Below, piece after piece: positions 1 through 60,464 of a DNA stretch of 60,464 nucleotides (the first letter of the stretch is position 1; each line of letters starts with the position of its first letter). The notes under the pieces are model-generated. The model saw only the letters and a program-made list of their open reading frames with translations. It was not told the DNA's origin and searched no databases. The translations under genes and the position numbers were made by a program. The stretch is taken from contig JAFWHS010000004.1 of NCBI GenBank assembly GCA_017511925.1, positions 1 through 60,464 on the forward strand. The letters run 5' to 3'. The DNA is from Candidatus Saccharimonadota bacterium. GTDB taxonomy: Bacteria; Patescibacteriota; Saccharimonadia; Saccharimonadales; Saccharimonadaceae.

Positions 1-41
1 AATGGCTCTTGTGCGAAATTAACATTAACGAAAGGGAACGT

Positions 42-542
42 ATGTCCAATAAAAATATTAAATCTAAAAAAGGCTTCACGATAATCGAGGTCGTGCTCGT
101 ACTTGCTATCGCAGGCCTAATCTTCTTAATGGTATTTATTGCTTTGCCGGCGCTCCAGCGTTCGCAGCGTGATACTCAAAGGCGTAGCGATATGGGGAGA
201 TTTATCTCACAAATAGCGCAATACCAAGCCAACAATAATGGTAAGGTACCAAATGGTGCCGTAGCCGACTACACGACATTCATCAGTAGTTATCTAAAAG
301 CCGCTGGAGACGATTTTTCTGATCCATCTACTGGTTCCGATTATACCGTAGTTAAATTCACTAAATGTACTTCTGGAGCTTGTGCAAATACGACAACTGG
401 CGACGATGCTGATATGGGGGAAATCTCCGTTTATAGCAACGCAACTTGCGATGGTGAGCGCCCGAAGTATGTGCAAGGTGACAACAGAATTGCTATCACC
501 CTCAAACTTGAAGGCGCCGGCATTTATTGTGGCCATAACTAA
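42..542 (+). CDS. type IV pilin-like protein (prepilin)
   Basis: Major or minor type IV pilus subunit, made as a prepilin, cleaved by the prepilin peptidase and assembled in the envelope. The N-terminus carries the class III signal KGFTIIE (residues 10-16; cleavage expected after G11), followed by a hydrophobic helix and a variable polar C-terminal domain with four cysteines. I chose ATG 42 because AAAGGGA lies just upstream and it puts the usual short basic leader before the motif; a TTG at 9 would add 11 residues. The first 30 codons after the motif are nearly identical to the next gene, so the two are tandem paralogues. The rest of the pilus operon probably lies left of the window. Confidence 0.88.
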   Translation: MSNKNIKSKKGFTIIEVVLVLAIAGLIFLMVFIALPALQRSQRDTQRRSDMGRFISQIAQYQANNNGKVPNGAVADYTTFISSYLKAAGDDFSDPSTGSDYTVVKFTKCTSGACANTTTGDDADMGEISVYSNATCDGERPKYVQGDNRIAITLKLEGAGIYCGHN

Positions 543-564
543 ATCGTTGGTTTAGTATTTCGTG

Positions 565-589
565 AAAGGCGCCTGAAATGGGCGCCTTT
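565..589 (+). terminator. intrinsic terminator after the first pilin gene
   Basis: A 9-bp stem (AAAGGCGCC / GGCGCCTTT) with a short loop sits 23 nt after the stop codon. The T-run is short, so termination may be partial and read into the second pilin gene. Confidence 0.6.
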
Positions 590-624
590 CCAAGAGAAAT
601 TATTATTAATATTTTATAAGACTT

Positions 625-1203
625 ATGAAAAGCGTAAATATCAAAACTAAATCTAAAAAAGGCTTCACGATAATCGAAGTCATACTCGTACTTGCTATTG
701 CAGGTCTGATTTTCATAATGGTATTCGTCGCTTTACCAGCTCTTCAGCGTAATCAAAGGGATGCTCAGAGACGTAACGATGTAGCAAAAGTAGCCGCAGC
801 TTTAGACCAGTATAAGACAAATAATAGAGGCAAGCTGCCTACTCCCCCAAACAATAGTAGGTATACTTATTGCACAAATGCTCAAGCAGCAACCATACAG
901 CCCAACAATCCTGATAGCTACGATGATCTAGGTTATGGAGGGGTTGCCTGTAAATTCATAGCTACCCAGTTAAATTCCAATTCTTCAGAGACTAACGAAT
1001 TTATAGACCCGGAAGGTCTTGCTTATTCGATTTACATATATAAAAGGACCGCAAATCATTCGGTCAGCAACAAGCATAGAATTTATATTGATATTGGTTC
1101 GAAATGTGATGGGGAAAAATCAGTCCCAACCTCACATGGTAATGAGTATGCCGTCTTACTAAAGCTAGAAGGCGCTGGCACCATTTGTATAGACAACCAA
1201 TAA
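625..1203 (+). CDS. type IV pilin-like protein (prepilin), paralogue
   Basis: Second pseudopilin, 192 aa, with the same KGFTIIE cleavage motif (residues 12-18) and a helix almost identical to the upstream protein. The globular C-terminal part differs and carries its own cysteines (for example near YTYCTN and GSKCDGE). Both paralogues end with the same theme, LKLEGAG-x-x-C, which suggests a shared fold closed by a C-terminal disulfide. Tandem duplication with a divergent head domain fits pilin variation or major/minor pilin specialisation. No strong Shine-Dalgarno is visible. Confidence 0.87.
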   Translation: MKSVNIKTKSKKGFTIIEVILVLAIAGLIFIMVFVALPALQRNQRDAQRRNDVAKVAAALDQYKTNNRGKLPTPPNNSRYTYCTNAQAATIQPNNPDSYDDLGYGGVACKFIATQLNSNSSETNEFIDPEGLAYSIYIYKRTANHSVSNKHRIYIDIGSKCDGEKSVPTSHGNEYAVLLKLEGAGTICIDNQ

Positions 1204-1210
1204 AAACTAT

Positions 1211-1804
1211 CTATCCATCAAGGCAAAACAAATCGTTGCTTTCTAACGTATAAAACACCGCAAAGCTTCTTGGACTAGAGGATCCTACCGGTATATTGTC
1301 ATCGCATTTGGCGCCCAGCGCAACTAGTATTGAATAGCCATTTGGGAATTTTGCTGTTTTAGACGGCTGTATATAGCCGGGACCTACGCTCCCGGCAAAA
1401 CTCATGCTAGAAAGCATATTGCTGCACTCGTTACCAACTTTAGAAGCTCCGCATTCACCAACGATTAGCCAGTATTGTGTTCCATCTGGATCGACAAAAT
1501 CTTTCCCAAGAAAATTCTTATAAAAACTATCCCACTCATCAGTTTTGCCTGGGTTTAAATCTGAATCCCATTTTAGAGAATATTTGTCTGAACCCCCACT
1601 TATTTTAGGTAACGCCCCCCGATTATTATTCGTCTGATATTTTTTAATCGCCGCTACTAAAGTCTCCATATCAGTTTTTCTTTGCGAATCTTTTGCTATG
1701 CGCGTCAAACTCGGCACGGCGATTAGTACTGTGAGCAAAATCAACCCCCCGATCGCTACCACCAGCGACACTTCCACAATAGTAAAACCTTTTCTTGTTC
1801 TCAT
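1211..1804 (-). CDS. type IV pilin-like protein (prepilin), opposite strand
   Basis: Third pseudopilin, 197 aa, encoded convergently to the two above. The signal RKGFTIVEVSL (residues 4-14) directly follows the start, giving a very short leader, and is followed by a roughly 20-residue hydrophobic helix. The C-terminal domain keeps the paired-cysteine pattern and ends YTLESNDLFCLDG, matching the LEGAG-C end of the other two. A TATACT hexamer ends 6 nt before the ATG, so the mRNA is probably leaderless. The gene is divergent from the prepilin peptidase gene. Confidence 0.86.
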   Translation of the reverse strand: MRTRKGFTIVEVSLVVAIGGLILLTVLIAVPSLTRIAKDSQRKTDMETLVAAIKKYQTNNNRGALPKISGGSDKYSLKWDSDLNPGKTDEWDSFYKNFLGKDFVDPDGTQYWLIVGECGASKVGNECSNMLSSMSFAGSVGPGYIQPSKTAKFPNGYSILVALGAKCDDNIPVGSSSPRSFAVFYTLESNDLFCLDG

Positions 1805-1861
1805 ATTTTAAGTATAAAGAAAAAGCTCAAAATTTCAAGATTCTTATGCTAAAATAAAACT

Positions 1862-2662
1862 ATGCAGGTCATATTTTACATACTTATATTTATTTTAGGT
1901 GCCGCCTTGGGCTCATTTTTATGCTGCCAAGCTCAACGTCTCCACATCAAGGAAACTAAGAAAAAATCCCCAGGTCGCCGATCGGCGTGCTTGCACTGTG
2001 GGCATAAATTAAAATGGTACGAAAATATCCCTGTCATCTCATGGCTTATCCAAAAAGGGAAATGCAAGAAATGTGGCAAAAAAATTGGCATGGCCGAACT
2101 TTTGTCCGAACTCGGTCTTGCATTTAGCTTTTTGGCGATAGGTACGACTATTAATATCGCTACCGCCAATGCAATAGAATGGAGTATTTTCATTGTTACG
2201 TTATTGCTTATTTTGAGCATGGGCTTTCTAGCTATCTACGATGGTAAGTGGGGTAAACTCCCGGTAAGTATTCTTACACTTTCTATCATTTTCGCTATAG
2301 GCATCTGTGTTTTGAGATGGGTGAATATCTTTACAGTTAGCATCTTCACATGGGAGCCAGTTTTGTGTACATTCGCTGCGGTAGTGATTCTTGGTGGCCT
2401 CTACCTGCTGCTCTATTTAATTTCCAAAGGCAAATGGGTCGGTGATGGCGACTGGATCATCGGAGTTATTATGGGGCTTGCACTAGGCACTCCATGGCTC
2501 GCGCTCGTAGCCCTCTTCATTGCGAACTTTGCCGCTTGTATTGTAATGTATCCACTCGTCCGCAAGAAAAAAACCAAAAAAATTCATCTTGCCCCATTCT
2601 TGTTCTTTGCCTTAGTTGTCACACTTACTGTCGCGGAATATTTAACTAATTTAGTAGGGTAA
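1862..2662 (+). CDS. pilD: prepilin peptidase (type IV, A24 family)
   Basis: Membrane aspartic peptidase that cleaves the leaders of the neighbouring prepilins and usually N-methylates the new N-terminus. It has an N-terminal TM segment, then the cytoplasmic zinc-binding loop with two CxxC pairs (CLHCG near residue 45 and CKKCG near 70), then about six further TM segments. The two catalytic aspartates fit the D in AIYDGKWGKLP and the GDGD of KWVGDGDWIIG. Length (266 aa) is normal for the family. TAAAAT preceded by TGC ends 6 nt before the ATG, so this looks leaderless. It lies 3 nt before the next gene, so the two are probably co-transcribed. Confidence 0.92.
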   Translation: MQVIFYILIFILGAALGSFLCCQAQRLHIKETKKKSPGRRSACLHCGHKLKWYENIPVISWLIQKGKCKKCGKKIGMAELLSELGLAFSFLAIGTTINIATANAIEWSIFIVTLLLILSMGFLAIYDGKWGKLPVSILTLSIIFAIGICVLRWVNIFTVSIFTWEPVLCTFAAVVILGGLYLLLYLISKGKWVGDGDWIIGVIMGLALGTPWLALVALFIANFAACIVMYPLVRKKKTKKIHLAPFLFFALVVTLTVAEYLTNLVG

Positions 2663-2665
2663 AAT

Positions 2666-4540
2666 ATGAAAATACTCAAGCATAAAACCGGCGATACTTT
2701 AATCGAAGTAGCTATAGCTATTGGTATTTTTTCTATGGTAGCTATTGCGGTGGTATCAGTAATCAGCGCTAGTACGTCAGGCACTCAATCGGCCCTAGAG
2801 GCTACCGTTACTAGAGAAGAGATAGACTCTCAAGAAGAAGCTATACGTTTTATCCACGCAGCCTATAACGCGGGTGGTGGCGTAAGTGGGGAAGACGAAG
2901 CTACCAAATATCAGAACTTGTGGAACGATATTACGTCTAATGCAATAAACTTAGACGATATAGCCAATGAAGAACTCAAGAATATTATCACCAATTATAA
3001 TCCTATTACCAATAGCAGCTTCAGCTCCTGTGCGGTGCTATATAATATGGACTCGGGCAATAATATTTCGTTAGCCAAACAAAACGCTTTTATTATAGAT
3101 ACTAAGAAGATGAGCAGCATCAATAGCTCAGCCATAGATGCGGACGATATAGTAGACGAAGTGATTATCAGGGCAGATTCTGGTAAACTAATGCCAGCTT
3201 CTACCTTCCCAAGATTAGTCTACCAAGATGGTCCTGGCGCAAATAATGATGACAACAATAGCCTACTGGATCTAGGCACTGGTAATAATCTCTTTGCCGC
3301 AGAAGGTATCTTCGTAGTAGCCGTAAAAGATCCTGGTACTGTAATAGTATCAGATGACGGTGGCGGAGGAACTGTAGAAAAGAAGTCTGCTTATTATGAC
3401 TTTTATGTTCATACTTGCTGGTACAATCCTGGCGAAGAGACTCCTTCTACTACGGCCACTGTAATGAGATTATATAATCCTGACGTCAATGAATTTAACG
3501 TAGGTAGTGATAACTTTGCGGCATACTTTATTGGCAATGGTGGTACTCCAAACAGAACACGTAAGACCGCTGAGGCTGGTGCAGGCAAGACATTAACGAT
3601 ACCAGATGAAATACCAGAAAGAGAATACTATGAATTTAAGGGCTGGAATACCAAAGCCGACGGTACGGGCACTTCATATGCTCCTGGCGGTACTATCCCG
3701 GCCACTAACATAGGCGCGCTCATGCTTTATGCGCAATGGAAAGTCATAGAGTATCCAATCACCCTTAACGCCAATGGCGGTAGCTTTGCTGATGATTCAA
3801 ACATTAAAACCCAAACTTGCGAAGCCACCGAGACGAGCTGCAAGATTTTAGGCGGCACAGATAATACCCCGACCAGATCTGGCTACGAATTCCTAGGCTG
3901 GATGAAGAGTAGCACCGCGCCAGCAACTTATACGAGTACCCCGTCTGGGATCATAAATATCAACGGGACTAGTTCCTATTCAGATATCAATTCTCTAAAC
4001 AATAAAATCTTCAAATTGGCGTCTACGGGTCAACTTCAATTTACGAATCCGAGACAGGGTGTCACTTTCTATGCTGTTTGGAAAGAAAATAACGAAACTA
4101 TTAATATTAGAATTGACTGGACTAGCGGCGCAGACTACGACTCCTATCTACAGCTACAGAAGCCAGATAGCGAAGCTTTTACAGAAGCAACTTATAATAC
4201 TACCAATATACCAGTTACATATGGTGGTGTCACATACTCGTTAATTACTGGCCATGGCGATGGACGCGGTAGTGTAAATGGTCGGTATTATGAACAATAC
4301 ACCATTAATACGCTAGGAGCTAAGAGCTACTATTATTCAATAAGAAAATATCCAAGCGGCAATATTGGTAACGACATTACGATTACGGTTTCTGGGGACA
4401 ATTTAGGTACCAGAACATTTAAGTCAAGTTCCCTGAGTTGCTCCGGTAATTATTGGAATGTTTTCGCATACAAAAACGGCCGGATTGTACCGAGAAATAC
4501 CTGCTCGAGCTCTATGGAATACAATGTTAACGGCTATTAA
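2666..4540 (+). CDS. large pseudopilin-like adhesin with InlB-type (Listeria-Bacteroides) repeats
   Basis: 624-aa surface protein. The N-terminus has a degenerate prepilin motif (TGDTLIEVAIAIG, with T in place of F) plus a hydrophobic helix, like the minor pseudopilins that cap pili. Residues about 280-355 and 358-472 are two InlB B-repeat/Flg_new-like modules, recognisable by YEFKGWNTKADGTGT...LYAQWK and YEFLGWMKS...FYAVWK. The remaining roughly 145 residues are an unassigned C-terminal domain. It is 3 nt after pilD and probably in its operon. Codon use is AT-rich with many ATA and AGA codons, unlike the pilD gene. A tip-located adhesin is inference; only the motif, helix and repeats are seen. 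Confidence 0.82.
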   Translation: MKILKHKTGDTLIEVAIAIGIFSMVAIAVVSVISASTSGTQSALEATVTREEIDSQEEAIRFIHAAYNAGGGVSGEDEATKYQNLWNDITSNAINLDDIANEELKNIITNYNPITNSSFSSCAVLYNMDSGNNISLAKQNAFIIDTKKMSSINSSAIDADDIVDEVIIRADSGKLMPASTFPRLVYQDGPGANNDDNNSLLDLGTGNNLFAAEGIFVVAVKDPGTVIVSDDGGGGTVEKKSAYYDFYVHTCWYNPGEETPSTTATVMRLYNPDVNEFNVGSDNFAAYFIGNGGTPNRTRKTAEAGAGKTLTIPDEIPEREYYEFKGWNTKADGTGTSYAPGGTIPATNIGALMLYAQWKVIEYPITLNANGGSFADDSNIKTQTCEATETSCKILGGTDNTPTRSGYEFLGWMKSSTAPATYTSTPSGIININGTSSYSDINSLNNKIFKLASTGQLQFTNPRQGVTFYAVWKENNETINIRIDWTSGADYDSYLQLQKPDSEAFTEATYNTTNIPVTYGGVTYSLITGHGDGRGSVNGRYYEQYTINTLGAKSYYYSIRKYPSGNIGNDITITVSGDNLGTRTFKSSSLSCSGNYWNVFAYKNGRIVPRNTCSSSMEYNVNGY

Positions 4541-4543
4541 TAA

Positions 4544-5482
4544 TCACTTCGTCTCACTATGAAATTTATCATGCACTTCTTTTAAGTGTGCATCCGTTAC
4601 GTGTGTGTAGATTTGTGTAGTAGATATATCCGCATGTCCCAGCATCGACTGCACCGACCTTAGATCTGCTCCATTCATCAAAAGATCCGTCGCAAAGGAA
4701 TGCCTTAAAGTATGTGGCGACACGTGTTTGGTAATCCCAGCTAGCCTTGCATATTTCTCCACTATTCTTTCTACTGAGCGCGCCGTAATCCTGCGATAAT
4801 TTCCAGAAGTATCCACTGTCTGCAAATTCCGTGAATTATTCAAAAACAAAGCCGGCAGGGAATCGGTTCTAGCGTCTAAATAATCCTGCACTCTATCTGC
4901 CGCTGATTGGCTGATAAATATCGGCCGGTCTTTTGAACCTTTACCTCGCACCATAAATTCCCGACGTTCCAAATTGATCGAATCACGATTTAATCCCACC
5001 AGCTCGCTCACGCGCAATCCGCCAGAGTACAGCAACTCTATAATCGCCCTATCCCTTAAACCAGATTCCGTAGATAAATCTATTTGCTCTAACATATCCT
5101 CAACCTCATCGTAGTGCAAAAACGTCACTTGCTTGCGGATTATGTGCGGCAGTTCCACTAGCGATGGATCTAGCGAACGTATCTCTCTTCTCGCTAAGTA
5201 TTTCAAAAACCCCCTTAGTGCAATTAAGTGATAAGTTTGCGTGATAGTTTTTAAATCGTCACTACCATTATCAGACCCATACCGATTTAATTTTAGCCGA
5301 TATTTCCTCAGTAGCTCCCGCGACAAGTCGGCTGCTTTGACATCATCTTTATTTAATATCTCTTGTGATAGTTCTAAAAATCTCTCAAGGTAAAGCCGGT
5401 AATTCTCGACAGTCTTCCTGCTACGTCCATTTTCTACCTCAAGGTGTTCCAAAAAATCTTCAATCAAATCAGATACGTACAT
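4544..5482 (-). CDS. xerD: XerC/XerD-type tyrosine recombinase
   Basis: 312-aa site-specific recombinase that probably resolves chromosome dimers at dif with FtsK. It has an N-terminal SAM-like core-binding domain (SDLIEDFLEHLEVENGRSRKTVENY) and a C-terminal catalytic domain with R in GLRVSELVGL, K in RGKGSKDRP, HTLRH, LGHADISTTQIYTHV (H and nucleophile Y). Start chosen at MYVSDLIEDF (5482): TATAAT on this strand ends exactly 6 nt before that ATG, so the longer frame from 5548 would start upstream of the transcript. Divergent from ndk with interlocked promoters. A single Xer recombinase is common in reduced genomes. No adjacent cargo suggests an integrase role. Confidence 0.9.
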   Translation of the reverse strand: MYVSDLIEDFLEHLEVENGRSRKTVENYRLYLERFLELSQEILNKDDVKAADLSRELLRKYRLKLNRYGSDNGSDDLKTITQTYHLIALRGFLKYLARREIRSLDPSLVELPHIIRKQVTFLHYDEVEDMLEQIDLSTESGLRDRAIIELLYSGGLRVSELVGLNRDSINLERREFMVRGKGSKDRPIFISQSAADRVQDYLDARTDSLPALFLNNSRNLQTVDTSGNYRRITARSVERIVEKYARLAGITKHVSPHTLRHSFATDLLMNGADLRSVQSMLGHADISTTQIYTHVTDAHLKEVHDKFHSETK

Positions 5483-5488
5483 AATAAT

Positions 5489-5503
5489 ATTATATGATAT
5501 AAT
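5489..5503. promoter_or_regulatory. divergent interlocked -10 elements of xerD and ndk
   Basis: Minus-strand TATAAT (5489-5494) serves the Xer gene and plus-strand TATAAT with TGA in front (5498-5503) serves ndk. Only 3 bp separate the two hexamers, so the polymerases should exclude each other. The xerD transcript is predicted leaderless; the ndk transcript carries an AAGGAGAG ribosome-binding site. Confidence 0.65.
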
Positions 5504-5521
5504 ATCAAAAAAGGAGAGTTT

Positions 5522-6037
5522 ATGCCAAAATCGCAAGATTTTATTCAAAGAAGTTTAGTAGTATTAAAGCCAGATACGGTGCAGCGTGGTATCATTGGCG
5601 AAGTTATCCAACGTTTTGAGCGCGTCGGTCTTAAGATTGTCGGTATGAAAATGGTCATGCCAGACGAACACCTTTATCGTGAGCACTACGAAGGTATTGG
5701 TCAGATGATCACTCGCCGTGGCGAACAGGTTTTCCGCTATAATGTAGAATATATGATGACCGGCCCGGTCATTGCTATGGTATTAGAAGGTGTAGAGGCT
5801 GTGCCACTAGTTCGCAAAATTGTTGGCCCAACTGAACCAAAATCTGCTGAAATGGGTACTATCCGTGGTGACTTTTCACACATGAGCTTTGGTTATTCTG
5901 ACGCCAAAGGTACTGGTGTGCCAAATCTCGTCCACGCTTCAAGCAACCAAGAAGAAGCCAAAAAAGAAATTGACCTTTGGTTTAACGCTAATGAGCTTTA
6001 TGACTACAGCGATCTAAACGAGAAGTACACTCGCTAG
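5522..6037 (+). CDS. ndk: nucleoside diphosphate kinase
   Basis: Transfers the gamma phosphate of NTPs to NDPs through a phosphohistidine. The N-terminal signature QRSLVVLKPDTVQRGIIGEVIQRF is typical, and the catalytic histidine is in PNLVHASSN (near residue 140), the counterpart of NVIHGSDS. At 171 aa it is about 20-30 residues longer than most bacterial Ndk, with extra residues before the active-site loop (SHMSFGYSDAKGTG). AAGGAGAG sits 6 nt before the ATG. The 3' end overlaps the convergent ABC ATPase gene by 24 nt. Confidence 0.93.
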   Translation: MPKSQDFIQRSLVVLKPDTVQRGIIGEVIQRFERVGLKIVGMKMVMPDEHLYREHYEGIGQMITRRGEQVFRYNVEYMMTGPVIAMVLEGVEAVPLVRKIVGPTEPKSAEMGTIRGDFSHMSFGYSDAKGTGVPNLVHASSNQEEAKKEIDLWFNANELYDYSDLNEKYTR

Positions 6038-6757
6038 AAATTCTTTCACTCGTTCCGTTTTGGGGCGCTCGAAGAAATCTTCGGGCGTCCCTTCTTCTAT
6101 AATTTTACCTTTGTCTACAAACACAATTCTGGTTGCGATTTCTTTTGCAAAGCTCATCTCGTGTGTTACGATCATGATCGTCATGCCGCGCTCCGCTAGT
6201 TCGCGTATCAAACTTAGCACATCACCGATCGACTCGGGATCTAGCGCCGAAGTCGGCTCGTCAAAAAGTAAAACTTCCGGTGACAGCATCATTGCCCGCA
6301 CTATTGCGACTCTTTGTTTTTGCCCACCAGATAAGCTAGAAGGGTATGCACTAGCTTTATTTAAAAGCCCAATATGTCTCAGCAACTCCTTTGCACGTTT
6401 CTCAGCCGCATCGCGTTTCATTAGTTTTAGCTTCACTGGCGCCAAAGTCATATTTTCCATCACGGTGAGGTTATTGATCAAATTAAAATGCTGAAACACC
6501 ATCCCTACATTGCGACGGATCTTGCGAACATTTTTATCAGTCACTAATGTGCCATCGAAATATATTTCACCAGACGTCGGCTCTTCAATTCGGTTAATGC
6601 AGCGCAAGAAGGTGGATTTGCCAGAACCAGAAGGCCCCAACACTACCACGCGCTCGCCCTCGTGTAGCTTAAAATTGATCCCATTTAAAACTTTATTTTT
6701 TCCGTAAGATTTATGCAGGTTTTTTATTAGTAAATCGGTATTATTATTTTCCATCAT
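6014..6757 (-). CDS. polar amino acid ABC transporter, ATP-binding protein (GlnQ/ArtP type)
   Basis: ATPase subunit of an amino-acid importer. Walker A is GPSGSGKST (near residue 39), signature LSGGQKQRV, Walker B VLLFDEPTSALDPE, and the switch histidine is in IVTHEMSF, so all hydrolysis residues are present. It overlaps the permease stop: two ATGs abut (6757 and 6754), and the GGAGG in the permease end is better spaced for 6754. Last gene of a binding protein-permease-ATPase operon read right to left. The substrate cannot be read from sequence; glutamine, arginine or similar polar amino acids are usual for the family. Confidence 0.92.
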   Translation of the reverse strand: MMENNNTDLLIKNLHKSYGKNKVLNGINFKLHEGERVVVLGPSGSGKSTFLRCINRIEEPTSGEIYFDGTLVTDKNVRKIRRNVGMVFQHFNLINNLTVMENMTLAPVKLKLMKRDAAEKRAKELLRHIGLLNKASAYPSSLSGGQKQRVAIVRAMMLSPEVLLFDEPTSALDPESIGDVLSLIRELAERGMTIMIVTHEMSFAKEIATRIVFVDKGKIIEEGTPEDFFERPKTERVKEFLASVLLV

Positions 6758-7458
6758 TCCTCCGCCCTAAGGTCGCTTTTTCGCAAACTCTTTTCAATAC
6801 GCTTTATCGCAAAAGTAATCAAATAAATTGTCGCTAGATAAAATAGCGCTGCCACAAACATCGGTACGATATAACTTGCCATATTTTGCCCAGATCCAAT
6901 ATCTTTTGCTGCCATATTGAGATCATACATGCCAACCATACTTACGATCGCCGTCTCTTTTATCACGGTGATAATCTCATTTCCCATCGCTGGCAGCATA
7001 TTCTTGATAGCCTGCGGCGCTATAATTTTAAAGAAAATTGTCCGTCTAGATAATCCTAGCGCTAGCCCAGCCTCAGTCTGGCCTGCATCCACGGATTGTA
7101 TGCCACTCCTTACCACCTCTGCCACATATGCCGCCGAATTCAAACCAAACGCAATAATTGCGATAATAATACTTGGAAATCCTCTGATCGCAAAAATCAC
7201 AAAAAACATTATAAATAGTTGCAAAGCCATCGGTGTACCGCGAATCACTGTAGTATATACCCGACAAATAAATTTTGGTGCCGCCATCCATTTTGACTCT
7301 TTGGCTGTATCTACCAAAGCAATTATTGTGCCTAGCAATATTCCAATCAAAAGCGCGAAGTATGACACTTGCATAGTTAACAAAAACCCATGTAAAAGCG
7401 AATCAATATACTCTGGCGTACTAAAAAGTTCTACTATTTTATCAAAGAAATTATTCAT
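6754..7458 (-). CDS. polar amino acid ABC transporter, permease (HEAAMAR-type)
   Basis: 234-aa integral membrane permease with about five TM segments. The EAA loop that docks the ATPase is visible as AGLALGLSRRTIFFKIIAPQAIKNMLPAMGNE (described at about residues 137-168), and the N-terminal part LLHGFLLTMQVSYFALLIG is typical of HisM/GlnP proteins. The start overlaps the stop of the upstream binding-protein gene by 8 nt, indicating translational coupling. Only one permease gene is present, so a homodimeric channel is likely. Confidence 0.92.
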   Translation of the reverse strand: MNNFFDKIVELFSTPEYIDSLLHGFLLTMQVSYFALLIGILLGTIIALVDTAKESKWMAAPKFICRVYTTVIRGTPMALQLFIMFFVIFAIRGFPSIIIAIIAFGLNSAAYVAEVVRSGIQSVDAGQTEAGLALGLSRRTIFFKIIAPQAIKNMLPAMGNEIITVIKETAIVSMVGMYDLNMAAKDIGSGQNMASYIVPMFVAALFYLATIYLITFAIKRIEKSLRKSDLRAEE

Positions 7459-8302
7459 CTAAAAGCCCCATATATTTAAGCACTAATTTATCAATTTCGG
7501 TTTGGCCTTCATCATTTTCGGTCAACATTTCTGCCAGTACTTCATTAAACGCCTCGAGCAGCTCCGTCCTTGATTTATTTACTGCGATCGCATAGGATTC
7601 TTCTACTGGATAATCTTCTTCTCGCGTTGCTCCGGAATAATAAAGTGGCAAAGCCTCGAGTTCTGGATTTTTTTCTACGATAAATTTCGCAGCCAATTCA
7701 TCAGCAATCGCAAAATCTACAATATGCGCGTTAATTGCGTCGGCTGCCAGCTGGTGCGAATCGATACCTTTAATCTTGGTGCCGGTTCCGGCCAACACTC
7801 CATTTTCAATCTCGTCCTCAGTAAATAAATACCCCGTGCTGCCAATCTGTGAGCCGAGGGTCGCACCTTCGAGTGCCTCCCACACTACATGGTCATCTCG
7901 TAGTGATGGCGGCATATTTTTATTGAAGATTACATATTGCACAGAATTATAATAGGGAATCGTGAAATTTACTTTTTCCTCACGCGCCGGCGTAATTGTT
8001 AGACCCGCCGCCCCAGCGTCCGCAATTCGCCCAGCCTCTACATTGTCGATAATCACATCAAACTCTACGTTTTTAACCTGGATTTTTTTATTCATTTTTT
8101 CCGCTACGCGATTCACGATTTCTATATCTACCCCCACAATCTGCCGATTTTCATAAAATTCAAATGGCGCAAAAAACGCATTAGTTTCTACTACGTAATC
8201 TGCATTCTCAGAATCCCGGATCGAAAAAAACACACTCACTCCCATCCCAACCGTCACTAGCAAAAACACAAGAACCCAAATAACGTTTTTAACCTTATGC
8301 AT
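7451..8302 (-). CDS. amino acid ABC transporter, substrate-binding protein (SBP family 3)
   Basis: Extracytoplasmic solute-binding protein held at the membrane by an uncleaved N-terminal helix (VIWVLVFLLVTVGMGVSVFFS), as expected for a cell with one membrane. The family-3 core is seen in FFAPFEFYENRQIVGVDIEIVNRVAEKMNK and in the segment with AGLTITPAREEKVNFTIPYY. Start chosen at MHKVKN (8302): minus-strand TGT-TATAAT (8309-8317) ends exactly 6 nt upstream, so the 8332 start is excluded and the mRNA is leaderless. First gene of the importer operon. Confidence 0.9.
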   Translation of the reverse strand: MHKVKNVIWVLVFLLVTVGMGVSVFFSIRDSENADYVVETNAFFAPFEFYENRQIVGVDIEIVNRVAEKMNKKIQVKNVEFDVIIDNVEAGRIADAGAAGLTITPAREEKVNFTIPYYNSVQYVIFNKNMPPSLRDDHVVWEALEGATLGSQIGSTGYLFTEDEIENGVLAGTGTKIKGIDSHQLAADAINAHIVDFAIADELAAKFIVEKNPELEALPLYYSGATREEDYPVEESYAIAVNKSRTELLEAFNEVLAEMLTENDEGQTEIDKLVLKYMGLLDE

Positions 8303-8353
8303 AATGCCATTATAACACAAACTGAGGCGCATTTGTGCTATAATATACTATAT

Positions 8354-8429
8354 GGCCCGGTGGCTCAATGGATAGAGCAATTCCGTCCTAAGGAAGAGGT
8401 TGTGCGTTCGACTCGCACCCGGGTCACCA
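8354..8429 (+). tRNA. tRNA-Arg (CCU)
   Basis: Full cloverleaf: acceptor GGCCCGG pairs with CCGGGTC (one G-U), T-arm GTGCG-TTCGACT-CGCAC, anticodon loop GTCCTAA giving anticodon CCU, encoded CCA at 8427-8429. An extended -10 (TGC-TATAAT) lies just upstream at 8337-8345. Confidence 0.95.
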
Positions 8430-8440
8430 AAATATTTACT

Positions 8441-9460
8441 ATGAGTGTATTCAAGAAAAAAGACATAAAAAAGACCGAGCAGGAAAAGGTCGAAGAACGT
8501 CGCGAAGAAGTTCTTGCCAAAGGGCGCAAGTTTAAATATCCTTTGCAATGGACTAAGCACCGCATTGTAATCAATACAGTTTTGATTACTTTTATAACTA
8601 TTGCTATTCTTGTCACTAGTGGCTGGCTAGCTCTTTATCGTTTTGGTATGACTGACGAGATGCTGTTTCGCGTCACTAAGATCTTCCCAGTTCCGGTAGC
8701 ATCTGTCGACAATGAAAATGTCCTCTTTTCGGATTATCTAATGTTTTATCGTAGCAGTGTAATATCTATAGAGCGTCAGTCTGGGCAACTCGATAATGAA
8801 GGGGATCTCGATACTTTACGCTTGCAATACAAACGTGCGGCACTCTCAGAAGCAGAAGAATATACCTATGCTGTAAAAATCGCTAGGGAATTAAACATTG
8901 TAGTTACCGATGAGGAAATTGACGAAGAATTTAATCGCCATCTTGCGATTGGTGGCGTAGACCGTAGTGAAGAAGGTTTCACTAAAATTATTCAAGATAA
9001 CTTTGGTCTTAGCAAAAATGAATATCGTCGCATGCTTTATCTTAGTCTCATTAAAGCTAAGGTTGAAATTGCCATTGATGAACAAGCTAGCGCAACTGCT
9101 AACAAGGTAGAAACTTTACTTGGCGAGAATGGCGGGGATTATGCCTTAGTAGCTGAGGCGCTCGGTGCCGAGATTAATTATGAGGAAACTGGCGGCATGG
9201 TCTCAAACCAAAATATTGACGGTGGTCGCGCCTCTGAAGCTTCTAAATTAGAGCCAGGCCAGCAAAGTGGTCGGTTTGTTTCTATGAATGGCGACGGTTA
9301 TTATTTTGTCAAACTTATTAATAAGACCGACTCCGATGTTAATTTTGTCTCGATCAAAGTACCATTTACGACATTTACCGAACGTTTCAACGCCCTTAAA
9401 GAAGATGGCAAGATTGTCGAATTTATCGAAATCTCAAGCCCAACTGATCTAGCTGAATAA
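8441..9460 (+). CDS. membrane-anchored SurA-like peptidyl-prolyl isomerase/foldase
   Basis: 339-aa protein with a basic cytoplasmic N-terminus, one TM helix (RIVINTVLITFITIAILVTSGWLAL, near residues 40-65), a SurA_N-like helical region (LFSDYLMFYRSSV ... VVTDEEIDEEFNRHL ... GLSKNEYRRMLYLSLIKAKV) and a C-terminal parvulin-like stretch (SKLEPGQQSGRFVSMNGDGYYFVKLINK). It probably helps secreted proteins fold outside the membrane. Start at 8441 places translation after tRNA-Arg, 11 nt from its CCA; an in-frame ATG at 8297 would translate the tRNA and is rejected. No Shine-Dalgarno is visible; expression may come from read-through of the tRNA transcript. Confidence 0.78.
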   Translation: MSVFKKKDIKKTEQEKVEERREEVLAKGRKFKYPLQWTKHRIVINTVLITFITIAILVTSGWLALYRFGMTDEMLFRVTKIFPVPVASVDNENVLFSDYLMFYRSSVISIERQSGQLDNEGDLDTLRLQYKRAALSEAEEYTYAVKIARELNIVVTDEEIDEEFNRHLAIGGVDRSEEGFTKIIQDNFGLSKNEYRRMLYLSLIKAKVEIAIDEQASATANKVETLLGENGGDYALVAEALGAEINYEETGGMVSNQNIDGGRASEASKLEPGQQSGRFVSMNGDGYYFVKLINKTDSDVNFVSIKVPFTTFTERFNALKEDGKIVEFIEISSPTDLAE

Positions 9461-9484
9461 AAATAAAGCCCCAAGAGGACTTTC

Positions 9485-9559
9485 TGGTGCGGGTACAGGG
9501 AGTCGGACCCTGATCTCATCCTTGGGAAGGATACATAATAGCCGCTATACGATACCCGC
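9485..9559 (-). tRNA. tRNA-Gly (CCC)
   Basis: On the minus strand the acceptor GCGGGTA pairs with TACCCGC, the T-arm is CAGGG-TCCGACT-CCCTG, and the anticodon loop TTCCCAA gives CCC (plus-strand bases 9524-9526). CCA is encoded (plus-strand TGG 9485-9487). A minus-strand TATAAT preceded by TGG lies about 10 nt upstream of the 5' end. Confidence 0.95.
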
Positions 9560-9596
9560 GACTCCTCTTATTATACCATAATACCCTTAAACATGC

Positions 9597-9602
9597 TATA
9601 AT
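9597..9602 (+). promoter_or_regulatory. extended -10 of argS, leaderless spacing
   Basis: TGC-TATAAT ends 6 nt before the argS ATG (9609), so the predicted transcription start coincides with the start codon. This is one of eleven exact cases in the window. Confidence 0.65.
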
Positions 9603-9608
9603 TGTCTT

Positions 9609-11315
9609 ATGCAAGAAATCAGGGAACAACTCAAAAACGCTATCAAAAACCTTTATGGCTTAGATTTTGAGCCCGAAGTCACTCCTTCGCCCGCTAATAT
9701 TCCCGCAGATTATTCTACCAACGCTCCGCTAAAACTTGCCAAAGAACTCCACAAGAGCCCAATGGCCATTTCAGAAGAGCTATCAAATGTTCTTCAGCAA
9801 GAGCTCACAATAACTCCTCCAGGCTTTATTAACTTTACATTGTCAGATAATTATTTATCGTCAAAGCTTAGCAACCTGAACAAAGATTTTACTCAACAAA
9901 TTTCATCTGATAAGTTTGCTGGCAAAACCGTTATTTGTGAATTTAGCGACCCAAATCCCTTCAAAGTTTTACATGTTGGTCACCTATATACCTCAGTAGT
10001 TGGCGACTCAATCTCTAGGCTCTTTGAATATGCTGGCGCCAATGTTATTCGCGCCAATTTCGGTGGCGACGTTGGTCTTCATGTCGCTAAGACCATGTAT
10101 ATTTTGCAACAAAAAGACATCAAAGATCTTACTATAGAAGATATTGCTAAATGTTATGTTGAAGGCACAGCCGCCTATGATGACGACGAAGAAGCTCATC
10201 AAAAAATCACAGACCTCAATAAAGAAATTTATAAAATTAATTCTGAAAATATTCACGGCACGCCTTTGTCAGATCTTTATTGGCGCGGCAGAGAATTATC
10301 ATACGATTATTTTAAGAATTTTTACGCTACTATTGGCTTAATATTTGATAAATTTTATCCAGAATCCACTGTTGCTAGCCTCGGCCTCGAAAAAGTCAAA
10401 GCCGAACTAGAAAAAGGCGTTTACGAGGAATCTAACGGTGCTGTAATTTTCAATGGCGAAAAATACGGTCTTCATACGCGTGTATTTATTAATAAAGAAG
10501 GTGTCCCTACTTACGAAACAAAAGACGTCGGCCTAATTTTTACCAAGTGGCAAGATTATCATTTTGATAAGTCGGTTGTTATTACGGGAAACGAACAGCT
10601 TGAGTATATGAAAGTTGTTTTAAAATCCGTCGAGCAGTATGCTCCAGATCTTGTAGAAAAAACTTCCCATCTAACTCACGGCCTTGTTAAGCTTCCTGGC
10701 AATGTCAAAATGTCTTCCAGAAAAGGCAATTTCTTAAAAGCTGTTGATGTGCTCGATATGGTAAAATCAGCTCTCGAATCAGAATACAATTCAAAAGACG
10801 AAAAAGTATCCCTCGCTGCCACCAAGTACGCCTTTCTTAAATATAAAATGGGTGGCAATATTATCTTCGATCCTAAAGAATCCGTCAAAATGACCGGCAA
10901 CTCCGGCCCATACTTGCTTTATTCGGCTGTTCGTGCCAAGAAGATATTAGTATCTGTAAAAGATACTTTTGAGGAGCATAATCGCCAACGGGGCGATTAC
11001 GGAGCGACCGAAGCCCGTAACGACGGGCCTGAGGGAGCGTTCCGAGAAAGTATTTTTACAGATACCGAGAGAAATTTAATCAAGAAGATTTTAGAATACA
11101 AAGATGTTTTAAGCGAATCAGTTTCCGAAATGGCTCCCCATAAAGTCGCCAACTATTTATACGAACTAGCTCAAGAATTTTCTAGATTTTACGAAAACTG
11201 CCAAGTTGCTGGCAGCGACGAAGAAGAATCTCGCGCTATGATTGTTAAGGTTTACTTAGATACTATGACGCACGGATTAAATATCCTAGGCATCAATATT
11301 CCGGAGGAAATGTAA
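9609..11315 (+). CDS. argS: arginyl-tRNA synthetase
   Basis: Charges tRNA-Arg. Class I signatures are HVGH in FKVLHVGHLYTS (near residue 122) and KMSSRKGN near residue 364; the N-terminal Add1 domain and the C-terminal helical anticodon-binding domain (MAPHKVANYLYELAQEFSRFYENC) are both present. Residues about 448-485, at the junction to the anticodon-binding domain, derive from a 112-bp palindromic element shared with polA, a region poor in conserved synthetase sequence. Promoter spacing indicates a leaderless mRNA. The stop overlaps the orn start by 1 nt, so the two genes are coupled. Confidence 0.95.
   Translation: MQEIREQLKNAIKNLYGLDFEPEVTPSPANIPADYSTNAPLKLAKELHKSPMAISEELSNVLQQELTITPPGFINFTLSDNYLSSKLSNLNKDFTQQISSDKFAGKTVICEFSDPNPFKVLHVGHLYTSVVGDSISRLFEYAGANVIRANFGGDVGLHVAKTMYILQQKDIKDLTIEDIAKCYVEGTAAYDDDEEAHQKITDLNKEIYKINSENIHGTPLSDLYWRGRELSYDYFKNFYATIGLIFDKFYPESTVASLGLEKVKAELEKGVYEESNGAVIFNGEKYGLHTRVFINKEGVPTYETKDVGLIFTKWQDYHFDKSVVITGNEQLEYMKVVLKSVEQYAPDLVEKTSHLTHGLVKLPGNVKMSSRKGNFLKAVDVLDMVKSALESEYNSKDEKVSLAATKYAFLKYKMGGNIIFDPKESVKMTGNSGPYLLYSAVRAKKILVSVKDTFEEHNRQRGDYGATEARNDGPEGAFRESIFTDTERNLIKKILEYKDVLSESVSEMAPHKVANYLYELAQEFSRFYENCQVAGSDEEESRAMIVKVYLDTMTHGLNILGINIPEEM
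10952..11063. repeat. palindromic element, copy inside argS
   Basis: An 18-bp left arm (10952-10969) and a 17-bp right arm (11047-11063) are inverted repeats of each other with one 1-nt gap. Between them lies a GC-rich core with the hairpin CCCGT-AACG-ACGGG (11014-11027) followed by TGAG...CCGAGA. The same hairpin and right-hand core occur in polA, and the left core (TTTGAG.A.CATAA) resembles the 19.6-kb copy. The reading frame stays open through the element. Confidence 0.7.
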
Positions 11316-11839
11316 TGAAAAAAGCTAAATTATTATGGCTCGATCTCGAAATGACTGGTCTCGATCCAGAAAAAGACAGGATTCTCGAAGTTGCTGCCAT
11401 CGCGACCGACATGAGCCTAAGTCAAATCGCCACTTACGAAGCTGTCGTCAAGGTCGATGCTAGTCTCATGAAAGAACGCATGGTCGGCGAATTTTGGGAA
11501 AATAATTTCGCATCTCGCGATGCGCTTCAGGCGCAAAATCAGGACGGTAAACCAATCAAAGAAGTCGAAAAAGAGTTACTTAAATTTTTAGACGATCACT
11601 TTGGCAAGGAAATTTATCTTGCCGGAAATTCAATTCATCAAGATCGCAAATTTATTGAACGCGAAATGCCTGAGCTAAACAAGCGTCTTCACTATCGTAT
11701 GCTCGATGTCTCTGCTTGGAAAATTTATTTCGAAAACGCAAAACATAAGAAATTTACCAAACCCGAAAATCATCGTGCACTCGACGATATTAATGGTTCA
11801 ATAGAGGAGCTCAAATGGTATTTGACATTTCTGAAGTAA
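11315..11839 (+). CDS. orn: oligoribonuclease (DEDDh 3'-5' exonuclease)
   Basis: Degrades 2-5-nt RNA leftovers to mononucleotides. 174 aa, normal length. DEDDh residues are visible: D and E in WLDLEMTGLDP, D in NSIHQDRKFIE, and H with D in ENHRALDDINGSIEEL. ATG 11315 overlaps the argS stop by 1 nt with GGAGG upstream in argS. Orn is typical of proteobacteria and actinobacteria; it sits here in an argS-orn operon with a small YjbR-like gene. Confidence 0.93.
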   Translation: MKKAKLLWLDLEMTGLDPEKDRILEVAAIATDMSLSQIATYEAVVKVDASLMKERMVGEFWENNFASRDALQAQNQDGKPIKEVEKELLKFLDDHFGKEIYLAGNSIHQDRKFIEREMPELNKRLHYRMLDVSAWKIYFENAKHKKFTKPENHRALDDINGSIEELKWYLTFLK

Positions 11840-12099
11840 CTGGCCTCGGCGAATATAAGAAAAAAACCGAAGAATCTCGCGATCTATACTACCGAGATGA
11901 CAAGGTTTTTCTTGTTGTGAATAAAAACACTATAGAAATTCGCACCGACGATCAGCTTAGTAAATTGCTCAGGGAAAAATACGAATCTGTTATGGAGTCG
12001 CGTTATTTCGGCCGCGGCGGCATCGAAATTGTTCTCGCAAATCAGCTCAGCCAAACCGAACTTTATGACCTTGTTCGGCTTAGCTATAATTTAAGTTAA
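11815..12099 (+). CDS. small YjbR/MmcQ-like protein (tentative)
   Basis: 94-aa protein overlapping the orn end by 25 nt, with AGGAG in front of the ATG. The second half, LSKLLREKYESVMESRYF...IEIVLANQLSQTELYDLVRLSYNL, resembles the C-terminal half of YjbR/MmcQ proteins (LREKY...W..V.L.....EL..LI..SY.L). The N-terminal half is shorter than in that family. The function of the family is unknown (a CyaY-like fold, sometimes called DNA-binding). Assignment is by pattern only. Confidence 0.55.
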   Translation: MVFDISEVTGLGEYKKKTEESRDLYYRDDKVFLVVNKNTIEIRTDDQLSKLLREKYESVMESRYFGRGGIEIVLANQLSQTELYDLVRLSYNLS

Positions 12100-12104
12100 A
12101 ATCT

Positions 12105-12530
12105 TTATAATTCCGTCTTTTCGGCTTTTTTGTCTCTACGACGGTTGATTCTATTCATGGCTTTAATTATCAAGAAAATCACCCAGGCAATAATCAAGAA
12201 CTCAACTACGTTTTGGATAAAGTTACCATAGGCAATTACCGCTGCGGTGTCTCCGCCAAAGAAATTTGGAATCACTAATTTAAGTTCCGTAAAGTCTACA
12301 CCACCACCGATCAGCCCCACTATCGGCATTACGATATCATTGACTAGGGAATTAACAATCGCTGTGAAAGCTCCGCCTACTGCAACGCCTACTGCGAGAT
12401 CTACTACTGAACCACGATTAATAAATTCGATAAACTCTTTTCTAAAGCCAGAATCTTTTTTATGAACCTTTGCTGCTACTTCTTTTGCTTTTTCTTTAGT
12501 TTTTTCCACCGCTTTAGATTTTTCTGCCAT
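12105..12530 (-). CDS. mscL: large-conductance mechanosensitive channel
   Basis: Tension-gated pore that releases solutes in hypo-osmotic shock. 141 aa: a basic Lys/Ala-rich N-terminal extension of about 30 residues, then FRKEFIEFINRGSVVDLAVGVAVGGAFTAIVNSLVNDIVMPIVGLI (TM1), a periplasmic loop starting GGVDFTELKLVI and TM2 (FLIIAWVIFLIIKAMNRI). The gating helix TM1 with its Gly/Ala/Val face is well conserved. AAAGGA sits 6 nt before the ATG. Together with the MscS-like gene at 39.8 kb the cell has both classes of channel. Confidence 0.93.
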   Translation of the reverse strand: MAEKSKAVEKTKEKAKEVAAKVHKKDSGFRKEFIEFINRGSVVDLAVGVAVGGAFTAIVNSLVNDIVMPIVGLIGGGVDFTELKLVIPNFFGGDTAAVIAYGNFIQNVVEFLIIAWVIFLIIKAMNRINRRRDKKAEKTEL

Positions 12531-12544
12531 ATTATTCCTTTCTT

Positions 12545-13171
12545 TTATTTAGTTTCCGAAAAATCACTAAAGTTATTATAAAGATTATCCAAACTATTAT
12601 AAGATGTGTCAAGAATATCTTTTAATTGCTCATCTCTAGTAGACTCAGACAACGAAGCTTCTTCCGAAGTAATTAGTGAAATTTCGTAAGCCATTTTGAG
12701 TGCAAAAATCCTATCCAGTGTTCCACTTATTTTTGCTGTAAACAAATCTGAATCAAGCGCATCTTTATGTAGAGTTGCCTCCTCTATCAGATCCTTGTCT
12801 TCTTTGCCTTCTTTATAGGATGGGTATTTTTCTGCTATATAATCTCCCAGCTCACGGCTTGTGTTTGACAAAATCGAGCTGAGCGAAACCGAACTGGATC
12901 GTAAGTTTGAAGATTTTAAGTTGCCACGATACGTAGAAATTATATCTATAGTATTATCTATGTGCAACTTTAAAGATACATTTTTGTCTAATGTACTTTT
13001 ACCACCCCCACTGAGCATCGATCCTAAAATAATAATTAAAATTAATGCTGCGACCCCGATAATCAATACTTTGAATATTGGTGATTGCATAAATCTGCCA
13101 CCCATTTTTGAAGATTTTTTTTCTGGGCGTACTGAAGCAGAGATTTGATTCAGATACTCTTGTCCATCCAT
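12545..13171 (-). CDS. hypothetical membrane-anchored protein
   Basis: 208-aa protein of unknown function: a 30-residue cytoplasmic N-terminus, one TM helix (FKVLIIGVAALILIIILGSML, residues about 33-53), then an extracellular, mostly helical, Ser- and Leu-rich domain with no cysteines. Divergent from dnaG with a shared promoter region and just upstream of mscL on the same strand, so an operon with mscL is likely. No family recognised. Confidence 0.7.
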   Translation of the reverse strand: MDGQEYLNQISASVRPEKKSSKMGGRFMQSPIFKVLIIGVAALILIIILGSMLSGGGKSTLDKNVSLKLHIDNTIDIISTYRGNLKSSNLRSSSVSLSSILSNTSRELGDYIAEKYPSYKEGKEDKDLIEEATLHKDALDSDLFTAKISGTLDRIFALKMAYEISLITSEEASLSESTRDEQLKDILDTSYNSLDNLYNNFSDFSETK

Positions 13172-13173
13172 GA

Positions 13174-13186
13174 TATAATTATTATA
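13174..13186. promoter_or_regulatory. divergent -10 elements of dnaG and the 12545-13171 gene
   Basis: Plus-strand TGA-TATAAT (13174-13179) lies 9 nt before the dnaG ATG. Minus-strand TGT-TATAAT (13181-13186) lies 9 nt before the divergent ATG. The hexamers are 1 bp apart in a nearly symmetrical arrangement; neither gene has a Shine-Dalgarno. Confidence 0.6.
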
Positions 13187-13188
13187 AC

Positions 13189-14823
13189 ATGGATGGTGCG
13201 AAGGAAGAGATTAAATCTAGACTCGCGGTGGAAGATGTAGTTGGTGGCTACGTTGAGTTAAAAAGGGCAGGACGCAATCTTAAAGGTCACTCCCCATGGG
13301 GCGTCGATAAGACTCCCTCTTTTATGGTTTCACCAGAAAAGGGCATTTGGCACGATTTTTCCGCCAATAAAGGCGGCGACATTTTTACTTTTATTATGGA
13401 AGTAGAGGGCATTTCTTTTCGCGAGGCCATGGAAAAACTCGCAGCCAGAGCCGGAGTGGATCTCGCTAAATATCAAGGGGGCGATCGAGACCTCTCGCGC
13501 CGTAAACTTCGTGCCAAGGAGGCCTTAGCTCTCGCCACCAAATATTATCAAGCCTGCCTAGTACGTAGCAAATCCGTTTGTGAATATGTTTTTTATAATC
13601 GCAACCTTAATCGCGGTACCGTAGAAGAGTTCAAAATAGGTTATTCGCCAGCTAGCGGCAAAGCCCTTCATACTGCTCTCGAAAAACGCGGTTTTACTGA
13701 AAAAGAATTAGATGAAGCGGGCCTTTTAAATCGTTTCAAAACCGACATGTTTCGCGACCGCATGATGGTACCTTTTATTGACACCAGTGGAGATGTCATT
13801 GGTTTTACCGCACGGATTCTTAAAAAAGGTGAGCCTAAATATCTTAATACGCCGGAGACGATACTTTTCAACAAATCACGCTTTATATTTGGTTTATATC
13901 ACGCCAAAGAAGCCATTCGTCGCCACGGTTTCATCGTGATCGTAGAAGGGAATATGGACGTAATTTCTTCGCATCAGGCCGGCGTCAAAGAAGCTGTCGC
14001 TACTTCTGGTACAGCCATGACCGAACAGCATCTCAAAATTCTTTCCAACCTTTCTTCGGATATTCGCTTAGCTTATGACGGTGATGCTGCGGGTATTAAA
14101 GCTACTGAGCGTGCCATTATGTTGGCTGGCGACCTTGGCATCGATCTTACTGTTATTTCAAATTACCACGGTGCCAAAGACCCAGATGAGCTCATCCAAA
14201 AAGACCCTGCGTTATGGCAACAAGCAGTAGAAGAACGTGTCCCGGCCGTAGATTGGCTTCTAAACAAATATGAAGAAAATCTTAATCTTCGCCTTGCCCC
14301 AGACAAGAAAAAATATTCTGACATTGCTTTGAAACTTCTCAGTTATGTTAAAGATGAGATAGAACGTGCTGCTTATGAAGAAAAAGTTGCCAAAAAATTA
14401 GGCGTGGAAGTATCCATTCTTCGTGAAAAGGGAGAACGCTTGAACAAAAAATTAGAACAATCCGCATCTCATAAATACCTTAAAAAACCCAAAACCGATT
14501 TTAAGCCAGACCACATCAAAAAGATCGAAGACAGTCTTTTGGCGCTAAAGGTCTATGGCGGTATTACTAACACCAAAATTCCGCTCGATATCCCAGAAGA
14601 CGAAACTCGTCTTGATGAGCTAGAATTGATTTTTAATCGTGATCATGAATCTATCGCTAACCCAAATTACGAACAAGAAGCCACTGATCTGTTAAAGCGT
14701 TATAATTTAGAAATCAAAAAACACCGCATTAAATCATTAAACGAAAAATTAGCCTCTCTCGACGAGGAAAGTGAAGAATATAGTGACATCTTGAAAGAAA
14801 TTGTAGAGTTGCAAAATTCTTAA
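13189..14823 (+). CDS. dnaG: DNA primase with degenerate zinc finger
   Basis: Makes RNA primers for replication. 544 aa. Domain order is the CHC2-type N-terminal domain (1-90), catalytic core with TOPRIM (IVIVEGNMDVIS near 245-256 and AYDGDAAG near 296), then a short helicase-binding-type C-terminal region. The fold-defining DKTPSFMVSPEKG is intact but all zinc ligands are gone: SPWG (35-38) replaces CPFH and HDFSA (55-59) replaces HCFGC. Substitutions of this kind are known in some DnaG lineages. No Shine-Dalgarno; start 9 nt after the -10. Followed 21 nt later by rpoD, as in the classic primase-sigma macromolecular-synthesis operon. Confidence 0.93.
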   Translation: MDGAKEEIKSRLAVEDVVGGYVELKRAGRNLKGHSPWGVDKTPSFMVSPEKGIWHDFSANKGGDIFTFIMEVEGISFREAMEKLAARAGVDLAKYQGGDRDLSRRKLRAKEALALATKYYQACLVRSKSVCEYVFYNRNLNRGTVEEFKIGYSPASGKALHTALEKRGFTEKELDEAGLLNRFKTDMFRDRMMVPFIDTSGDVIGFTARILKKGEPKYLNTPETILFNKSRFIFGLYHAKEAIRRHGFIVIVEGNMDVISSHQAGVKEAVATSGTAMTEQHLKILSNLSSDIRLAYDGDAAGIKATERAIMLAGDLGIDLTVISNYHGAKDPDELIQKDPALWQQAVEERVPAVDWLLNKYEENLNLRLAPDKKKYSDIALKLLSYVKDEIERAAYEEKVAKKLGVEVSILREKGERLNKKLEQSASHKYLKKPKTDFKPDHIKKIEDSLLALKVYGGITNTKIPLDIPEDETRLDELELIFNRDHESIANPNYEQEATDLLKRYNLEIKKHRIKSLNEKLASLDEESEEYSDILKEIVELQNS

Positions 14824-14844
14824 TTTTAGATTATACTATGTCTA

Positions 14845-15819
14845 ATGAGCTCTAAAAAAGATGATATTTTGAATGCAAACTCTGTGCCGATCGATTTAGA
14901 CGAGCCAGAGACTAATGATCTTGAGAACGAAGAGGAATTGTCCGACGAAGATCTCGCCATCACCGCCGAGAACGTCGACGCTTTTGCTGACGATTCCGTC
15001 AGACTTTATTTGCGTGAAATCGGTAAAATCCCTCTCCTTACTCCTGAAGAAGAGGCGGATCTCGCTCAGCGCATTGTCAAAGGTGACAAAAAAGCCAAAG
15101 ACAAAATGGTTGAGAGTAATATGCGTCTTGTTGTTTCAATTGCCAAACGCTACGGTGGTCGCGGTCTAGACTTTCTAGATTTAATCCAAGAGGGAAACAC
15201 CGGTTTACTTCGTGCTGTAGAAAAATTTGACCCAGAAAAAGGTTTTAAATTTTCTACTTATGCTACTTGGTGGGTGCGCCAGGCAATTACCCGCGCTATT
15301 GCAGATCAAGCTCGTACTATTCGTATCCCAGTTCACATGGTAGAAACCATCAATAAAGTTTTAAGGACTACCCGCAAGCTCACTTCTGAACTCAATCGTG
15401 AGCCTACCAACGAAGAAATCGCCAAGGAGCTCGATATGGAGCCAGACAAAATTGATTACGTCATGCGTATCAAACAAGATATCGCTTCTCTCGATGCTTC
15501 TGTCGGCCGCGATGGTGATGACGAAGATTCTGTCCTCGGTGACTTCGTTGAGGATGAAGAACGTGATTCTCCTGAAGATTCCGCTGCCAATCAAATTCTA
15601 AAAGAGCAACTTTCCGAAATTATCGCAACATTGACCGATAGGGAACAAAAGATCATCCGTCTCCGCTTTGGCATTGGTGGCGGCCGCCCGCATACCCTAG
15701 AAGAGGTCGGTGCTGAGTTTGATGTTACCCGCGAGCGCATTCGCCAGATCGAGGCCAAAGCTCTTTCTAAACTCCGCAAAAACAAAGAAACTAAAAAATT
15801 ACACGAATATTTAAGGTAG
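14845..15819 (+). CDS. rpoD: primary RNA polymerase sigma factor (sigma-70)
   Basis: 324-aa housekeeping sigma. Region 1.2 [21 protein letters not shown], region 2.3/2.4 [33 protein letters not shown], region 3, and region 4.2 helix-turn-helix [29 protein letters not shown]. Region 1.1 is reduced to an acidic tail of about 50 residues, so it is close to the short primary sigmas. Its -10 reading residues fit the TATAAT and extended -10 promoters seen throughout the window. Probably co-transcribed with dnaG and with the pilin-like gene 7 nt downstream. Confidence 0.96.
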
Positions 15820-15826
15820 GAGGAAC

Positions 15827-16207
15827 ATGAAGAAAATATTTGCAGCAATTTTAGCGCTAGCCTTAGGCTTATCATATTTGGGCTCCCCAGCAATGGCTAC
15901 CAATCAAGCGACTATTTTCGGGGATCCATTAGGCAGCAACAACGCTGCGATATTAAAGGATTGTGCCGACAAAGACGGTGAAGAAAGTATTAAATGTGTT
16001 CTCAACCTCGTAGTCGATATCATGTCCGTCCTCATCGGTATTCTTGGCGTCATCGGTATCACAATTACTGGCATCCAATACCTCACGGCCGGCGGTAGTG
16101 AAGAAAAAACTCGCAAAGCCAAGCGTCGTTTATTTGAGATCGTCATTGGCCTCGCCGTTTATGCCGTGATGTATGCTTTGCTTAGCTGGCTCTTACCAAA
16201 CAATTAA
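15827..16207 (+). CDS. VirB2/TrbC-like pilin family membrane protein
   Basis: 126 aa: a cleavable signal peptide (MKKIFAAILALALGLSYLGSPAMA), a short segment with two cysteines (KDCADKDGEESIKC), then two TM helices (VVDIMSVLIGILGVIGITITGIQYL and FEIVIGLAVYAVMYALLSWLL) separated by a basic loop GGSEEKTRKAKRR. This is the layout of the VirB2/TrbC type IV secretion pilin family, a frequent single-gene family in CPR genomes. GGAGG precedes the ATG by 4 nt. No other type IV secretion gene is visible nearby. Confidence 0.75.
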   Translation: MKKIFAAILALALGLSYLGSPAMATNQATIFGDPLGSNNAAILKDCADKDGEESIKCVLNLVVDIMSVLIGILGVIGITITGIQYLTAGGSEEKTRKAKRRLFEIVIGLAVYAVMYALLSWLLPNN

Positions 16208-16215
16208 TTTACCAT

Positions 16216-17124
16216 ATGCAGCGTCTACTTGTTATTTATAATCCTCGTTCCACTCGCTATAAATCCGTCAAAAGCGAAGTGTTGGATAAGCTGCCAAATT
16301 TAAAAGGCTATATTATTGGTAAATACACTATCAAAAAAATCGGTTTTGAAGGTAACGTTAAAGATCTTTCTAAAGTCATAAAAGACGGAGATCTTATTAT
16401 TTCTGCTGGCGGTGATGCTACTGCGGCTATTTCTGCAAATGCTATTATCAAATCTGGCAAAGACGCCACGCTTGGTGTCTTGCCGTACGGCAATTTCAAT
16501 GATCTCGCCCGCACGCTTAAGACGCATACCTTGGACGATATTATTTCGCAAAATCAAAAACCAGTAAAACTCTATCCTTTAGAAATTATTGTAGATGGTA
16601 AGTTTTGGCGCTATGCTACTTGTTATGTCACTATTGGCATGACCGCTGAAGCCGTAGAACTTTTTGATGAACAAAAAGTGCGCACTTATCTCCAAAAAGG
16701 ACACAAGAGTTCTTGGCGTTCATATATCTACCTCATGAAATGGTATTTCAAAAATCGTCACAAAAAAATTTTCCTACCTGGTCTTAAGATCAATGGCGCT
16801 ACTCAACATAAAAAAACTTCTGACTACGCTGCGCTCAGTGGTCGCTCTATGTGTCGCGTTATGAAAGGACGCGAAGATTATCTCAAACCAAAAGTTTTTC
16901 GCAGTACAGCTAAGCCATTGGCAAATTTTTGGCCACTTTTTACTTTAATGACCAAAAGTATTTTTTATCGTGTGCCAGGAGATGAAACTACCGGTGATAA
17001 ACTAGAGTTTTCTAACCCCACTACGATAGAGCTTCAAGCGGAAGGAGAATATCAAATTTTTCAAAATGTCAAAACTGTAGAAGTAAAGAAAGGCACCAAA
17101 TGTCTGAAAGTAGTTCAGAATTAA
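16216..17124 (+). CDS. diacylglycerol/sphingosine kinase-family lipid kinase (YegS/DgkB-like)
   Basis: 302-aa cytosolic kinase that probably phosphorylates a membrane lipid. NPRSTR near the start is the nucleotide-loop motif, and IISAGGDATAAISANAI (near residue 58) corresponds to the GGDGT signature, with A-T instead of G-T. GVLPYGNFNDLARTL matches the family's P-x-G-T-x-N-D-x-A-R motif (G-N-F here). The C-terminal beta domain is shorter than usual. It lies 8 nt after the pilin-like gene and its end overlaps the zeta-like gene by 25 nt, so rpoD to the zeta gene may be one transcript. Confidence 0.8.
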   Translation: MQRLLVIYNPRSTRYKSVKSEVLDKLPNLKGYIIGKYTIKKIGFEGNVKDLSKVIKDGDLIISAGGDATAAISANAIIKSGKDATLGVLPYGNFNDLARTLKTHTLDDIISQNQKPVKLYPLEIIVDGKFWRYATCYVTIGMTAEAVELFDEQKVRTYLQKGHKSSWRSYIYLMKWYFKNRHKKIFLPGLKINGATQHKKTSDYAALSGRSMCRVMKGREDYLKPKVFRSTAKPLANFWPLFTLMTKSIFYRVPGDETTGDKLEFSNPTTIELQAEGEYQIFQNVKTVEVKKGTKCLKVVQN

Positions 17125-17897
17125 CTAGAATTATAGAATACATGAAGAACCACTGGCCTAGCGAGGTTAAGCCGGAATGGCAAGTAAATTTAAAAGAGTA
17201 CCCACTTATTGCCAAAAAGGTTATAGGGGATTTTACTAAAGACAAGACTATACATCATCAACTCATCCGCATTGCTGGCCTTTCTGGTTCTGGCAAAACT
17301 ACGCAAATTCTACCAGCAGTTGAGGCATATTGCGAAAAAAATAATCTAAAGCCAATTCTTATTGCTGCCCGTCGTTTTGTAGAATATCACCCACATTATC
17401 AAGAAATTAAAGATTTTTATGGCGATGCTAATCTTCGTAAAATGACCGATGAGTTTTCCACTATCATGATGTTTCTTGTATTGTCAGAACTTATTAAAAA
17501 TGGCTATGACATTATATTGGATGTCACTCTTTTAGATCCAGAAATTGAAGCTATTTTATTAAAAATGCTTACATCTTCAGAGTACAAAATGCTACTTTTG
17601 ATGATAGCAATATCTCCTACGGTCACAGCACATTTTCTAGCTGGTCGTGCTTGGCGCCACACCAAAGCCACTGAGCAGGAATTCATTCGTGCCACTTCGC
17701 ACGCTCTTAATTTTTATGCCGAATATGCCCCGGAGTCCCGTATTATATTATGGAGTGTTTACGATAAACCACCTATTTACGACGGCCCGATCAAGGACTG
17801 TGTTGAAATTTTTACTGAATATTTAAATCGCGAAGATCTCCCGGCCAAAGATGATGACGCGCGCCGCGATGCAAAAATCGCTTATCTTACCAAATAA
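17100..17897 (+). CDS. zeta toxin-like P-loop kinase
   Basis: 265 aa. Walker A GLSGSGKTTQILP (near residue 60) inside a region like the Zeta_toxin domain: IAARRFVEYHPHYQEI (where zeta proteins place the D-x-F-R-x-x-H-P substrate loop), YDIILDVTLLDPE, and a late basic GRAWRHTKATEQEFIRATSHAL. Zeta/PezT toxins phosphorylate UDP-GlcNAc; whether this one does is not readable here. No epsilon or PezA antitoxin gene is adjacent, which argues for a housekeeping or regulatory kinase or an antitoxin located elsewhere. AGAAAGG precedes the ATG; overlaps the lipid-kinase gene by 25 nt. Confidence 0.68.
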   Translation: MSESSSELTRIIEYMKNHWPSEVKPEWQVNLKEYPLIAKKVIGDFTKDKTIHHQLIRIAGLSGSGKTTQILPAVEAYCEKNNLKPILIAARRFVEYHPHYQEIKDFYGDANLRKMTDEFSTIMMFLVLSELIKNGYDIILDVTLLDPEIEAILLKMLTSSEYKMLLLMIAISPTVTAHFLAGRAWRHTKATEQEFIRATSHALNFYAEYAPESRIILWSVYDKPPIYDGPIKDCVEIFTEYLNREDLPAKDDDARRDAKIAYLTK

Positions 17898-17922
17898 ATT
17901 TTTGCTTTCTAAGCATTTATGC

Positions 17923-17928
17923 TATACT
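17923..17928 (+). promoter_or_regulatory. extended -10 for leader RNA A
   Basis: TGC-TATACT; the predicted transcription start (about 17935-17937) coincides with the first base of the outer stem of leader RNA A. Confidence 0.6.
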
Positions 17929-17936
17929 TATTATAG

Positions 17937-18049
17937 CTAAACATTCACAATTCATTTTGAATCTTAAAGGTAAGAAGCGGCCATATACGCAACTGAGCCT
18001 TTAAGTCCGGTTGTGAATGTTTAGCGACTAAGTATATGGTCGCTTTTTT
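17937..18049 (+). ncRNA. structured 5' leader RNA A with 12-bp pseudoknot
   Basis: Outer stem 17937-17950 / 18011-18024 (14 bp, perfect). Inside are a small ATTCA/TGAAT hairpin and an inner stem 17963-17970 / 17998-18005 (8 bp, perfect). The inner loop holds GCGGCCATATAC (17977-17988), complementary to GTATATGGTCGC (18032-18043, one G-U), which lies just after the outer stem and is followed by six T. It precedes the 18068 membrane-protein gene by 18 nt. Three other leaders in the window have the same order of elements with different sequences. Confidence 0.68.
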
Positions 18050-18067
18050 GGCGACAGAAAGGGAAAA

Positions 18068-18748
18068 ATGCAAAAACAATATTTAACAGAAGAAAATTAT
18101 CAAAGAATAAATAAAAAATTTAAGACCATTTCACTGACCGTCTTTATCATTGGTTTAATAATTGGCCTTGGCTTAATTGTATTCGGCGTTGTTAAGACCA
18201 ACGAAATCAATAGGACTAATGAGGAGAGAGCCGCTGCTGCCGTTGCTGAATCGGAAGCCAGTGTGGCCACCGCAAAAGAAAAATTGAGTGAAATTGAAGC
18301 AGAGCTGAGTGGTCTAGAGGCTCAATATGACGCTAAAGCATCTGAATGTGATTCATTAGATATGGCCGACGATGATTGGTTCGCTAAGAGTGGTAAATGT
18401 CAAAGGGAAGAAATGGCCCTGCAGACAAAAATCGCCGAATTACAAAGTAGTCAATTTCAAATTAAAAATGCCGATTACACTGTCTATTATCAAGAAGACG
18501 ATTTATTTGTAAGTTACATTCTTTATGGTGCTGGCGGATTTATCATTTTAGCTAGTGCCGGTATAGCATTGGCTATTTGGCTAATTACTAAGCGACGTGC
18601 GCTCTTGGCTTATCACGCACAGTCTGTTATGCCAGTAGCTAAGGAGGGGATAGATGAGATTACCCCGACCGTAGCAAATTCTGCCGGCAATATTGCTGAC
18701 TCCGTAGCTGAAGGCATAGCGCGTGGCATCAAAAAAGGTAAAGAATAA
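18068..18748 (+). CDS. hypothetical membrane protein with coiled coil
   Basis: 226 aa of unknown function. TM1 (FIIGLIIGLGLIVFGVV, residues about 25-42), an extracytoplasmic coiled coil of about 90 residues rich in Ala and Glu (ATAKEKLSEIEAELSGLEAQYD) with two cysteines (ECDS, KCQRE), TM2 (VSYILYGAGGFIILASAGIALAIWLI, about 150-175), and a C-terminal amphipathic tail (NIADSVAEGIARGIKKGKE). AGAAAGGG precedes the ATG. Expressed downstream of structured leader RNA A and ended by a bidirectional terminator. Confidence 0.72.
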   Translation: MQKQYLTEENYQRINKKFKTISLTVFIIGLIIGLGLIVFGVVKTNEINRTNEERAAAAVAESEASVATAKEKLSEIEAELSGLEAQYDAKASECDSLDMADDDWFAKSGKCQREEMALQTKIAELQSSQFQIKNADYTVYYQEDDLFVSYILYGAGGFIILASAGIALAIWLITKRRALLAYHAQSVMPVAKEGIDEITPTVANSAGNIADSVAEGIARGIKKGKE

Positions 18749-18757
18749 AACGCTATT

Positions 18758-18790
18758 ATAAAAAATATCCCTGAAAGGGATATTTTTTAT
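18758..18790. terminator. bidirectional intrinsic terminator
   Basis: A 15-bp perfect stem with GAA loop, A-rich on the left arm and T-rich on the right, lies between the convergent 18068 and 18787 genes and serves both strands. Confidence 0.85.
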
Positions 18791-19599
18791 AGCTGATTCA
18801 AATTAATTTCTGGGAAGTTGCTACGTATGTGGTCGGCGTAGCCAGCGTCGATATGTTTCCAGGCTAATTTCATTCTCCCGACTTCATCGGTATTTGTGAA
18901 TTGTGCCAAAAACATTTTTTCAAATTCTTTCGGCACTGGTCGCGACAACATTCTAGCAGTATCCATTTGTGGATTACCCGTTCCAGCAAAACAAAAATCT
19001 ATTACGCCCACTACTTTATCATTTTCGTCTAACAATATATTACCAAGATTCAAATCACCATGTACCAGGTTTTTAGTCTCAGTCGCTTTTATGTATTCGT
19101 GATCAGCGTCAATATGTTTTTTGTAATGTTTGTAGTCTAATTCTTTTAAAAAATCTGATAAAGGATATTTCACCTCTTCAGGCGCATCTTTCAGATCTAT
19201 GTCAGAAAGTTCCTTAATAAACTTTGCGACGTCGTAGGCTACGCCAGTAAGTGCCGTATGTGATAAATGGTAAATCCTATCGCCCAACGTATAACCTTCG
19301 ATTTTCTTATGCACCGAAAATGGACGATGCTTTTCGTCGTAACACAACTTCATTTGCGGTGTATAAAAACTTGTTTTTCCATCCACAAAATTGCATACAG
19401 TAGCATCCTTTACTATCATTTTTGACCAAAATGGATTCCTAGGAAATCGGAAAAAGTATGCTCCGTCGTTTGTGTTTACTTCGATTACGATATTTGTCCA
19501 TCCAGTCAAAATATGCTTAGTACTAAGAATTTTTTTGTCAGGAAAAGTCTCCGCAATAATTTTGTCCAGTGGATCAGAAGTAGTAAAAAAATTACTCAT
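18787..19599 (-). CDS. APH/choline kinase-family phosphotransferase
   Basis: 270-aa protein-kinase-like fold. The Brenner motif HGDLNLGNILLDE (near 182) and the metal-binding VIDFCFAGTGNPQMDTARML (near 202) are intact. The N-terminal lobe is recognisable (GWTNIVIEVNTNDGAYFFRFPRNP). Small-molecule phosphorylation is expected; choline, homoserine or an aminoglycoside are possible substrates, and nothing here shows drug resistance. TGC-TATAAT on the minus strand ends 6 nt before the ATG, so the mRNA is leaderless, and this promoter lies inside the arm of the palindromic element it shares with the divergent kinase gene. Confidence 0.8.
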   Translation of the reverse strand: MSNFFTTSDPLDKIIAETFPDKKILSTKHILTGWTNIVIEVNTNDGAYFFRFPRNPFWSKMIVKDATVCNFVDGKTSFYTPQMKLCYDEKHRPFSVHKKIEGYTLGDRIYHLSHTALTGVAYDVAKFIKELSDIDLKDAPEEVKYPLSDFLKELDYKHYKKHIDADHEYIKATETKNLVHGDLNLGNILLDENDKVVGVIDFCFAGTGNPQMDTARMLSRPVPKEFEKMFLAQFTNTDEVGRMKLAWKHIDAGYADHIRSNFPEINLNQL

Positions 19600-19605
19600 A
19601 CGGAT

Positions 19606-19690
19606 ATTATAGCATGTAATGCCATTTGAGAACCATAAGCTCGGGCGAACGCCCTAGAGTGTGTCCGAAAAAGGCATTACATGCTATAAT
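19606..19690. repeat. palindromic element, intergenic copy with divergent promoters
   Basis: Perfect 18-bp inverted repeat (19606-19623 and 19673-19690) around a 49-bp core. Each arm contains TGC-TATAAT facing outward, which drives the divergent APH-like and kinase genes. The core holds GGGCG-AA-CGCCC and shares its left (TTTGAGAACCATAA) and right (CCTAGAG...TCCGAAAAAG) parts with the argS copy. Confidence 0.72.
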
Positions 19691-19696
19691 GAATTT

Positions 19697-20263
19697 ATGG
19701 ACAATGTAAAAATTCTAGCTATTGTGGGCATGAGCGGCAGTGGCAAATCCGTTGCAGTGGACTATCTTACCAACAAAGGCTACCCAAAAGTTTATTTCGG
19801 TGGCATGATTTACAAAGAAATGGAAAAGCGCGGGATCGAACGCACCGAAGATGGTGAGTCTGAAAAAAACTTCCGCGAAATGATTCGCGAGACAGAAGGC
19901 AAAGATTGGGTTGTTCGCCAGGTCATAAGCGAAACCAAAGATTTAATCAATGCCGGCCAAAAACGCATTATACTAGATGGCGTTTACTCATGGACGGAGT
20001 ACAAAACTCTAAAACATGAATTTCCGGGCAACCTTACTTTTGTAGCTGTCGTGGTAGATAAAAAGATTCGTTATAAACGCGTTTCTGTGCGACCAGACCG
20101 CGCTTTTGATGCTACGGCCATCCGTGAGCGTGACCAATCCGAAATCGAGAATCTTGAAAAAGGTGGCCCGATTGCCGCTGCAGACTATTATATTTTGAAT
20201 AATGGTTCGACGGAAGAAATGGACGATAGGCTAGCTGAAATATTAAAAGAAATAGATTTTTAA
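19697..20263 (+). CDS. AAA/P-loop nucleotide kinase (dephospho-CoA kinase-like)
   Basis: 188-aa kinase with Walker A VGMSGSGKSVAVDYL (near residue 11). RIILDGVYSWTEYKTLK and RVSVRPDRAFDATAIRERDQSEIENLEKGGPIAAADYYILNNGS resemble the lid and C-terminal part of dephospho-CoA kinase and related archaeal-type AAA kinases. Exact substrate uncertain. Start at 19697 is set by TATAAT ending 6 nt upstream (leaderless); the longer frame from 19661 would begin inside the palindromic element. Its stop overlaps the polA ATG by 1 nt. Confidence 0.75.
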   Translation: MDNVKILAIVGMSGSGKSVAVDYLTNKGYPKVYFGGMIYKEMEKRGIERTEDGESEKNFREMIRETEGKDWVVRQVISETKDLINAGQKRIILDGVYSWTEYKTLKHEFPGNLTFVAVVVDKKIRYKRVSVRPDRAFDATAIRERDQSEIENLEKGGPIAAADYYILNNGSTEEMDDRLAEILKEIDF

Positions 20264-22665
20264 TGAAACGTTTGGTATTAATAGACGGTAAATCAGTATT
20301 CTACAGGGGGTACTATGCTATGGGTGCTCTCAGTTTGCCGGACGGCACCCCCACGGGTGGAGTTTATGGTTTTGCTGCCATTGCCATGGAGATCGTCAAA
20401 AAAATTAACCCCACTAAAGTTATTGTTGCTTGGGATTCTAAAACTTCCGTTTCCAAGCGTCGCGCTATTTATCAAGATTATAAAGCCGGGCGAGTCAAAC
20501 CGGGCGAAGATTTTTACGCCCAAATTCCACTCTTAAAAGAACTTATCGGTGATCTTGGCTGGAGTTTTGTCGAGCTTGATAATTACGAAGCCGACGATAT
20601 TATCGGCACGTTATCTCGTGAAGCGGATGAAGCTGGAGATTGGGAAACTTACATCATATCTTCCGATCTTGATATGCTGCAAATTGTTGATCACAACACA
20701 CATATGTGGCGTATTTTAAAAGGCTTTACAAATATTGAGCAAATTAATGTTTCAGAACTAGAGTCTAAATATGGTATCAAAAAATCTCAGTTTCTCGACC
20801 TTAAATCCTTAAAGGGCGATTCTTCTGATAACATTCCTGGCGTTCCTGGTATTGGCGAAAAAACTGCCGTCAAATTACTTAACGATTATGGCACACTAGA
20901 TAATATCTATGCGCACATTGATAGTATTTCCGGTTCTACTAAGGCCAAACTTGAGGCCGGCAAAGATTCTGCCTATATGTCAAAAACTTTAGCAAAGATT
21001 ATGTTTGATGCGCCGATAGATCTAAATGACATCCCAGACTTTCATTTTGATAAAGAAAAATCCATCACCGGCCTCAAGAAGCTTGCTTTTAACTCTTTAA
21101 TCCGGAAAATTAATAATACCCCTGAACCAAAAAATAACACTACTCGAGGGCTTCCGGAGGCTACGGCCGAGGATGAGTGGGCGAACCCCGTAACGACGGG
21201 CGTGAGCAACCCGTCCCGAGAGAGTGTTGTTTTTGGTTCAAATGGTAAAATTATAATAGATTACAACATTAAAAGTCTCATGCATAGCGATCCCAAAATC
21301 GCCTCCGAAATCTTGCAAGATCAAAAACCATTCTGGGATTTATCTCAAGCCGCTTTTTTGCTTAATCCGCTTGCAAGAGAAGAACCAAAGCTTTCTGTAT
21401 CAGAAGAAGAATACCAAAAACAATTAAAAGAATTTAATCAGTACCCGAAACTTTATAAGGTTCTTACCGAATTGGACTTTCCATTAATTCCGGTCCTTTA
21501 CAAAATGGAAGAAAAAGGTATGCTCATAGACCGTTCTTATTTTGCCGATCTCCGCAATGAATATACCAAAGAAGTAGCAAAATTAGAACAAGAAGTCTTT
21601 GATCTCGCTGGCCGTTCGTTTAATCTCAATTCACCGTATCAATTATCTGACATTTTATTTATTGACTTGCGTTTGCCTACAAAAGGAATCAAAAAAACCT
21701 CTCGCGGCTACTCAACTGGCGCAAAAGAGCTCGAAAAATTAAAAGATCTCCATCCTATTATTGGAAAAATTACTGAATATCGTGAAGCCGCCAAACTTCT
21801 CTCTACCTATATTATTCCGATTCCGGATCTTGCTGATGATAATAACCGCATCCACACTACCTTTACCCAGAATGTTACGGCTACGGGCAGGCTTTCCAGC
21901 CTTAATCCAAATCTTCAAAACATTCCAGTTCGCACCAATGAAGGCAGACGAATCCGTGCTGGGTTTATCGCTCCAGAAGGTAAAGTTCTTGTTTCGGCCG
22001 ATTATTCACAGTTCGAGCTTCGCCTTGCCGCAATTTTGTCAAATGACGAAAATCTCATAAATGATTTCAATAGTGGCATTGATATTCACACCAAAACAGC
22101 TTCTGAAGCTTTCCATGTTCCTTTTGATAAGGTAACAAAAGATCAACGTCGTGCAGCTAAGGTCATCAATTTTGGCATTTTATACGGCATGAGCATGAAA
22201 GGCCTTTCTGATGCTACTGGTATGTCTGTTGTCGAAGCGAAGCATTTTATTGATAATTATTTCGAACTTCGTGCTCCTATTAAACGTAAACTGGAAAGCA
22301 TCTTAAAACAAGCCAGGGAACAAGGCTATGTTGAAACATTCTATGGCCGCCGCCGCCCCACTCCAGATGTTAAGTCTCCAAATTTCTTAATTCGTCAGGC
22401 TGCTGAGCGTGCTGCTGCCAACATGCCAATTCAAGGCACCGAAGCTGACTTGATGAAACGTGCTATGATTAATGTCGACAAAGCTCTTCCGGATGGCGCT
22501 GAGCTTGTTATGCAAGTACACGATTCGCTCATTGTCGAATGTCCAGAAAATGATGCCGACAAAATTGCTAAAATTTTGCAAAAACAAATGGAATCTGTAG
22601 CGCCCGAACTTGCCATTAAACTAGCCGTAGAGGTGACTATTGGCAAAAACTGGGGAATGTTGTAA
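20263..22665 (+). CDS. polA: DNA polymerase I
   Basis: 800 aa. The N-terminal 5'-3' exonuclease (residues 1-285) keeps VIVAWDSKTSVSKRRAIYQDYKAGR, YEADDIIGTL and LKGDSSDNIPGVPGIGEKTA. The polymerase domain (about 400-800) has motif A VSADYSQFELRLAA, motif B RRAAKVINFGILYGMS and motif C QVHDSLIVECP. The intervening 3'-5' exonuclease region is short and I see no DET-type catalytic motif, so proofreading is probably lost. Residues about 287-326, between the exonuclease and the rest, come from a palindromic element related to the one in argS. Coupled to the upstream kinase gene (1-nt overlap). Confidence 0.95.
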   Translation: MKRLVLIDGKSVFYRGYYAMGALSLPDGTPTGGVYGFAAIAMEIVKKINPTKVIVAWDSKTSVSKRRAIYQDYKAGRVKPGEDFYAQIPLLKELIGDLGWSFVELDNYEADDIIGTLSREADEAGDWETYIISSDLDMLQIVDHNTHMWRILKGFTNIEQINVSELESKYGIKKSQFLDLKSLKGDSSDNIPGVPGIGEKTAVKLLNDYGTLDNIYAHIDSISGSTKAKLEAGKDSAYMSKTLAKIMFDAPIDLNDIPDFHFDKEKSITGLKKLAFNSLIRKINNTPEPKNNTTRGLPEATAEDEWANPVTTGVSNPSRESVVFGSNGKIIIDYNIKSLMHSDPKIASEILQDQKPFWDLSQAAFLLNPLAREEPKLSVSEEEYQKQLKEFNQYPKLYKVLTELDFPLIPVLYKMEEKGMLIDRSYFADLRNEYTKEVAKLEQEVFDLAGRSFNLNSPYQLSDILFIDLRLPTKGIKKTSRGYSTGAKELEKLKDLHPIIGKITEYREAAKLLSTYIIPIPDLADDNNRIHTTFTQNVTATGRLSSLNPNLQNIPVRTNEGRRIRAGFIAPEGKVLVSADYSQFELRLAAILSNDENLINDFNSGIDIHTKTASEAFHVPFDKVTKDQRRAAKVINFGILYGMSMKGLSDATGMSVVEAKHFIDNYFELRAPIKRKLESILKQAREQGYVETFYGRRRPTPDVKSPNFLIRQAAERAAANMPIQGTEADLMKRAMINVDKALPDGAELVMQVHDSLIVECPENDADKIAKILQKQMESVAPELAIKLAVEVTIGKNWGML
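21123..21240. repeat. palindromic element, copy inside polA
   Basis: Arms 21123-21141 and 21223-21240 are inverted repeats with one inserted base. The core has CCCGTAACGACGGGC (21188-21202) identical to the argS copy, then TGAG and TCCCGAGA as there. It lies in frame between the 5'-3' exonuclease and the remainder of Pol I and contains no stop codon. Confidence 0.7.
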
Positions 22666-22720
22666 TTTCCACATTTAGTGTAAAAAAGTTCTTGACACCA
22701 CCATATCTAGCGTTTATAAT
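22666..22720 (+). promoter_or_regulatory. consensus promoter with candidate tandem NrdR boxes
   Basis: TTGACA (22692-22697), 17-bp spacer, TATAAT (22715-22720): a perfect sigma-70 promoter. Two 16-mers resembling the NrdR box (ACAC-W-ATAT-W-T-W-GTGT) lie at 22666-22681 (about 10 of 16 matches) and 22698-22713 (about 12 of 16), 32 bp apart, which is the usual NrdR tandem spacing. The second lies between -35 and -10, so binding would block the promoter. Downstream the leader can fold into CTAGG/CCTAG plus CTTAT/ATAAG. Confidence 0.5.
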
Positions 22721-22776
22721 GGATTCTAGGTAATGCTTATAACAAACATAAGTCCTAGGTGGACAGAAAGAAAACC

Positions 22777-23214
22777 ATGAAGAAAATTATTTATAAGAAT
22801 CCAAACGACGCAGAGAATTTTGATATCAAACGCTTTGTAAAATCACTTAACAAATACGCAAAAATTTCCGAGGCAGAAGCTACTGAGGCTCTCGCAGACT
22901 TTGATCAATACGAAACTATGCACGTCTCTTGCTTAGTGGAAGCCGGCATGAACCTCATCGCCAACAAAAAAGGCGAAGAGGCTGCCAAGGAATATTTCGA
23001 TAACTATGCAGAATATTTTGACGAAGGTAAATTTGAACGTCTCCGCCGCATCACTGGTTATCTCGTTGGTACATTGGATCGCTGGAATGATGCCAAAAAG
23101 GCTGAAGAGCATGCTCGCGTCAAGCACTCTGTAAATTCTGCTATTGATGATGCTGCTCGCATGGTCGCTCTTGAGACTCAAGCCATGGAGCAAAATATCG
23201 CCTACGCTAGATAA
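22777..23214 (+). CDS. small protein with NrdD C-terminal-like motif
   Basis: 145-aa cytosolic protein. The segment RRITGYLVGTLDRWNDAKKAEEHARVKH (about residues 88-115) resembles the RITGY-x(5)-WN-x-x-K-x-x-E-x-x-x-R stretch near the C-terminus of class III ribonucleotide reductase NrdD, but the glycyl-radical loop and the catalytic cysteines are absent. It cannot be a reductase by itself; a regulatory or accessory role, or annotation as NRDD-like small protein, fits. Start at MKKIIYKNPNDAEN (22777) follows AGAAAG; an upstream in-frame codon at 22759 is less likely. Strong promoter with candidate NrdR boxes upstream. Confidence 0.6.
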   Translation: MKKIIYKNPNDAENFDIKRFVKSLNKYAKISEAEATEALADFDQYETMHVSCLVEAGMNLIANKKGEEAAKEYFDNYAEYFDEGKFERLRRITGYLVGTLDRWNDAKKAEEHARVKHSVNSAIDDAARMVALETQAMEQNIAYAR

Positions 23215-23246
23215 CACCTCTATAGGTATGATATAATTACTGTATC

Positions 23247-24107
23247 ATGCCAGAGTTGCCAGAAGTAGAAACTATCAAACGTGGTCTTAGCCAGTTTATC
23301 ATCAAGAAAAAGCTGGTAAAGACCACGATTTTATGTGAAAAATCTTTTATCGGTGTTCCCGTGGTTGGCACCGTAAAATCTATTCGCCGTTTTGGTAAAG
23401 CTCTCGTTATAGATTTGGATAATGACAAATCTTTGATGATCCATCTTCGCATGACTGGCCAGCTGATTTATGATGGCAAAGAACGTTATGCCGCCGGTCA
23501 CCCTAGCGAAAATTTTACCGCCAACCTTCCCAATAAACAGACTAGGGTCATTTTGCATTTTGATTCCGGTCCACTCTATTTTAATGATCAGCGTAAGTTT
23601 GGTTTTATTAAAGTTTTGCCCACATCAGAAGTGGAGCAAGATGCTTTCATCAAAAAGCTTGCCCCAGAGCCTTGGGCTATGCAGGCTGAAGAATTTTACA
23701 GAAGGTTACAAAGACACAAAAGCTCTCTTATCAAAGCCACCATTTTGGATCAAACCATTATCTGTGGCCTAGGGAATATCTATGCCGATGAAGCTTTGTT
23801 TGCGGCTGGGATCCACCCAGAACGCCGTTCCGGCACTCTTAATTTTAAAGAGTCGTCACTCTTGTTGAAGTCCGCCTGTGAAGTTATGGACAGATCTATA
23901 GCCTCAGGCGGATCCACTATGGCAACTTATGTCAAAGCTGATGGTACTAAAGGCGATTATCTCGAAAAATTTGCTCAAGTCTTTCATCGTGAAAATCAGG
24001 CTTGCCCGCGCTGCAAAACCAAAATCATTAAAATTCGCGTTGCGGGGCGTGGCACGCATATTTGCCCACATTGTCAGTCGCTTCAAGCAAAGGACCAAGA
24101 TGATTAA
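23247..24107 (+). CDS. mutM: formamidopyrimidine-DNA glycosylase
   Basis: Removes oxidised purines (8-oxoG, FaPy) and nicks the abasic site. N-terminal MPELPEVETIKRGL carries the catalytic P2 and E3; the helix-two-turn-helix reads LGNIYADEALFAAGIHPER and the C-terminal zinc finger CPRCKTKIIK...GTHICPHC is intact. 286 aa, normal length. TGA-TATAAT ends 9 nt before the ATG and there is no Shine-Dalgarno. The 3' end overlaps holA by 8 nt. Confidence 0.96.
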   Translation: MPELPEVETIKRGLSQFIIKKKLVKTTILCEKSFIGVPVVGTVKSIRRFGKALVIDLDNDKSLMIHLRMTGQLIYDGKERYAAGHPSENFTANLPNKQTRVILHFDSGPLYFNDQRKFGFIKVLPTSEVEQDAFIKKLAPEPWAMQAEEFYRRLQRHKSSLIKATILDQTIICGLGNIYADEALFAAGIHPERRSGTLNFKESSLLLKSACEVMDRSIASGGSTMATYVKADGTKGDYLEKFAQVFHRENQACPRCKTKIIKIRVAGRGTHICPHCQSLQAKDQDD

Positions 24108-24699
24108 GATTTTTTACGGAGATGATCGTATTCGCGCCAAACAAGAAATTACTAAATTTCTTGGCGCAGACTACGAAATTTTGGATGGCCCAGATATTGA
24201 TGCTTGCGATTTGCCTTCAATTTTTCTAGGCGCCTCGCTTTTTTCCGAATCTCGTAATATTTTAATTCGCGATTTTACCGTAAACAAAGCCGCCTACGAT
24301 AGTCTTGAAAATTATCTTAGTACCCCGCACAATATTATACTCTTTGAAACAAAGCTGGATAAACGTTCTGCCGCTTATAAATCATTAAAAGACAAATTAG
24401 AATTTAAAGAATTCAAGCTTCCAGAGACTACTGATTTTCGTGTCGTATTTGATATTTATCACACCGCCAAAAAGGATGGCAGGAAGGCTATTAAAATGCT
24501 GGAACAAATTAAACCCAACGAAGACCCCATTAAATTTACCGGTCTTCTTGTTTCGCAGGCAATTAAAGATTTTGCTATTCACCAGGGAACTAAGGAAAAA
24601 TCCATATTACGCTCTCTCTCAAAATTAGATATAGATATGAAAACAACCAAGGTGGAACCTTGGTTGTTAGTAGAAGCTTTTTTGCTTACGCTAGCTTGA
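24100..24699 (+). CDS. holA: DNA polymerase III delta subunit-like protein, short form
   Basis: Clamp-loader subunit that opens the beta clamp. 199 aa against about 330 in model bacteria. The N-terminal MIKIFYGDDRIRAKQEITKFL and the segment IFLGASLFSESRNILIRDFT resemble HolA domain 1; LEQIKPNEDPIKFTGLLVSQAIKDFAIHQG corresponds to the second helical domain, while the third (collar) domain is missing or minimal. Start at 24100 inside the mutM end (8-nt overlap) with AAGGACC upstream. Overlaps the convergent rpsT by 14 nt. Confidence 0.75.
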   Translation: MIKIFYGDDRIRAKQEITKFLGADYEILDGPDIDACDLPSIFLGASLFSESRNILIRDFTVNKAAYDSLENYLSTPHNIILFETKLDKRSAAYKSLKDKLEFKEFKLPETTDFRVVFDIYHTAKKDGRKAIKMLEQIKPNEDPIKFTGLLVSQAIKDFAIHQGTKEKSILRSLSKLDIDMKTTKVEPWLLVEAFLLTLA

Positions 24700-24940
24700 T
24701 GCCAGCCTTTTTTGCAAACTCATGAAGCTGAGCTTTACGACGTGAAGCGGTATTTTTCTTCAAAAGATCTTTCTTCACTGCTTTATCGTATTCAGATTGA
24801 GCTTTTGCAAGGCTCTTTGCACTTGGCTTAACCTTGAAAGCTTTAACAGCAGCTTTAATGTCTTTCTTGATTTCTACGTTGTGCTTCGTGCGTTTTGTCG
24901 CCTGACGGGCGGCCTTCTTAGCAGATTTGATTATCGGCAT
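24686..24940 (-). CDS. rpsT: 30S ribosomal protein bS20
   Basis: 84-aa basic protein that binds 16S rRNA early in assembly: MPIIKSAKKAARQATKRTKHNVEIKKDIKAAVKAF and the SEYDKAVKKDLLKKNTASRRKAQL end are typical. Start chosen at MPIIKSAKK; an upstream in-frame extension to 25021 has no counterpart in the family. AGGAA precedes the ATG. Confidence 0.95.
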   Translation of the reverse strand: MPIIKSAKKAARQATKRTKHNVEIKKDIKAAVKAFKVKPSAKSLAKAQSEYDKAVKKDLLKKNTASRRKAQLHEFAKKAGIKLA

Positions 24941-25061
24941 TTTCTTCCTATATAGATTAAAAATTAATGACTTTTGCTCATTATAACTCTTTTTACCGAA
25001 AAAGTAAAGGGGTATTGCCAAATCTAAGAGCTTATGCTAAGCTGTAATTAGAAAGGTAAAA

Positions 25062-26807
25062 ATGCCTGATCAAAATCAAACAGATAACATGACTACGCCA
25101 ACTGGTGTGCCTGTCGCCCCAGCTACCCCTGTATTGCCAGACGTTTCTGCGGACTCGGCATCAGATGCTGATGCTGCGCAAGAGTCAACAGCCCCAGCGG
25201 ATACTTCTGATACCGCCATTATGGCGGAAGTGGCTAGCAAGATTGCTGAGGCTCACAATATTTTGATCGCATTATCTTCTGATCCAACGGTAGACGAGCT
25301 GGCTACGGCCATCGGTCTTTCGCTTTGTCTAGATCGTGTAGGGAAGCGCGCTACGGCTATTTATTCCGGCAGTACTCCAAACGCACTTGAATTTTTAAAA
25401 CCAGATGAAATTTTTGAAGATTCAGCTGACACACTTCAAGATTTCGTGATCGCCCTAAACAAGGATAAAGCAGATCACCTCAGATATAAGCTGGATGGTG
25501 ATTATGTTAAAATTTTCATCACTCCTTATCGTAGTCGCATCGCTGAGGAAGATCTGGAATTTTCGTATGGTGACTTTAATATTGATTTAGTGCTTGCTCT
25601 CAATGTTGCTAATGGCATAGATCTCGATGCTGCTCTTCGTGAACATGGCCGCATCATGCACGATGCCGTAATTGTCGATATTACCACTGGCAATCCAGGC
25701 AAGCTCGGCGAAATTGAATGGAGTGACAAAAAATCCAGCTCTGTCGCGGAAATGATCTCAAACCTTCTCTTTAGTTTAGGTAAAAAACTAACCGTAGAAA
25801 AAGAAGAGGCCACGGCTTTTCTCACTGCCATTGTTGCTGCTACGGACCATTTCACAAAACCAAACACTACTCCTCGCACTATGCAGATAGCAGGAAAACT
25901 CATGGAGGCTGGTGCCGATCAACAGCTTGTTTCGCAAAATATTGCTATGGATACAGATAATCAGCTTTTCTCACTACCAGGTGATTTCTTTGGCAAAACA
26001 AAAGAAGAATCGGACGACGCCGCTCTCGATATTGATCATAAGTCTAATGCTGATGAGCCTAAAGAACAAGAGCCAAGCCAAGAGCCCGCCCCAGAACCAG
26101 AATCGGAACCAAATACAGAAGAAGATTCGCTCGCTGCAGATCTCAAAGCGGCTGAAGAAAGTTTAGCTAACGCTGCTGCGGAAACTACACCCGAAACAGT
26201 CCAAGAGCCGCTAAGGATAGACAGCGACGAAGGGTCAGGAGCCGAGTCTAGCTCTACAGGGGTTAATCTAACGCCTAGCCCTGAATTTACCGCTACTTCA
26301 GAGCCAGTACCGGCTAGCGACTTGGCTCCAGTAGAATCAGCCATTAAATCTGACTTCATTTCCAGCGTTAAACCAGAAAAAATTCTCGCCCCGTCTGAAG
26401 GTTTTAATCCAGACGCTAAAGACGAGGGAAGTAGTAAATACGGCCAAATGTTAGAAGAAGCACTCGCAGAGGCTAATGCTGCTGAGCCAGCGCCACTTCC
26501 GAACTACACTCCAGAGCCAGCACCCTCATCTCCATCGTCAAACCCTGCTAGCTCTATAGCTCCACCAGTTGCTACCGAACCAGAAATTAACGGAGTTCCA
26601 GAAATAAACTATATGCCAATGCCAGGCGATGAAATTCTACCTCCGCCCCCAACGCCACCTATAGATTTTGAAGCGCCAATGCCGGCAGCACCAGTTGTGC
26701 CGGAAGTAGAATCTGCTGTTCCTGAGCCAGCGCTTCAGGAGACTGCTCCTCAAGAAGCCCCACAACAGCCGACTAATCCGGGTGCTTTCAAGATTCCAGG
26801 CATGTAA
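25062..26807 (+). CDS. DHH-phosphoesterase-like protein with long acidic Pro/Ala/Glu-rich tail
   Basis: 581 aa. Residues about 55-295 resemble the NrnA/RecJ-like DHH fold (AEVASKIAEAHNILIALSSDPTVDELATAIGLSLCLDRVGKRATAIYSG; later HDAVIVDITTGNPGKLGEIEW and a DHFTKPNTTPRTMQIAGKLMEAGA region), but the metal-binding positions are changed: SSDPTVDELA stands where active proteins have H-x-x-P-D-x-D. From about 320 the protein is low-complexity, rich in Glu, Pro, Ala and Ser. Probably a non-catalytic or altered derivative. GAAAGG precedes the ATG. Unknown role. Confidence 0.65.
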   Translation: MPDQNQTDNMTTPTGVPVAPATPVLPDVSADSASDADAAQESTAPADTSDTAIMAEVASKIAEAHNILIALSSDPTVDELATAIGLSLCLDRVGKRATAIYSGSTPNALEFLKPDEIFEDSADTLQDFVIALNKDKADHLRYKLDGDYVKIFITPYRSRIAEEDLEFSYGDFNIDLVLALNVANGIDLDAALREHGRIMHDAVIVDITTGNPGKLGEIEWSDKKSSSVAEMISNLLFSLGKKLTVEKEEATAFLTAIVAATDHFTKPNTTPRTMQIAGKLMEAGADQQLVSQNIAMDTDNQLFSLPGDFFGKTKEESDDAALDIDHKSNADEPKEQEPSQEPAPEPESEPNTEEDSLAADLKAAEESLANAAAETTPETVQEPLRIDSDEGSGAESSSTGVNLTPSPEFTATSEPVPASDLAPVESAIKSDFISSVKPEKILAPSEGFNPDAKDEGSSKYGQMLEEALAEANAAEPAPLPNYTPEPAPSSPSSNPASSIAPPVATEPEINGVPEINYMPMPGDEILPPPPTPPIDFEAPMPAAPVVPEVESAVPEPALQETAPQEAPQQPTNPGAFKIPGM

Positions 26808-26850
26808 TATATTGCTTTTTCGTCAAAAGTGCGCTATAATAGCAAATAGT

Positions 26851-26927
26851 GGATTCGTAGCTCAGTTGGTTAGAGCGCTGCCCTGTCACGGCAGAGGTCG
26901 CGAGTTCGAGTCTCGTCGGATCCGCCA
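26851..26927 (+). tRNA. tRNA-Asp (GUC), integration target
   Basis: Acceptor GGATTCG pairs with CGGATCC (one G-U), anticodon loop CTGTCAC (GUC at 26885-26887), T-arm GCGAG-TTCGAGT-CTCGT, discriminator G, CCA at 26925-26927. TATAAT lies at 26835-26840. The integrated element begins immediately after the CCA, and its integrase gene reads into this tRNA from the other strand. Confidence 0.96.
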
Positions 26928-28480
26928 AGCGTAACAAAATCGTTACATAAAATACTAGCGAATGGCTCTTTACAGAGGACATTCGTTATTTTTTTGCCAT
27001 CGAATTCGAGGTTCGAGAAAATATTTCTTACAATTAAATCTTTTTGAACTATGGAACCTTTCGAATAATTTTCTGATAATTCTTGAACCAAAGTATTAAA
27101 CCATTCACGACTGACTGTTTTGCTCGAGGTTCTTCTCAATTTTTCCTCATTTTCCTTTATCGTATTATTATTTTTCTCGATTTCGTCTAGCCTATTCGTT
27201 ATCCTTACTTGTATAATTTCTTTCATTCGTTGGTCTCTAACCGCACTTAATTCTTTTGTGTCTTCACTACACTTTTCTTCCAGCCATTTGTTTCTAACCA
27301 TAAGCCCCGTATTTGCGTTTCTAAGGGCTTTCTTTTGGACAGACGACAATTCCTTCGTCTCATTCAGATAAACGTCGTAGGCGTCGTTTGAGAGCCTTTT
27401 AGCAACATTTTCTAGCACCTTCTCAATGGCATTTGTTACTGTAACTCCTTTTATGTCTCTTGGGGTATGGGGGCAGTCCTTATTCTTGCATTTAAAATAA
27501 ACATAATACACACCTCTCGCACTCCGAGCCTTATATACCGCCATTGGTCTCGGGTCATGACACGTTCCGCAATAAATACAATCTCTGAAAGGCAAAAATT
27601 GCGAACGTATTTTTCCATCTCCTCTCGTAGCAGAGCGATTCCTTTCTTGAACTATAGCAAAAGTTCTCTCGTCAGTTACGGCTTGAAAATCTGGGAGTAT
27701 CTTTCTCAAATCAACCGTTTGGTCTGCTTGAACGGCAATACCAAAGTAGAAACTGTCATTGAACATTCTCGTTAAGGCTGGTTTATTCAAAACTCGAGGA
27801 ACATAACTACCATCTTTTTGCCTCTCTGAATAATTATTATTTTTCAAAAACTCGATTATTTCTTCGAACGTTTTTCCGTCGGCTCGCATTCTCCAAGCCT
27901 CTTGTATCAGACCAAAGTTGTTATTGTGTTCGTCAGGGAAGTAATAGCCACCCTCTTGTACATAGCCATTTTTATGGTAACCACCGAGACCACCCTCACT
28001 AAACTTTTTGCGTATTCCACGTTTAGCCTTTTGTGACAAATCTTCAGAGTAATGCGCTGCGACAGCGAACAAGATATTTAGCGAGAGCCTTCCCGCTGGA
28101 CTATTGTCAAAAGAGAACGTGCAGAACTCCAGTTCTTTTAATCTCTCCATCTCAAGCAAGTCCATAATTATACTTGCGTCTCTCATATTACGAGCCAAAC
28201 GGTCAGGGTGCCAAGTTATTATTCCGTCAATCTCGCCATTTCTTACACGCTTTACCAACTCTTTAAACATTGGTCTTTTGCCGTAGGTTTTGGCAGATTT
28301 TCTCTCTGTTATTGGCTCGCCAACAACCATTAAGCCCTTGTTTCGGGCGAGTTCCATACAGTCGCTAACTTGGTCTTTTATTGACCGTTGTTGCTTTTCG
28401 CTCCCCTCAGTCGATTTTCTAGCATAAATAGCAAATCGTAAGGGCTTTTCTAACCCTGTAAAACTTTGATTTCGTTCCAT
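26870..28480 (-). CDS. large serine recombinase (integrase of the tRNA-Asp element)
   Basis: 536-aa integrase/excisionase. Resolvase domain with YARKSTEGSEKQQRSIKDQ (catalytic Ser in RKS, near 20) and DGIITWHPDRLARN; the recombinase domain starts near 190 (FGLIQEAWRMRADGKTFEEIIEFL); a zinc beta-ribbon follows (CIYCGTCHD ... CKNKDCPH), then a coiled coil (LDEIEKNNNTIKENEEKLRR). The last 16 residues (SDETRTRDLCRDRAAL) are encoded by antisense tRNA-Asp. In the circular form, joining at CCGCCA would replace them with 54 residues encoded at the other end. TGA-TATAAT lies about 33 nt upstream of the ATG. Confidence 0.93.
   Translation of the reverse strand: MERNQSFTGLEKPLRFAIYARKSTEGSEKQQRSIKDQVSDCMELARNKGLMVVGEPITERKSAKTYGKRPMFKELVKRVRNGEIDGIITWHPDRLARNMRDASIIMDLLEMERLKELEFCTFSFDNSPAGRLSLNILFAVAAHYSEDLSQKAKRGIRKKFSEGGLGGYHKNGYVQEGGYYFPDEHNNNFGLIQEAWRMRADGKTFEEIIEFLKNNNYSERQKDGSYVPRVLNKPALTRMFNDSFYFGIAVQADQTVDLRKILPDFQAVTDERTFAIVQERNRSATRGDGKIRSQFLPFRDCIYCGTCHDPRPMAVYKARSARGVYYVYFKCKNKDCPHTPRDIKGVTVTNAIEKVLENVAKRLSNDAYDVYLNETKELSSVQKKALRNANTGLMVRNKWLEEKCSEDTKELSAVRDQRMKEIIQVRITNRLDEIEKNNNTIKENEEKLRRTSSKTVSREWFNTLVQELSENYSKGSIVQKDLIVRNIFSNLEFDGKKITNVLCKEPFASILCNDFVTLGGSDETRTRDLCRDRAAL
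26922..26927. other. attL core CCGCCA (tRNA-Asp 3' end)
   Basis: The last six bases of tRNA-Asp recur at the far end of the element (31263-31268) and are the only shared sequence at the two borders. Serine integrases need only a short common core, so the exact crossover dinucleotide lies within these six bases. Confidence 0.62.
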
Positions 28481-28562
28481 AGTTCAATTTTTCCGTTTTA
28501 TATTCACAATTATATCACAAAATGAAAAATAATGCTAGTTTCTCGAACTTTTTTGACAGAGG

Positions 28563-28880
28563 CTAACAGTATCTCTTGTTCTTGTCGCAACGGTTTATCT
28601 GCCACGCCCCACCACGGGTTTTTGGTCCAGTTCCAAAATACTTTTTGTCGTCCAAATAAAAATACCTATATTTATGCCCGTAAAAACTCTCTACTACCCC
28701 ATATAAGTCCATAATTTCCAACAAGCGATACATTTTCTCCTGGTCATTTTCGTAATGGCAACAATATTCGTGTGGGGCAGTTTTCTCGTATGTTTTTGCA
28801 CTTCGCCATTTTAGGTTCGCCACAATTTTCCTAGCGTCAGTATAATCTCGAGTCCGTTTGCCTTCGTCTATCGGGAACAT
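28563..28880 (-). CDS. hypothetical protein of the integrated element
   Basis: 105-aa soluble protein rich in Tyr, Lys and Arg. WRSAKTYEKTAPHEYCCHY ... VVESFYGHKYRYFYLDDKKYFGTGPKTRGG resembles a widespread uncharacterised phage/mobile-element family with a PHEY motif and a tyrosine-rich end; that resemblance is from memory and weak. Start chosen at MFPIDEG (28880) behind AAAGGAGAGG; the longer frame starts upstream of the terminator at 28911-28930. Lies between the FtsK-gamma gene and the integrase. Confidence 0.6.
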   Translation of the reverse strand: MFPIDEGKRTRDYTDARKIVANLKWRSAKTYEKTAPHEYCCHYENDQEKMYRLLEIMDLYGVVESFYGHKYRYFYLDDKKYFGTGPKTRGGAWQINRCDKNKRYC

Positions 28881-28910
28881 TCCTCTCCTTTCATTATTTT
28901 TTGACATCAT

Positions 28911-28930
28911 AAAACCACCCATTCGGGTGG
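28911..28930 (-). terminator. intrinsic terminator after the zinc-ribbon/FtsK-gamma gene
   Basis: CCACCC-GAAT-GGGTGG followed by TTTT on the minus strand, starting 9 nt after the stop codon of the upstream gene. Confidence 0.75.
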
Positions 28931-28938
28931 CTCTATGT

Positions 28939-29478
28939 CTATTTCTTATTTGCCAGTTGGTCAAACTCCTCTAGGCTATTTATCAGGACATTTCTCGGTT
29001 TGTTTGAGTTATTTGGCGGTTCAATTACTCCTATATCAGCAAGCCACGTTCCTAAACTCGTAACATAGTTATGACCTCTACCGAGATAAGTTTGCAGTAG
29101 GGCGGTCGAGAACTTCTTTTTCTTGATACATATCTCAACTGCTTTTCTAGTGGTCGGGTCATTCGAACTAAAATTAAGTTCTTCGCCAGAAGATGAAGAA
29201 GCAGACTTAAATGCTGACCCATTAAATAGCCATTTTCCTCCAGAAAAACCACAATTTTGACAAATAAATACGGTTTTTGAACCTATTTTGGTTTCTTCCT
29301 CTCCTCGACGTTTTCGGATAAATAGATTTGACATACCCAATGTGCCAACGGCTAGCATTGAGCGTCCAGCATTATGCGCTTTCGCACCGATACCATTGCT
29401 ATAATTTTTCGTTTTCATTCCAGTTGTGACCATCTGAACTGTCACATTTTCACTTCCACATTTAGGACATTGAACCAT
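28939..29478 (-). CDS. zinc-ribbon protein with C-terminal FtsK-gamma-like winged helix
   Basis: 179 aa. N-terminal zinc ribbon split by a Gly/Ala-rich insert: CPKCGSENV (residues 4-12) and CQNCGFSGG (near 73). The C-terminal 65 residues, NDPTTRKAVEICIKKKKFSTALLQTYLGRGHNYVTSLGTWLADIGVIEPPNNSNKPRNVLI, match the FtsK gamma domain pattern (DP-x-x-x-x-A-V-x-x-x-x-x-x-x-x-S-T-x-x-L-Q-x-x-L, then L-x-x-x-G-I-x-x-P....K-P-R-x-V-L). In FtsK this winged helix reads KOPS/SRS DNA and activates XerD. Here there is no translocase motor. A DNA-binding role on the element is inferred. GGAG precedes the ATG. Confidence 0.72.
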   Translation of the reverse strand: MVQCPKCGSENVTVQMVTTGMKTKNYSNGIGAKAHNAGRSMLAVGTLGMSNLFIRKRRGEEETKIGSKTVFICQNCGFSGGKWLFNGSAFKSASSSSGEELNFSSNDPTTRKAVEICIKKKKFSTALLQTYLGRGHNYVTSLGTWLADIGVIEPPNNSNKPRNVLINSLEEFDQLANKK

Positions 29479-29488
29479 CTCTTACTCC

Positions 29489-30100
29489 TTATAATTTAAC
29501 AATAACCGTCTTTAGGAGAGAGGCTTTATATTGCAGTTCTAGTCCATTGTCTCCTTTAGGAACTTCAAAAATCAGAGACCCAGACGTCTTGCCACCACTA
29601 GCAAGTTCTATCGAACTATCAAAGGCGTCATCTAACATTGCCGTCGCCGTAAAACTATAAGTATCTATAACCCCGTCACTATCTTGTATTTTCCAGTCCC
29701 CAGCAGAGAAGTATCTTTTCGCGTTCGAAGTGTTGGCAACGCTGATATTAACTTTTATGTATTCTTTGCCATCTTTAGGTGTAACGTAGGGATTTCCAGT
29801 TGAATAATCTCTTTGGATTGAGACGATTGATACAGTTTGATTTTTCAGGGTAATTGTATCGCCAACTCTATATGTATCAGTGCTCGTTTCTGTTTCTTCT
29901 GTCTCCGTTGTCTCTTCGGGCTGCTCTTGTGATTGATTATTACTGTTTGGCTGTTGTGTTTGAGGCGTTTTACCATTAGAGCCAATAGCCCCAATAATTA
30001 GAAGAACGACGACGATAACGACCCAAAACCACCATTGCTTATAAACTGGTTTTTTAGTTGTCGCCACAGGCTTTGCCTTTGGCTTGGTCTTTGTGCTCAT
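29489..30100 (-). CDS. membrane-anchored DUF4352 protein
   Basis: 203 aa: basic N-terminus (MSTKTKPKAKPVATTKKPVYK), one TM helix (WWFWVVIVVVLLIIGAIG, about 23-40), a Gln/Glu/Thr-rich linker (EQPEETTETEETETSTD) and an Ig-like DUF4352 domain (YRVGDTITLKNQTVSIVSIQRD ... GKEYIKVNISVANTSNAKRYFSAGDWKIQDSDG ... GGKTSGSLIFEVPKG). DUF4352 proteins are displayed outside the membrane; some mediate immunity to superinfection, but no role is shown here. Start set by GGAGGAAGA in front of ATG 30100. Preceded by structured leader RNA D. Confidence 0.82.
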   Translation of the reverse strand: MSTKTKPKAKPVATTKKPVYKQWWFWVVIVVVLLIIGAIGSNGKTPQTQQPNSNNQSQEQPEETTETEETETSTDTYRVGDTITLKNQTVSIVSIQRDYSTGNPYVTPKDGKEYIKVNISVANTSNAKRYFSAGDWKIQDSDGVIDTYSFTATAMLDDAFDSSIELASGGKTSGSLIFEVPKGDNGLELQYKASLLKTVIVKL

Positions 30101-30164
30101 TCTTCCTCCTATGGAACTATTATTTTTAATATACACTCCGTCGCTTTGTCCCTTAAAACCAAAT

Positions 30165-30304
30165 GGAACACTCGCTAGGAGTGTTCGAAGTTCCATTTTC
30201 TACAGCAAGCGGTTAAGCCGACTGGAGCGAGTGCTCCACAAGGGACTTAACTCTTTGCTTACCTCGTCGGGGGTAAACTTGTTGTAGAGTTGGGACTTCG
30301 AACA
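30165..30304 (-). ncRNA. structured 5' leader RNA D with 12-bp pseudoknot (on the mobile element)
   Basis: Minus-strand transcript from TGT-TATAAT (plus 30310-30318). Outer stem 30295-30304 with 30182-30191 (10 bp, perfect), second stem CTACAACAAG / CTTGCTGTAG, and within it CCGAC/GTCGG and GTTAAG/CTTAAC interleaved. The loop hairpin element GGAGCACTCGCT (plus 30226-30237) is complementary to AGCGAGTGTTCC (plus 30165-30176, one G-U), which directly follows the outer stem. Same order of elements as leaders A, B and C. The DUF4352 start is 65 nt downstream. Confidence 0.66.
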
Positions 30305-30309
30305 GTTCA

Positions 30310-30318
30310 ATTATAACA
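30310..30318 (-). promoter_or_regulatory. extended -10 for leader RNA D
   Basis: Minus-strand TGT-TATAAT; 5 nt separate it from the first base of the outer stem of leader RNA D. Confidence 0.6.
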
Positions 30319-30365
30319 CACTTTGCTTATGATTACCAGCGAGCCACTCTTCGGCCAGTAGATGT

Positions 30366-30830
30366 CTATGGGGCGTAGGCTTTGGTTGGGCGTCCCTCTA
30401 CTCGGTTGGTTATTTCTTTTACGTGTTTAAGGCTATCGAAACCTAACCAAACAGTAATAAGGGAACTTTCTTCAACTATCGTATGGTCTTCATATGGGTA
30501 ATCATCAAGGTTTTCTCCGTCCTCCAACCTTATGGCACGATACCTTTTGCCCAATGCTATAAACTCTCGTTTTTCCATAGCCCAATATCGCCTATATTGA
30601 TATGAGGCAGTCATTCTTTTGTCCCAGCCTCCGCCCTCTCTTCTATTTTCTGGGTGAAAATCAAAACCACCAGTAGTTCTTGTCCCTCTAACAAACTTGC
30701 CCTTACTATCTCGCAGAGAACCATCACTGGCTATCTTGTAGCGTTTATCTTGATAATTCAATAATCGGTCGGCGTCTATCGCCATTCGTTCGGCAACAGA
30801 GGGGTGACTACTTCTTTTTGCAGTACACAT
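30366..30830 (-). CDS. hypothetical protein of the integrated element
   Basis: 154-aa basic, soluble protein of unknown function. ERMAIDADRLLNYQDKRYKIASDGSLRDSKGKFVRGTRTTGGFDFHPENRR is reminiscent of short phage proteins with a G-x-F-x-x-G-x-x-x-x-x-N-x-x motif, and TIVEESSLITVWLGFDS resembles a motif in uncharacterised phage proteins; both are weak. AGAGGAGG lies 11 nt before the ATG. It overlaps the upstream gene by 23 nt, so the two are translated from one mRNA. Confidence 0.55.
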   Translation of the reverse strand: MCTAKRSSHPSVAERMAIDADRLLNYQDKRYKIASDGSLRDSKGKFVRGTRTTGGFDFHPENRREGGGWDKRMTASYQYRRYWAMEKREFIALGKRYRAIRLEDGENLDDYPYEDHTIVEESSLITVWLGFDSLKHVKEITNRVEGRPTKAYAP

Positions 30831-31107
30831 TGAAAAGATTGCCTCCTCTCAACTCTTTCTGCATTTGTTTTACGGGTTCGGTAATAGATATGTATATATT
30901 CGAGTCTCGCTGGCGTAAGTCAAGGTTGATAATACCTTGGTCTTCGGCAGTATCAATTTCAAGACGTATTTCATTGCCATCACTATCTGTAAAAGTATCA
31001 CTCCCACCGCCATTCGTGGCTATATCATCTAGAATATTGACCAACTCGCTCAGGCTCTTATTGAGTGCTTTTCTTTTTTCGGATAAAGTCGTTTCGTTAT
31101 AGTTCAT
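30808..31107 (-). CDS. hypothetical protein, first gene of the integrated element
   Basis: 99-aa protein, no family recognised. N-terminal helix (TLSEKRKALNKSLSELVNILDDIATN), then a beta-rich half (SDTFTDSDGNEIRLEIDTAEDQGIINLDLRQRDSNIYISI). Good Shine-Dalgarno AAGGGAGGAG 9 nt before the ATG. Its start overlaps, in another frame, the stop of the severed integrase 3' end (31097-31268), so in the circular form it would be coupled to the integrase gene. Confidence 0.58.
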   Translation of the reverse strand: MNYNETTLSEKRKALNKSLSELVNILDDIATNGGGSDTFTDSDGNEIRLEIDTAEDQGIINLDLRQRDSNIYISITEPVKQMQKELRGGNLFNVYCKKK

Positions 31108-31268
31108 AGTTGATGGCTCCTCCCTTATATTTTATCATATCTTCGTGCCGTCCGCAGGCTATATCAGATAAGAGTTGTCTAAATCGTCTTAATTTCTCCA
31201 TAACGTCGGCAATTGGCAATATATTAGCAGTTTCGTGGGGTTCAATTTGTGTTTCACAAGCACCGCCA
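31097..31268 (-). pseudogene. severed 3' end of the integrase gene (attP-distal fragment)
   Basis: Reading the minus strand from the CCGCCA border gives an uninterrupted frame to the TAA at 31097-31099. It begins GACETQIEPHETANILPIAD and continues with a basic helix (MEKLRRFRQLLSDI). This frame is the exact continuation of the integrase frame once the element ends are joined at CCGCCA. It has no ribosome-binding site of its own. In the integrated state it is detached from its gene. Confidence 0.65.
31263..31268. other. attR core CCGCCA
   Basis: Six bases equal to the 3' end of tRNA-Asp. To the right lies host sequence with a terminator; to the left, the minus-strand frame that completes the integrase. 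Confidence 0.62.
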
Positions 31269-31273
31269 CGTAT

Positions 31274-31293
31274 AAAGCCCTAGGGGCTTTTTT
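31274..31293 (+). terminator. intrinsic terminator, probably native to tRNA-Asp
   Basis: AAAGCCC-TA-GGGGCTTT followed by further T. Without the element it would lie 6 nt behind the tRNA-Asp CCA, where a tRNA terminator is expected. The insertion has moved it 4.3 kb away. Confidence 0.7.
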
Positions 31294-31337
31294 CATACTT
31301 GCTACTTTACTCTATCTGTGATATAATACATCCCAGT

Positions 31338-31556
31338 ATGGCTATTAAAGTTACTAGAAAAGATCAAGGCGAGGCAAACGAGAATATTATCCGCCGTTTC
31401 AATCGCAAAGTCCTTCAGAGTGGTATCATGCCTTTGAAGAAGTCGCAAATGCGCTTTAGTAAACCTATTTCTAAGCGCGAACGCCGCCTCAAAGCCATTA
31501 TCCGCGAAGCTCGGAAGGCTGAAAAAACCGAGCGCATCAAGCTTGGTCTCAAATAA
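31338..31556 (+). CDS. rpsU: 30S ribosomal protein bS21
   Basis: 72-aa very basic protein of the 30S platform: MAIKVTRKDQGEANENIIRRFNRKVLQSG...SKRERRLKAIIREARK. Start at 31338 is fixed by TGA-TATAAT ending 10 nt upstream (31322-31327); the longer frame from 31299 would begin before the promoter. No Shine-Dalgarno fits in the short leader. A terminator follows the stop. Confidence 0.93.
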   Translation: MAIKVTRKDQGEANENIIRRFNRKVLQSGIMPLKKSQMRFSKPISKRERRLKAIIREARKAEKTERIKLGLK

Positions 31557-31584
31557 TAAAATCTCCCCCAGCGGGAGATTTTAT
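31556..31584 (+). terminator. intrinsic terminator of rpsU
   Basis: ATAAAATCTCCC / GGGAGATTTTAT stem (12 bp) with a CCAGC loop right after the rpsU stop; T-rich right arm. Confidence 0.85.
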
Positions 31585-31612
31585 TATGATATAATGAACC
31601 AAAAGGAGAAAC

Positions 31613-32206
31613 ATGATAATTTTATTTGGTTTAGCTGGGTCAGGCAAAGGTACTCAGGGCAAAGCCCTGTCGGAAATTTTTGGTTGGCGTTGGCTATCTG
31701 TCGGTGAAGCAATTCGCAGCACTGGCGAATACAAAAACATTATAGATAAAGGGAATCTTATTCCAGACGAAGACGTGATCAGGCTCATGGGGCGTCAAAT
31801 TGAAAAAGCCGAAGCTGAAGGTTTTGATGTTATTTTAGATGGTTACCCACGCAGCGAAGTCCAGGCTGCCTGGATGATGGATCATATGGCAGATAAAATT
31901 GACGGCGCTATTATTTTAGAGGTTCCAAAAGAAGAACTTTACGATCGCCTTACCTTACGCGGGCGCGATGACGACAAAGAACGCGACAGCATAGATCGTC
32001 GTTTTGAAATCTTTGAACAAAATATTTGTTCAATTTTACCTCTGTTAGAGGCAAAAAACATTCCAATAGTCCGCGTCGATGGCGTAGGTCCAGTAGAAGA
32101 AGTTACGTCAAGATTAGTTGAAATAGCAAAACAATTTAATCCAAATGCTACCGAACAAATAGACGATGTAAATGGAGAGGAAATAGAGAGAAGCTATGGT
32201 GAATAG
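31613..32206 (+). CDS. adk: adenylate kinase
   Basis: Interconverts AMP, ADP and ATP. Walker A is GLAGSGKGTQGKAL at residues 6-19; the NMP-binding region (LIPDEDVIRLMGRQI) and VILDGYPRSEVQAAWM (the D-G-x-P-R signature) are present. Short type: the lid at RLTLRGRDDDKERDSIDRRFEIF has no zinc finger, as in short adenylate kinases. TGA-TATAAT and AAAGGAG precede the ATG. Ends 11 nt inside map; in other genomes adk and map also pair beside secY, here they stand alone. Confidence 0.92.
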   Translation: MIILFGLAGSGKGTQGKALSEIFGWRWLSVGEAIRSTGEYKNIIDKGNLIPDEDVIRLMGRQIEKAEAEGFDVILDGYPRSEVQAAWMMDHMADKIDGAIILEVPKEELYDRLTLRGRDDDKERDSIDRRFEIFEQNICSILPLLEAKNIPIVRVDGVGPVEEVTSRLVEIAKQFNPNATEQIDDVNGEEIERSYGE

Positions 32207-32972
32207 TGAGAATTCTAGTCCGGCCAAACTTCAGGAAAAAATCGCCGCTATGCGTGAAGGTGGCAAGATTCTCGGCAATTTACTCCGTGACCTAAAAGCC
32301 TATGTGCAGCCTGGCATGACTGGCAAGGAAATTGATGCCTGGGTACGCAAAGAGATCATAAAACGGGGCGCTGAAGTAGCTTACGATATGTTAGACGAAG
32401 ATTTTCCTGGTTCTATTTGTATTTCCGTCAATGATGAGCTAGTCCACGGCGCCCCAAAAGATGAACCCCTTGAGGCTGGCGATAAGGTTTCATTTGATCT
32501 TGATATATATTATAAAGGTTATTTTACAGACTCCGCTTTTACTATGCTAGTTGGCAACACAGGTTCTCCTGCCATCAAAAAAATGATTTCTGTCACCGAG
32601 TCATCTATGTGGGAAGGAATTGAACAGGTTAAGCCAGGCGTTCATATAGGAGATATAGGTCATGCCGTTGAACAAGTTCTCCGCAAAGGGCATCTTGGCG
32701 TCATCGAAAATTACGTTGGCCATGGCATCGATGAAGAAATGCATTCCGCACCGGAAGTTCCAAATTACGGCAAAAAAGGCCACGGCTATAAACTGGTCGA
32801 AGGAGACACTATTTGTATTGAGCCTATGTCCTGCCTGGGTAAACCAGCTAACCATATTGAGGGTGAGGACAATTGGACTGTCAAAATGAACGACGGTTCT
32901 ATCGGTTGCCACTGTGAGCACACAGTTTTAGTCACCAAAGATGGCTACGAAGTTTTGACATTGCCAGATTAA
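32196..32972 (+). CDS. map: methionine aminopeptidase (type I)
   Basis: Removes the initiator methionine. Metal ligands are present: D in VSFDLDIYYKGY, D in FTDSAFT, H in EMHSAPEVPNYG, E in CIEPM and E in HCEHTV; the substrate histidine is in YVGHGIDEE. The usual GHGIGR reads GHGIDEEM, a small departure. 258 aa. Starts inside the adk 3' end (11-nt overlap) behind an A/G-rich stretch, so coupled. Confidence 0.93.
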   Translation: MVNSENSSPAKLQEKIAAMREGGKILGNLLRDLKAYVQPGMTGKEIDAWVRKEIIKRGAEVAYDMLDEDFPGSICISVNDELVHGAPKDEPLEAGDKVSFDLDIYYKGYFTDSAFTMLVGNTGSPAIKKMISVTESSMWEGIEQVKPGVHIGDIGHAVEQVLRKGHLGVIENYVGHGIDEEMHSAPEVPNYGKKGHGYKLVEGDTICIEPMSCLGKPANHIEGEDNWTVKMNDGSIGCHCEHTVLVTKDGYEVLTLPD

Positions 32973-33026
32973 TCTAGTAAGACACCACATTGGCGTTGCA
33001 TCAATAACGGTGCTATAATAAAGCTA

Positions 33027-34766
33027 ATGTTTAAAGAGTATTGGCAAAATTATAGAAAATACTGCCAGGTAGCAAAGCCAAGTAAATTCTTGCTTAGTGT
33101 TTATTTTGTCTGTACTTTGGCATGCAATGCATGCCATACAGCAAAACCTTTTGTGGCGTCTTTAATTATCGGTGCTTTAATGGATCAAGATGCTAATGCT
33201 ACCTATTTTTATATCATAATATATTGTTTTGTCCTATTAGGATATAGGCTTGCCGATTTTGCTACTTGGCGACTATATTCCGTTGAAGCGGGGCGAGATT
33301 ATCTCAATTTGCATAAAAAAGTTTTTAACAAAATTATCAGTATAGATAGTAATTTTACGCACGATGTTAAAAAGGGTCGTTTTATGAATACGGTAAACAG
33401 CGATATTTTTAACATTAGCGAAATTGGCACTTATACTATTGAGCTATTCATTGAAACTCTTCAACTACCAGTAATATTGATCATCGTGGGCTCATATAAT
33501 GTATTCTTTGCGGTTTTAATTTTTATTTCCATGATATTATATTTTACCGTTTGTGATCGATCGGACCGCAAATTTAATATTCTATGGGAAAAGAAACGCG
33601 AAGAAGATGATAATTATAGCAATTTGATCAGTCAGGTCGCTGATGGCCTACAAGAAGTAAAAGCTTTTAATATGCTGCCTAGGTTATACAAAAAACTCAA
33701 CATCATTCAGAAACGCTACAACGCATACTATAAGAAAGAGCGTTATTATAGGCGAGTCTGGAAACTTGATTCAAAGTTCATCTTCTACGGATTCCAAACC
33801 TTACTATATTTGATCCTCACGATATCTTTGATAAATGGCAAAATAGAATTGAACGTCTTAATCATGATTATAGCCTATCACGACAGTGTTATTAAATCTT
33901 ATGCTGGGGAAATGCTCGACTATATAGACGAAATTCGTACAAGGTGCATTTCTTTAAAAAGAATCGAAAATATTTTAAACTATACGCCAAAAGAAAGAAT
34001 AAAGTTTGGACGTACGAGTATTGAAAATCTAAGAGGCGAAATTGAATTCAAGAACACTACACTTAAAATTGGGCAAAAAAAGATTATTGATAACTTTTCG
34101 TTGAAAATCAAGCCACATGAAGTTATAGCAATCGTCGGGCCTCCTGGAGCAGGGAAAACTATGATTCTTGATATGCTACTTAGATTACAGCATCCAACGA
34201 AAGGAAAAATATTTCTAGACGATATTAATATAGACGAATTTTCCCGCGAAATATATACTTCATCCGTAGCGGTAGCAAATCAAACTCCCTTCGTCTTTAA
34301 TATTTCAATTCGAGATAATCTAAGTTTTGCAGACGCAAATATTAAAGCGCAAATCAAAGCTTGCAAGACGGTTGGCATCCACGATTTTATCGAGACTCTG
34401 CCCCAAGGATATAATACTATTCTTCGCGAGAATGCTTCTAACGTGTCTGGCGGGCAGAAACAAATGATTTCAATTGCAAGGACGATCCTCACCGATGCGG
34501 AAGTATTATTGCTAGACGACATCACTACATCCCTGGACCCAGATACAGCAACTTTCATCCCTAAACTAATTGAAAGGCTCAAGAAGGAACACACTGTCAT
34601 AATGGTGACTAAAAAACCAGAGTTGATGGCTACAGCTGATCGTATTGTGGTATTGCGCCAGGGTAAAATAGACGCGATTGGCTCTCATAAAACATTAATC
34701 AAGAAAAATAAAATTTACCGTATGCTGCAATTTGCCTCTTCAAATAGGAGGTCGCCAAATGCTTAA
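33027..34766 (+). CDS. ABC exporter half-transporter, degenerate-site subunit
   Basis: 579 aa: six TM helices (1-310) plus an ATPase domain. Walker A GPPGAGKTM (near 371), signature NVSGGQKQM, Walker B VLLLDDITTSLD with D instead of the catalytic E, and K instead of the switch His (VMVTKKPE). Such changes mark the non-hydrolysing site in heterodimeric exporters. TGC-TATAAT ends 7 nt before the ATG, nearly leaderless. Overlaps the next half-transporter gene by 8 nt, so the pair is made together. Substrate unknown; lipids, peptides or drugs are typical of the family. Confidence 0.9.
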   Translation: MFKEYWQNYRKYCQVAKPSKFLLSVYFVCTLACNACHTAKPFVASLIIGALMDQDANATYFYIIIYCFVLLGYRLADFATWRLYSVEAGRDYLNLHKKVFNKIISIDSNFTHDVKKGRFMNTVNSDIFNISEIGTYTIELFIETLQLPVILIIVGSYNVFFAVLIFISMILYFTVCDRSDRKFNILWEKKREEDDNYSNLISQVADGLQEVKAFNMLPRLYKKLNIIQKRYNAYYKKERYYRRVWKLDSKFIFYGFQTLLYLILTISLINGKIELNVLIMIIAYHDSVIKSYAGEMLDYIDEIRTRCISLKRIENILNYTPKERIKFGRTSIENLRGEIEFKNTTLKIGQKKIIDNFSLKIKPHEVIAIVGPPGAGKTMILDMLLRLQHPTKGKIFLDDINIDEFSREIYTSSVAVANQTPFVFNISIRDNLSFADANIKAQIKACKTVGIHDFIETLPQGYNTILRENASNVSGGQKQMISIARTILTDAEVLLLDDITTSLDPDTATFIPKLIERLKKEHTVIMVTKKPELMATADRIVVLRQGKIDAIGSHKTLIKKNKIYRMLQFASSNRRSPNA

Positions 34767-36534
34767 ACGCGGTTATTATATTGAATTCGTGCGGCATTTC
34801 TTTGCTCTTAAGGTCACAAAGAAAAAATATTTAACGCATCTATTGATATCGGCTATATTAAGGACGCTTTCTTTTCTGTTGATTCCGCCGATGGCGTCAG
34901 AAATCGTCAAAGGTCTTGAAGATCAAAATTATCCATATGCCTTTATTTCAATTGGGTTATTTATGGCTACTGCAGTATTATATATATTCTGCCATCGTTA
35001 TAATTATTGGGCATATTATATTAATGCACAAAGCATCCACAATATTTTGCAGCAAAGAATACTAAGAAAAGTCATGGAGTTTGACGCGTGTTTCTCGTCC
35101 GACATTTCAAAAGCGACTCTCATCAGTACGGCCTTTAGGGATATAGATCGTGCTCGGCAAGCCCCAGATGAACTATGCGATGCGATAGTATCAATTTTTG
35201 GTATGTTAATCGCTACCATTATTCTATGCACGGTAGACATAAGAATAGGGATTATTAGTTTTGGGTTGTTGGTCATTTCTCTCATAGATTTTGTTCATCA
35301 TACCAAGAAACGGGATCGCTATAGATCCACCATGCTTAATTATTCCGACGAGCTGTCTGGCCTATATTCTCAAATTATTGATGGCTACAAAGAAGTTCAA
35401 ACGTTAAATTTAGAAGAAGCTCTCGGTGACTATCAAGACAAGTCAAAGCTTGCCTGGAACAAATATTATCGTGCCGAAAGGCTGCATCGAGATCTTGCTG
35501 CTTCGGCCACTCCTTTTCTTATGGGGGTCGGACGGGTATTAATCTATTTAATTTGCGCTAGCTTAATTCTAAAAGGTGAATATGATATTGCGACATTGGT
35601 ACTAGTAATCGGTTATTACGAAGAAGTTATGGATAAATATGACGAAATTTGCAGCAATATCGACAATATATCACGAAGTTACGTAGCGATTGAGCGTCTG
35701 TATCGTTTACTTAGTTATAAGACTCCTCATGCCATTGAATTTGGACGAAACAACACTGATAGGGTCAGGGGAGTGGTAGAATTTAAAAAAGTTAATTTTG
35801 AATACAAAGAGCCGCCAAAAACTACACCCGACGGTGCAATTTTACCACTAATAACTGGGAAATATCCAGGACTCAAAAATGTCTCCTTCAAGACTGAGCC
35901 CGGAAAGCTTACTGCTATAGTTGGCAAGTCCGGCTCCGGTAAATCCACTATTTTTAGGCTGCTTTTACGATTTTATAAAGTAGAAGACGGCAAAGTGTTA
36001 TTAGATGACGAAGATATCTACGACTATACGGAAGAAATTTATGCTAGAAATGTGAGTCTCATGTCGCAAAAACCATTTGTTTTTGATATGACGATTCATG
36101 ACAATTTGAGTTTAGTAGATAGCAATCGCGAACATCAAATAGCGGCTTGCAGAAAAGCAGGGATTCACGAAACTATTATGAAACTACCAAAAGGCTATGA
36201 CACTTTATTGGAACGCGATGGTAATAATTTGTCGACCGGGCAAAAACAGCTACTATCTTTGGCAAGGATCTTGCTTTCTAAATCTGAAGTATTACTATTC
36301 GACGAAGTTACTTCGTCTTTAGATAGCTCTACTACAGAAAAAGTTATGGCACTTTTGAAAAATTTAAAAAAAGACCACAATGTTATCATTATTACACATA
36401 AACCAGAATTAATGCGTGCCGCTGATCAAATTATTGTAATAGATAAAGGCAGAATAGTTGGCGAGGGAAGACATCAGGAACTAATGCGAGACAATAAGGT
36501 CTACCAAAGTTTACAAAAAATTTATCAAACCTAA
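34759..36534 (+). CDS. ABC exporter half-transporter, catalytic-site subunit
   Basis: 591 aa from ATG 34759, which is chosen because AGGAGG lies 7 nt upstream inside the partner gene. Six TM helices, then the ATPase with Walker A GKSGSGKST (near 387), signature NLSTGQKQL (T for the first G), Walker B VLLFDEVTSSLD with the catalytic E, and the switch His in IIITHKPEL. The altered signature would face the degenerate Walker site of the partner, while the partner's intact SGGQ completes this subunit's active site: the textbook asymmetric heterodimer. Confidence 0.9.
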   Translation: MLKRGYYIEFVRHFFALKVTKKKYLTHLLISAILRTLSFLLIPPMASEIVKGLEDQNYPYAFISIGLFMATAVLYIFCHRYNYWAYYINAQSIHNILQQRILRKVMEFDACFSSDISKATLISTAFRDIDRARQAPDELCDAIVSIFGMLIATIILCTVDIRIGIISFGLLVISLIDFVHHTKKRDRYRSTMLNYSDELSGLYSQIIDGYKEVQTLNLEEALGDYQDKSKLAWNKYYRAERLHRDLAASATPFLMGVGRVLIYLICASLILKGEYDIATLVLVIGYYEEVMDKYDEICSNIDNISRSYVAIERLYRLLSYKTPHAIEFGRNNTDRVRGVVEFKKVNFEYKEPPKTTPDGAILPLITGKYPGLKNVSFKTEPGKLTAIVGKSGSGKSTIFRLLLRFYKVEDGKVLLDDEDIYDYTEEIYARNVSLMSQKPFVFDMTIHDNLSLVDSNREHQIAACRKAGIHETIMKLPKGYDTLLERDGNNLSTGQKQLLSLARILLSKSEVLLFDEVTSSLDSSTTEKVMALLKNLKKDHNVIIITHKPELMRAADQIIVIDKGRIVGEGRHQELMRDNKVYQSLQKIYQT

Positions 36535-36570
36535 GTTGCTACTCTTATATAGTTGTGCTACAATAAGCTT

Positions 36571-37794
36571 ATGGAAAACGATAAACGTTTCGTTACTGGT
36601 CTTGATTTGGGCACAGAGAATGTTCGCGCCGTCATCGCGTCCGTCGACAAAGATGGTCAACTAGCTGTAGTTGGCTATAACGAAGGCAAAACTTCTGGCA
36701 TGCGAAAAGGTATACCAGCCAATCTTACTGGGCCAGCTAGCTCCATTGACAAAATGTTAGGTGAAGCTGAACGTATGGGTGGATACGAAGTTCGCTCTGC
36801 CTACGTTTCCATTAATGGCTCGCAAGTTCTCACTACGCGCACTGAAGGAATGATCGCTGTAGGCACTGTAGAACATGAAATCGACCCCAACGATCTGGAT
36901 AGGGTCGAAGACGTCGCCGTCACCGGTCGTATCCCGGCCAATCGAGATGTATTAGATGTTGTTCCACTGGAGTATGCCTTAGATGGTCAGGGCGGTATTA
37001 AAGATCCACTAGGCATGTCTGGCGCTCGTCTCGAAATGCGCGCTTGTGTTATTTCTGCACTTACTCCAAATTGTGAGAATCTTCGCAAGGCCACTATAGC
37101 TGCTGATGTTAAGGCCGATCGTCTCATTCCTAGCCCGGTTGCTGCAGCAAGAGCAGTCCTGACGGAACGTCAAAAAGAAAATGGCGTAGCTATTATCGAT
37201 ATGGGCGCAGCCACTACTTCTGTGGCAGTTTATGAAGAAGGAGATCTGCAATACGTTGGCGTGGTGCCAGCTGGCTCCAATAATATTACTAATGACCTTG
37301 CTATTGTCCTAGCCATTGATCCAGACATGGCAGAAGAGATTAAAACCCGTTTTGTCACTGGCGATTTTGATTCTGATAAATCTACTGTTATAAGAGTAGG
37401 CAAGCCCGAACGTGTCTTCGACCGTAAAGAAGTTGAAGAAGTTGTAAAAGCTCGTCTTGATGAAATCTTTGGTGAGATTCGTAAAAAACTCAAAGCCGCC
37501 AAATATGACCAGCGCCTTCCTGAGGGGATCATCCTTACCGGCGGTGGCGCCAAAATGCGAGACATTGACCTATTTGCAAAAAAATCCCTTGAAGCTTCCG
37601 TCAAGATTGGTGTTCCTCATGGCGTTGGTGGTGTTTCCGATGCAGTCGAAAAGCCAGAATTTGCCGTTGCTGTAGGTCTTGCTATGCTTGCCGCAGACAA
37701 TATATCTTCTCAATCTAGCCCAGTCAAAAAATCTAAAAAGTCTCCGCATCTCAAAACTCCTGGTATATTCAAAAAGATATTCTCAAAATTCTAA
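36571..37794 (+). CDS. ftsA: cell division protein FtsA
   Basis: Actin-like anchor that tethers FtsZ to the membrane. 407 aa. ATP-site motifs GLDLGTENVRAVIA (phosphate 1), AIIDMGAATTSVAVYEEGDL (phosphate 2) and GIILTGGGAKMRDID (adenosine) are clear, with the 1C insert in between. The C-terminal end is KTPGIFKKIFSKF, an amphipathic membrane-targeting helix. TGC-TACAAT ends 6 nt before ATG 36571, so the mRNA is leaderless and the longer frame from 36553 is excluded. Followed by ftsZ with its own promoter. Confidence 0.95.
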   Translation: MENDKRFVTGLDLGTENVRAVIASVDKDGQLAVVGYNEGKTSGMRKGIPANLTGPASSIDKMLGEAERMGGYEVRSAYVSINGSQVLTTRTEGMIAVGTVEHEIDPNDLDRVEDVAVTGRIPANRDVLDVVPLEYALDGQGGIKDPLGMSGARLEMRACVISALTPNCENLRKATIAADVKADRLIPSPVAAARAVLTERQKENGVAIIDMGAATTSVAVYEEGDLQYVGVVPAGSNNITNDLAIVLAIDPDMAEEIKTRFVTGDFDSDKSTVIRVGKPERVFDRKEVEEVVKARLDEIFGEIRKKLKAAKYDQRLPEGIILTGGGAKMRDIDLFAKKSLEASVKIGVPHGVGGVSDAVEKPEFAVAVGLAMLAADNISSQSSPVKKSKKSPHLKTPGIFKKIFSKF

Positions 37795-37819
37795 CCAGTA
37801 TACATCTCCCAGAAACCCC

Positions 37820-37848
37820 TTGTTATTTTTGTTCTTTAGGAGTATACT
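37820..37848 (+). promoter_or_regulatory. ftsZ promoter
   Basis: TTGTTA (37820-37825), 17-bp spacer, TATACT (37843-37848). It lies in the ftsA-ftsZ gap and gives a leader of about 20 nt with a Shine-Dalgarno, unlike the leaderless ftsA transcript. Confidence 0.65.
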
Positions 37849-37875
37849 TATCTTATATAAAAGCGAGGAAATATT

Positions 37876-39036
37876 ATGCCAGAAATTAAACCAACAGAGG
37901 TGGAAAGCAAAGCAAGTATCAAAGTAGTAGGTGTTGGTGGCGCCGGTGGATCCGCAGTGGAACGTATGAAAGAGGTTGGCCTAAGTGGTGTTGAATTTGT
38001 AGCCATTAATACTGATGCTCAGGCTTTACATCATTCTAGCGCTGATGCTAAAGTCCACATTGGCAAAGGTCTCGGTGCTGGTGGCGATCCAGAAAAGGGC
38101 CGTGAGGCTGCCGAAGAAGGCAGAGAAGCTATTGATCAGGCTTTAGATGGCGCTGACATGGTATTTATTACTCTCGGTGCTGGTGGTGGTACTGGCTCTG
38201 GTGCTGGCCCAATAGTCGCAGAAGAAGCTCGCAAAAAAGATATTCTTACCGTAGGCGTAGCTACCAAGCCATTCACTTTTGAAGGCGCTCGTCGTCGTGC
38301 CAACGCAGACCTCGCTATTGATAAGCTTGCTCGTCAAGTAGACGCCCTCATTACTATCCCGAATGACCGTCTTTTGCAAACTATAGATCCTCGCACTCCT
38401 CTTCTTGAAACTTTCAAAATCGCTGATGACGTACTTCGCCAAGGCGTCCAGGGTATCTCAGAGCTCATTACCGAGCACTCACTTATTAACTTGGACTTTG
38501 CCGACGTTAAAGCTATTATGAAAAACGCTGGTTCTGCACTTATGGGCATTGGTCGCGCTTCTGGCGAGAATCGCGCCGTCATCGCTGCTCAGCAGGCCGT
38601 AGAATCGCCACTTATTGAGGTCAAGATCGAAGGCGCTCGTGGTGTACTATTCTCAGTAGCTGGTGGCTATGATATGTCTATGAGTGAAGTTCAGGAAGCA
38701 GCTGAGGTTATCACTGGTGCAGTTTCTCCAGATGCGAACATCATCTTTGGCGCATCTATCCGCCCAGAGCTTGAAGATGAAATCGTTGTTACTGTAGTTG
38801 CCACAGGTTTTGATTCAGATTATTATAACGAGCCCGCTATTTCAGAGCCAGAGCCAATTACTTCAGAGCCGGAGCGTCCCGCTACCGAAGTCAAAGATTT
38901 TGCCCTAGAAAACAAGTCAAATATGTGGGATTCTATCAAAAACGAACCAGAACCAGAAGAAACGTCTAACGATGATGAGATGGATGTACCACCTTCACTT
39001 CGCGCGCGTTTAAGGGGCAAGAAGAAAAAAGATTAA
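37876..39036 (+). CDS. ftsZ: cell division protein FtsZ
   Basis: Tubulin-like GTPase forming the division ring. 386 aa. GTP-binding [14 protein letters not shown], tubulin signature [14 protein letters not shown]7-loop region [24 protein letters not shown], then an acidic Pro/Glu linker and a C-terminal peptide [17 protein letters not shown], the likely FtsA-binding tail. AGCGAGGAA precedes the ATG. nrdR follows 15 nt later. Confidence 0.97.
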
Positions 39037-39051
39037 AAGGAGGGTGCGGTC

Positions 39052-39501
39052 ATGGATTTTAACTTTCGTATCGGTGACAGCAAAGTTCTAGAAAGTCGTG
39101 AAACTTTAGATGGCAAAATGATTCGCCGTCGTCGTGAAGCTACAGACGGTCGTCGCTTCACAACTTATGAACGTATAGAAATGCCACCACTCACCGTCAC
39201 TAAGCGTAGTGGCAATAAAGAAATCTACGACCGCGATAAATTACTTCTAGCCGTTAAACGTAGTGTTGGTAAATTTTTCAATTCCGAGCTAGAAGTAGAA
39301 GATGTGGTTAATCGTGCTAGCGATATATTATATAGCTACGGCACAGACCAAATCACATCTAAGCAGATTGGCGAAGCGGTGCTAGATGTTCTTGCTGAGG
39401 TTAATGAAGTTGCCTACGTTCGTTTTGCTAGCGTTTTTCGCGAATTTAAAACTCTTGAAGATTTTGAAATTATTTTGAAAGAACAAAAAGGGAAGCGTTA
39501 A
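39052..39501 (+). CDS. nrdR: NrdR-type transcriptional repressor lacking the zinc ribbon cysteines
   Basis: Represses ribonucleotide reductase genes in response to ATP/dATP. 149 aa, normal length. DSKVLESRETLDGKMIRRRRE and RRFTTYERIEMPPLTVTKRSGNKEIYDRDKLLLAVKRSV are family signatures, and the ATP-cone is complete. All four zinc ligands are missing: FNFR (3-6) stands in place of CPxC and EATDG (29-33) in place of CxxCG. The DNA-binding domain must fold without zinc. GGAGGG precedes the ATG. In this window the likely target is the gene at 22777. Confidence 0.88.
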   Translation: MDFNFRIGDSKVLESRETLDGKMIRRRREATDGRRFTTYERIEMPPLTVTKRSGNKEIYDRDKLLLAVKRSVGKFFNSELEVEDVVNRASDILYSYGTDQITSKQIGEAVLDVLAEVNEVAYVRFASVFREFKTLEDFEIILKEQKGKR

Positions 39502-39505
39502 ATTT

Positions 39506-39760
39506 ATGCGGGTGGTGTGTATTTATAGAGATAATCAAGATTATACTAGAAGTGTTACGGATTGGTTAGAAAATTTTCGTCGCCAGACTGGCAAAGAAAT
39601 TGAAATTATGAATCCAGACGAAAACACTAATTTTTGTGAGTCTTATGATATTGTGGAATATCCTACCATCATAGCACTTGGTAATTCTGGCGAAGTTCTC
39701 TCTATGTGGCGTGGGAGAAATTTGCCATTAATTAACGAAGTTTTATACTACATGATATAA
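39506..39760 (+). CDS. small thioredoxin-fold-like protein without CxxC
   Basis: 84 aa. VVCIYRDNQDYTRSVTDWLENFRRQTGKEIEIMNPDENTNFCESYDIVEYPTIIALGNSGEVLSMWRGRNLPLINEVLYYM has the beta-alpha-beta order and the cis-proline-like EYPTIIAL of thioredoxin folds, but no active-site CxxC. A redox role is unlikely; its function is unknown. It lies 4 nt after nrdR and 8 nt before the mscS-like gene. Confidence 0.6.
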   Translation: MRVVCIYRDNQDYTRSVTDWLENFRRQTGKEIEIMNPDENTNFCESYDIVEYPTIIALGNSGEVLSMWRGRNLPLINEVLYYMI

Positions 39761-39768
39761 TAATAAGC

Positions 39769-40473
39769 ATGAGCGATAACAATCCTCCTTCAAAATCATC
39801 AAAACCTAAAATTATTTCCGTCAAAAAGCGCAAAACTTACCTTCGTATGTTGCGCAGTATTGTTGTGGCTGTTATTTTGATCGTAGCCATCCTTATAGTT
39901 TTGCAATTATTTGGCATTAATGTCAGTTCAATGCTTGCCGGTGTCGGTATTGCCAGTATTATAATTGGTTTTGCCCTCCAAGACGCCATGAAGGATATTT
40001 TCCGTGGCCTTGAAATAGTTTCGGACAATTACTATGATATCGGTGATGTTATTAAATTTAACGAAAATGTAGGCCAAGTACTTTCGATCAATCTCCGCAC
40101 TACCAAGATTCAAGATATAAACACCATGAATATCGTATCTATCGCGAATCGCAACATTAATCAAGTTGAGGTTGTCACGGGGTATATTTACCTTAGTGCT
40201 CCATTGCCACTTCGCATTAAGCCTGCAGGAGCCGATTTGGTCATGAAGGAAATCGCTGACAAAATTCAAGAACTTCCAAACGTCACATCGGTCATCAGTC
40301 AGGGTGTCACTAGCATCACTAATTCATCGCTGAATTACCAGCTTCAAATCACTTGCGATCCGATGAATCAGCTTCAAACTCGCCGCGACTCACTTGGCGT
40401 CATTGTCTCTGTGCTCGCTTCTCACAAGATTCTTCTCCCATACAACCAACTCGACATCCACACCAAAAAATGA
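39769..40473 (+). CDS. small-conductance mechanosensitive channel (MscS family)
   Basis: 234 aa. One clear TM (LRSIVVAVILIVAILIVLQLFGI) precedes the pore helix VSSMLAGVGIASIIIGFALQDAMKDIFRGLEIV with the Gly/Ala pattern of TM3 and the hinge; the beta domain follows (YDIGDVIKFNENVGQVLSINLRTTKIQDINTMNIVSIANRNI). Short form with few TM helices. TGA-TATAAT ends 7 nt before the ATG, a nearly leaderless start. Confidence 0.88.
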   Translation: MSDNNPPSKSSKPKIISVKKRKTYLRMLRSIVVAVILIVAILIVLQLFGINVSSMLAGVGIASIIIGFALQDAMKDIFRGLEIVSDNYYDIGDVIKFNENVGQVLSINLRTTKIQDINTMNIVSIANRNINQVEVVTGYIYLSAPLPLRIKPAGADLVMKEIADKIQELPNVTSVISQGVTSITNSSLNYQLQITCDPMNQLQTRRDSLGVIVSVLASHKILLPYNQLDIHTKK

Positions 40474-40485
40474 TACAATATCTCT

Positions 40486-43400
40486 ATGAAATATAGAGCT
40501 GGAGAGCGCCGCAAGGCTATCGAATATGAGAAAGCCATTGTTGAATGGTGGAAAAAGAACAAAACTTTTGAACAATCGGTTAAAAACCGTCCGATTGATA
40601 AATCGTACGTTTTCTATGATGGTCCACCGTTTATTACCGGCAACCCACATCACGGCACGCTCCTTTCTTCTATCGTAAAAGATGCCGTTCCACGCTACTG
40701 GACTATGAATGGCTACCACGTTGAACGTCGTTGGGGTTGGGATTGTCACGGTCTCCCAGCTGAAAATTTTGTTGAAAAACAGCTTGGTATTACCGATCGT
40801 CGCGATATTGGTACCAAGTGGACTCTTGAAGATTACATTATTAAAGCTCGCGAATCCATGGTTGCTAATTCTGAAACTTGGCGTTCCACCATTGATCGTA
40901 TTGGCCGCTGGGTAGATTTTGATAATTGTTACCGCACCATGAACAAAGATTTTATGGAATCTGTCTGGTGGGCTTTCAAAAAATTATACGAAGCTGGCAA
41001 AATTTACGAAGGTCGCAAAGTTTTAATGTATGACACTAAGTTTGCTACCCCAGTTTCCAAGGCCGAAGTCACCATGGACAACGACGCTTATCAAACCGTC
41101 ACCGACCCTAGCGCGTATGTCCTATTTCGTACATTGGATGGAGACTTATCAAGAAACATTGCTAAGACGGAAGATCCGGCTACAAATACTTATTTTCTGG
41201 TTTGGACAACTACCCCATGGACTTTGCCGGCCAACTGCGCACTCGCCGTTAATCCAAAATTAAAATATGGTATCTTTGAGATAGACAACCTTAGGCTCGT
41301 CCTTGCAATTAATATCGCTGAAAAACTTTTCCCTGGAGCTAAACCAGTCGAGACGATGCCCGGCGCTGACTTGGTCGGAGAAGCATATGAACCTCTCCTT
41401 TCGCTAAAGGTGCACGAATCTGGCGAGGGCTATGATCTTTATGGTGAACAAATTTTTAACTCAAAAGATTTTCCAAAAGTTTGGGCTGCTGATTTCGTCA
41501 CCTCTGAAGAAGGTACCGGTATCGTCCATATTGCTCCAGCTTATGGAGAAGATGATTACTCCCTCTATCTAGATCATAAGGAAGATATTGGCTTCATGGA
41601 TGTTCTTGATGAGAACGGCTATTATCTACCCAAAGTTTCCGACACCCTCCATTCTCTCGGCGTCCGTGATACCGACGAACATGGTATTCAGATTTGGGCA
41701 GCCAATAAATTTATTGCCAAATGTTTGGAAGAAAAGGGAATCATTTATAAGATTGAATATATCCAACACGAATATCCATTCAACCCTCGTTCCAAGGAGC
41801 GTATCATGTATCGCGCCTTCCCATCCTGGTTCTTTGATATCGATGGCCAAAAACAGATGATGCTTGCCGAAAACGAAAACATCAATTGGTTCCCAGCCTA
41901 CTTAAAGCACGGTCGCTTTGCTAACAATATTGAAGCTGCCCCAGATTGGAATTTATCCCGTGATCGTTTCTGGGCTACAGCCATGCCGGTCTGGAAAGGC
42001 GACAAGGGTACTGTTAAAGTAATCGGTAGCTACGAAGAGCTTTACGAACTTTCTGGAGTTAAATTAGATGATTATCATCGTCCCTGGGTAGATGAAATCA
42101 CTTTCGATATTGACGGCGAACACTTTACTCGCATCGAAAAAGTCCTAGACTGTTGGTTTGAGTCTGGCTCCATGCCATTTGCTCAACTCCATTATCCATT
42201 CGAAAACAAGGAAAAATTTGAGGCTAACTATCCAGCCGACTTTATCGTTGAATATGTTGGGCAAGTCCGCGCATGGTTTTACTATGTTCACGCCGTCAAT
42301 ACTGCCCTTGCCGAGATCGGCGCCTTTGGTGAGAAGGCCAAGAATGGTCACAGAAATGCCTACAAAAATGTCATTACTACGGGCACCTTGGCAGGAAACG
42401 ACGGCCGCAAGATGAGCAAATCTCTTGGTAATTTTACTGACCCAAATATCTTGATGGACCAATATTCTGCCGATGCACTTCGCTTCTTACTTCTTAGCTC
42501 TCCAGTTTTGTCAGGCGAAGATTTCGCTCTCCTAGACAAAGACGTCTCCGACGTCAACCGCAAGCTCGCTATGATCTGGAATGTTTACGATTTCTTTACT
42601 ACTTATGCAGAGATTGAAGGCTGGGAAAGCCCAGCCGCGCCAGGCATATTTGGCACCGGCAAGCTTGCTGACCTGAAAAACCCTCTAGACAGCTGGATCC
42701 TCGCTCGACTTTACGAGACGCGTCTTCAGGTCATAAACGGCATGGATGAATATAATATCCCGAAAGCACTCGATGGCATTCTTCCATTTATCGACGATCT
42801 TTCCAACTGGTTCGTCCGTCGTAGTCGTCGTCGCTTCAATAAGAATCCCGACATGGAAGACAAGCAGGAAGCTTTCTGGACTCTCTGGAAAGTGCTAGAA
42901 AAAACCGCTGTCTTGCTGGCGCCATTTACGCCGTTCTTAGCTGAGGAATTATGGCAAAAACTAGTAGGCGGTTGGGACAAAGAAAAATCCGTTCACCTTT
43001 TGGATTACCCAAAGACCACCGAAATAGATGACAAAGAAGTTTTAGACAACATGACTCGCACACGCCAAATTATCACCGATGCTCTTGCCTTAAGAATGCG
43101 CAAGTCTGATACGGAAGAACAAATCAAAGTCCGCCAGCCGCTTAGTAAACTTACTTATGACGGCGAGAAACTTCCAGATTTTTATGAGCAGATCATCGCA
43201 GACGAAGTTAATGTCAAAGAAGTCAAAAACTCCGACCAGTTTGCTCTAGACAAAACTCTGACTGATGATTTGAAAAGGGAAGGATACGCTCGCGATCTCA
43301 TTCGTGCCATCCAAACTGCTCGCAAGAATGCTAAGTTAAACATGGATGATAAGATCAAGCTTTCGCTCTCTATTGATTTACCAAAAGGATTTGAAGGTCT

Positions 43401-43512
43401 CGTAAAGTCTGAGGCCCAAGCTGAAGAATTTGCAAAAGACGCCAATTACGCCCATGACGAAATCGCCAAAATTGGCGGCGAAAATATCACGATCAGCTTA
43501 GAAAAAATCTAA
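40486..43512 (+). CDS. ileS: isoleucyl-tRNA synthetase
   Basis: Charges tRNA-Ile and edits valine. 1008 aa, the long eukaryal-like type. HIGH region PPFITGNPHHGTLLSSIVKD (HHGT), WGWDCHGLPAE, the CP1 editing domain (YFLVWTTTPWTLPANCALAV and EEGTGIVHIAPAYGEDDY), KMSKS as GRKMSKSLGNFTDPN near 643, and an anticodon-binding C-terminus. TGA-TACAAT ends 6 nt before the ATG, so the mRNA is leaderless. The H-H-G-T form and the length suggest the clade often linked to natural mupirocin insensitivity (family knowledge; not tested). A strong terminator follows. Confidence 0.96.
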   Translation: MKYRAGERRKAIEYEKAIVEWWKKNKTFEQSVKNRPIDKSYVFYDGPPFITGNPHHGTLLSSIVKDAVPRYWTMNGYHVERRWGWDCHGLPAENFVEKQLGITDRRDIGTKWTLEDYIIKARESMVANSETWRSTIDRIGRWVDFDNCYRTMNKDFMESVWWAFKKLYEAGKIYEGRKVLMYDTKFATPVSKAEVTMDNDAYQTVTDPSAYVLFRTLDGDLSRNIAKTEDPATNTYFLVWTTTPWTLPANCALAVNPKLKYGIFEIDNLRLVLAINIAEKLFPGAKPVETMPGADLVGEAYEPLLSLKVHESGEGYDLYGEQIFNSKDFPKVWAADFVTSEEGTGIVHIAPAYGEDDYSLYLDHKEDIGFMDVLDENGYYLPKVSDTLHSLGVRDTDEHGIQIWAANKFIAKCLEEKGIIYKIEYIQHEYPFNPRSKERIMYRAFPSWFFDIDGQKQMMLAENENINWFPAYLKHGRFANNIEAAPDWNLSRDRFWATAMPVWKGDKGTVKVIGSYEELYELSGVKLDDYHRPWVDEITFDIDGEHFTRIEKVLDCWFESGSMPFAQLHYPFENKEKFEANYPADFIVEYVGQVRAWFYYVHAVNTALAEIGAFGEKAKNGHRNAYKNVITTGTLAGNDGRKMSKSLGNFTDPNILMDQYSADALRFLLLSSPVLSGEDFALLDKDVSDVNRKLAMIWNVYDFFTTYAEIEGWESPAAPGIFGTGKLADLKNPLDSWILARLYETRLQVINGMDEYNIPKALDGILPFIDDLSNWFVRRSRRRFNKNPDMEDKQEAFWTLWKVLEKTAVLLAPFTPFLAEELWQKLVGGWDKEKSVHLLDYPKTTEIDDKEVLDNMTRTRQIITDALALRMRKSDTEEQIKVRQPLSKLTYDGEKLPDFYEQIIADEVNVKEVKNSDQFALDKTLTDDLKREGYARDLIRAIQTARKNAKLNMDDKIKLSLSIDLPKGFEGLVKSEAQAEEFAKDANYAHDEIAKIGGENITISLEKI

Positions 43513-43540
43513 AAATAACCCCTCCGGGGGTTATTTTTTT
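43511..43540 (+). terminator. intrinsic terminator of ileS
   Basis: AAAAATAACCCC-TCC-GGGGGTTATTTTTTT directly after the stop; GC-rich core and seven T. Confidence 0.9.
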
Positions 43541-43595
43541 GGGTGCATCGTATCTGTTAATTTGACAAAAACACTATTTTAAAGCATAAGCACTA

Positions 43596-43624
43596 TTGAC
43601 TTTTTTCGCAAAGTGTGCTATACT
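43596..43624 (+). promoter_or_regulatory. sigma-70 promoter of the 46-aa gene
   Basis: TTGACT (43596-43601), 17-bp spacer ending TGC, TATACT (43619-43624): -35, extended -10 and -10 all present. The leader of about 70 nt is A-rich and can form GTTAGAA/TTCTAAC near its 5' end. Confidence 0.7.
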
Positions 43625-43699
43625 CAAATTAAGTTAGAAAACAAAACAAACATTCTAACAATAAAAATAAAAAATTAATAAAAACAAAAAAGGAACAAA

Positions 43700-43840
43700 A
43701 TGGCGAATATAAATACTTACAAAATACCATTCGAGTACTACAACGGTGAGGGTACATATGTCTCGCCAGCAGAAGTAAGCGAAGAAACGATAGATCGTAT
43801 TAAAGCTCGCAGGATTGGTACTAAAATTCTTGGCTTATAA
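43700..43840 (+). CDS. small protein of 46 aa, strong promoter and ribosome-binding site
   Basis: Begins MANINTYKIPFEYYNGEGTY, has a helical middle (SPAEVSEETIDRIKARR) and ends IGTKILGL. AAAAAAGGAACAAA gives a well-spaced Shine-Dalgarno before the ATG, and a near-consensus promoter lies 76 nt upstream. No family recognised; not secreted. High expression is likely from the signals. Confidence 0.6.
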   Translation: MANINTYKIPFEYYNGEGTYVSPAEVSEETIDRIKARRIGTKILGL

Positions 43841-43979
43841 CCTCATCAAATCACATAACAGAAAGGAGTACACCAATCTAAAAATATATAAATCAGTTTA
43901 CTTTCAATTCCTATACGAATTGGCCACTATACTTATCGGTGCCATTTAATGACTAGCCTTATCAAATGCACCGCAGGGT
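43841..43979 (+). other. structured 3' region behind the 46-aa gene
   Basis: No gene seen. A good Shine-Dalgarno-like AGAAAGGAG at about 43860 is followed only by ATC-TAA. Two hairpins follow: CAATTC/GAATTG, and a longer imperfect CGGTGCCATTT / AAATG-CACCG. The terminator at 43980-44008 closes the unit. Confidence 0.4.
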
Positions 43980-44008
43980 AAAAAACCGAACTAAATGTTC
44001 GGTTTTTT
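43980..44008 (+). terminator. intrinsic terminator
   Basis: AAAAAACCGAAC-TAAAT-GTTCGGTTTTTT, a 12-bp perfect stem, ends the transcript of the 46-aa gene. Confidence 0.9.
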
Positions 44009-44031
44009 AATTGCTAAAACATATGTAAAGT

Positions 44032-44060
44032 TTGACCAAATATTCAGCTTATGCTAAGAT
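44032..44060 (+). promoter_or_regulatory. sigma-70 promoter of the 44095-47555 operon
   Basis: TTGACC (44032-44037), 17-bp spacer with TGC at its end, TAAGAT (44055-44060). It excludes the upstream in-frame start at 44032 for the next gene. Confidence 0.68.
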
Positions 44061-44094
44061 AAATAACAGAAAGGTCATCATCACAAAAAACAAT

Positions 44095-44421
44095 ATGAAT
44101 AAAAAATATTTTATTGATCAGCAAACCCTAGAAAAGTTTGTTGAACCAATTATCGCACAGAAATATCCAGATATATCTGGATCAGAGCTAGCTTCGCTCC
44201 GCGAAGAAAGCATCCAAAAATTAGACGACTCTATTGGCAATTCGATTTTTGGCAGTATGACCGAGCCCCAACTGGCCGAATTCAGCTCAATTTTAGATAA
44301 AGATGATGACCCAGAAGTTCTTTGTGACTTTTTTGATAGAACCAACATCAACCTTGAAGAGAAAATTACCGAGGCACTTGAAAAATTTAAAGCTGACTTT
44401 TTAGGAGGTGACAATGCCTGA
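44095..44421 (+). CDS. DUF5663-like small protein
   Basis: 108-aa acidic, helical cytosolic protein: YFIDQQTLEKFVEPIIAQKYPDISGSELASLREESIQKLDDSI ... TEPQLAEFSSILDKDDDPEVLCDFFDRTNINLEEKITEALEKFKADFL. The pattern (repeated helix, then L-x-x-L-L-D-x-D and F-x-x-x-x-I-x-x-L-E-x-x-I-x-x-x-L-x-x-F) is that of the DUF5663 proteins common in CPR genomes; function unknown. Start at 44095 follows AGAAAGG and the promoter position. Its stop overlaps the next gene by 8 nt. Confidence 0.65.
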   Translation: MNKKYFIDQQTLEKFVEPIIAQKYPDISGSELASLREESIQKLDDSIGNSIFGSMTEPQLAEFSSILDKDDDPEVLCDFFDRTNINLEEKITEALEKFKADFLGGDNA

Positions 44422-46306
44422 AGCAGAAAGATTGCATCAAGACACCATCATAGAGGGCAAAAATTCCGAGATCAATGATCATGAATTGGACCTAAGAGTA
44501 GGCAATAAGACCAATGAGGTCGAAATCATAAATCGCCTTAAGGAAGAGTACGCTACCCTCGCTAAAGAAAAGAAATTATTAGAAGAGCTCTTAGCAATGG
44601 AACGAGAAGAGGCTATTGCAGAGGATACAAAAGAAGCCCCGTCTTTGCCTGAAAACAAGCAAGAAAAAGCCAACGTCATCGAACGGGTTATGGAAAGAGC
44701 CAGAAATAGCAGAGGTTTCAAAACCGTGCTGGCCGGCGTAGTGGCTATTACTACAATCTTTTCGGGCTTTGGTTTTTCAAAGGGCGACGCAGGCGACACA
44801 TTTAATGCAGAAGCAGGTTCTGTATATGCGGAGGCGGAAAAACCACCCAGCAATATTAACCAGCTCCCTGAAGAGCTCCGCACCAATCCAAACTTAGTCA
44901 TGCACGGCGAAGAAGACACAAAAGCCGAAACGGAGCTGGGCATCCATAATGGCTATGGCGAAAAAGGCATGTGGTTATCTGAGAACAAATCAGGTCGCTA
45001 TGCTTTTGCCAACGCTGCCGAAGTCGCCGAAGTTTGCAACAATGACGAAGAGGAAATGATGAACTACGCGGCTGATAACCAGGTAGAAAGTTTTGCTGAT
45101 TATCTAGCCAATTTACCAGAGGAACTCCAGCCAGAAGGCTTCAAGGGACTTGGCATTGTAGATACAGAACATAAACTCGAAGAACTCAGCGAGCAAGATT
45201 TTAAAGAAATTAAAAAACAATTTTATGGCGCCATGGATAAAGCCTTCACTAGAAGGGTTGTAGCAAACGGCAAATATGACAACGCTTATATGGCATTGAA
45301 AGATATCAATGGCGATGCAATTCACGAAAACATGGACATTATTAAATGTACTACCAACGAGCACAATCTTGAAGTCACCGAATTCTACTGGGAAGATGAT
45401 GATGGCAACGAAATTGGCTCTATGATGGTAAAAATGAGTCCAGTTTATGATGATGGCGGTAACATCGTAAGCTTCAAAGGCTGCATGCAGGTTATAAGAC
45501 CTCACGAACAAGGCTCACCGGTTTACAAAAAACTTACCGTTGTCCCAGCCAATGTCGTTAACACCCCAATTAAAGCTAAAACGACTGAAAAAGTAGAAAT
45601 AACGGAAGCCCGTGAAGAGCAGCCAGAAGAATCCAAGGAATCTACCGGTAATCCTGCCGAAGAATCCAAAGAATCTATTGGTAGCCCAGCTGAAGAAACT
45701 CCAGTACCAACCAGTGCCCCTACTGAAACACCTCAAAAGCCTACCGGCGGCGGTGGTCATCATGGCGGTGGCACTCCAACCAAGCAATGGGGCAAGGAAG
45801 GTGATCCTCACGGCGGCCCAGACGTTACTCCTTCGGATTTAGTAGATTCCAATTCTGAAATCACCAAAGAGGAAAATGACAAAATTAATAAGGGCAACCA
45901 AGGATACGTAGATGACAATAAAGCTACTCCTGGTAGTTCCAGTGAGTCCAATGGCGTAGACGAAAGTACAGGTTTTGCCAAAAGTGGCATTACCGCATCC
46001 GGCGCCACTACTTCGGAGGGTCGTCTCCGTGGCGGCAGCAATCAGGCCGCTACAGCAAGTGGTGAATCTCGTATGGCTGGCGAAAACGCTTATCAGAGCA
46101 GTGCAGCTACAGAGCGTGGCAGAGAAGTAGACAATTCCGGCAATAATGCCCAGGCTGCCGCTCAGTCTGCGGCGATTAATAATTCAACCAGCAATCTTGG
46201 TGGCACCAATGCAGGTGCAAATGCCGGCAGTACAACATCTGCAGCCGGCAGAGACAACAACAGTAACGCAGCCGAAGAAAGAGCTGTAGCAAACGGAGAT
46301 TTCTAA
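44414..46306 (+). CDS. large membrane-anchored surface protein, low-complexity C-terminus
   Basis: 630 aa from ATG 44414 (GGAGGTGACA just upstream, within the previous gene). A cytoplasmic coiled coil (residues about 35-75, VEIINRLKEEYATLAKEKKLLEELLAMEREE), one TM-like helix (FKTVLAGVVAITTIFSGFGFS, about 98-118), an extracytoplasmic domain of about 230 residues with no recognised family, then from about 400 a Pro/Glu, Gly/His and Ser/Asn/Ala-rich tail. Start-stop overlap with the DUF5663-like gene and 1-nt gap to the next gene make this a tight operon. Surface or secreted role is inferred from layout. Confidence 0.68.
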   Translation: MPEAERLHQDTIIEGKNSEINDHELDLRVGNKTNEVEIINRLKEEYATLAKEKKLLEELLAMEREEAIAEDTKEAPSLPENKQEKANVIERVMERARNSRGFKTVLAGVVAITTIFSGFGFSKGDAGDTFNAEAGSVYAEAEKPPSNINQLPEELRTNPNLVMHGEEDTKAETELGIHNGYGEKGMWLSENKSGRYAFANAAEVAEVCNNDEEEMMNYAADNQVESFADYLANLPEELQPEGFKGLGIVDTEHKLEELSEQDFKEIKKQFYGAMDKAFTRRVVANGKYDNAYMALKDINGDAIHENMDIIKCTTNEHNLEVTEFYWEDDDGNEIGSMMVKMSPVYDDGGNIVSFKGCMQVIRPHEQGSPVYKKLTVVPANVVNTPIKAKTTEKVEITEAREEQPEESKESTGNPAEESKESIGSPAEETPVPTSAPTETPQKPTGGGGHHGGGTPTKQWGKEGDPHGGPDVTPSDLVDSNSEITKEENDKINKGNQGYVDDNKATPGSSSESNGVDESTGFAKSGITASGATTSEGRLRGGSNQAATASGESRMAGENAYQSSAATERGREVDNSGNNAQAAAQSAAINNSTSNLGGTNAGANAGSTTSAAGRDNNSNAAEERAVANGDF

Positions 46307-46307
46307 A

Positions 46308-47555
46308 ATGATCAAAAAAGCCGCCAAAACCTTAATCCCAGCTACCATACTTACCATTATCGGCGTAGCATTTTCTGGCCAAGCCTCGGCTCTCGTAGAT
46401 ACTCCATGGGGGCCAGATCGCACTACCTTCACTTGGTCTAACCCAGCTACTTATGCCACCTTTAATTCAATTACAGACAACCCGCAGCTTGGTGACGAGC
46501 GCAACTTTGTCCGCATTCGCGAATATAAAGACGGCGAAACTTACAAAGATGAAGTTACTCTAGAGCGTGGCAAAACCTATGAAGTTTATATTTACTACCA
46601 CAACAACGCTGATGCTCACGATGTAGGCAAGACAGCTATCGGCATTGCCGATGGCGCCGCGGTTAAATCTACCTTCCCGGCTACCGTCAAAAAAGGCGAA
46701 AAAGCTATTGCGAATGCTACAATTTTTGCGTCCGACACCGATCCTCTTGAAGTTTGGGACGGTGCTTACATGGTAGCCTCAGAAGATTTATATTTGCGTT
46801 ATGTGCCAGGCACAGCCATTATCCATAACGGCGGGGAATTAAATGGCCAATCTATCGGACCGGATTACCTATTTGGCGAGGGTGCCTTACTTGGGTACAA
46901 CAAGTTCTCGGGCATTTTGCCAGGTTGTAATGAATATGCCGGTTACATTACTTATCAAATCTTTGCTGACGCGCCAGATTTTAATGTTGAAAAATCCGTC
47001 ATTTCTGATTCCAATATAGTAAAAGCTGGCGATGAAGTTACTTTCAAGGTTCGCTACGAAAATACCGGTACCATGGATCAGCTAAACGTTGTAATCCGCG
47101 ATATTCTGCCAGACAAACTTGAATATATTGCTGGCAGTACGCTGCTTTATAACAATAATTTTCTAGATGGCAAATCTGTAAACGACGACATCATTGCTGA
47201 AGCAGGTATGAACATTGGCGATTACGCCGGCGGCAATGGTTGGGCTGAAATCGTTTATAGTGCAAAGGTAAAAGACAATGCATACTGTGGCGATACTATC
47301 ACGAACAGCGCGCTAATTAGTACCACTGATGGCAATAAAACGGCCGAAGCAAATCTTGCGGTCAACCCAGAAGGCTGTAATCCTGCCCCAACCTCAGAAG
47401 AACTGCCAAGCGAGATTGTAAACACAGGCCCGCTTGAGATTGTCCTCGCTACAATAATTATTCTAGGCATTGGCGGCGGCGGATTTTATCTCTATCGCAC
47501 ACACCATGCACTTAAAGTCGTAGAAGACGAAGTTTCTGGCAAGAAAACTAACTAA
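46308..47555 (+). CDS. secreted DUF11 protein with C-terminal membrane anchor
   Basis: 415 aa. Signal peptide MIKKAAKTLIPATILTIIGVAFSGQASA, an N-terminal beta-rich domain (FVRIREYKDGETYKDEVTLERGKTYEVYIYYHNNAD), then one DUF11/CARDB-like Ig domain (DFNVEKSVISDSNIVKAGDEVTFKVRYENTGTMDQLNVVIRDILPDKLEYIAGS ... GNGWAEIVYSAKVKD). The end ELPSEIVNTGPLEIVLATIIILGIGGGGFYLYRTHHALK pairs a TGP motif with a TM helix and basic tail, resembling but not matching an LPxTG sortase signal. Third gene of the 44095 operon. Confidence 0.78.
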   Translation: MIKKAAKTLIPATILTIIGVAFSGQASALVDTPWGPDRTTFTWSNPATYATFNSITDNPQLGDERNFVRIREYKDGETYKDEVTLERGKTYEVYIYYHNNADAHDVGKTAIGIADGAAVKSTFPATVKKGEKAIANATIFASDTDPLEVWDGAYMVASEDLYLRYVPGTAIIHNGGELNGQSIGPDYLFGEGALLGYNKFSGILPGCNEYAGYITYQIFADAPDFNVEKSVISDSNIVKAGDEVTFKVRYENTGTMDQLNVVIRDILPDKLEYIAGSTLLYNNNFLDGKSVNDDIIAEAGMNIGDYAGGNGWAEIVYSAKVKDNAYCGDTITNSALISTTDGNKTAEANLAVNPEGCNPAPTSEELPSEIVNTGPLEIVLATIIILGIGGGGFYLYRTHHALKVVEDEVSGKKTN

Positions 47556-47564
47556 AAATAATAC

Positions 47565-47593
47565 TTGCGCTAATTATGTCACCGCGATATAAT
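47565..47593 (+). promoter_or_regulatory. promoter of leader RNA B
   Basis: TTGCGC (47565-47570), 17-bp spacer, TATAAT (47588-47593). The expected start is at the first base of the outer stem (47600). Confidence 0.65.
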
Positions 47594-47599
47594 TAAGAT

Positions 47600-47789
47600 G
47601 TCATAATTTAGTAGTTCGTATACATCAGCATTTTTTCGTATACGCTAAGTTCGAATAATAAACGGCACCGTAAGGAATTTGTGCTTTTCGAACTTAGCTA
47701 TGCTGAAGTACGAGTTGCTAAATTATGACACCCTTGCGGTGCCATTTTTGTGCATGATCCAAATAAATAAAATAAGTGGCACCGCAAGG
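47600..47789 (+). ncRNA. structured 5' leader RNA B with 12-bp pseudoknot
   Basis: Outer stem 47600-47611 / 47718-47729 (12 bp). Imperfect second stem TCGTA..TCAGCAT with ATGCTGA..TACGA, and a perfect 12-bp inner stem 47644-47655 / 47687-47698. The inner loop holds GGCACCGTAAGG (47664-47675), complementary to CCTTGCGGTGCC (47732-47743), which directly follows the outer stem and is followed by ATTTTTG. A further GGCACCGCAAGG (47778-47789) can compete for the same strand, so two exclusive folds exist before the ribosome-binding site at about 47815. Confidence 0.72.
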
Positions 47790-47829
47790 GGGTGTAGGGG
47801 AATATAACAATACTAAGTGAGGTAGCCAC

Positions 47830-49560
47830 ATGAAGATCAAGCACTATCAACCATTAACCTATATTACTTATAGTATAGTAGGTATTACAGTACTAGCTGG
47901 TATATTATTATCATGTAATATACCCATCTTCCCAGGTATAAGTGTTAATGGTTCTACATTAGCTACCACTCAAACTAAAACCACTTCCACTAATGCTGCA
48001 ATAAGAGTTAGATCCACCTGTTCTATGACTGCTACTATAGATTCTGGTAATGAACATACAGCCACTATGATCAATGGACAATATAAAGAAGATATAGGGC
48101 TAACGACTATACAAACCTTCTGTAATGATCCTAATGGCTATGCAATCTATGTCATAGGCTATACTGGAGAAGATGCAGGAGTAGCTGCAGGAACTAATAC
48201 AGTACTTCATAGTAATGCACTAGGATCTACCTATGATATAGTAACAGGTATTGCTACTTCAGGAGACATATCTAATTGGGCTATGAAGATTAGCTCAGTA
48301 GATGGTACATATAAACCAGATATTCTAAGTGATGACAGCGGGTCATTCAGTGATTATCATATAGTACCACAAAGCTATACTAAGGTAGCATCATACAATA
48401 CCAATACAGACCTAGATAATCCAGCCAGTACTAGACAAGGATCAAAACTTACCACCACTTATGCTGCATATATTAGCCCTACGCAAGATGCTGGCACTTA
48501 TGAAGGGGCGGTTAAATATATATTACTCAATCCCAGTAACGACTTCGGACCAAATATGTATTTCATGCAAGATGTAGAAGATTGGGGTAGTATTATAGCT
48601 ATAGGACAAGAAGCTATAGTCATGGATATAAGAGACAATAAAACCTATACTGTAAGGCGTATGTGTATGGAGGGTACTGGTTCTACTTGGCAAGAGAAAG
48701 AAGTTAACTGTGCTAGATCCATGCTTTGGATGACGCAAAATCTAGATTTAGATCTAAATTCTAACGAAGAGCTAAGCTCTGCCAATACTGACTTGAGAGA
48801 CGGCTCTCTTTCTGGGGCATACGAAACTGGATATAGGGTGGATAGTAATGATGTAATCTACTGGAAGCCGGCCACGACAACAATCACCAGCATTAATTCT
48901 TCTACTGGTAAGTTTAACGGTTGGAGCAACAATAATAACGTAGCCTACTCTGCAGATCCAAGTGGTGGTGATCCAGATAATTCGTGGTATGTTACAGGAG
49001 ATTATTTTAGTTCTAATCTATGCCTCATAAATAATAACGACCAAACCTGCAATTACCTCAACAGCAACAACACGGTGGCTCCAATCTATTTCAGCCATAC
49101 TCCATTTGCTAGCAATGGCAATCATGGCAAGATTGGTAATTATTATAACTGGTCTGCAGCTATTGCCTCCAATAATTCCAGTAGCCTCACCACATCTACT
49201 TACAACAACGTAGACAACAATCCGCAGAACTCTATCTGTCCTAAAGGTTGGAGACTCCCCACAGTATCCAGTGTGACAACCAGAAGCGAGTTTGCCATGT
49301 TGAGAGCTGTGTATAATAGTGTCCATGATACTGATAAATTAGATCAGGGGCTACTTAACTCCCCAGTATATATGACCAGATCTGGTGACGCATATGACGA
49401 CTCTATACATTATGTAGGGCACAACGGTACTTATTGGTCTAGTACGGTCGACAATATGTATTCATCTTATATTTTAATATTTCGCAGTAATGCCATTAAT
49501 TCATCATATGGTAGCAACAGTAGAACTGGAAGTTCTATCCGCTGCGTTTCCGACTACTAA
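47830..49560 (+). CDS. secreted FISUMP-domain surface protein (paralogue 1)
   Basis: 576 aa. Signal peptide/TM at the N-terminus (YITYSIVGITVLAGILLSCNI), then a module (residues about 50-235, starting [29 protein letters not shown]) that is almost identical in DNA to the 57-kb gene, then a FISUMP-type C-terminal domain ([13 protein letters not shown] ... GNYYNWSAA ... [11 protein letters not shown] ... GTYWSST ... SSIRCVSDY). FISUMP domains are typical of surface lipoproteins. AT-rich codons (ATA, AGA) differ from neighbouring housekeeping genes. AAGTGAGG precedes the ATG; leader RNA B lies upstream. Confidence 0.8.
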   Translation: MKIKHYQPLTYITYSIVGITVLAGILLSCNIPIFPGISVNGSTLATTQTKTTSTNAAIRVRSTCSMTATIDSGNEHTATMINGQYKEDIGLTTIQTFCNDPNGYAIYVIGYTGEDAGVAAGTNTVLHSNALGSTYDIVTGIATSGDISNWAMKISSVDGTYKPDILSDDSGSFSDYHIVPQSYTKVASYNTNTDLDNPASTRQGSKLTTTYAAYISPTQDAGTYEGAVKYILLNPSNDFGPNMYFMQDVEDWGSIIAIGQEAIVMDIRDNKTYTVRRMCMEGTGSTWQEKEVNCARSMLWMTQNLDLDLNSNEELSSANTDLRDGSLSGAYETGYRVDSNDVIYWKPATTTITSINSSTGKFNGWSNNNNVAYSADPSGGDPDNSWYVTGDYFSSNLCLINNNDQTCNYLNSNNTVAPIYFSHTPFASNGNHGKIGNYYNWSAAIASNNSSSLTTSTYNNVDNNPQNSICPKGWRLPTVSSVTTRSEFAMLRAVYNSVHDTDKLDQGLLNSPVYMTRSGDAYDDSIHYVGHNGTYWSSTVDNMYSSYILIFRSNAINSSYGSNSRTGSSIRCVSDY

Positions 49561-49635
49561 AACTATACTCTAATCTATACTCTTCACAAAAACAACAATC
49601 TGTGATATAATATACAGAGTTAATAAAGGATTAAT

Positions 49636-49944
49636 ATGAAAAAAGCAGTTATCCTCGTTGGCGGGAAACAATATCTCGTTGAGGAAAAAGAGACCCTACG
49701 GGTGGACCTCCTCCCGGCAGGCACCAAAGAGCTCGAGACTGATGCTTTGCTCGTAATCGATGGCGATAAAACCACCGTCGGTACTCCTACAGTAAAAGGC
49801 GTAAAGGTTTCAGCAAAAGTTATCACCGAAGAGGTGAAAGGCGACAAAGTTCGCGTGATCCGCTATCATTCAAAGAAGCGTGTCCACAAAGAGACCGGTC
49901 ATCGCCAGAAATACAGCGAAATCGAAATCACGAAAATCGCTTAA
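49636..49944 (+). CDS. rplU: 50S ribosomal protein bL21
   Basis: 102 aa: MKKAVILVGGKQYLVEEKETLRVDLLPAG ... DGDKTTVGTPTVKGVKVSAKVITEEVKGDKVRVIRYHSKKRVHKETGHRQKYSEIEI is a full-length bL21. AAAGGA and TGA-TATAAT are upstream. The usual partner rpmA (bL27) is not adjacent; a terminator follows directly. Confidence 0.96.
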   Translation: MKKAVILVGGKQYLVEEKETLRVDLLPAGTKELETDALLVIDGDKTTVGTPTVKGVKVSAKVITEEVKGDKVRVIRYHSKKRVHKETGHRQKYSEIEITKIA

Positions 49945-49945
49945 A

Positions 49946-49973
49946 CAAAATAAACCCGAAAGGGTTTATTTTG
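49946..49973 (+). terminator. intrinsic terminator of rplU
   Basis: CAAAATAAACCC-GAAA-GGGTTTATTTTG, 12-bp stem with T-rich right arm, 2 nt after the stop. Confidence 0.88.
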
Positions 49974-50007
49974 TTTTTACTGTATTTGTGTTATAATCAT
50001 AACTAAT

Positions 50008-50784
50008 ATGAGTGCGAAGGTAATATGTGTAACAAACCAAAAGGGCGGCGTCGGTAAAACCACTACCGCTGTCAACCTTAGCTATTACCTCGCAAAAGAT
50101 AAATTCAAAACTCTCCTAGTTGATTTTGATCCTCAGGGCAATGCCACCTCTGGCCTCGGCATTGAAAAAAACGATAAAAAAGCTCTTGGCATCACTATGA
50201 CAGAAGTCGTCCTCGGTACCGCCAAAATGGCGCAAGCTATTCAGCCCACCAAGTATAAACACTTTGACCTTGCTCCAGTTACTCCAGAGCTTGCTAATGC
50301 CGAAGTAGAGATCACGGGCATGAGTAAAAAATTTGTTCGTCTGCGCGACGCCATCCGTACCGTAGCCGATAATTATGACTATATCATTATAGACCTTCCG
50401 CCATCGCTTTCACTTCTCACGGTCAACGGCATGATTGCCTCTAATTACGTCTTGCTCCCAGTCCAGACCGAATTCTACGCCCTAGAAGGAGTGGCTCAGT
50501 TACTCGAATCCATGAAACTCGTCATGAAGCAGGCCAATCCAAATCTTAAACTTCTCGGGGTCCTCGCTACTATGTACGACAAACGTACTTCTTTGTCTAC
50601 TCAGGTACTCAGAGAGATCAAAAAATATTTCAAAAAACTCACTTTCAACACCACTATTCCTAGAAATGTTCGTGTCGCTGAGGCCCCAAGCCACGGCGTG
50701 CCAGTCGGCGCATATGATAAATTTAGCAAAGGCGCCAAAGCTTACAAAGAATTTACTAAAGAAGTAGAGGAGAGAACAAAATGA
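50008..50784 (+). CDS. parA: chromosome partitioning ATPase ParA (Soj)
   Basis: 258 aa, Walker-type ATPase that moves ParB-parS complexes. Deviant Walker A NQKGGVGKTTTAVNL (residues 9-23), switch I FDPQGNATSGLG, Walker B YIIIDLPPSLSLLTVNG. Short N-terminus without the plasmid-type helix-turn-helix, as in chromosomal ParA. TGT-TATAAT ends 10 nt before the ATG with no Shine-Dalgarno. Overlaps parB by 4 nt (ATGA). Confidence 0.95.
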   Translation: MSAKVICVTNQKGGVGKTTTAVNLSYYLAKDKFKTLLVDFDPQGNATSGLGIEKNDKKALGITMTEVVLGTAKMAQAIQPTKYKHFDLAPVTPELANAEVEITGMSKKFVRLRDAIRTVADNYDYIIIDLPPSLSLLTVNGMIASNYVLLPVQTEFYALEGVAQLLESMKLVMKQANPNLKLLGVLATMYDKRTSLSTQVLREIKKYFKKLTFNTTIPRNVRVAEAPSHGVPVGAYDKFSKGAKAYKEFTKEVEERTK

Positions 50785-51623
50785 CGGCAAAAGGTTTAGG
50801 CAGGGGATTTGAATCACTTATCCCTACAGATTTAGTTGACGAAGAGTTTGATCTCACGGCTACCGAAGATAAAGATTCCAGCGAACTAAAACAACTAAAA
50901 ATTAGTGATATTATCCGTGATGAAGGTCAACCTCGTCGTGAGTTCGACGAAGGCGCCATAGAAGCTCTAGCCGCCTCTATCAAAGAACACGGCGTATTGC
51001 AGCCCATTGTTGTCACTAGAGAAGACGGCAAGTATAAAATCGTTGCCGGCGAACGTCGTTGGCGTGCCAGCAAACTCGCTGGTCTCGATAAAATTCCAGC
51101 CATTATTCGTACGCTAGATTCACAAAATCGTCTCGAACTCTCTATTATCGAGAACGCTCAGCGTGAAGATCTCAATGCTATTGAGCTTGCTACTGCCTAC
51201 GCTAAGCTCAAGACCCAGTTCAATCTTTCTACCGAAGAAATCGCTGCCAAAGTAGGGAAGTCCGAATCTTCTATCCAGGGCACCATGCGTCTTCTAAATC
51301 TCCCAGACGAAGCTAAAAAAATCATGGTCAAAGAAAAACTCACCGAAGGCGTCATGCGTCCGCTAACCACTGCCGATGAGGCCACTATCAAAAAAGTCCT
51401 CCCCAAGATTGTCAAAGAAGGTTGGACTGCCCGCAAAGTTGAACGTTACTTCCAAGACAACAAGAAAAAATCCAGCACTGCACTAGTTAAGGCGCATTTA
51501 AACCACAAAGAAGAAGATGCTCTCTCTGCCAAATATGGCGTCAATGTCAAAATTTCTGGCAAATCTATCACTTTCAAATGCAAAACTGAAGCCGAATTGA
51601 AAGATCTTATCAAAAAGTTATAG
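50781..51623 (+). CDS. parB: chromosome partitioning protein ParB (Spo0J)
   Basis: 280 aa. Starts TAKGLGRGFESLIP, the ParA-stimulating tail; the N-terminal CTPase domain has GERRWRASKLAGL and ENAQREDLNAIELATAY; the central helix-turn-helix (LSTEEIAAKVGKSESSIQGTMRLL) binds parS; a C-terminal dimer domain follows. ATGA overlap with parA; GAGGAGAG upstream. No clear 16-bp parS (TGTTTCACGTGAAACA) is present in the window. Confidence 0.95.
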   Translation: MTAKGLGRGFESLIPTDLVDEEFDLTATEDKDSSELKQLKISDIIRDEGQPRREFDEGAIEALAASIKEHGVLQPIVVTREDGKYKIVAGERRWRASKLAGLDKIPAIIRTLDSQNRLELSIIENAQREDLNAIELATAYAKLKTQFNLSTEEIAAKVGKSESSIQGTMRLLNLPDEAKKIMVKEKLTEGVMRPLTTADEATIKKVLPKIVKEGWTARKVERYFQDNKKKSSTALVKAHLNHKEEDALSAKYGVNVKISGKSITFKCKTEAELKDLIKKL

Positions 51624-51662
51624 CGCATCGCCCCAATAAAACATCCGTGCTATAATATTCTT

Positions 51663-53144
51663 ATGAAGAAAGAACCTACTCGCGTAGAAAAAGCTGTCGA
51701 AGTCGCTACTAGAGCCCATGAGGGTCAATTTCGCAAAACTGGCGAACCCTATATTGTGCATCCATTGGCTGTCAAAAAAATTCTCGAAGAATGGGGTATG
51801 GACGAAGATACTGTCATCGCCGGCGTTCTTCATGATACAGTAGAAGACACCAACCTCACTTTGGACGATATCCGCAAAGATTTTGGCGAGTCGGTCGCTT
51901 TTCTTGTTGATGGCGTCACCAAACTTTCCACTGCCCGCACTGGCATGCGCGATATCGATACCTATCTCCCAGAAACCAAAGATAACTTCTTGCGCCTTCT
52001 TATCGCGCTAGGTGATGATATTCGTGTTCTCATCATCAAATTAGCCGATAGGCTTCACAATTTACGCACTCTTTCCGCACTTCCGCCAGACAAACAGCGT
52101 AAAATTGCCAAGGAGTCTCTAGAAATTTTTGCCCCGCTTGCGGACCGTCTTAATATGGGACTTCTCCGCGTCGAAATGGCTGACCTTGCCTTTAAGTACG
52201 TAGACCCCCGCCGCTACGAAGAGCTAAAAAATCTTATCGAAAAATCCAACAAATCTGCTGCCAAATCTCTCAAAAAAATCGAACAGGAAGTTTCCGAAGC
52301 TCTAAAAAAAGAGAAAATCAACTTCGAAATTTCCGGTCGCGTCAAATCTGTATATTCTCTTCACAAAAAACTCGCCAAGCACAATCAAAACATTAACGAA
52401 ATTTATGATCTTACAGCTTTGAGGGTTATCGTAGATGATGTTACCAGTTGTTATCTTGCTCTGGGTATTATTCATTCGCTTTACACGCCAATGGGTGGGC
52501 GCATCAAAGATTACATTGCCATGCCAAAACAAAATGGCTACCAATCTCTTCATACTACAGTTATTACAAAAGACAAACATGTCGTTGAATTTCAAATTCG
52601 CACTCGCGAAATGCATGAATATGCCGAGCGTGGTCTTGCGGCTAGCTTTTATTACAACGAACAAAAATTAACCGAAAATTACAAAAAAGGGAAGATCGAA
52701 CACCTCCCTACCAATCTTTTATGGATTACTGAGCTTCAAATGACTGCCGCCAAACTGCGTGAAGGCAAAAAAGTAGATCTCAAAAAACTCAAACTTAATC
52801 TTTTCGCTGACAAGATTTTTGTTTATACTCCGAAAGGCGATATTATAGATTTGCCAAATGGCGCACTTCCGCTAGATTTTGCTTACCGTCTTCACACCGA
52901 AATCGGCGACCATGTAGTTGGAGTAAAGATCAACGGCAAAATGAGCAACATGAACAAAAAATTAGAGCAGGGAGATATTGTAGAGATCTTAACTTCCAAG
53001 AATCAAACACCAAAATCTTCTTGGCTTGGCAGGATTATTACCCCTCATGCCCGCCAAAAACTTACTCGTGCCCTCAGAATCAAAGATGACAATGCCAAGG
53101 CAAAGCCCGCCCCTCGCCCCATCCCCCCTATCAAAAAGAGGTAG
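51663..53144 (+). CDS. rel: (p)ppGpp synthetase/hydrolase Rel/SpoT, short form
   Basis: 493 aa. N-terminal HD hydrolase (GEPYIVHPLAVKKIL, HDTVEDTNLTLDDI, LADRLHNLRTL), synthetase (GRVKSVYSLHKKL, YDLTALRVIVDDV, GRIKDYIAMPKQNGYQSLHTTVI) and TGS domain (DKIFVYTPKGDIIDLPNGALPLDFAYRLHTEIGDHVVG). The helical, zinc-finger and ACT parts of full-length Rel (about 730 aa) are missing; the protein ends in a basic Pro-rich tail. Ribosome sensing may differ. TGC-TATAAT ends 6 nt before the ATG (leaderless). Confidence 0.93.
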   Translation: MKKEPTRVEKAVEVATRAHEGQFRKTGEPYIVHPLAVKKILEEWGMDEDTVIAGVLHDTVEDTNLTLDDIRKDFGESVAFLVDGVTKLSTARTGMRDIDTYLPETKDNFLRLLIALGDDIRVLIIKLADRLHNLRTLSALPPDKQRKIAKESLEIFAPLADRLNMGLLRVEMADLAFKYVDPRRYEELKNLIEKSNKSAAKSLKKIEQEVSEALKKEKINFEISGRVKSVYSLHKKLAKHNQNINEIYDLTALRVIVDDVTSCYLALGIIHSLYTPMGGRIKDYIAMPKQNGYQSLHTTVITKDKHVVEFQIRTREMHEYAERGLAASFYYNEQKLTENYKKGKIEHLPTNLLWITELQMTAAKLREGKKVDLKKLKLNLFADKIFVYTPKGDIIDLPNGALPLDFAYRLHTEIGDHVVGVKINGKMSNMNKKLEQGDIVEILTSKNQTPKSSWLGRIITPHARQKLTRALRIKDDNAKAKPAPRPIPPIKKR

Positions 53145-53180
53145 ATTTAAAAAGCGAGAGCCTCATGCTATAATTTAACT

Positions 53181-53939
53181 ATGAGTGAATCGATTGGCAA
53201 CAAAATCCAAGAAAACGATCAATCCAATACTAGCTGGGATAGTCTACAAAATATCCCATTCTCCGGCGACGTCCCCCCAGATAGTCCGCCTACCGAAGGA
53301 GAGGTGCTATCATCTAATGCTGGCGAGCCTTGGGAAGGTTTTCCGGATAGTACTGAAGGTGTAGACACAGCCCCCGATGTGGATGGTGCGCCGCAAACTA
53401 CTTGGCGTGGCGAAAGATATTATCTAGACAATATAGACGAACTGGGCAAAAGGCCACTCTCCACCAAAGGACATGAAGCTACGCATAACAGAGATGGTAA
53501 AGTTTACATGGCGCGCGATAAATATTACGCTGCAACCTACGCTGTGGGAACGGATGGCGCGAAATTTTACGACGAGCCATTACCGGTGGAGCAAATTCCG
53601 ATTGGAGTCATCTTAAAAATAAATAATAATGACAATCACTTACACGCCGAACGTACCTCGGAAGAGCCGGATACCTTTAGTGGCCAATTTAGGGAATTTA
53701 TCACCGACGAAGTCCCGGTTGAAGATTATGAAGTTGATGAGATTTATATTATGGATGATTTTGTCGCTGATGATGCGCCTTATCGTGGAGGGGGCAATTA
53801 TAAAAATAGTGGTCATGTGAGAGCGGATTTTCGTAGACCCATGGAAGTCTACAAAATAAAAGATCAATCTAAGCTCGAAGAAACTATAGAAAAAGTAAAA
53901 AAGAGAATGCTTGAACTAGACGCCACTCGTAGGGTATAG
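53181..53939 (+). CDS. hypothetical acidic protein, possible ADP-ribosyltransferase-like fold
   Basis: 252 aa, soluble and acidic. Residues 1-70 are low-complexity (Pro, Glu, Asp, Ser). From about 74, TTWRGERYYLDNIDELGKRPLSTKGHEATHNRDGKVYMARDKYYAATYAVGTDG recalls the R-G ... Y-x-x-x-D-x-x-x-A-x-x-Y-A order of some ADP-ribosyltransferase folds; later VEDYEVDEIYIMDDF could hold an acidic catalytic residue. This is a weak resemblance; no function claimed. TGC-TATAAT ends 6 nt before the ATG (leaderless). Confidence 0.55.
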   Translation: MSESIGNKIQENDQSNTSWDSLQNIPFSGDVPPDSPPTEGEVLSSNAGEPWEGFPDSTEGVDTAPDVDGAPQTTWRGERYYLDNIDELGKRPLSTKGHEATHNRDGKVYMARDKYYAATYAVGTDGAKFYDEPLPVEQIPIGVILKINNNDNHLHAERTSEEPDTFSGQFREFITDEVPVEDYEVDEIYIMDDFVADDAPYRGGGNYKNSGHVRADFRRPMEVYKIKDQSKLEETIEKVKKRMLELDATRRV

Positions 53940-53972
53940 CTCCGGCGACATTTTTCACAAAAAATGGAGCCG
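53939..53972. repeat. 34-bp direct repeat, copy 1
   Basis: Starts at the last base of the preceding stop codon; identical to 53988-54021. It ends with TGGAGCCG, the last bases of tRNA-Thr read from the other strand, without the rest of a tRNA. The middle ATTTTT-CAC-AAAAAT is palindromic and may terminate transcription. Confidence 0.75.
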
Positions 53973-53987
53973 TTTGCCTCTTGGGAC

Positions 53988-54021
53988 GCTCCGGCGACAT
54001 TTTTCACAAAAAATGGAGCCG
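53988..54021. repeat. 34-bp direct repeat, copy 2 (overlaps tRNA-Thr 3' end)
   Basis: Identical to copy 1, 49 bp apart start to start. Its last 8 bases are the 3' end of tRNA-Thr. The tandem copy looks like a local duplication or a relic of integration at the tRNA 3' end. Confidence 0.75.
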
Positions 54022-54089
54022 ATGGCAGGGTTCGAACCTGTGACCTGCTCGTTACGAATGAGCTGCTCTACCAACTGAGCTACATCGGC
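54014..54089 (-). tRNA. tRNA-Thr (CGU)
   Basis: Minus-strand acceptor GCCGATG pairs with CATCGGC, T-arm GCAGG...CCTGC region with TTCGAAC, anticodon loop TTCGTAA (CGU), CCA encoded at plus 54014-54016. Between its promoter (minus TGC-TATAAT, about 54132-54140) and the tRNA is a leader hairpin GTTAGC-TTGCC / GGCAT-GCTAAC. Confidence 0.95.
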
Positions 54090-54176
54090 ACCCCGCGTTA
54101 GCATGCCAGAGGCAAGCTAACACTTGCTACATTATAGCATATTTATGTTATAATTGTAACAATAAAGGAGAAAACT

Positions 54177-54770
54177 ATGTCTAAGGTGGAAATCATCAAG
54201 CACCCTGTCGAGAAGGTTGGCTGGAGTCTTAAAAAATCCGCATGGTCAGCAGCCATCGAATCACTTATCGTTATGATTTTTGGCATCTTTCTGGTTACTT
54301 GGCCAGACGTCACGGTTTTAGTTATTTCTAATGTCCTCGGTGCTATTTTTATCATAGCTGGTATTTACAAAATAATTAATTACTTCGTTGCTAAAGGGCA
54401 AGAAGATTTCTTTAATAATGATTTACTCTCTGGCGTACTTGCTTTACTTGTCGGTATAGCTGCTATTATCATCGGGGAAGACATCGCTAATATTTTCCGC
54501 ATCGTTATTGGTATCTGGATGATTTACGAATCATTAGTACGCGTGAATACCGCGATTAAGCTCCAGTCAGCCGGCATAAAAGTCTGGAGTTATATCCTAA
54601 TCATTGCCCTTATCATGCTTGCACTTGGCATTTTCGTTACCTTTAACAACGGTGCAATTATGCAGCTCATTGGCTGGATGCTAATCCTAACCGGAATTAT
54701 CGGCATCGTTGGCGATGCTATGCTTATTCAGCAAATTAACGTTGTCGTAGATAAACTTACCAAAAAATAA
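54177..54770 (+). CDS. HdeD/DUF308-family membrane protein
   Basis: 197 aa with six predicted TM helices arranged as DUF308 repeats: SAAIESLIVMIFGIFLVTWPDVTVLVISNVLGAIFIIAGIYKIINYF ... LLSGVLALLVGIAAIIIGEDIANIFRIVIGIWMIYESLVRVNTAIKL ... IIALIMLALGIFVTFNNG ... IGWMLILTGIIGIVGDAMLI. HdeD is linked to acid resistance in E. coli; here the role is unknown. AAAGGAG precedes the ATG; the next gene starts 1 nt after the stop. Confidence 0.85.
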   Translation: MSKVEIIKHPVEKVGWSLKKSAWSAAIESLIVMIFGIFLVTWPDVTVLVISNVLGAIFIIAGIYKIINYFVAKGQEDFFNNDLLSGVLALLVGIAAIIIGEDIANIFRIVIGIWMIYESLVRVNTAIKLQSAGIKVWSYILIIALIMLALGIFVTFNNGAIMQLIGWMLILTGIIGIVGDAMLIQQINVVVDKLTKK

Positions 54771-54771
54771 T

Positions 54772-55134
54772 ATGAAAAATTTTCTCAAAGACCTCAAACA
54801 AATCTATATCAGTGAACGACTAACTCTGGTCATGATGATTATAAATCTTCTTGGCTCTATCGCACTTTTAATTTTTAGCATTGTCAGCCTTAGCCCAGGT
54901 AGTGCCGTAGTGAAAGTTGGCTACGGAGATATCGGCGGTTACCGCGATGGTTCTTGGGCGGATATGTTAGCTTTTCCGCTCCTAGCTATCATTTTTGGGG
55001 TTTTTCATAACCTCATTGCGCTTCGTATCTTTAGAAAACGTGGCGCTGGCATGGCTAAATTTTTCATCCTCACCACCACGGCACTCATCATCGGCACATT
55101 TATCGTTTTAATTAGGCTTTCAAAGGAAGGTTAA
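54772..55134 (+). CDS. hypothetical three-TM membrane protein
   Basis: 120 aa: TM1 (LTLVMMIINLLGSIALLIFSIVSL), a short polar loop with VGYGDIGGYRDGSWADM, TM2 (LAFPLLAIIFGVFHNLIALRIF) and TM3 (KFFILTTTALIIGTFIVLIRL). No family recognised. Between the HdeD-like and glycosyltransferase genes, with a 1-nt gap and a 1-nt overlap, so part of one operon. Confidence 0.7.
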   Translation: MKNFLKDLKQIYISERLTLVMMIINLLGSIALLIFSIVSLSPGSAVVKVGYGDIGGYRDGSWADMLAFPLLAIIFGVFHNLIALRIFRKRGAGMAKFFILTTTALIIGTFIVLIRLSKEG

Positions 55135-56759
55135 TGCGCAAAAATCTTGAAATCCCCCAGGGCAAACGTACTAAACTGTATCGTTTTTTTGAAATTTTGC
55201 CAGGGGTGATTTCGTATGGTGCCATAATATTATTATTTGTCTTATCTTGGCTAGATCCAGTACTGGGAGCAATTTATCTGTTTATATTGATTGCCTCTAC
55301 TTTAGTCAAAGCTATAGGCGTAGCCTATCGCACTGTCCAGGGTTATGAAGTGATCAAGCGCGCCGAACGTGTAGATTGGCGCAAGCGTATGGAAGATTTA
55401 TCGGACCCTCACGCGGCTTACGAACGTTTGCATAATGACAATTCTAAAAGTTATCATTTCGAAGAACATGTTGAAAATCTCAAACTCATGGCGGCCATGC
55501 CTAGCGAATATCCAAATCCAGACAAAATTTATCACGTAGTGGTTGTTGCGGCCTATAATGAGGGAATTGAAGTTTTGGAGCCATCTATAGATTCCATTAA
55601 TAAAAATACTTTTCCAAACGACCACACTATTGTTGCGCTTGCTTATGAGGCACGGGGCGGGGAAGCCATGGAAAATACCGCAAAAGAACTGCACACTAAG
55701 TTTAAGGGCGTATTCAAAGATTTCTTGTTGATCAAACATCCAGATGGCTTACCGGGAGAAGTCGTCGGCAAAGGCCCCAACCTTACTTATGCTGGAGAAT
55801 TTATCGCCGACTATATAGATAAAAAACACATCCCGGCAGAGAATGTCATTATTACTTCTTTAGATAGCGATAATCATATGGCGCCAAAATACTTAGATTC
55901 CGTAGCTTATGAATTTATTGTTCATCCCAATCGCCAACGCCTCAGTTATCAGCCGGTGTCATTATTTACTAATAACATCTGGGACGCACCGGCTCCTACT
56001 CGCGTGATTGCTATCTCAAACTCATTCTTTAATGTCATTTCTACTATGCGCCCACACGTTCTACGCAATTTCGCTTCCCACTCGCAACCACTCCAGGCGT
56101 TAAAAGCTATGCATTTTTGGAGCAAACGTACTATCGTAGAAGACGGTCATCAATATTGGCGCAGCCTATTCTTTTTCGAGGGGGATTATTCGGTACTACC
56201 AATCCGTATACCAATTTATCAGGATGCTGTAATAGATGAAACTTTCTGGAAAACCGTCAAAGCGCAGTTTATCCAGGTGCGTCGCTGGTATTATGGCGCA
56301 TCGGATGTTGCTTATGTTGGCACTAGATTATTCGTGCGCAAAGATAAGCGTCTTGTGCCATTCTGGCAACTATTTCCTAAGTTTTGGCGGCTCCTAGATG
56401 GTCATGTTACGCTTGCCATCATGGCCCCGCTTATCACGTTTGGCGGTTGGGTGCCAATGATTATGAATACTTCTTCTCACGCAATCATTGCTTACAATCT
56501 ACCCAATATCGTGAGCGTCGTAGAAACTTTTGCTATGATAGGTCTTATTATTACGGTTTTGATTTCTTTCAGGATTTTGCCGGAACGCCCAGCCAAATAT
56601 CGCAAATCCCGCAATGCTTTGATGCTTTTGCAGTGGATTCTTATGCCAATTACGTCCATTTTTTACCAATCGATCGCTGCTTATTATGCTCAAACTCGCC
56701 TCATGCTAGGGAAATACATGGAAAAATTTGACGTCACCAAAAAAGTCGTCAAAAAATAA
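55134..56759 (+). CDS. family-2 glycosyltransferase, membrane-embedded, processive type
   Basis: 541 aa. Two N-terminal TM helices (residues 15-60), cytoplasmic GT-A domain with VVVAAYNEGIEVLEPSI, the DxD-type SLDSDNHM (near 242), VEDGHQYWR, and QVRRWYYG (the Q-x-x-R-W motif of processive synthases such as cellulose and hyaluronan synthases), then about four C-terminal TM helices. Likely makes or extends a surface polysaccharide. AAGGAAGG precedes the ATG. Last gene of the 54177 operon. Confidence 0.85.
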   Translation: MRKNLEIPQGKRTKLYRFFEILPGVISYGAIILLFVLSWLDPVLGAIYLFILIASTLVKAIGVAYRTVQGYEVIKRAERVDWRKRMEDLSDPHAAYERLHNDNSKSYHFEEHVENLKLMAAMPSEYPNPDKIYHVVVVAAYNEGIEVLEPSIDSINKNTFPNDHTIVALAYEARGGEAMENTAKELHTKFKGVFKDFLLIKHPDGLPGEVVGKGPNLTYAGEFIADYIDKKHIPAENVIITSLDSDNHMAPKYLDSVAYEFIVHPNRQRLSYQPVSLFTNNIWDAPAPTRVIAISNSFFNVISTMRPHVLRNFASHSQPLQALKAMHFWSKRTIVEDGHQYWRSLFFFEGDYSVLPIRIPIYQDAVIDETFWKTVKAQFIQVRRWYYGASDVAYVGTRLFVRKDKRLVPFWQLFPKFWRLLDGHVTLAIMAPLITFGGWVPMIMNTSSHAIIAYNLPNIVSVVETFAMIGLIITVLISFRILPERPAKYRKSRNALMLLQWILMPITSIFYQSIAAYYAQTRLMLGKYMEKFDVTKKVVKK

Positions 56760-56787
56760 ACATTTTTATTCACAAAATCCACAAGCG

Positions 56788-56796
56788 TGTTATAAT
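56788..56796 (+). promoter_or_regulatory. extended -10 for leader RNA C
   Basis: TGT-TATAAT; the outer stem of leader RNA C starts 4 nt later at 56800. Confidence 0.62.
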
Positions 56797-56799
56797 AAA

Positions 56800-56987
56800 G
56801 GTGCAATATATTAATTATCATTAGGACAGCAAAGTATTTTGCGTTTTCCTACAGAACGATACAAATGGCATCGTAAGGCTTATTAATCGTTGTGTAGGCA
56901 ACTTTGCTGAAGATAATTAATATATTGCACCCCTTGCGGTGCCATTTTTGCGCATGATCTATAAATAAAATAAGTGGCACCGCAAGG
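56800..56987 (+). ncRNA. structured 5' leader RNA C with 12-bp pseudoknot
   Basis: Outer stem 56800-56819 / 56912-56931 (20 bp, perfect). Inner stems CAGCAAAGT/ACTTTGCTG and CCTACA-AACGAT / ATCGTT-TGTAGG. The loop holds GGCATCGTAAGG (56867-56878), complementary with two G-U pairs to CCTTGCGGTGCC (56932-56943) directly after the outer stem, followed by ATTTTTG. A second partner GGCACCGCAAGG (56976-56987) allows the same strand switch as in leader B. The stems differ in sequence from leader B, while the 3' part is conserved. Confidence 0.72.
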
Positions 56988-57031
56988 GGGCGTAATAATA
57001 AACAACAATTAAAGTGAGGCAAAGAGGGATC

Positions 57032-58747
57032 ATGCACACAATGAAGAAAAAAGAGAAATTTTTTGGGCTGCTTGGTATTAGCACAATCGGCATCTTATTA
57101 TCTATTGGTATATGCATTAACGGTTACGCCAACTCGGCGTTGGCTGCAACTCAAACCAAAACTACCACTACTAATGCCGCAATAAGAGTTAGATCCACCT
57201 GTTCTATGACTGCTACTATAGATTCTGGTAATGAGCATACAGCTACCATGATCAATGGACAATATAAAGAAGATATAGGACTAACCACTATACAAACCTT
57301 CTGTAATGATCCTAATGGCTATGCTATCTATGCTATAGGCTATACTGGTGGAGACGAAGGAGTAGCTGCAGGAACTAATACAGTACTACATAGTAATGCA
57401 CTAGGTAGTACCTACGATATCATTACTGGCACTAGTACTAATGGACTAGATAATGATGATACTTCTAACTGGTCTATGAAACTAACTGCTCTAGGTACTA
57501 CTGATACATATAGACCAGATATTCTAAATGGTTATAATAACTTCTCACTAGTACCACAGAACTATACTAAAGTAGCTTCTTATAATACTGCTACAGACCT
57601 AGATAATCCTGCCAGTACTAGACTCGGCTCAAACCTCACTACTACCTATGCTGCTTATATCTCCAATACTCAACCAGCTGGAACGTATGAGGGAGCGGTT
57701 AAATACATATTGGTACATCCGGGCAGCATAGACCACTATCCGTATCTAATGCAGGATGTAGACGAATGGGGTCCATCTATCGCGGTGGGGCAAGAGATTA
57801 CCGTAATTGATAGTAGGGATAATAGATCCTACACTGTAGGACGCATGTGCATGGGTAAGACTCTTAATGCTGGCGAAGGTAATGTTGGGGCTTGTTCCAT
57901 GGAAGACTCCGCGCTTTGGATGACGCAAAATTTAGATTTGTGTATTGGCTGCAGTGGCACGAACGCCCTGACTTCCGAGAATACCAATATAACAGAATAC
58001 CAAAAAAATGGAGTTAACTTTGCCGACTACACTATAGATGCCTTTGGGATTATTACTTGGGCGCCTACGGCTAGCACTATGACTGGCGACCCATCTACCC
58101 TTACCGATCAGTATACAAACCAAGGTTTTCAAATACTATCTAAAAATACATGGAATGATTATGGCCCGGCTATGGTGGAAAGTGGGGATACATATTTCGT
58201 TCAAGGAACTAGATATAATTCGATAGAGGCCTGTAAAAACGCTGGTCATACTGCTGCGGAATGTGCCCACTATCACGTTGGCAACTACTATAACTGGTCC
58301 GCAGCTGTAGCTATGAGTGATACTTCCAACTATACAACTAATTATACTATAATGCCAAACTCCATCTGCCCAAAAGGTTGGAGACTGCCAAATGGTCCTA
58401 CTAAAGATCAAGATAATAATTTAGTTCAATCTGATTTCTACAAACTATTATCTGCATACAATATCGTTAACGAGATAACCACGGGAACTTCAGAAACCGA
58501 AAATGTAGGCTGGAAGAATAGTAGTGGCTTTACCGATGTCGGCCTCTCTCCGTTTTATTTTGTTCGTCAAGGTTATGTATTGGGTGATCAGTTGCGCTAT
58601 TATACATCAAACGCCTATTACCACTCCTCTACGGTTGGTGGTGGAAGTAATGCTTACTTTTTAGACTATAATCAACCTTCTATACGTCTAGCAGCTAAGG
58701 ATAATCGCATAGGCGGAAGGGCCGTCCGTTGCGTCTCAGACTACTAA
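57032..58747 (+). CDS. secreted FISUMP-domain surface protein (paralogue 2)
   Basis: 571 aa. Signal peptide ([34 protein letters not shown]), a module of about 190 residues nearly identical to paralogue 1 ([26 protein letters not shown] ...), and a divergent FISUMP-type domain ([13 protein letters not shown] ... [13 protein letters not shown] ... [11 protein letters not shown] ... AVRCVSDY). Start taken at ATG 57032 (AGAGGG upstream); ATG 57041 is also possible. Preceded by leader RNA C, as paralogue 1 is by B. The 3' end overlaps the convergent FNT gene by 4 nt. Confidence 0.8.
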
Positions 58748-59616
58748 ATTTCAGCCTTATTTTCAATATCCTGCAACTCAAAACGATACTTTTGTTTAAC
58801 TTTTGGATACTTTTTATGATCCACTTCATCTAGAAACATACTATATGGTCGCACCCAAAGTTTACTATCGCCATACAGTGCTCTATAGAGTACTAACGAT
58901 TCGCCAGTTTCGCTGTGACAAACCACATCTTCTACAATATACGAATTACCCTTGAAATGCTTATATATACCATGTATCTTAATCTCGCCCTTACTCTGTT
59001 TAGCTTGAACAACTTTTTTACTCTCTGGTTTTGGGAATATAAAGCCAGTGCATAGCCACCAAGCCAAGAATGCCCCCGCGAAATTGCCAGCCGCACACAA
59101 AAAAACTGACCAATCAAATGTTATTGCCGCCCCCATTGTAATAACATTTGCAATAGAATGCTGAAAACCACAGAATATAAATAGCGGCACGCCGATCAAA
59201 ACACCCAGCACCGAACCTTTCCTATAAATCGCTACTGCAATATACATGATGATGCCACATAGTACAGATTTCAAAAAGAACTCGCCAGAGATGCTCCAAT
59301 TGGCCACTTTGGCTCCCGCTGCCGCAAAGACACTATCATCGATCATACCAAATACCACACCAATCATATAACCAAAGATCAAATTTACAGCCAAGATTAA
59401 AGCTAGGTCTGCAAGCTTTATGTTGTCTTCAAGCCAGAAGCCACATTTACCGGTAAAGAGATTTAGCCCCAAGACACAAACCCCCAAAAGCCCAAGAGAG
59501 AACAGGAATGGTCCAAATGGCTCCCCAATCTTAAGTAGTACAAAATCTCCCATCCCAATTAATAAACTAGCGCCAGCAGCTAATCTCGCCACCCGCGCGT
59601 ATCCTTTTAATTTCAT
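58744..59616 (-). CDS. formate/nitrite transporter-family protein fused to DUF1653
   Basis: 290 aa. Residues 1-205 have six TM helices with FNT signatures ([24 protein letters not shown] and [14 protein letters not shown], where the central histidine is expected). From about 215 a soluble DUF1653 domain follows: [53 protein letters not shown] proteins pass formate, nitrite or lactate through a pentamer; DUF1653 has no known function and is usually a separate protein. CGGAGG precedes the ATG; a minus TATAAT is upstream, divergent to tRNA-Val. Confidence 0.83.
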
Positions 59617-59676
59617 TTTTACCTCCGTTTGATTTATTATACCATTTTTTCTTAAGATGTGGTATAATAAAAGAAC

Positions 59677-59753
59677 GGGTGATTAGCTCAGTTGGCTAGA
59701 GCGTCTCGTTTACACCGAGAAGGTCGGGGGTTCGAGCCCCTCATCACCCACCA
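59677..59753 (+). tRNA. tRNA-Val (UAC)
   Basis: Acceptor GGGTGAT pairs with ATCACCC, anticodon loop TTTACAC (UAC), T-loop TTCGAGC, discriminator A, CCA at 59751-59753. TATAAT preceded by TGG lies at 59663-59668. Confidence 0.95.
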
Positions 59754-59917
59754 AACGGTTTATAAAAAAATTTTTATCTATTACTCAACCTGTAGATGTC
59801 TGTTAAATCCCTCGTCAAAATAGAGGGCTATTTTTGTGCCATTTTTGCGGCAAAAACATGCTAAAAGTTATAATCTACCTCTATAATTTCATCCGTTAAA
59901 TCCCTAAAAATTTGGTC
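59754..59917. other. intergenic region
   Basis: No gene seen. CCCTC/GAGGG followed by TATTTTT can end the tRNA-Val transcript, and TTTTTGC/GCAAAAA forms a second hairpin. GTTAAATCCCT occurs twice (59802-59812 and 59895-59905). Confidence 0.4.
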
Positions 59918-60464
59918 TTATTGACCAAGTACCCGTTGGCCGTCTTTGTCTATGACAATAACTGCTTCCTGGTTCAGTGGAAAAGCTTTCAGCCCGGCAT
60001 TTTCGATACGATGAATATAGTCTTTTGTTGCTTCAAGATGTTTTGGAACATCTGCATGGGGCACTAACTGATAGTCTACCAAACCTATGCCGTCAAATAT
60101 TGCATCTACGCCATAGATTTCCGACACACGTTCTGGCACAAGATGGTCATGCCCGTAAAACTTGATTGTTTTACAAATAGCCATCGTCCCAGCGCTAAAG
60201 CCACCATATACATATTTATCATTCGCAAGATCTTCTCGTAGAATCTCATCAAAACCGCTTAAACGGTAGGCTGTTGCAAGTAGAAATACGTTCCCACCGC
60301 TAGCATATATTAAATCTGGTTTATAGGCTTGAAGAAATTCTTTCAATTCATCTGGTTTTCCAAAATAGTTTCGGAGATTCAATTCCTCAACCTCGAACCC
60401 AAGCGAGGATAGCATTTCTAATTTTTCTTTTAAGTCATTTGCACGTTTTTCTTCTGGATAATAA
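59918..60464 (-). CDS. peptidase S51 (dipeptidase E-like), 5' end outside the window
   Basis: Partial: the frame stays open to the window edge (YYPEEKRANDLKEKLEM...), so the true start lies beyond 60464. IYASGGNVFLLATAYRLSG and YGGFSAGTMAICKTI (nucleophile Ser) are the S51 signatures, with the later LVDYQLVPHADVPKHLEATKDYI holding a conserved His. S51 enzymes cleave Asp-Xaa dipeptides or act on cyanophycin fragments. The C-terminal NQEAVIVIDKDGQRVLGQ is also typical. Confidence 0.85.
   Translation of the reverse strand, partial: YYPEEKRANDLKEKLEMLSSLGFEVEELNLRNYFGKPDELKEFLQAYKPDLIYASGGNVFLLATAYRLSGFDEILREDLANDKYVYGGFSAGTMAICKTIKFYGHDHLVPERVSEIYGVDAIFDGIGLVDYQLVPHADVPKHLEATKDYIHRIENAGLKAFPLNQEAVIVIDKDGQRVLGQ

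Follow-up and report, generated by a model that had tools for sequence, protein, structure and literature searches.

What kind of RNA precedes the membrane protein gene at 18 kb in this Candidatus Saccharimonadota contig, and could it decide whether that gene is transcribed? Saccharibacteria are very small and live on the cells of other bacteria. Little is known about gene control in them or in other Patescibacteria, which must adapt their surface to a host. Within the window, the whole 60,464-nt stretch that was analysed, a sequence-only reading had described a pseudoknotted leader at 17.9 kb (here leader A), with three similar leaders elsewhere, and had offered an attenuator, a ligand-sensing leader or an independent small RNA as possible roles. 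Our analysis confirmed the observation of pseudoknot leader A and extended it to relatives across the order.

Structure of leader A and its orthologues

Leader A combines an outer stem (P1), an inner hairpin (P2), a pairing between the P2 loop and the tail (P3) and a run of six T (Table 1). We number the strands that share the tail pairing: strand 2 lies in the P2 loop, strand 3 comprises the end of P1 and the linker, strand 4 is the 3′ side of P3, and strand 5 follows the U-tract. The TATACT -10 element of the predicted promoter occupies 17923-17928 and P1 begins 7 nt downstream, so the start of P1 coincides with the expected transcription start. P1 is a perfect helix of 15 bp, or 17 bp counting two G-U pairs, slightly longer than the 14-bp outer stem claimed earlier, and P2 has the claimed 8 bp, or 9 with an extension. 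The claimed 12-nt complementarity between loop and tail followed by six T held as well: in the P3 core, GCGGCCATATAC (17977-17988) pairs with GTATATGGTCGC (18032-18043) at 12 of 12 positions, one of them G-U, and the pairing continues toward the U-tract over 17 nt at 88% complementarity. One detail was corrected: 6 nt separate P1 from the 3′ strand, which the earlier reading had placed immediately after the outer stem. The nested fold of leader A had a z score of -6.5 against dinucleotide shuffles.

The leader ends about 20 nt before the ATG, so the gene needs read-through; the gap is too short for a second promoter. Directly upstream of leader A, a gene at 17100-17897 (+) encodes a zeta-toxin/AAA kinase domain protein (Pfam E 9.8e-18).

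Orthologues of the leader A gene were found in the genus at 71, 57, 50 and 36% identity. Since their leaders were located through the downstream protein and not through an RNA pattern, the pairing in them is no search artefact. The same leader precedes the orthologues in genomes G001, G034 and G010, with compensatory changes relative to leader A in P1, P2 and P3 (G034 and G010) or in P1 (G001); in P3, for example, GCGGCCAUAUAC/GUAUAUGGUCGC is replaced by GCGGCUAUUUAC/GUAAAUAGUCGC. The orthologue in G016 carries the 30.2-kb type of leader instead and that in G271 carries none, so the leaders are interchangeable add-ons.

TABLE 1 Leaders, their pairing strands and the genes behind them in the window
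Feature	Position	Strand	Basis or remark
Extended -10 (TGCTATACT) of predicted leader A promoter	17920..17928	+	Sequence
Leader A (whole)	17936-18049	+	P1 + P2 + P3 + T6
Leader A P1, 5′ strand	17936..17950	+	15/15 complementary to 18011-18025; compensatory changes in orthologues
Leader A U-run, 5′ bulge between P1 and P2	17955..17958	+	Sequence
Leader A P2, 5′ strand	17963..17970	+	8/8 complementary to 17998-18005
Leader A P3, 5′ strand (strand 2), in P2 loop	17975..17988	+	Pairs with 18032-18045; covaries in orthologues
Leader A P2, 3′ strand	17998..18005	+	Complementarity to 17963-17970
Leader A P1, 3′ strand; final bases begin strand 3 of local terminator hairpin	18011..18025	+	Complementarity, fold
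Leader A local terminator-like hairpin, GCGAC(U)-loop-(G)GUCGC beside U6; mutually exclusive with P3	18024..18043	+	MFE
Leader A P3, 3′ strand (strand 4), common to pseudoknot and terminator	18032..18045	+	Complementarity, descriptor, orthologues
Leader A U-tract (T6)	18044..18049	+	Sequence
Leader A strand 5 (GGCGAC), another possible partner for strand 4	18050..18055	+	Predicted folds
Gene behind leader A: 226-aa membrane protein, coiled coil	18068..18748	+	Weak DUF4064 and coiled-coil matches; genus orthologues
Gene behind leader B: DUF4352 protein	29489..30196	-	First listed start overlaps leader B; later start likely used
Leader B (30.2 kb)	30155..30303	-	P1 30303-30295/30191-30183 plus 30288-30278/30209-30199; P2 30251-30246/30217-30212; P3 30237-30226/30176-30165; weak U-tract
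Leader F, 47.6 kb	47599..47749	+	P1 47599-47621/47708-47730; P2 47644-47655/47687-47698; P3 47664-47675/47732-47743; ATTTTT 47744-47749
Strand 5 of 47.6-kb leader (AAGTGGCACCGCAAGGGGGT), complementary to its strand 4	47774..47793	+	Complementarity
FISUMP-type surface protein gene behind 47.6-kb leader	47830..49560	+	Protein searches
Leader F, 56.8 kb	56800..56952	+	P1 56800-56819/56912-56931; P2 56845-56860/56886-56901; P3 56863-56878/56932-56947; U-tract
FISUMP-type surface protein gene behind 56.8-kb leader	57014..58747	+	Protein searches

Other leaders in the window

A self-written scanner for the whole layout of P1, P2, P3 and T-run (the descriptor) scored 38 at 17.9 kb, 42 at 47.6 kb and 43 at 56.8 kb; ten dinucleotide-shuffled windows used as control gave 15 hits, the best scoring 26. 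Leader B at 30.2 kb has the same element order as leader A, yet with an additional hairpin and a poor U-tract (UUUGGUUUU), and was not picked up by the descriptor because of these two features and its interrupted stems. Relatives of leader B are present in genomes G016 and G180, and the type-B pattern was found in just 2 of 149 genomes of the order. The 47.6- and 56.8-kb leaders (F type) matched covariance model R1, built from 20 F leaders, at E 2.8e-18 and 1.4e-19, both being outside its training alignment.

The earlier claim of three further leaders with the same order of elements therefore held, with an extra hairpin at 30.2 kb, while the claim that the 12-nt pairs differ among them held only in part. 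P3 is nearly identical between the 47.6- and 56.8-kb leaders, which are paralogues and thus do not count as independent cases of different 12-mers. The independent P3 cases are leader A, the 30.2-kb type, the 47.6/56.8-kb type and those outside the window.

In the two FISUMP leaders (47744-47860 and 56948-57060), GUGCAUGAUC after the U-tract could pair with the start-codon region (GAUCAUGCAC or GAUCAAGCAC). This stretch sits in the loop of the hairpin formed by strands 4 and 5, and its pairing could create a second pseudoknot around the ribosome-binding site.

F-type leaders in this genome and genus

The tail CCTTGCGGTGCCATTTTT is present in 11 copies in this genome (G000), including the 47.6- and 56.8-kb leaders. 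All 11 have the same kind of leader upstream, with P1 and P2 differing in sequence and their pairing intact, and all 11 are followed by an open frame with a FISUMP-type N terminus, two of which run off the contig end. Scanning about 400 kb of G000 refound the F leaders and one more (L058 minus, the same as L426), located before a TM2-domain protein.

The genus was searched with a 21-nt tail pattern only; P1, P2 and the loop strand were not part of it, so their presence is independent confirmation. The pattern occurred in 36 of 147 genus genomes and reached its highest copy numbers (41, 34, 34 and 32) in four genomes of 0.8-0.9 Mb, and a reversed control pattern gave one hit in total over the 147. 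From 90 fetched regions, 86 scanner hits passed, leaving 79 usable F-type leaders, a set in which the tail was partly a search criterion. In a collection of 84,980 species, at least 116 stretches were found, the majority belonging to Candidatus Saccharibacteria of the ruminant gut, and the F-type pattern was absent from viral contigs. The scan of random 20-kb stretches from other families (370 kb) gave no convincing hit; the covariance model later found low-density members.

A -10 element matching TATAAT at five or six of six positions preceded all 79 F leaders, whose collection had required at least four of six, and it lay 4-6 nt before P1 in 68 of them. At a promoter-like score of 9 of 12 matches, 54 of 79 leaders had a candidate before P1, against 9 of 65 between the U-tract and the gene. 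The 5′ junction between P1 and P2 contained a run of at least four U in 95% of 77 leaders. A small hairpin around this run was found in 61%, compared with 50% in shuffles; this excess is weak and we do not regard the hairpin as a constant helix of the F type. Several of the class C leaders described below, however, show it plainly on visual inspection.

Many leader copies in genomes G209, G245 and G011 lie within a few hundred bases of contig ends. It looks as though the leader repeats disrupt assembly, and the true copy numbers are probably higher. Three leaders (L188, L200 and L203) have an extra hairpin-rich insert of 100-150 bp between leader and gene. Full leaders were also seen on rabbit-gut MAG contigs labelled Oscillospiraceae, Dysosmobacter or Clostridia (L300, L304, L309, L320 and L321), where several neighbour genes match Saccharibacteria, one at 59% identity; misbinning is the likely explanation, and horizontal transfer is not excluded. 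The FISUMP-type families themselves (47830-49560 and 57014-58747; also G003 and G017) have 25-31 matches per genome in some relatives without the F-type leader tail.

Class C leaders beyond the genus

Covariance model R1 also found single, more conserved leaders in other families (class C). Six of these were used to build a second model, R2, for which the program selected P3 as the main helix. R2 matched 52 of 393 genomes of the order, in 29 of 156 genera, the matches being sequence-conserved and mostly single-copy leaders, and it matched G733, from another order of the same class, at E 9e-21. Two weaker cases were obtained in other classes of the phylum; in one of them (G779, 320 contigs) the small downstream protein is the same as in Saccharimonadia members, so contamination is conceivable. 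The descriptor was passed by 29 of the first 30 R2 loci and by 9 of 9 further loci, among them leaders with different strands 2, 3 and 4. P3 was partly a search criterion for R2 hits.

Class C leaders conserve several unpaired stretches: an A-tract before P3, UAAGCA after P3 and UUGUGAAUGG on the 3′ side of P1. Such stretches (A-tract, UAAGCA, GUGAAUGG) leave room for a ligand-binding site and do not prove one.

Covariation of the helices

A referee may ask whether the pairings reflect selection or the way in which the leaders were collected. Of the cells in an alignment of 29 leaders, 88.8% are paired and 59 carry changes on both sides; shuffles gave 81.9% and 20.5, none of 500 reaching either value, and slid controls gave at most 55.4% and 28. 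This alignment had been fitted to P3. A search of column pairs over all positions ranked P3, P1 and P2 first, second and third. Among 20 F leaders, 15 of 19 predicted pairs have changed on both sides in at least one sequence, all 15 of them in P1. Across 77 leaders, P1 strands paired with their own partner at -9.8 kcal/mol compared with -3.3 kcal/mol when swapped, and P2 strands at -18.4 compared with -6.2 kcal/mol. For P3 in 88 F leaders, the six pairs outside the local hairpin stem were Watson-Crick in 80%, a value that did not exceed 74% in 1000 shuffles. Computation thus shows that helices P1, P2 and P3 covary.

The covariance-model search of relatives that the sequence-only reading had proposed therefore found homologues across the order with covarying helices. 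Its claim that the pairing is under selection is supported, since the finding that would have refuted it, an absence of homologues with compensatory changes, was not obtained. The order-wide spread with large expansions, the prevalence of genes for membrane or exported proteins downstream and a second conserved partner of the tail strand had all been missed.

Genes downstream of the leaders

The frames behind F leaders mostly start with a hydrophobic segment, as is typical of exported or anchored proteins. Class C leaders precede genes for OmpA-like, NHL-repeat, TM2, DUF4352 and other small membrane proteins, with one DNA methylase and a few proteins that look cytoplasmic. The leader family mostly precedes genes for membrane or exported (envelope) proteins, a gene context that is shown by computation, and the distance from U-tract to start codon ranges from about 20 to 240 nt. 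A conserved membrane protein of 75-80 aa without a Pfam match (MKDRKTYKIL..) recurs behind class C leaders (L415, L420, L423, L434 and L440).

The second partner of the tail strand and a proposed mechanism

Besides pairing with strand 2, strand 4 can pair with strand 3, producing a short hairpin on the U-tract. None of the 132 leaders scored has a stem shorter than 4 bp, and 87% of leaders reach a stem score of at least 5, compared with 14% when strand 3 is shuffled. In several leaders (L436, L437 and L438), strands 2 and 3 both track changes in strand 4; strands 2/3/4 read GGCGAC/GACGACC/GGGUCGUC in L436 and GGCAAC/GACAACC/GGGUUGUC in L437. In class C and in leader A the local hairpin is a textbook intrinsic terminator, and in leader A it folds at -8.4 kcal/mol (18024-18043), or -10.5 kcal/mol with the U-tract included. 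The alternative hairpin of strands 4 and 5 in leader A (18038-18058) folds at -9.1 kcal/mol.

Because both partners change along with strand 4, the element looks like a bistable transcription attenuator, and the conservation of two folds that exclude each other, one being a classical terminator, suggests that they have opposite outcomes. The leaders satisfy the two criteria for an intrinsic-terminator attenuator that can be judged from sequence: a terminator hairpin adjoins a U-tract between promoter and gene, and a mutually exclusive fold takes the terminator strand. The shared strand and the position of the leaders are shown by computation, and action at termination, its polarity and the existence of a signal are inferred from sequence alone.

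In the proposed mechanism, the RNA would fold into the long 5′-end stem P1 and, after a U-rich bulge or small hairpin, the inner hairpin P2; strand 2 in the P2 loop would pair with strand 4 just before the U-tract to form pseudoknot P3. Alternatively, strand 4 would pair with strand 3 into the short intrinsic-terminator hairpin on the U-tract. These folds exclude each other, as P1 takes all or part of strand 3 and P3 takes strand 4. The local hairpin would terminate transcription, and the pseudoknotted fold, formed or stabilised by a ligand, protein or condition as yet unidentified, would let the polymerase through. We consider it as plausible as not that the leader is a cis-acting transcription attenuator of this kind, with the local hairpin as off and the pseudoknot as read-through state, in the absence of transcript data or experimental proof. 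The opposite polarity, with the local hairpin not being the off state, is not ruled out. Among the roles offered earlier, the tail's second partner argues more for an attenuator than for an independent small RNA.

Several observations bear on this model. P3 reaches the U-tract with a spacer of 1 or less in 131 of 132 leaders. Treated as a duplex without a pseudoknot penalty, it comes to about -26 kcal/mol, far more stable than the terminator hairpin at about -7, and it is the stronger pairing in 79 of 79 F leaders; termination by the local hairpin would thus have to be kinetic. Against the model, the hairpin in L179 and G011b is short or lies 3-5 nt from the U-tract while P3 touches it, which fits P3 as terminator better, and the U-tract of type B is poor.

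A bolder form of the attenuator reading is that an unknown gated riboregulator, sensing a ligand, a protein or contact, unites the genes for Saccharibacteria surface and membrane proteins in a single regulon. In lineages of the ruminant gut it would have grown to about 30-40 leaders in each genome, placing many variable surface proteins under one switch; leaders sharing strands 2 and 4 could even cross-talk in trans. We lean slightly against this version.

Alternative explanations

The strongest rival is a pseudoknotted terminator, in which P3 itself terminates transcription, with its helix extended into the U-tract by the A-tract in the P2 loop, and an unidentified factor that opens or masks the P2 loop permits read-through. 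In its favour, P3 abuts the U-tract or extends into it in all but one of 132 leaders, the local hairpin being mostly spaced by 1-5 nt, the A residues opposite the U-tract are among the best-paired positions, and P3 is much stronger than the local hairpin. Oligonucleotides annealed beside a U-tract can substitute for a terminator hairpin, which supports this reading. However, it leaves a conserved local hairpin with the same outcome purposeless, and it has no built-in on fold. The pseudoknotted terminator remains possible, and we rank the attenuator above it.

An mRNA stabiliser or stable small RNA, with P1 at +1 shielding the 5′ end and the terminated leader of about 115-165 nt having its own role, is unlikely. 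P1 starts 4-6 nt after the -10 element in most leaders, both ends are paired and the U-tract closes the element, as this reading would have it. However, a gene in the same direction follows nearly every leader examined, and 5′ protection requires neither a 12-17-bp pseudoknot nor a second conserved partner of strand 4.

Translational control, in which strand 4 of the read-through mRNA pairs with the later copy in strand 5 and the ribosome-binding site is drawn into further pairings, has little left to support it. Strand 5 exists in many F leaders and in leader A, and GUGCAUGAUC in G000 is able to pair with the start-codon region, but strand 5 is missing from several leaders (L300, L309 and L320) and its distance to the start codon is highly variable.

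A DNA-level element (a recombination site or mobile repeat whose inverted repeats merely resemble RNA helices) would fit repeats 2, 4 and 5 flanking a segment and the numerous copies, many near contig ends, but is all but ruled out by the G-U pairs and GC/GU/AU exchanges in P3, the fixed promoter distance and the U-tract, all RNA signatures, and by the unrelated P1 and P2 sequences of different copies; the G-U and covariation pattern alone largely refutes it.

Novelty, significance and comparison with known systems

The claim that no named riboswitch or ribozyme has this layout is supported. Counting covariance-model scores at or above the gathering threshold, Rfam 15 had no match over a leader in the window, leader A, the F leaders or 11 class C loci, and below threshold there were only weak miRNA-type and other chance matches. 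The literature that we searched, whose scope excluded most subscription journals, described no such RNAs in Saccharibacteria and contained nothing on Saccharibacteria together with a pseudoknot. Papers that mention riboswitches alongside these bacteria looked unrelated judging by title and abstract, and where one was read it treated riboswitches merely as tools. No regulator or ligand was identified. Membership in any known RNA family is unsupported, and we regard the leaders as a real, widespread and previously uncatalogued RNA family of a known general type, an attenuator or riboswitch-like leader.

An order-wide family with up to 41 copies in one small genome, mostly before membrane or surface proteins, offers a direct handle on a regulon. 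Each leader is a short, self-contained unit that is predicted to function with any RNA polymerase, so the mechanism is open to in vitro assays. According to a recent review, systems for inducible expression in these bacteria have still to be developed, with riboswitches among the promising options (PMC11665869); a native leader switch could serve as such a tool.

Two known systems were rejected. T-box riboswitches resemble the F and class C leaders, in which a stretch similar to UGGNACC/GGCACC is complementary to a GGUGCC/GGUGUC strand ahead of the U-tract, as in the T-box terminator. However, no T-box model appeared among hits up to E 1 or 0.5, the UGGN motif criterion is not met (UGGC in F, missing in leaders A, B and others), and the downstream genes are not for synthetases or amino acids, being mainly for membrane or exported proteins. 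Antitermination leaders dependent on the NusG paralogues RfaH or LoaP likewise precede surface-related genes, but 26 of 26 genomes have exactly one NusG-family gene while their leaders are many or none.

Riboswitches of the SAM-II, c-di-GMP-II and preQ1 types pair a hairpin loop with a 3′ tail, and the leaders share this topology. Unlike them, the leaders have much longer P1 and P3 helices, weakly conserved unpaired bases in the F type and no Rfam match; one SAM-II hit just behind leader A (E = 2) is far below threshold. In ZTP (pfl) and fluoride (crcB) riboswitches, a pseudoknotted leader is set against a downstream intrinsic terminator through strand exchange (PMC10085676, PMC11077080), and in our leaders, too, a pseudoknotted fold competes with such a terminator. 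The leaders differ in having no Rfam riboswitch match and no known ligand, in preceding mostly envelope and not metabolic genes, and in that the pseudoknot strand is itself the 3′ arm of the terminator. With both pairings of this common strand conserved, they provide a clean natural model of co-transcriptional strand competition.
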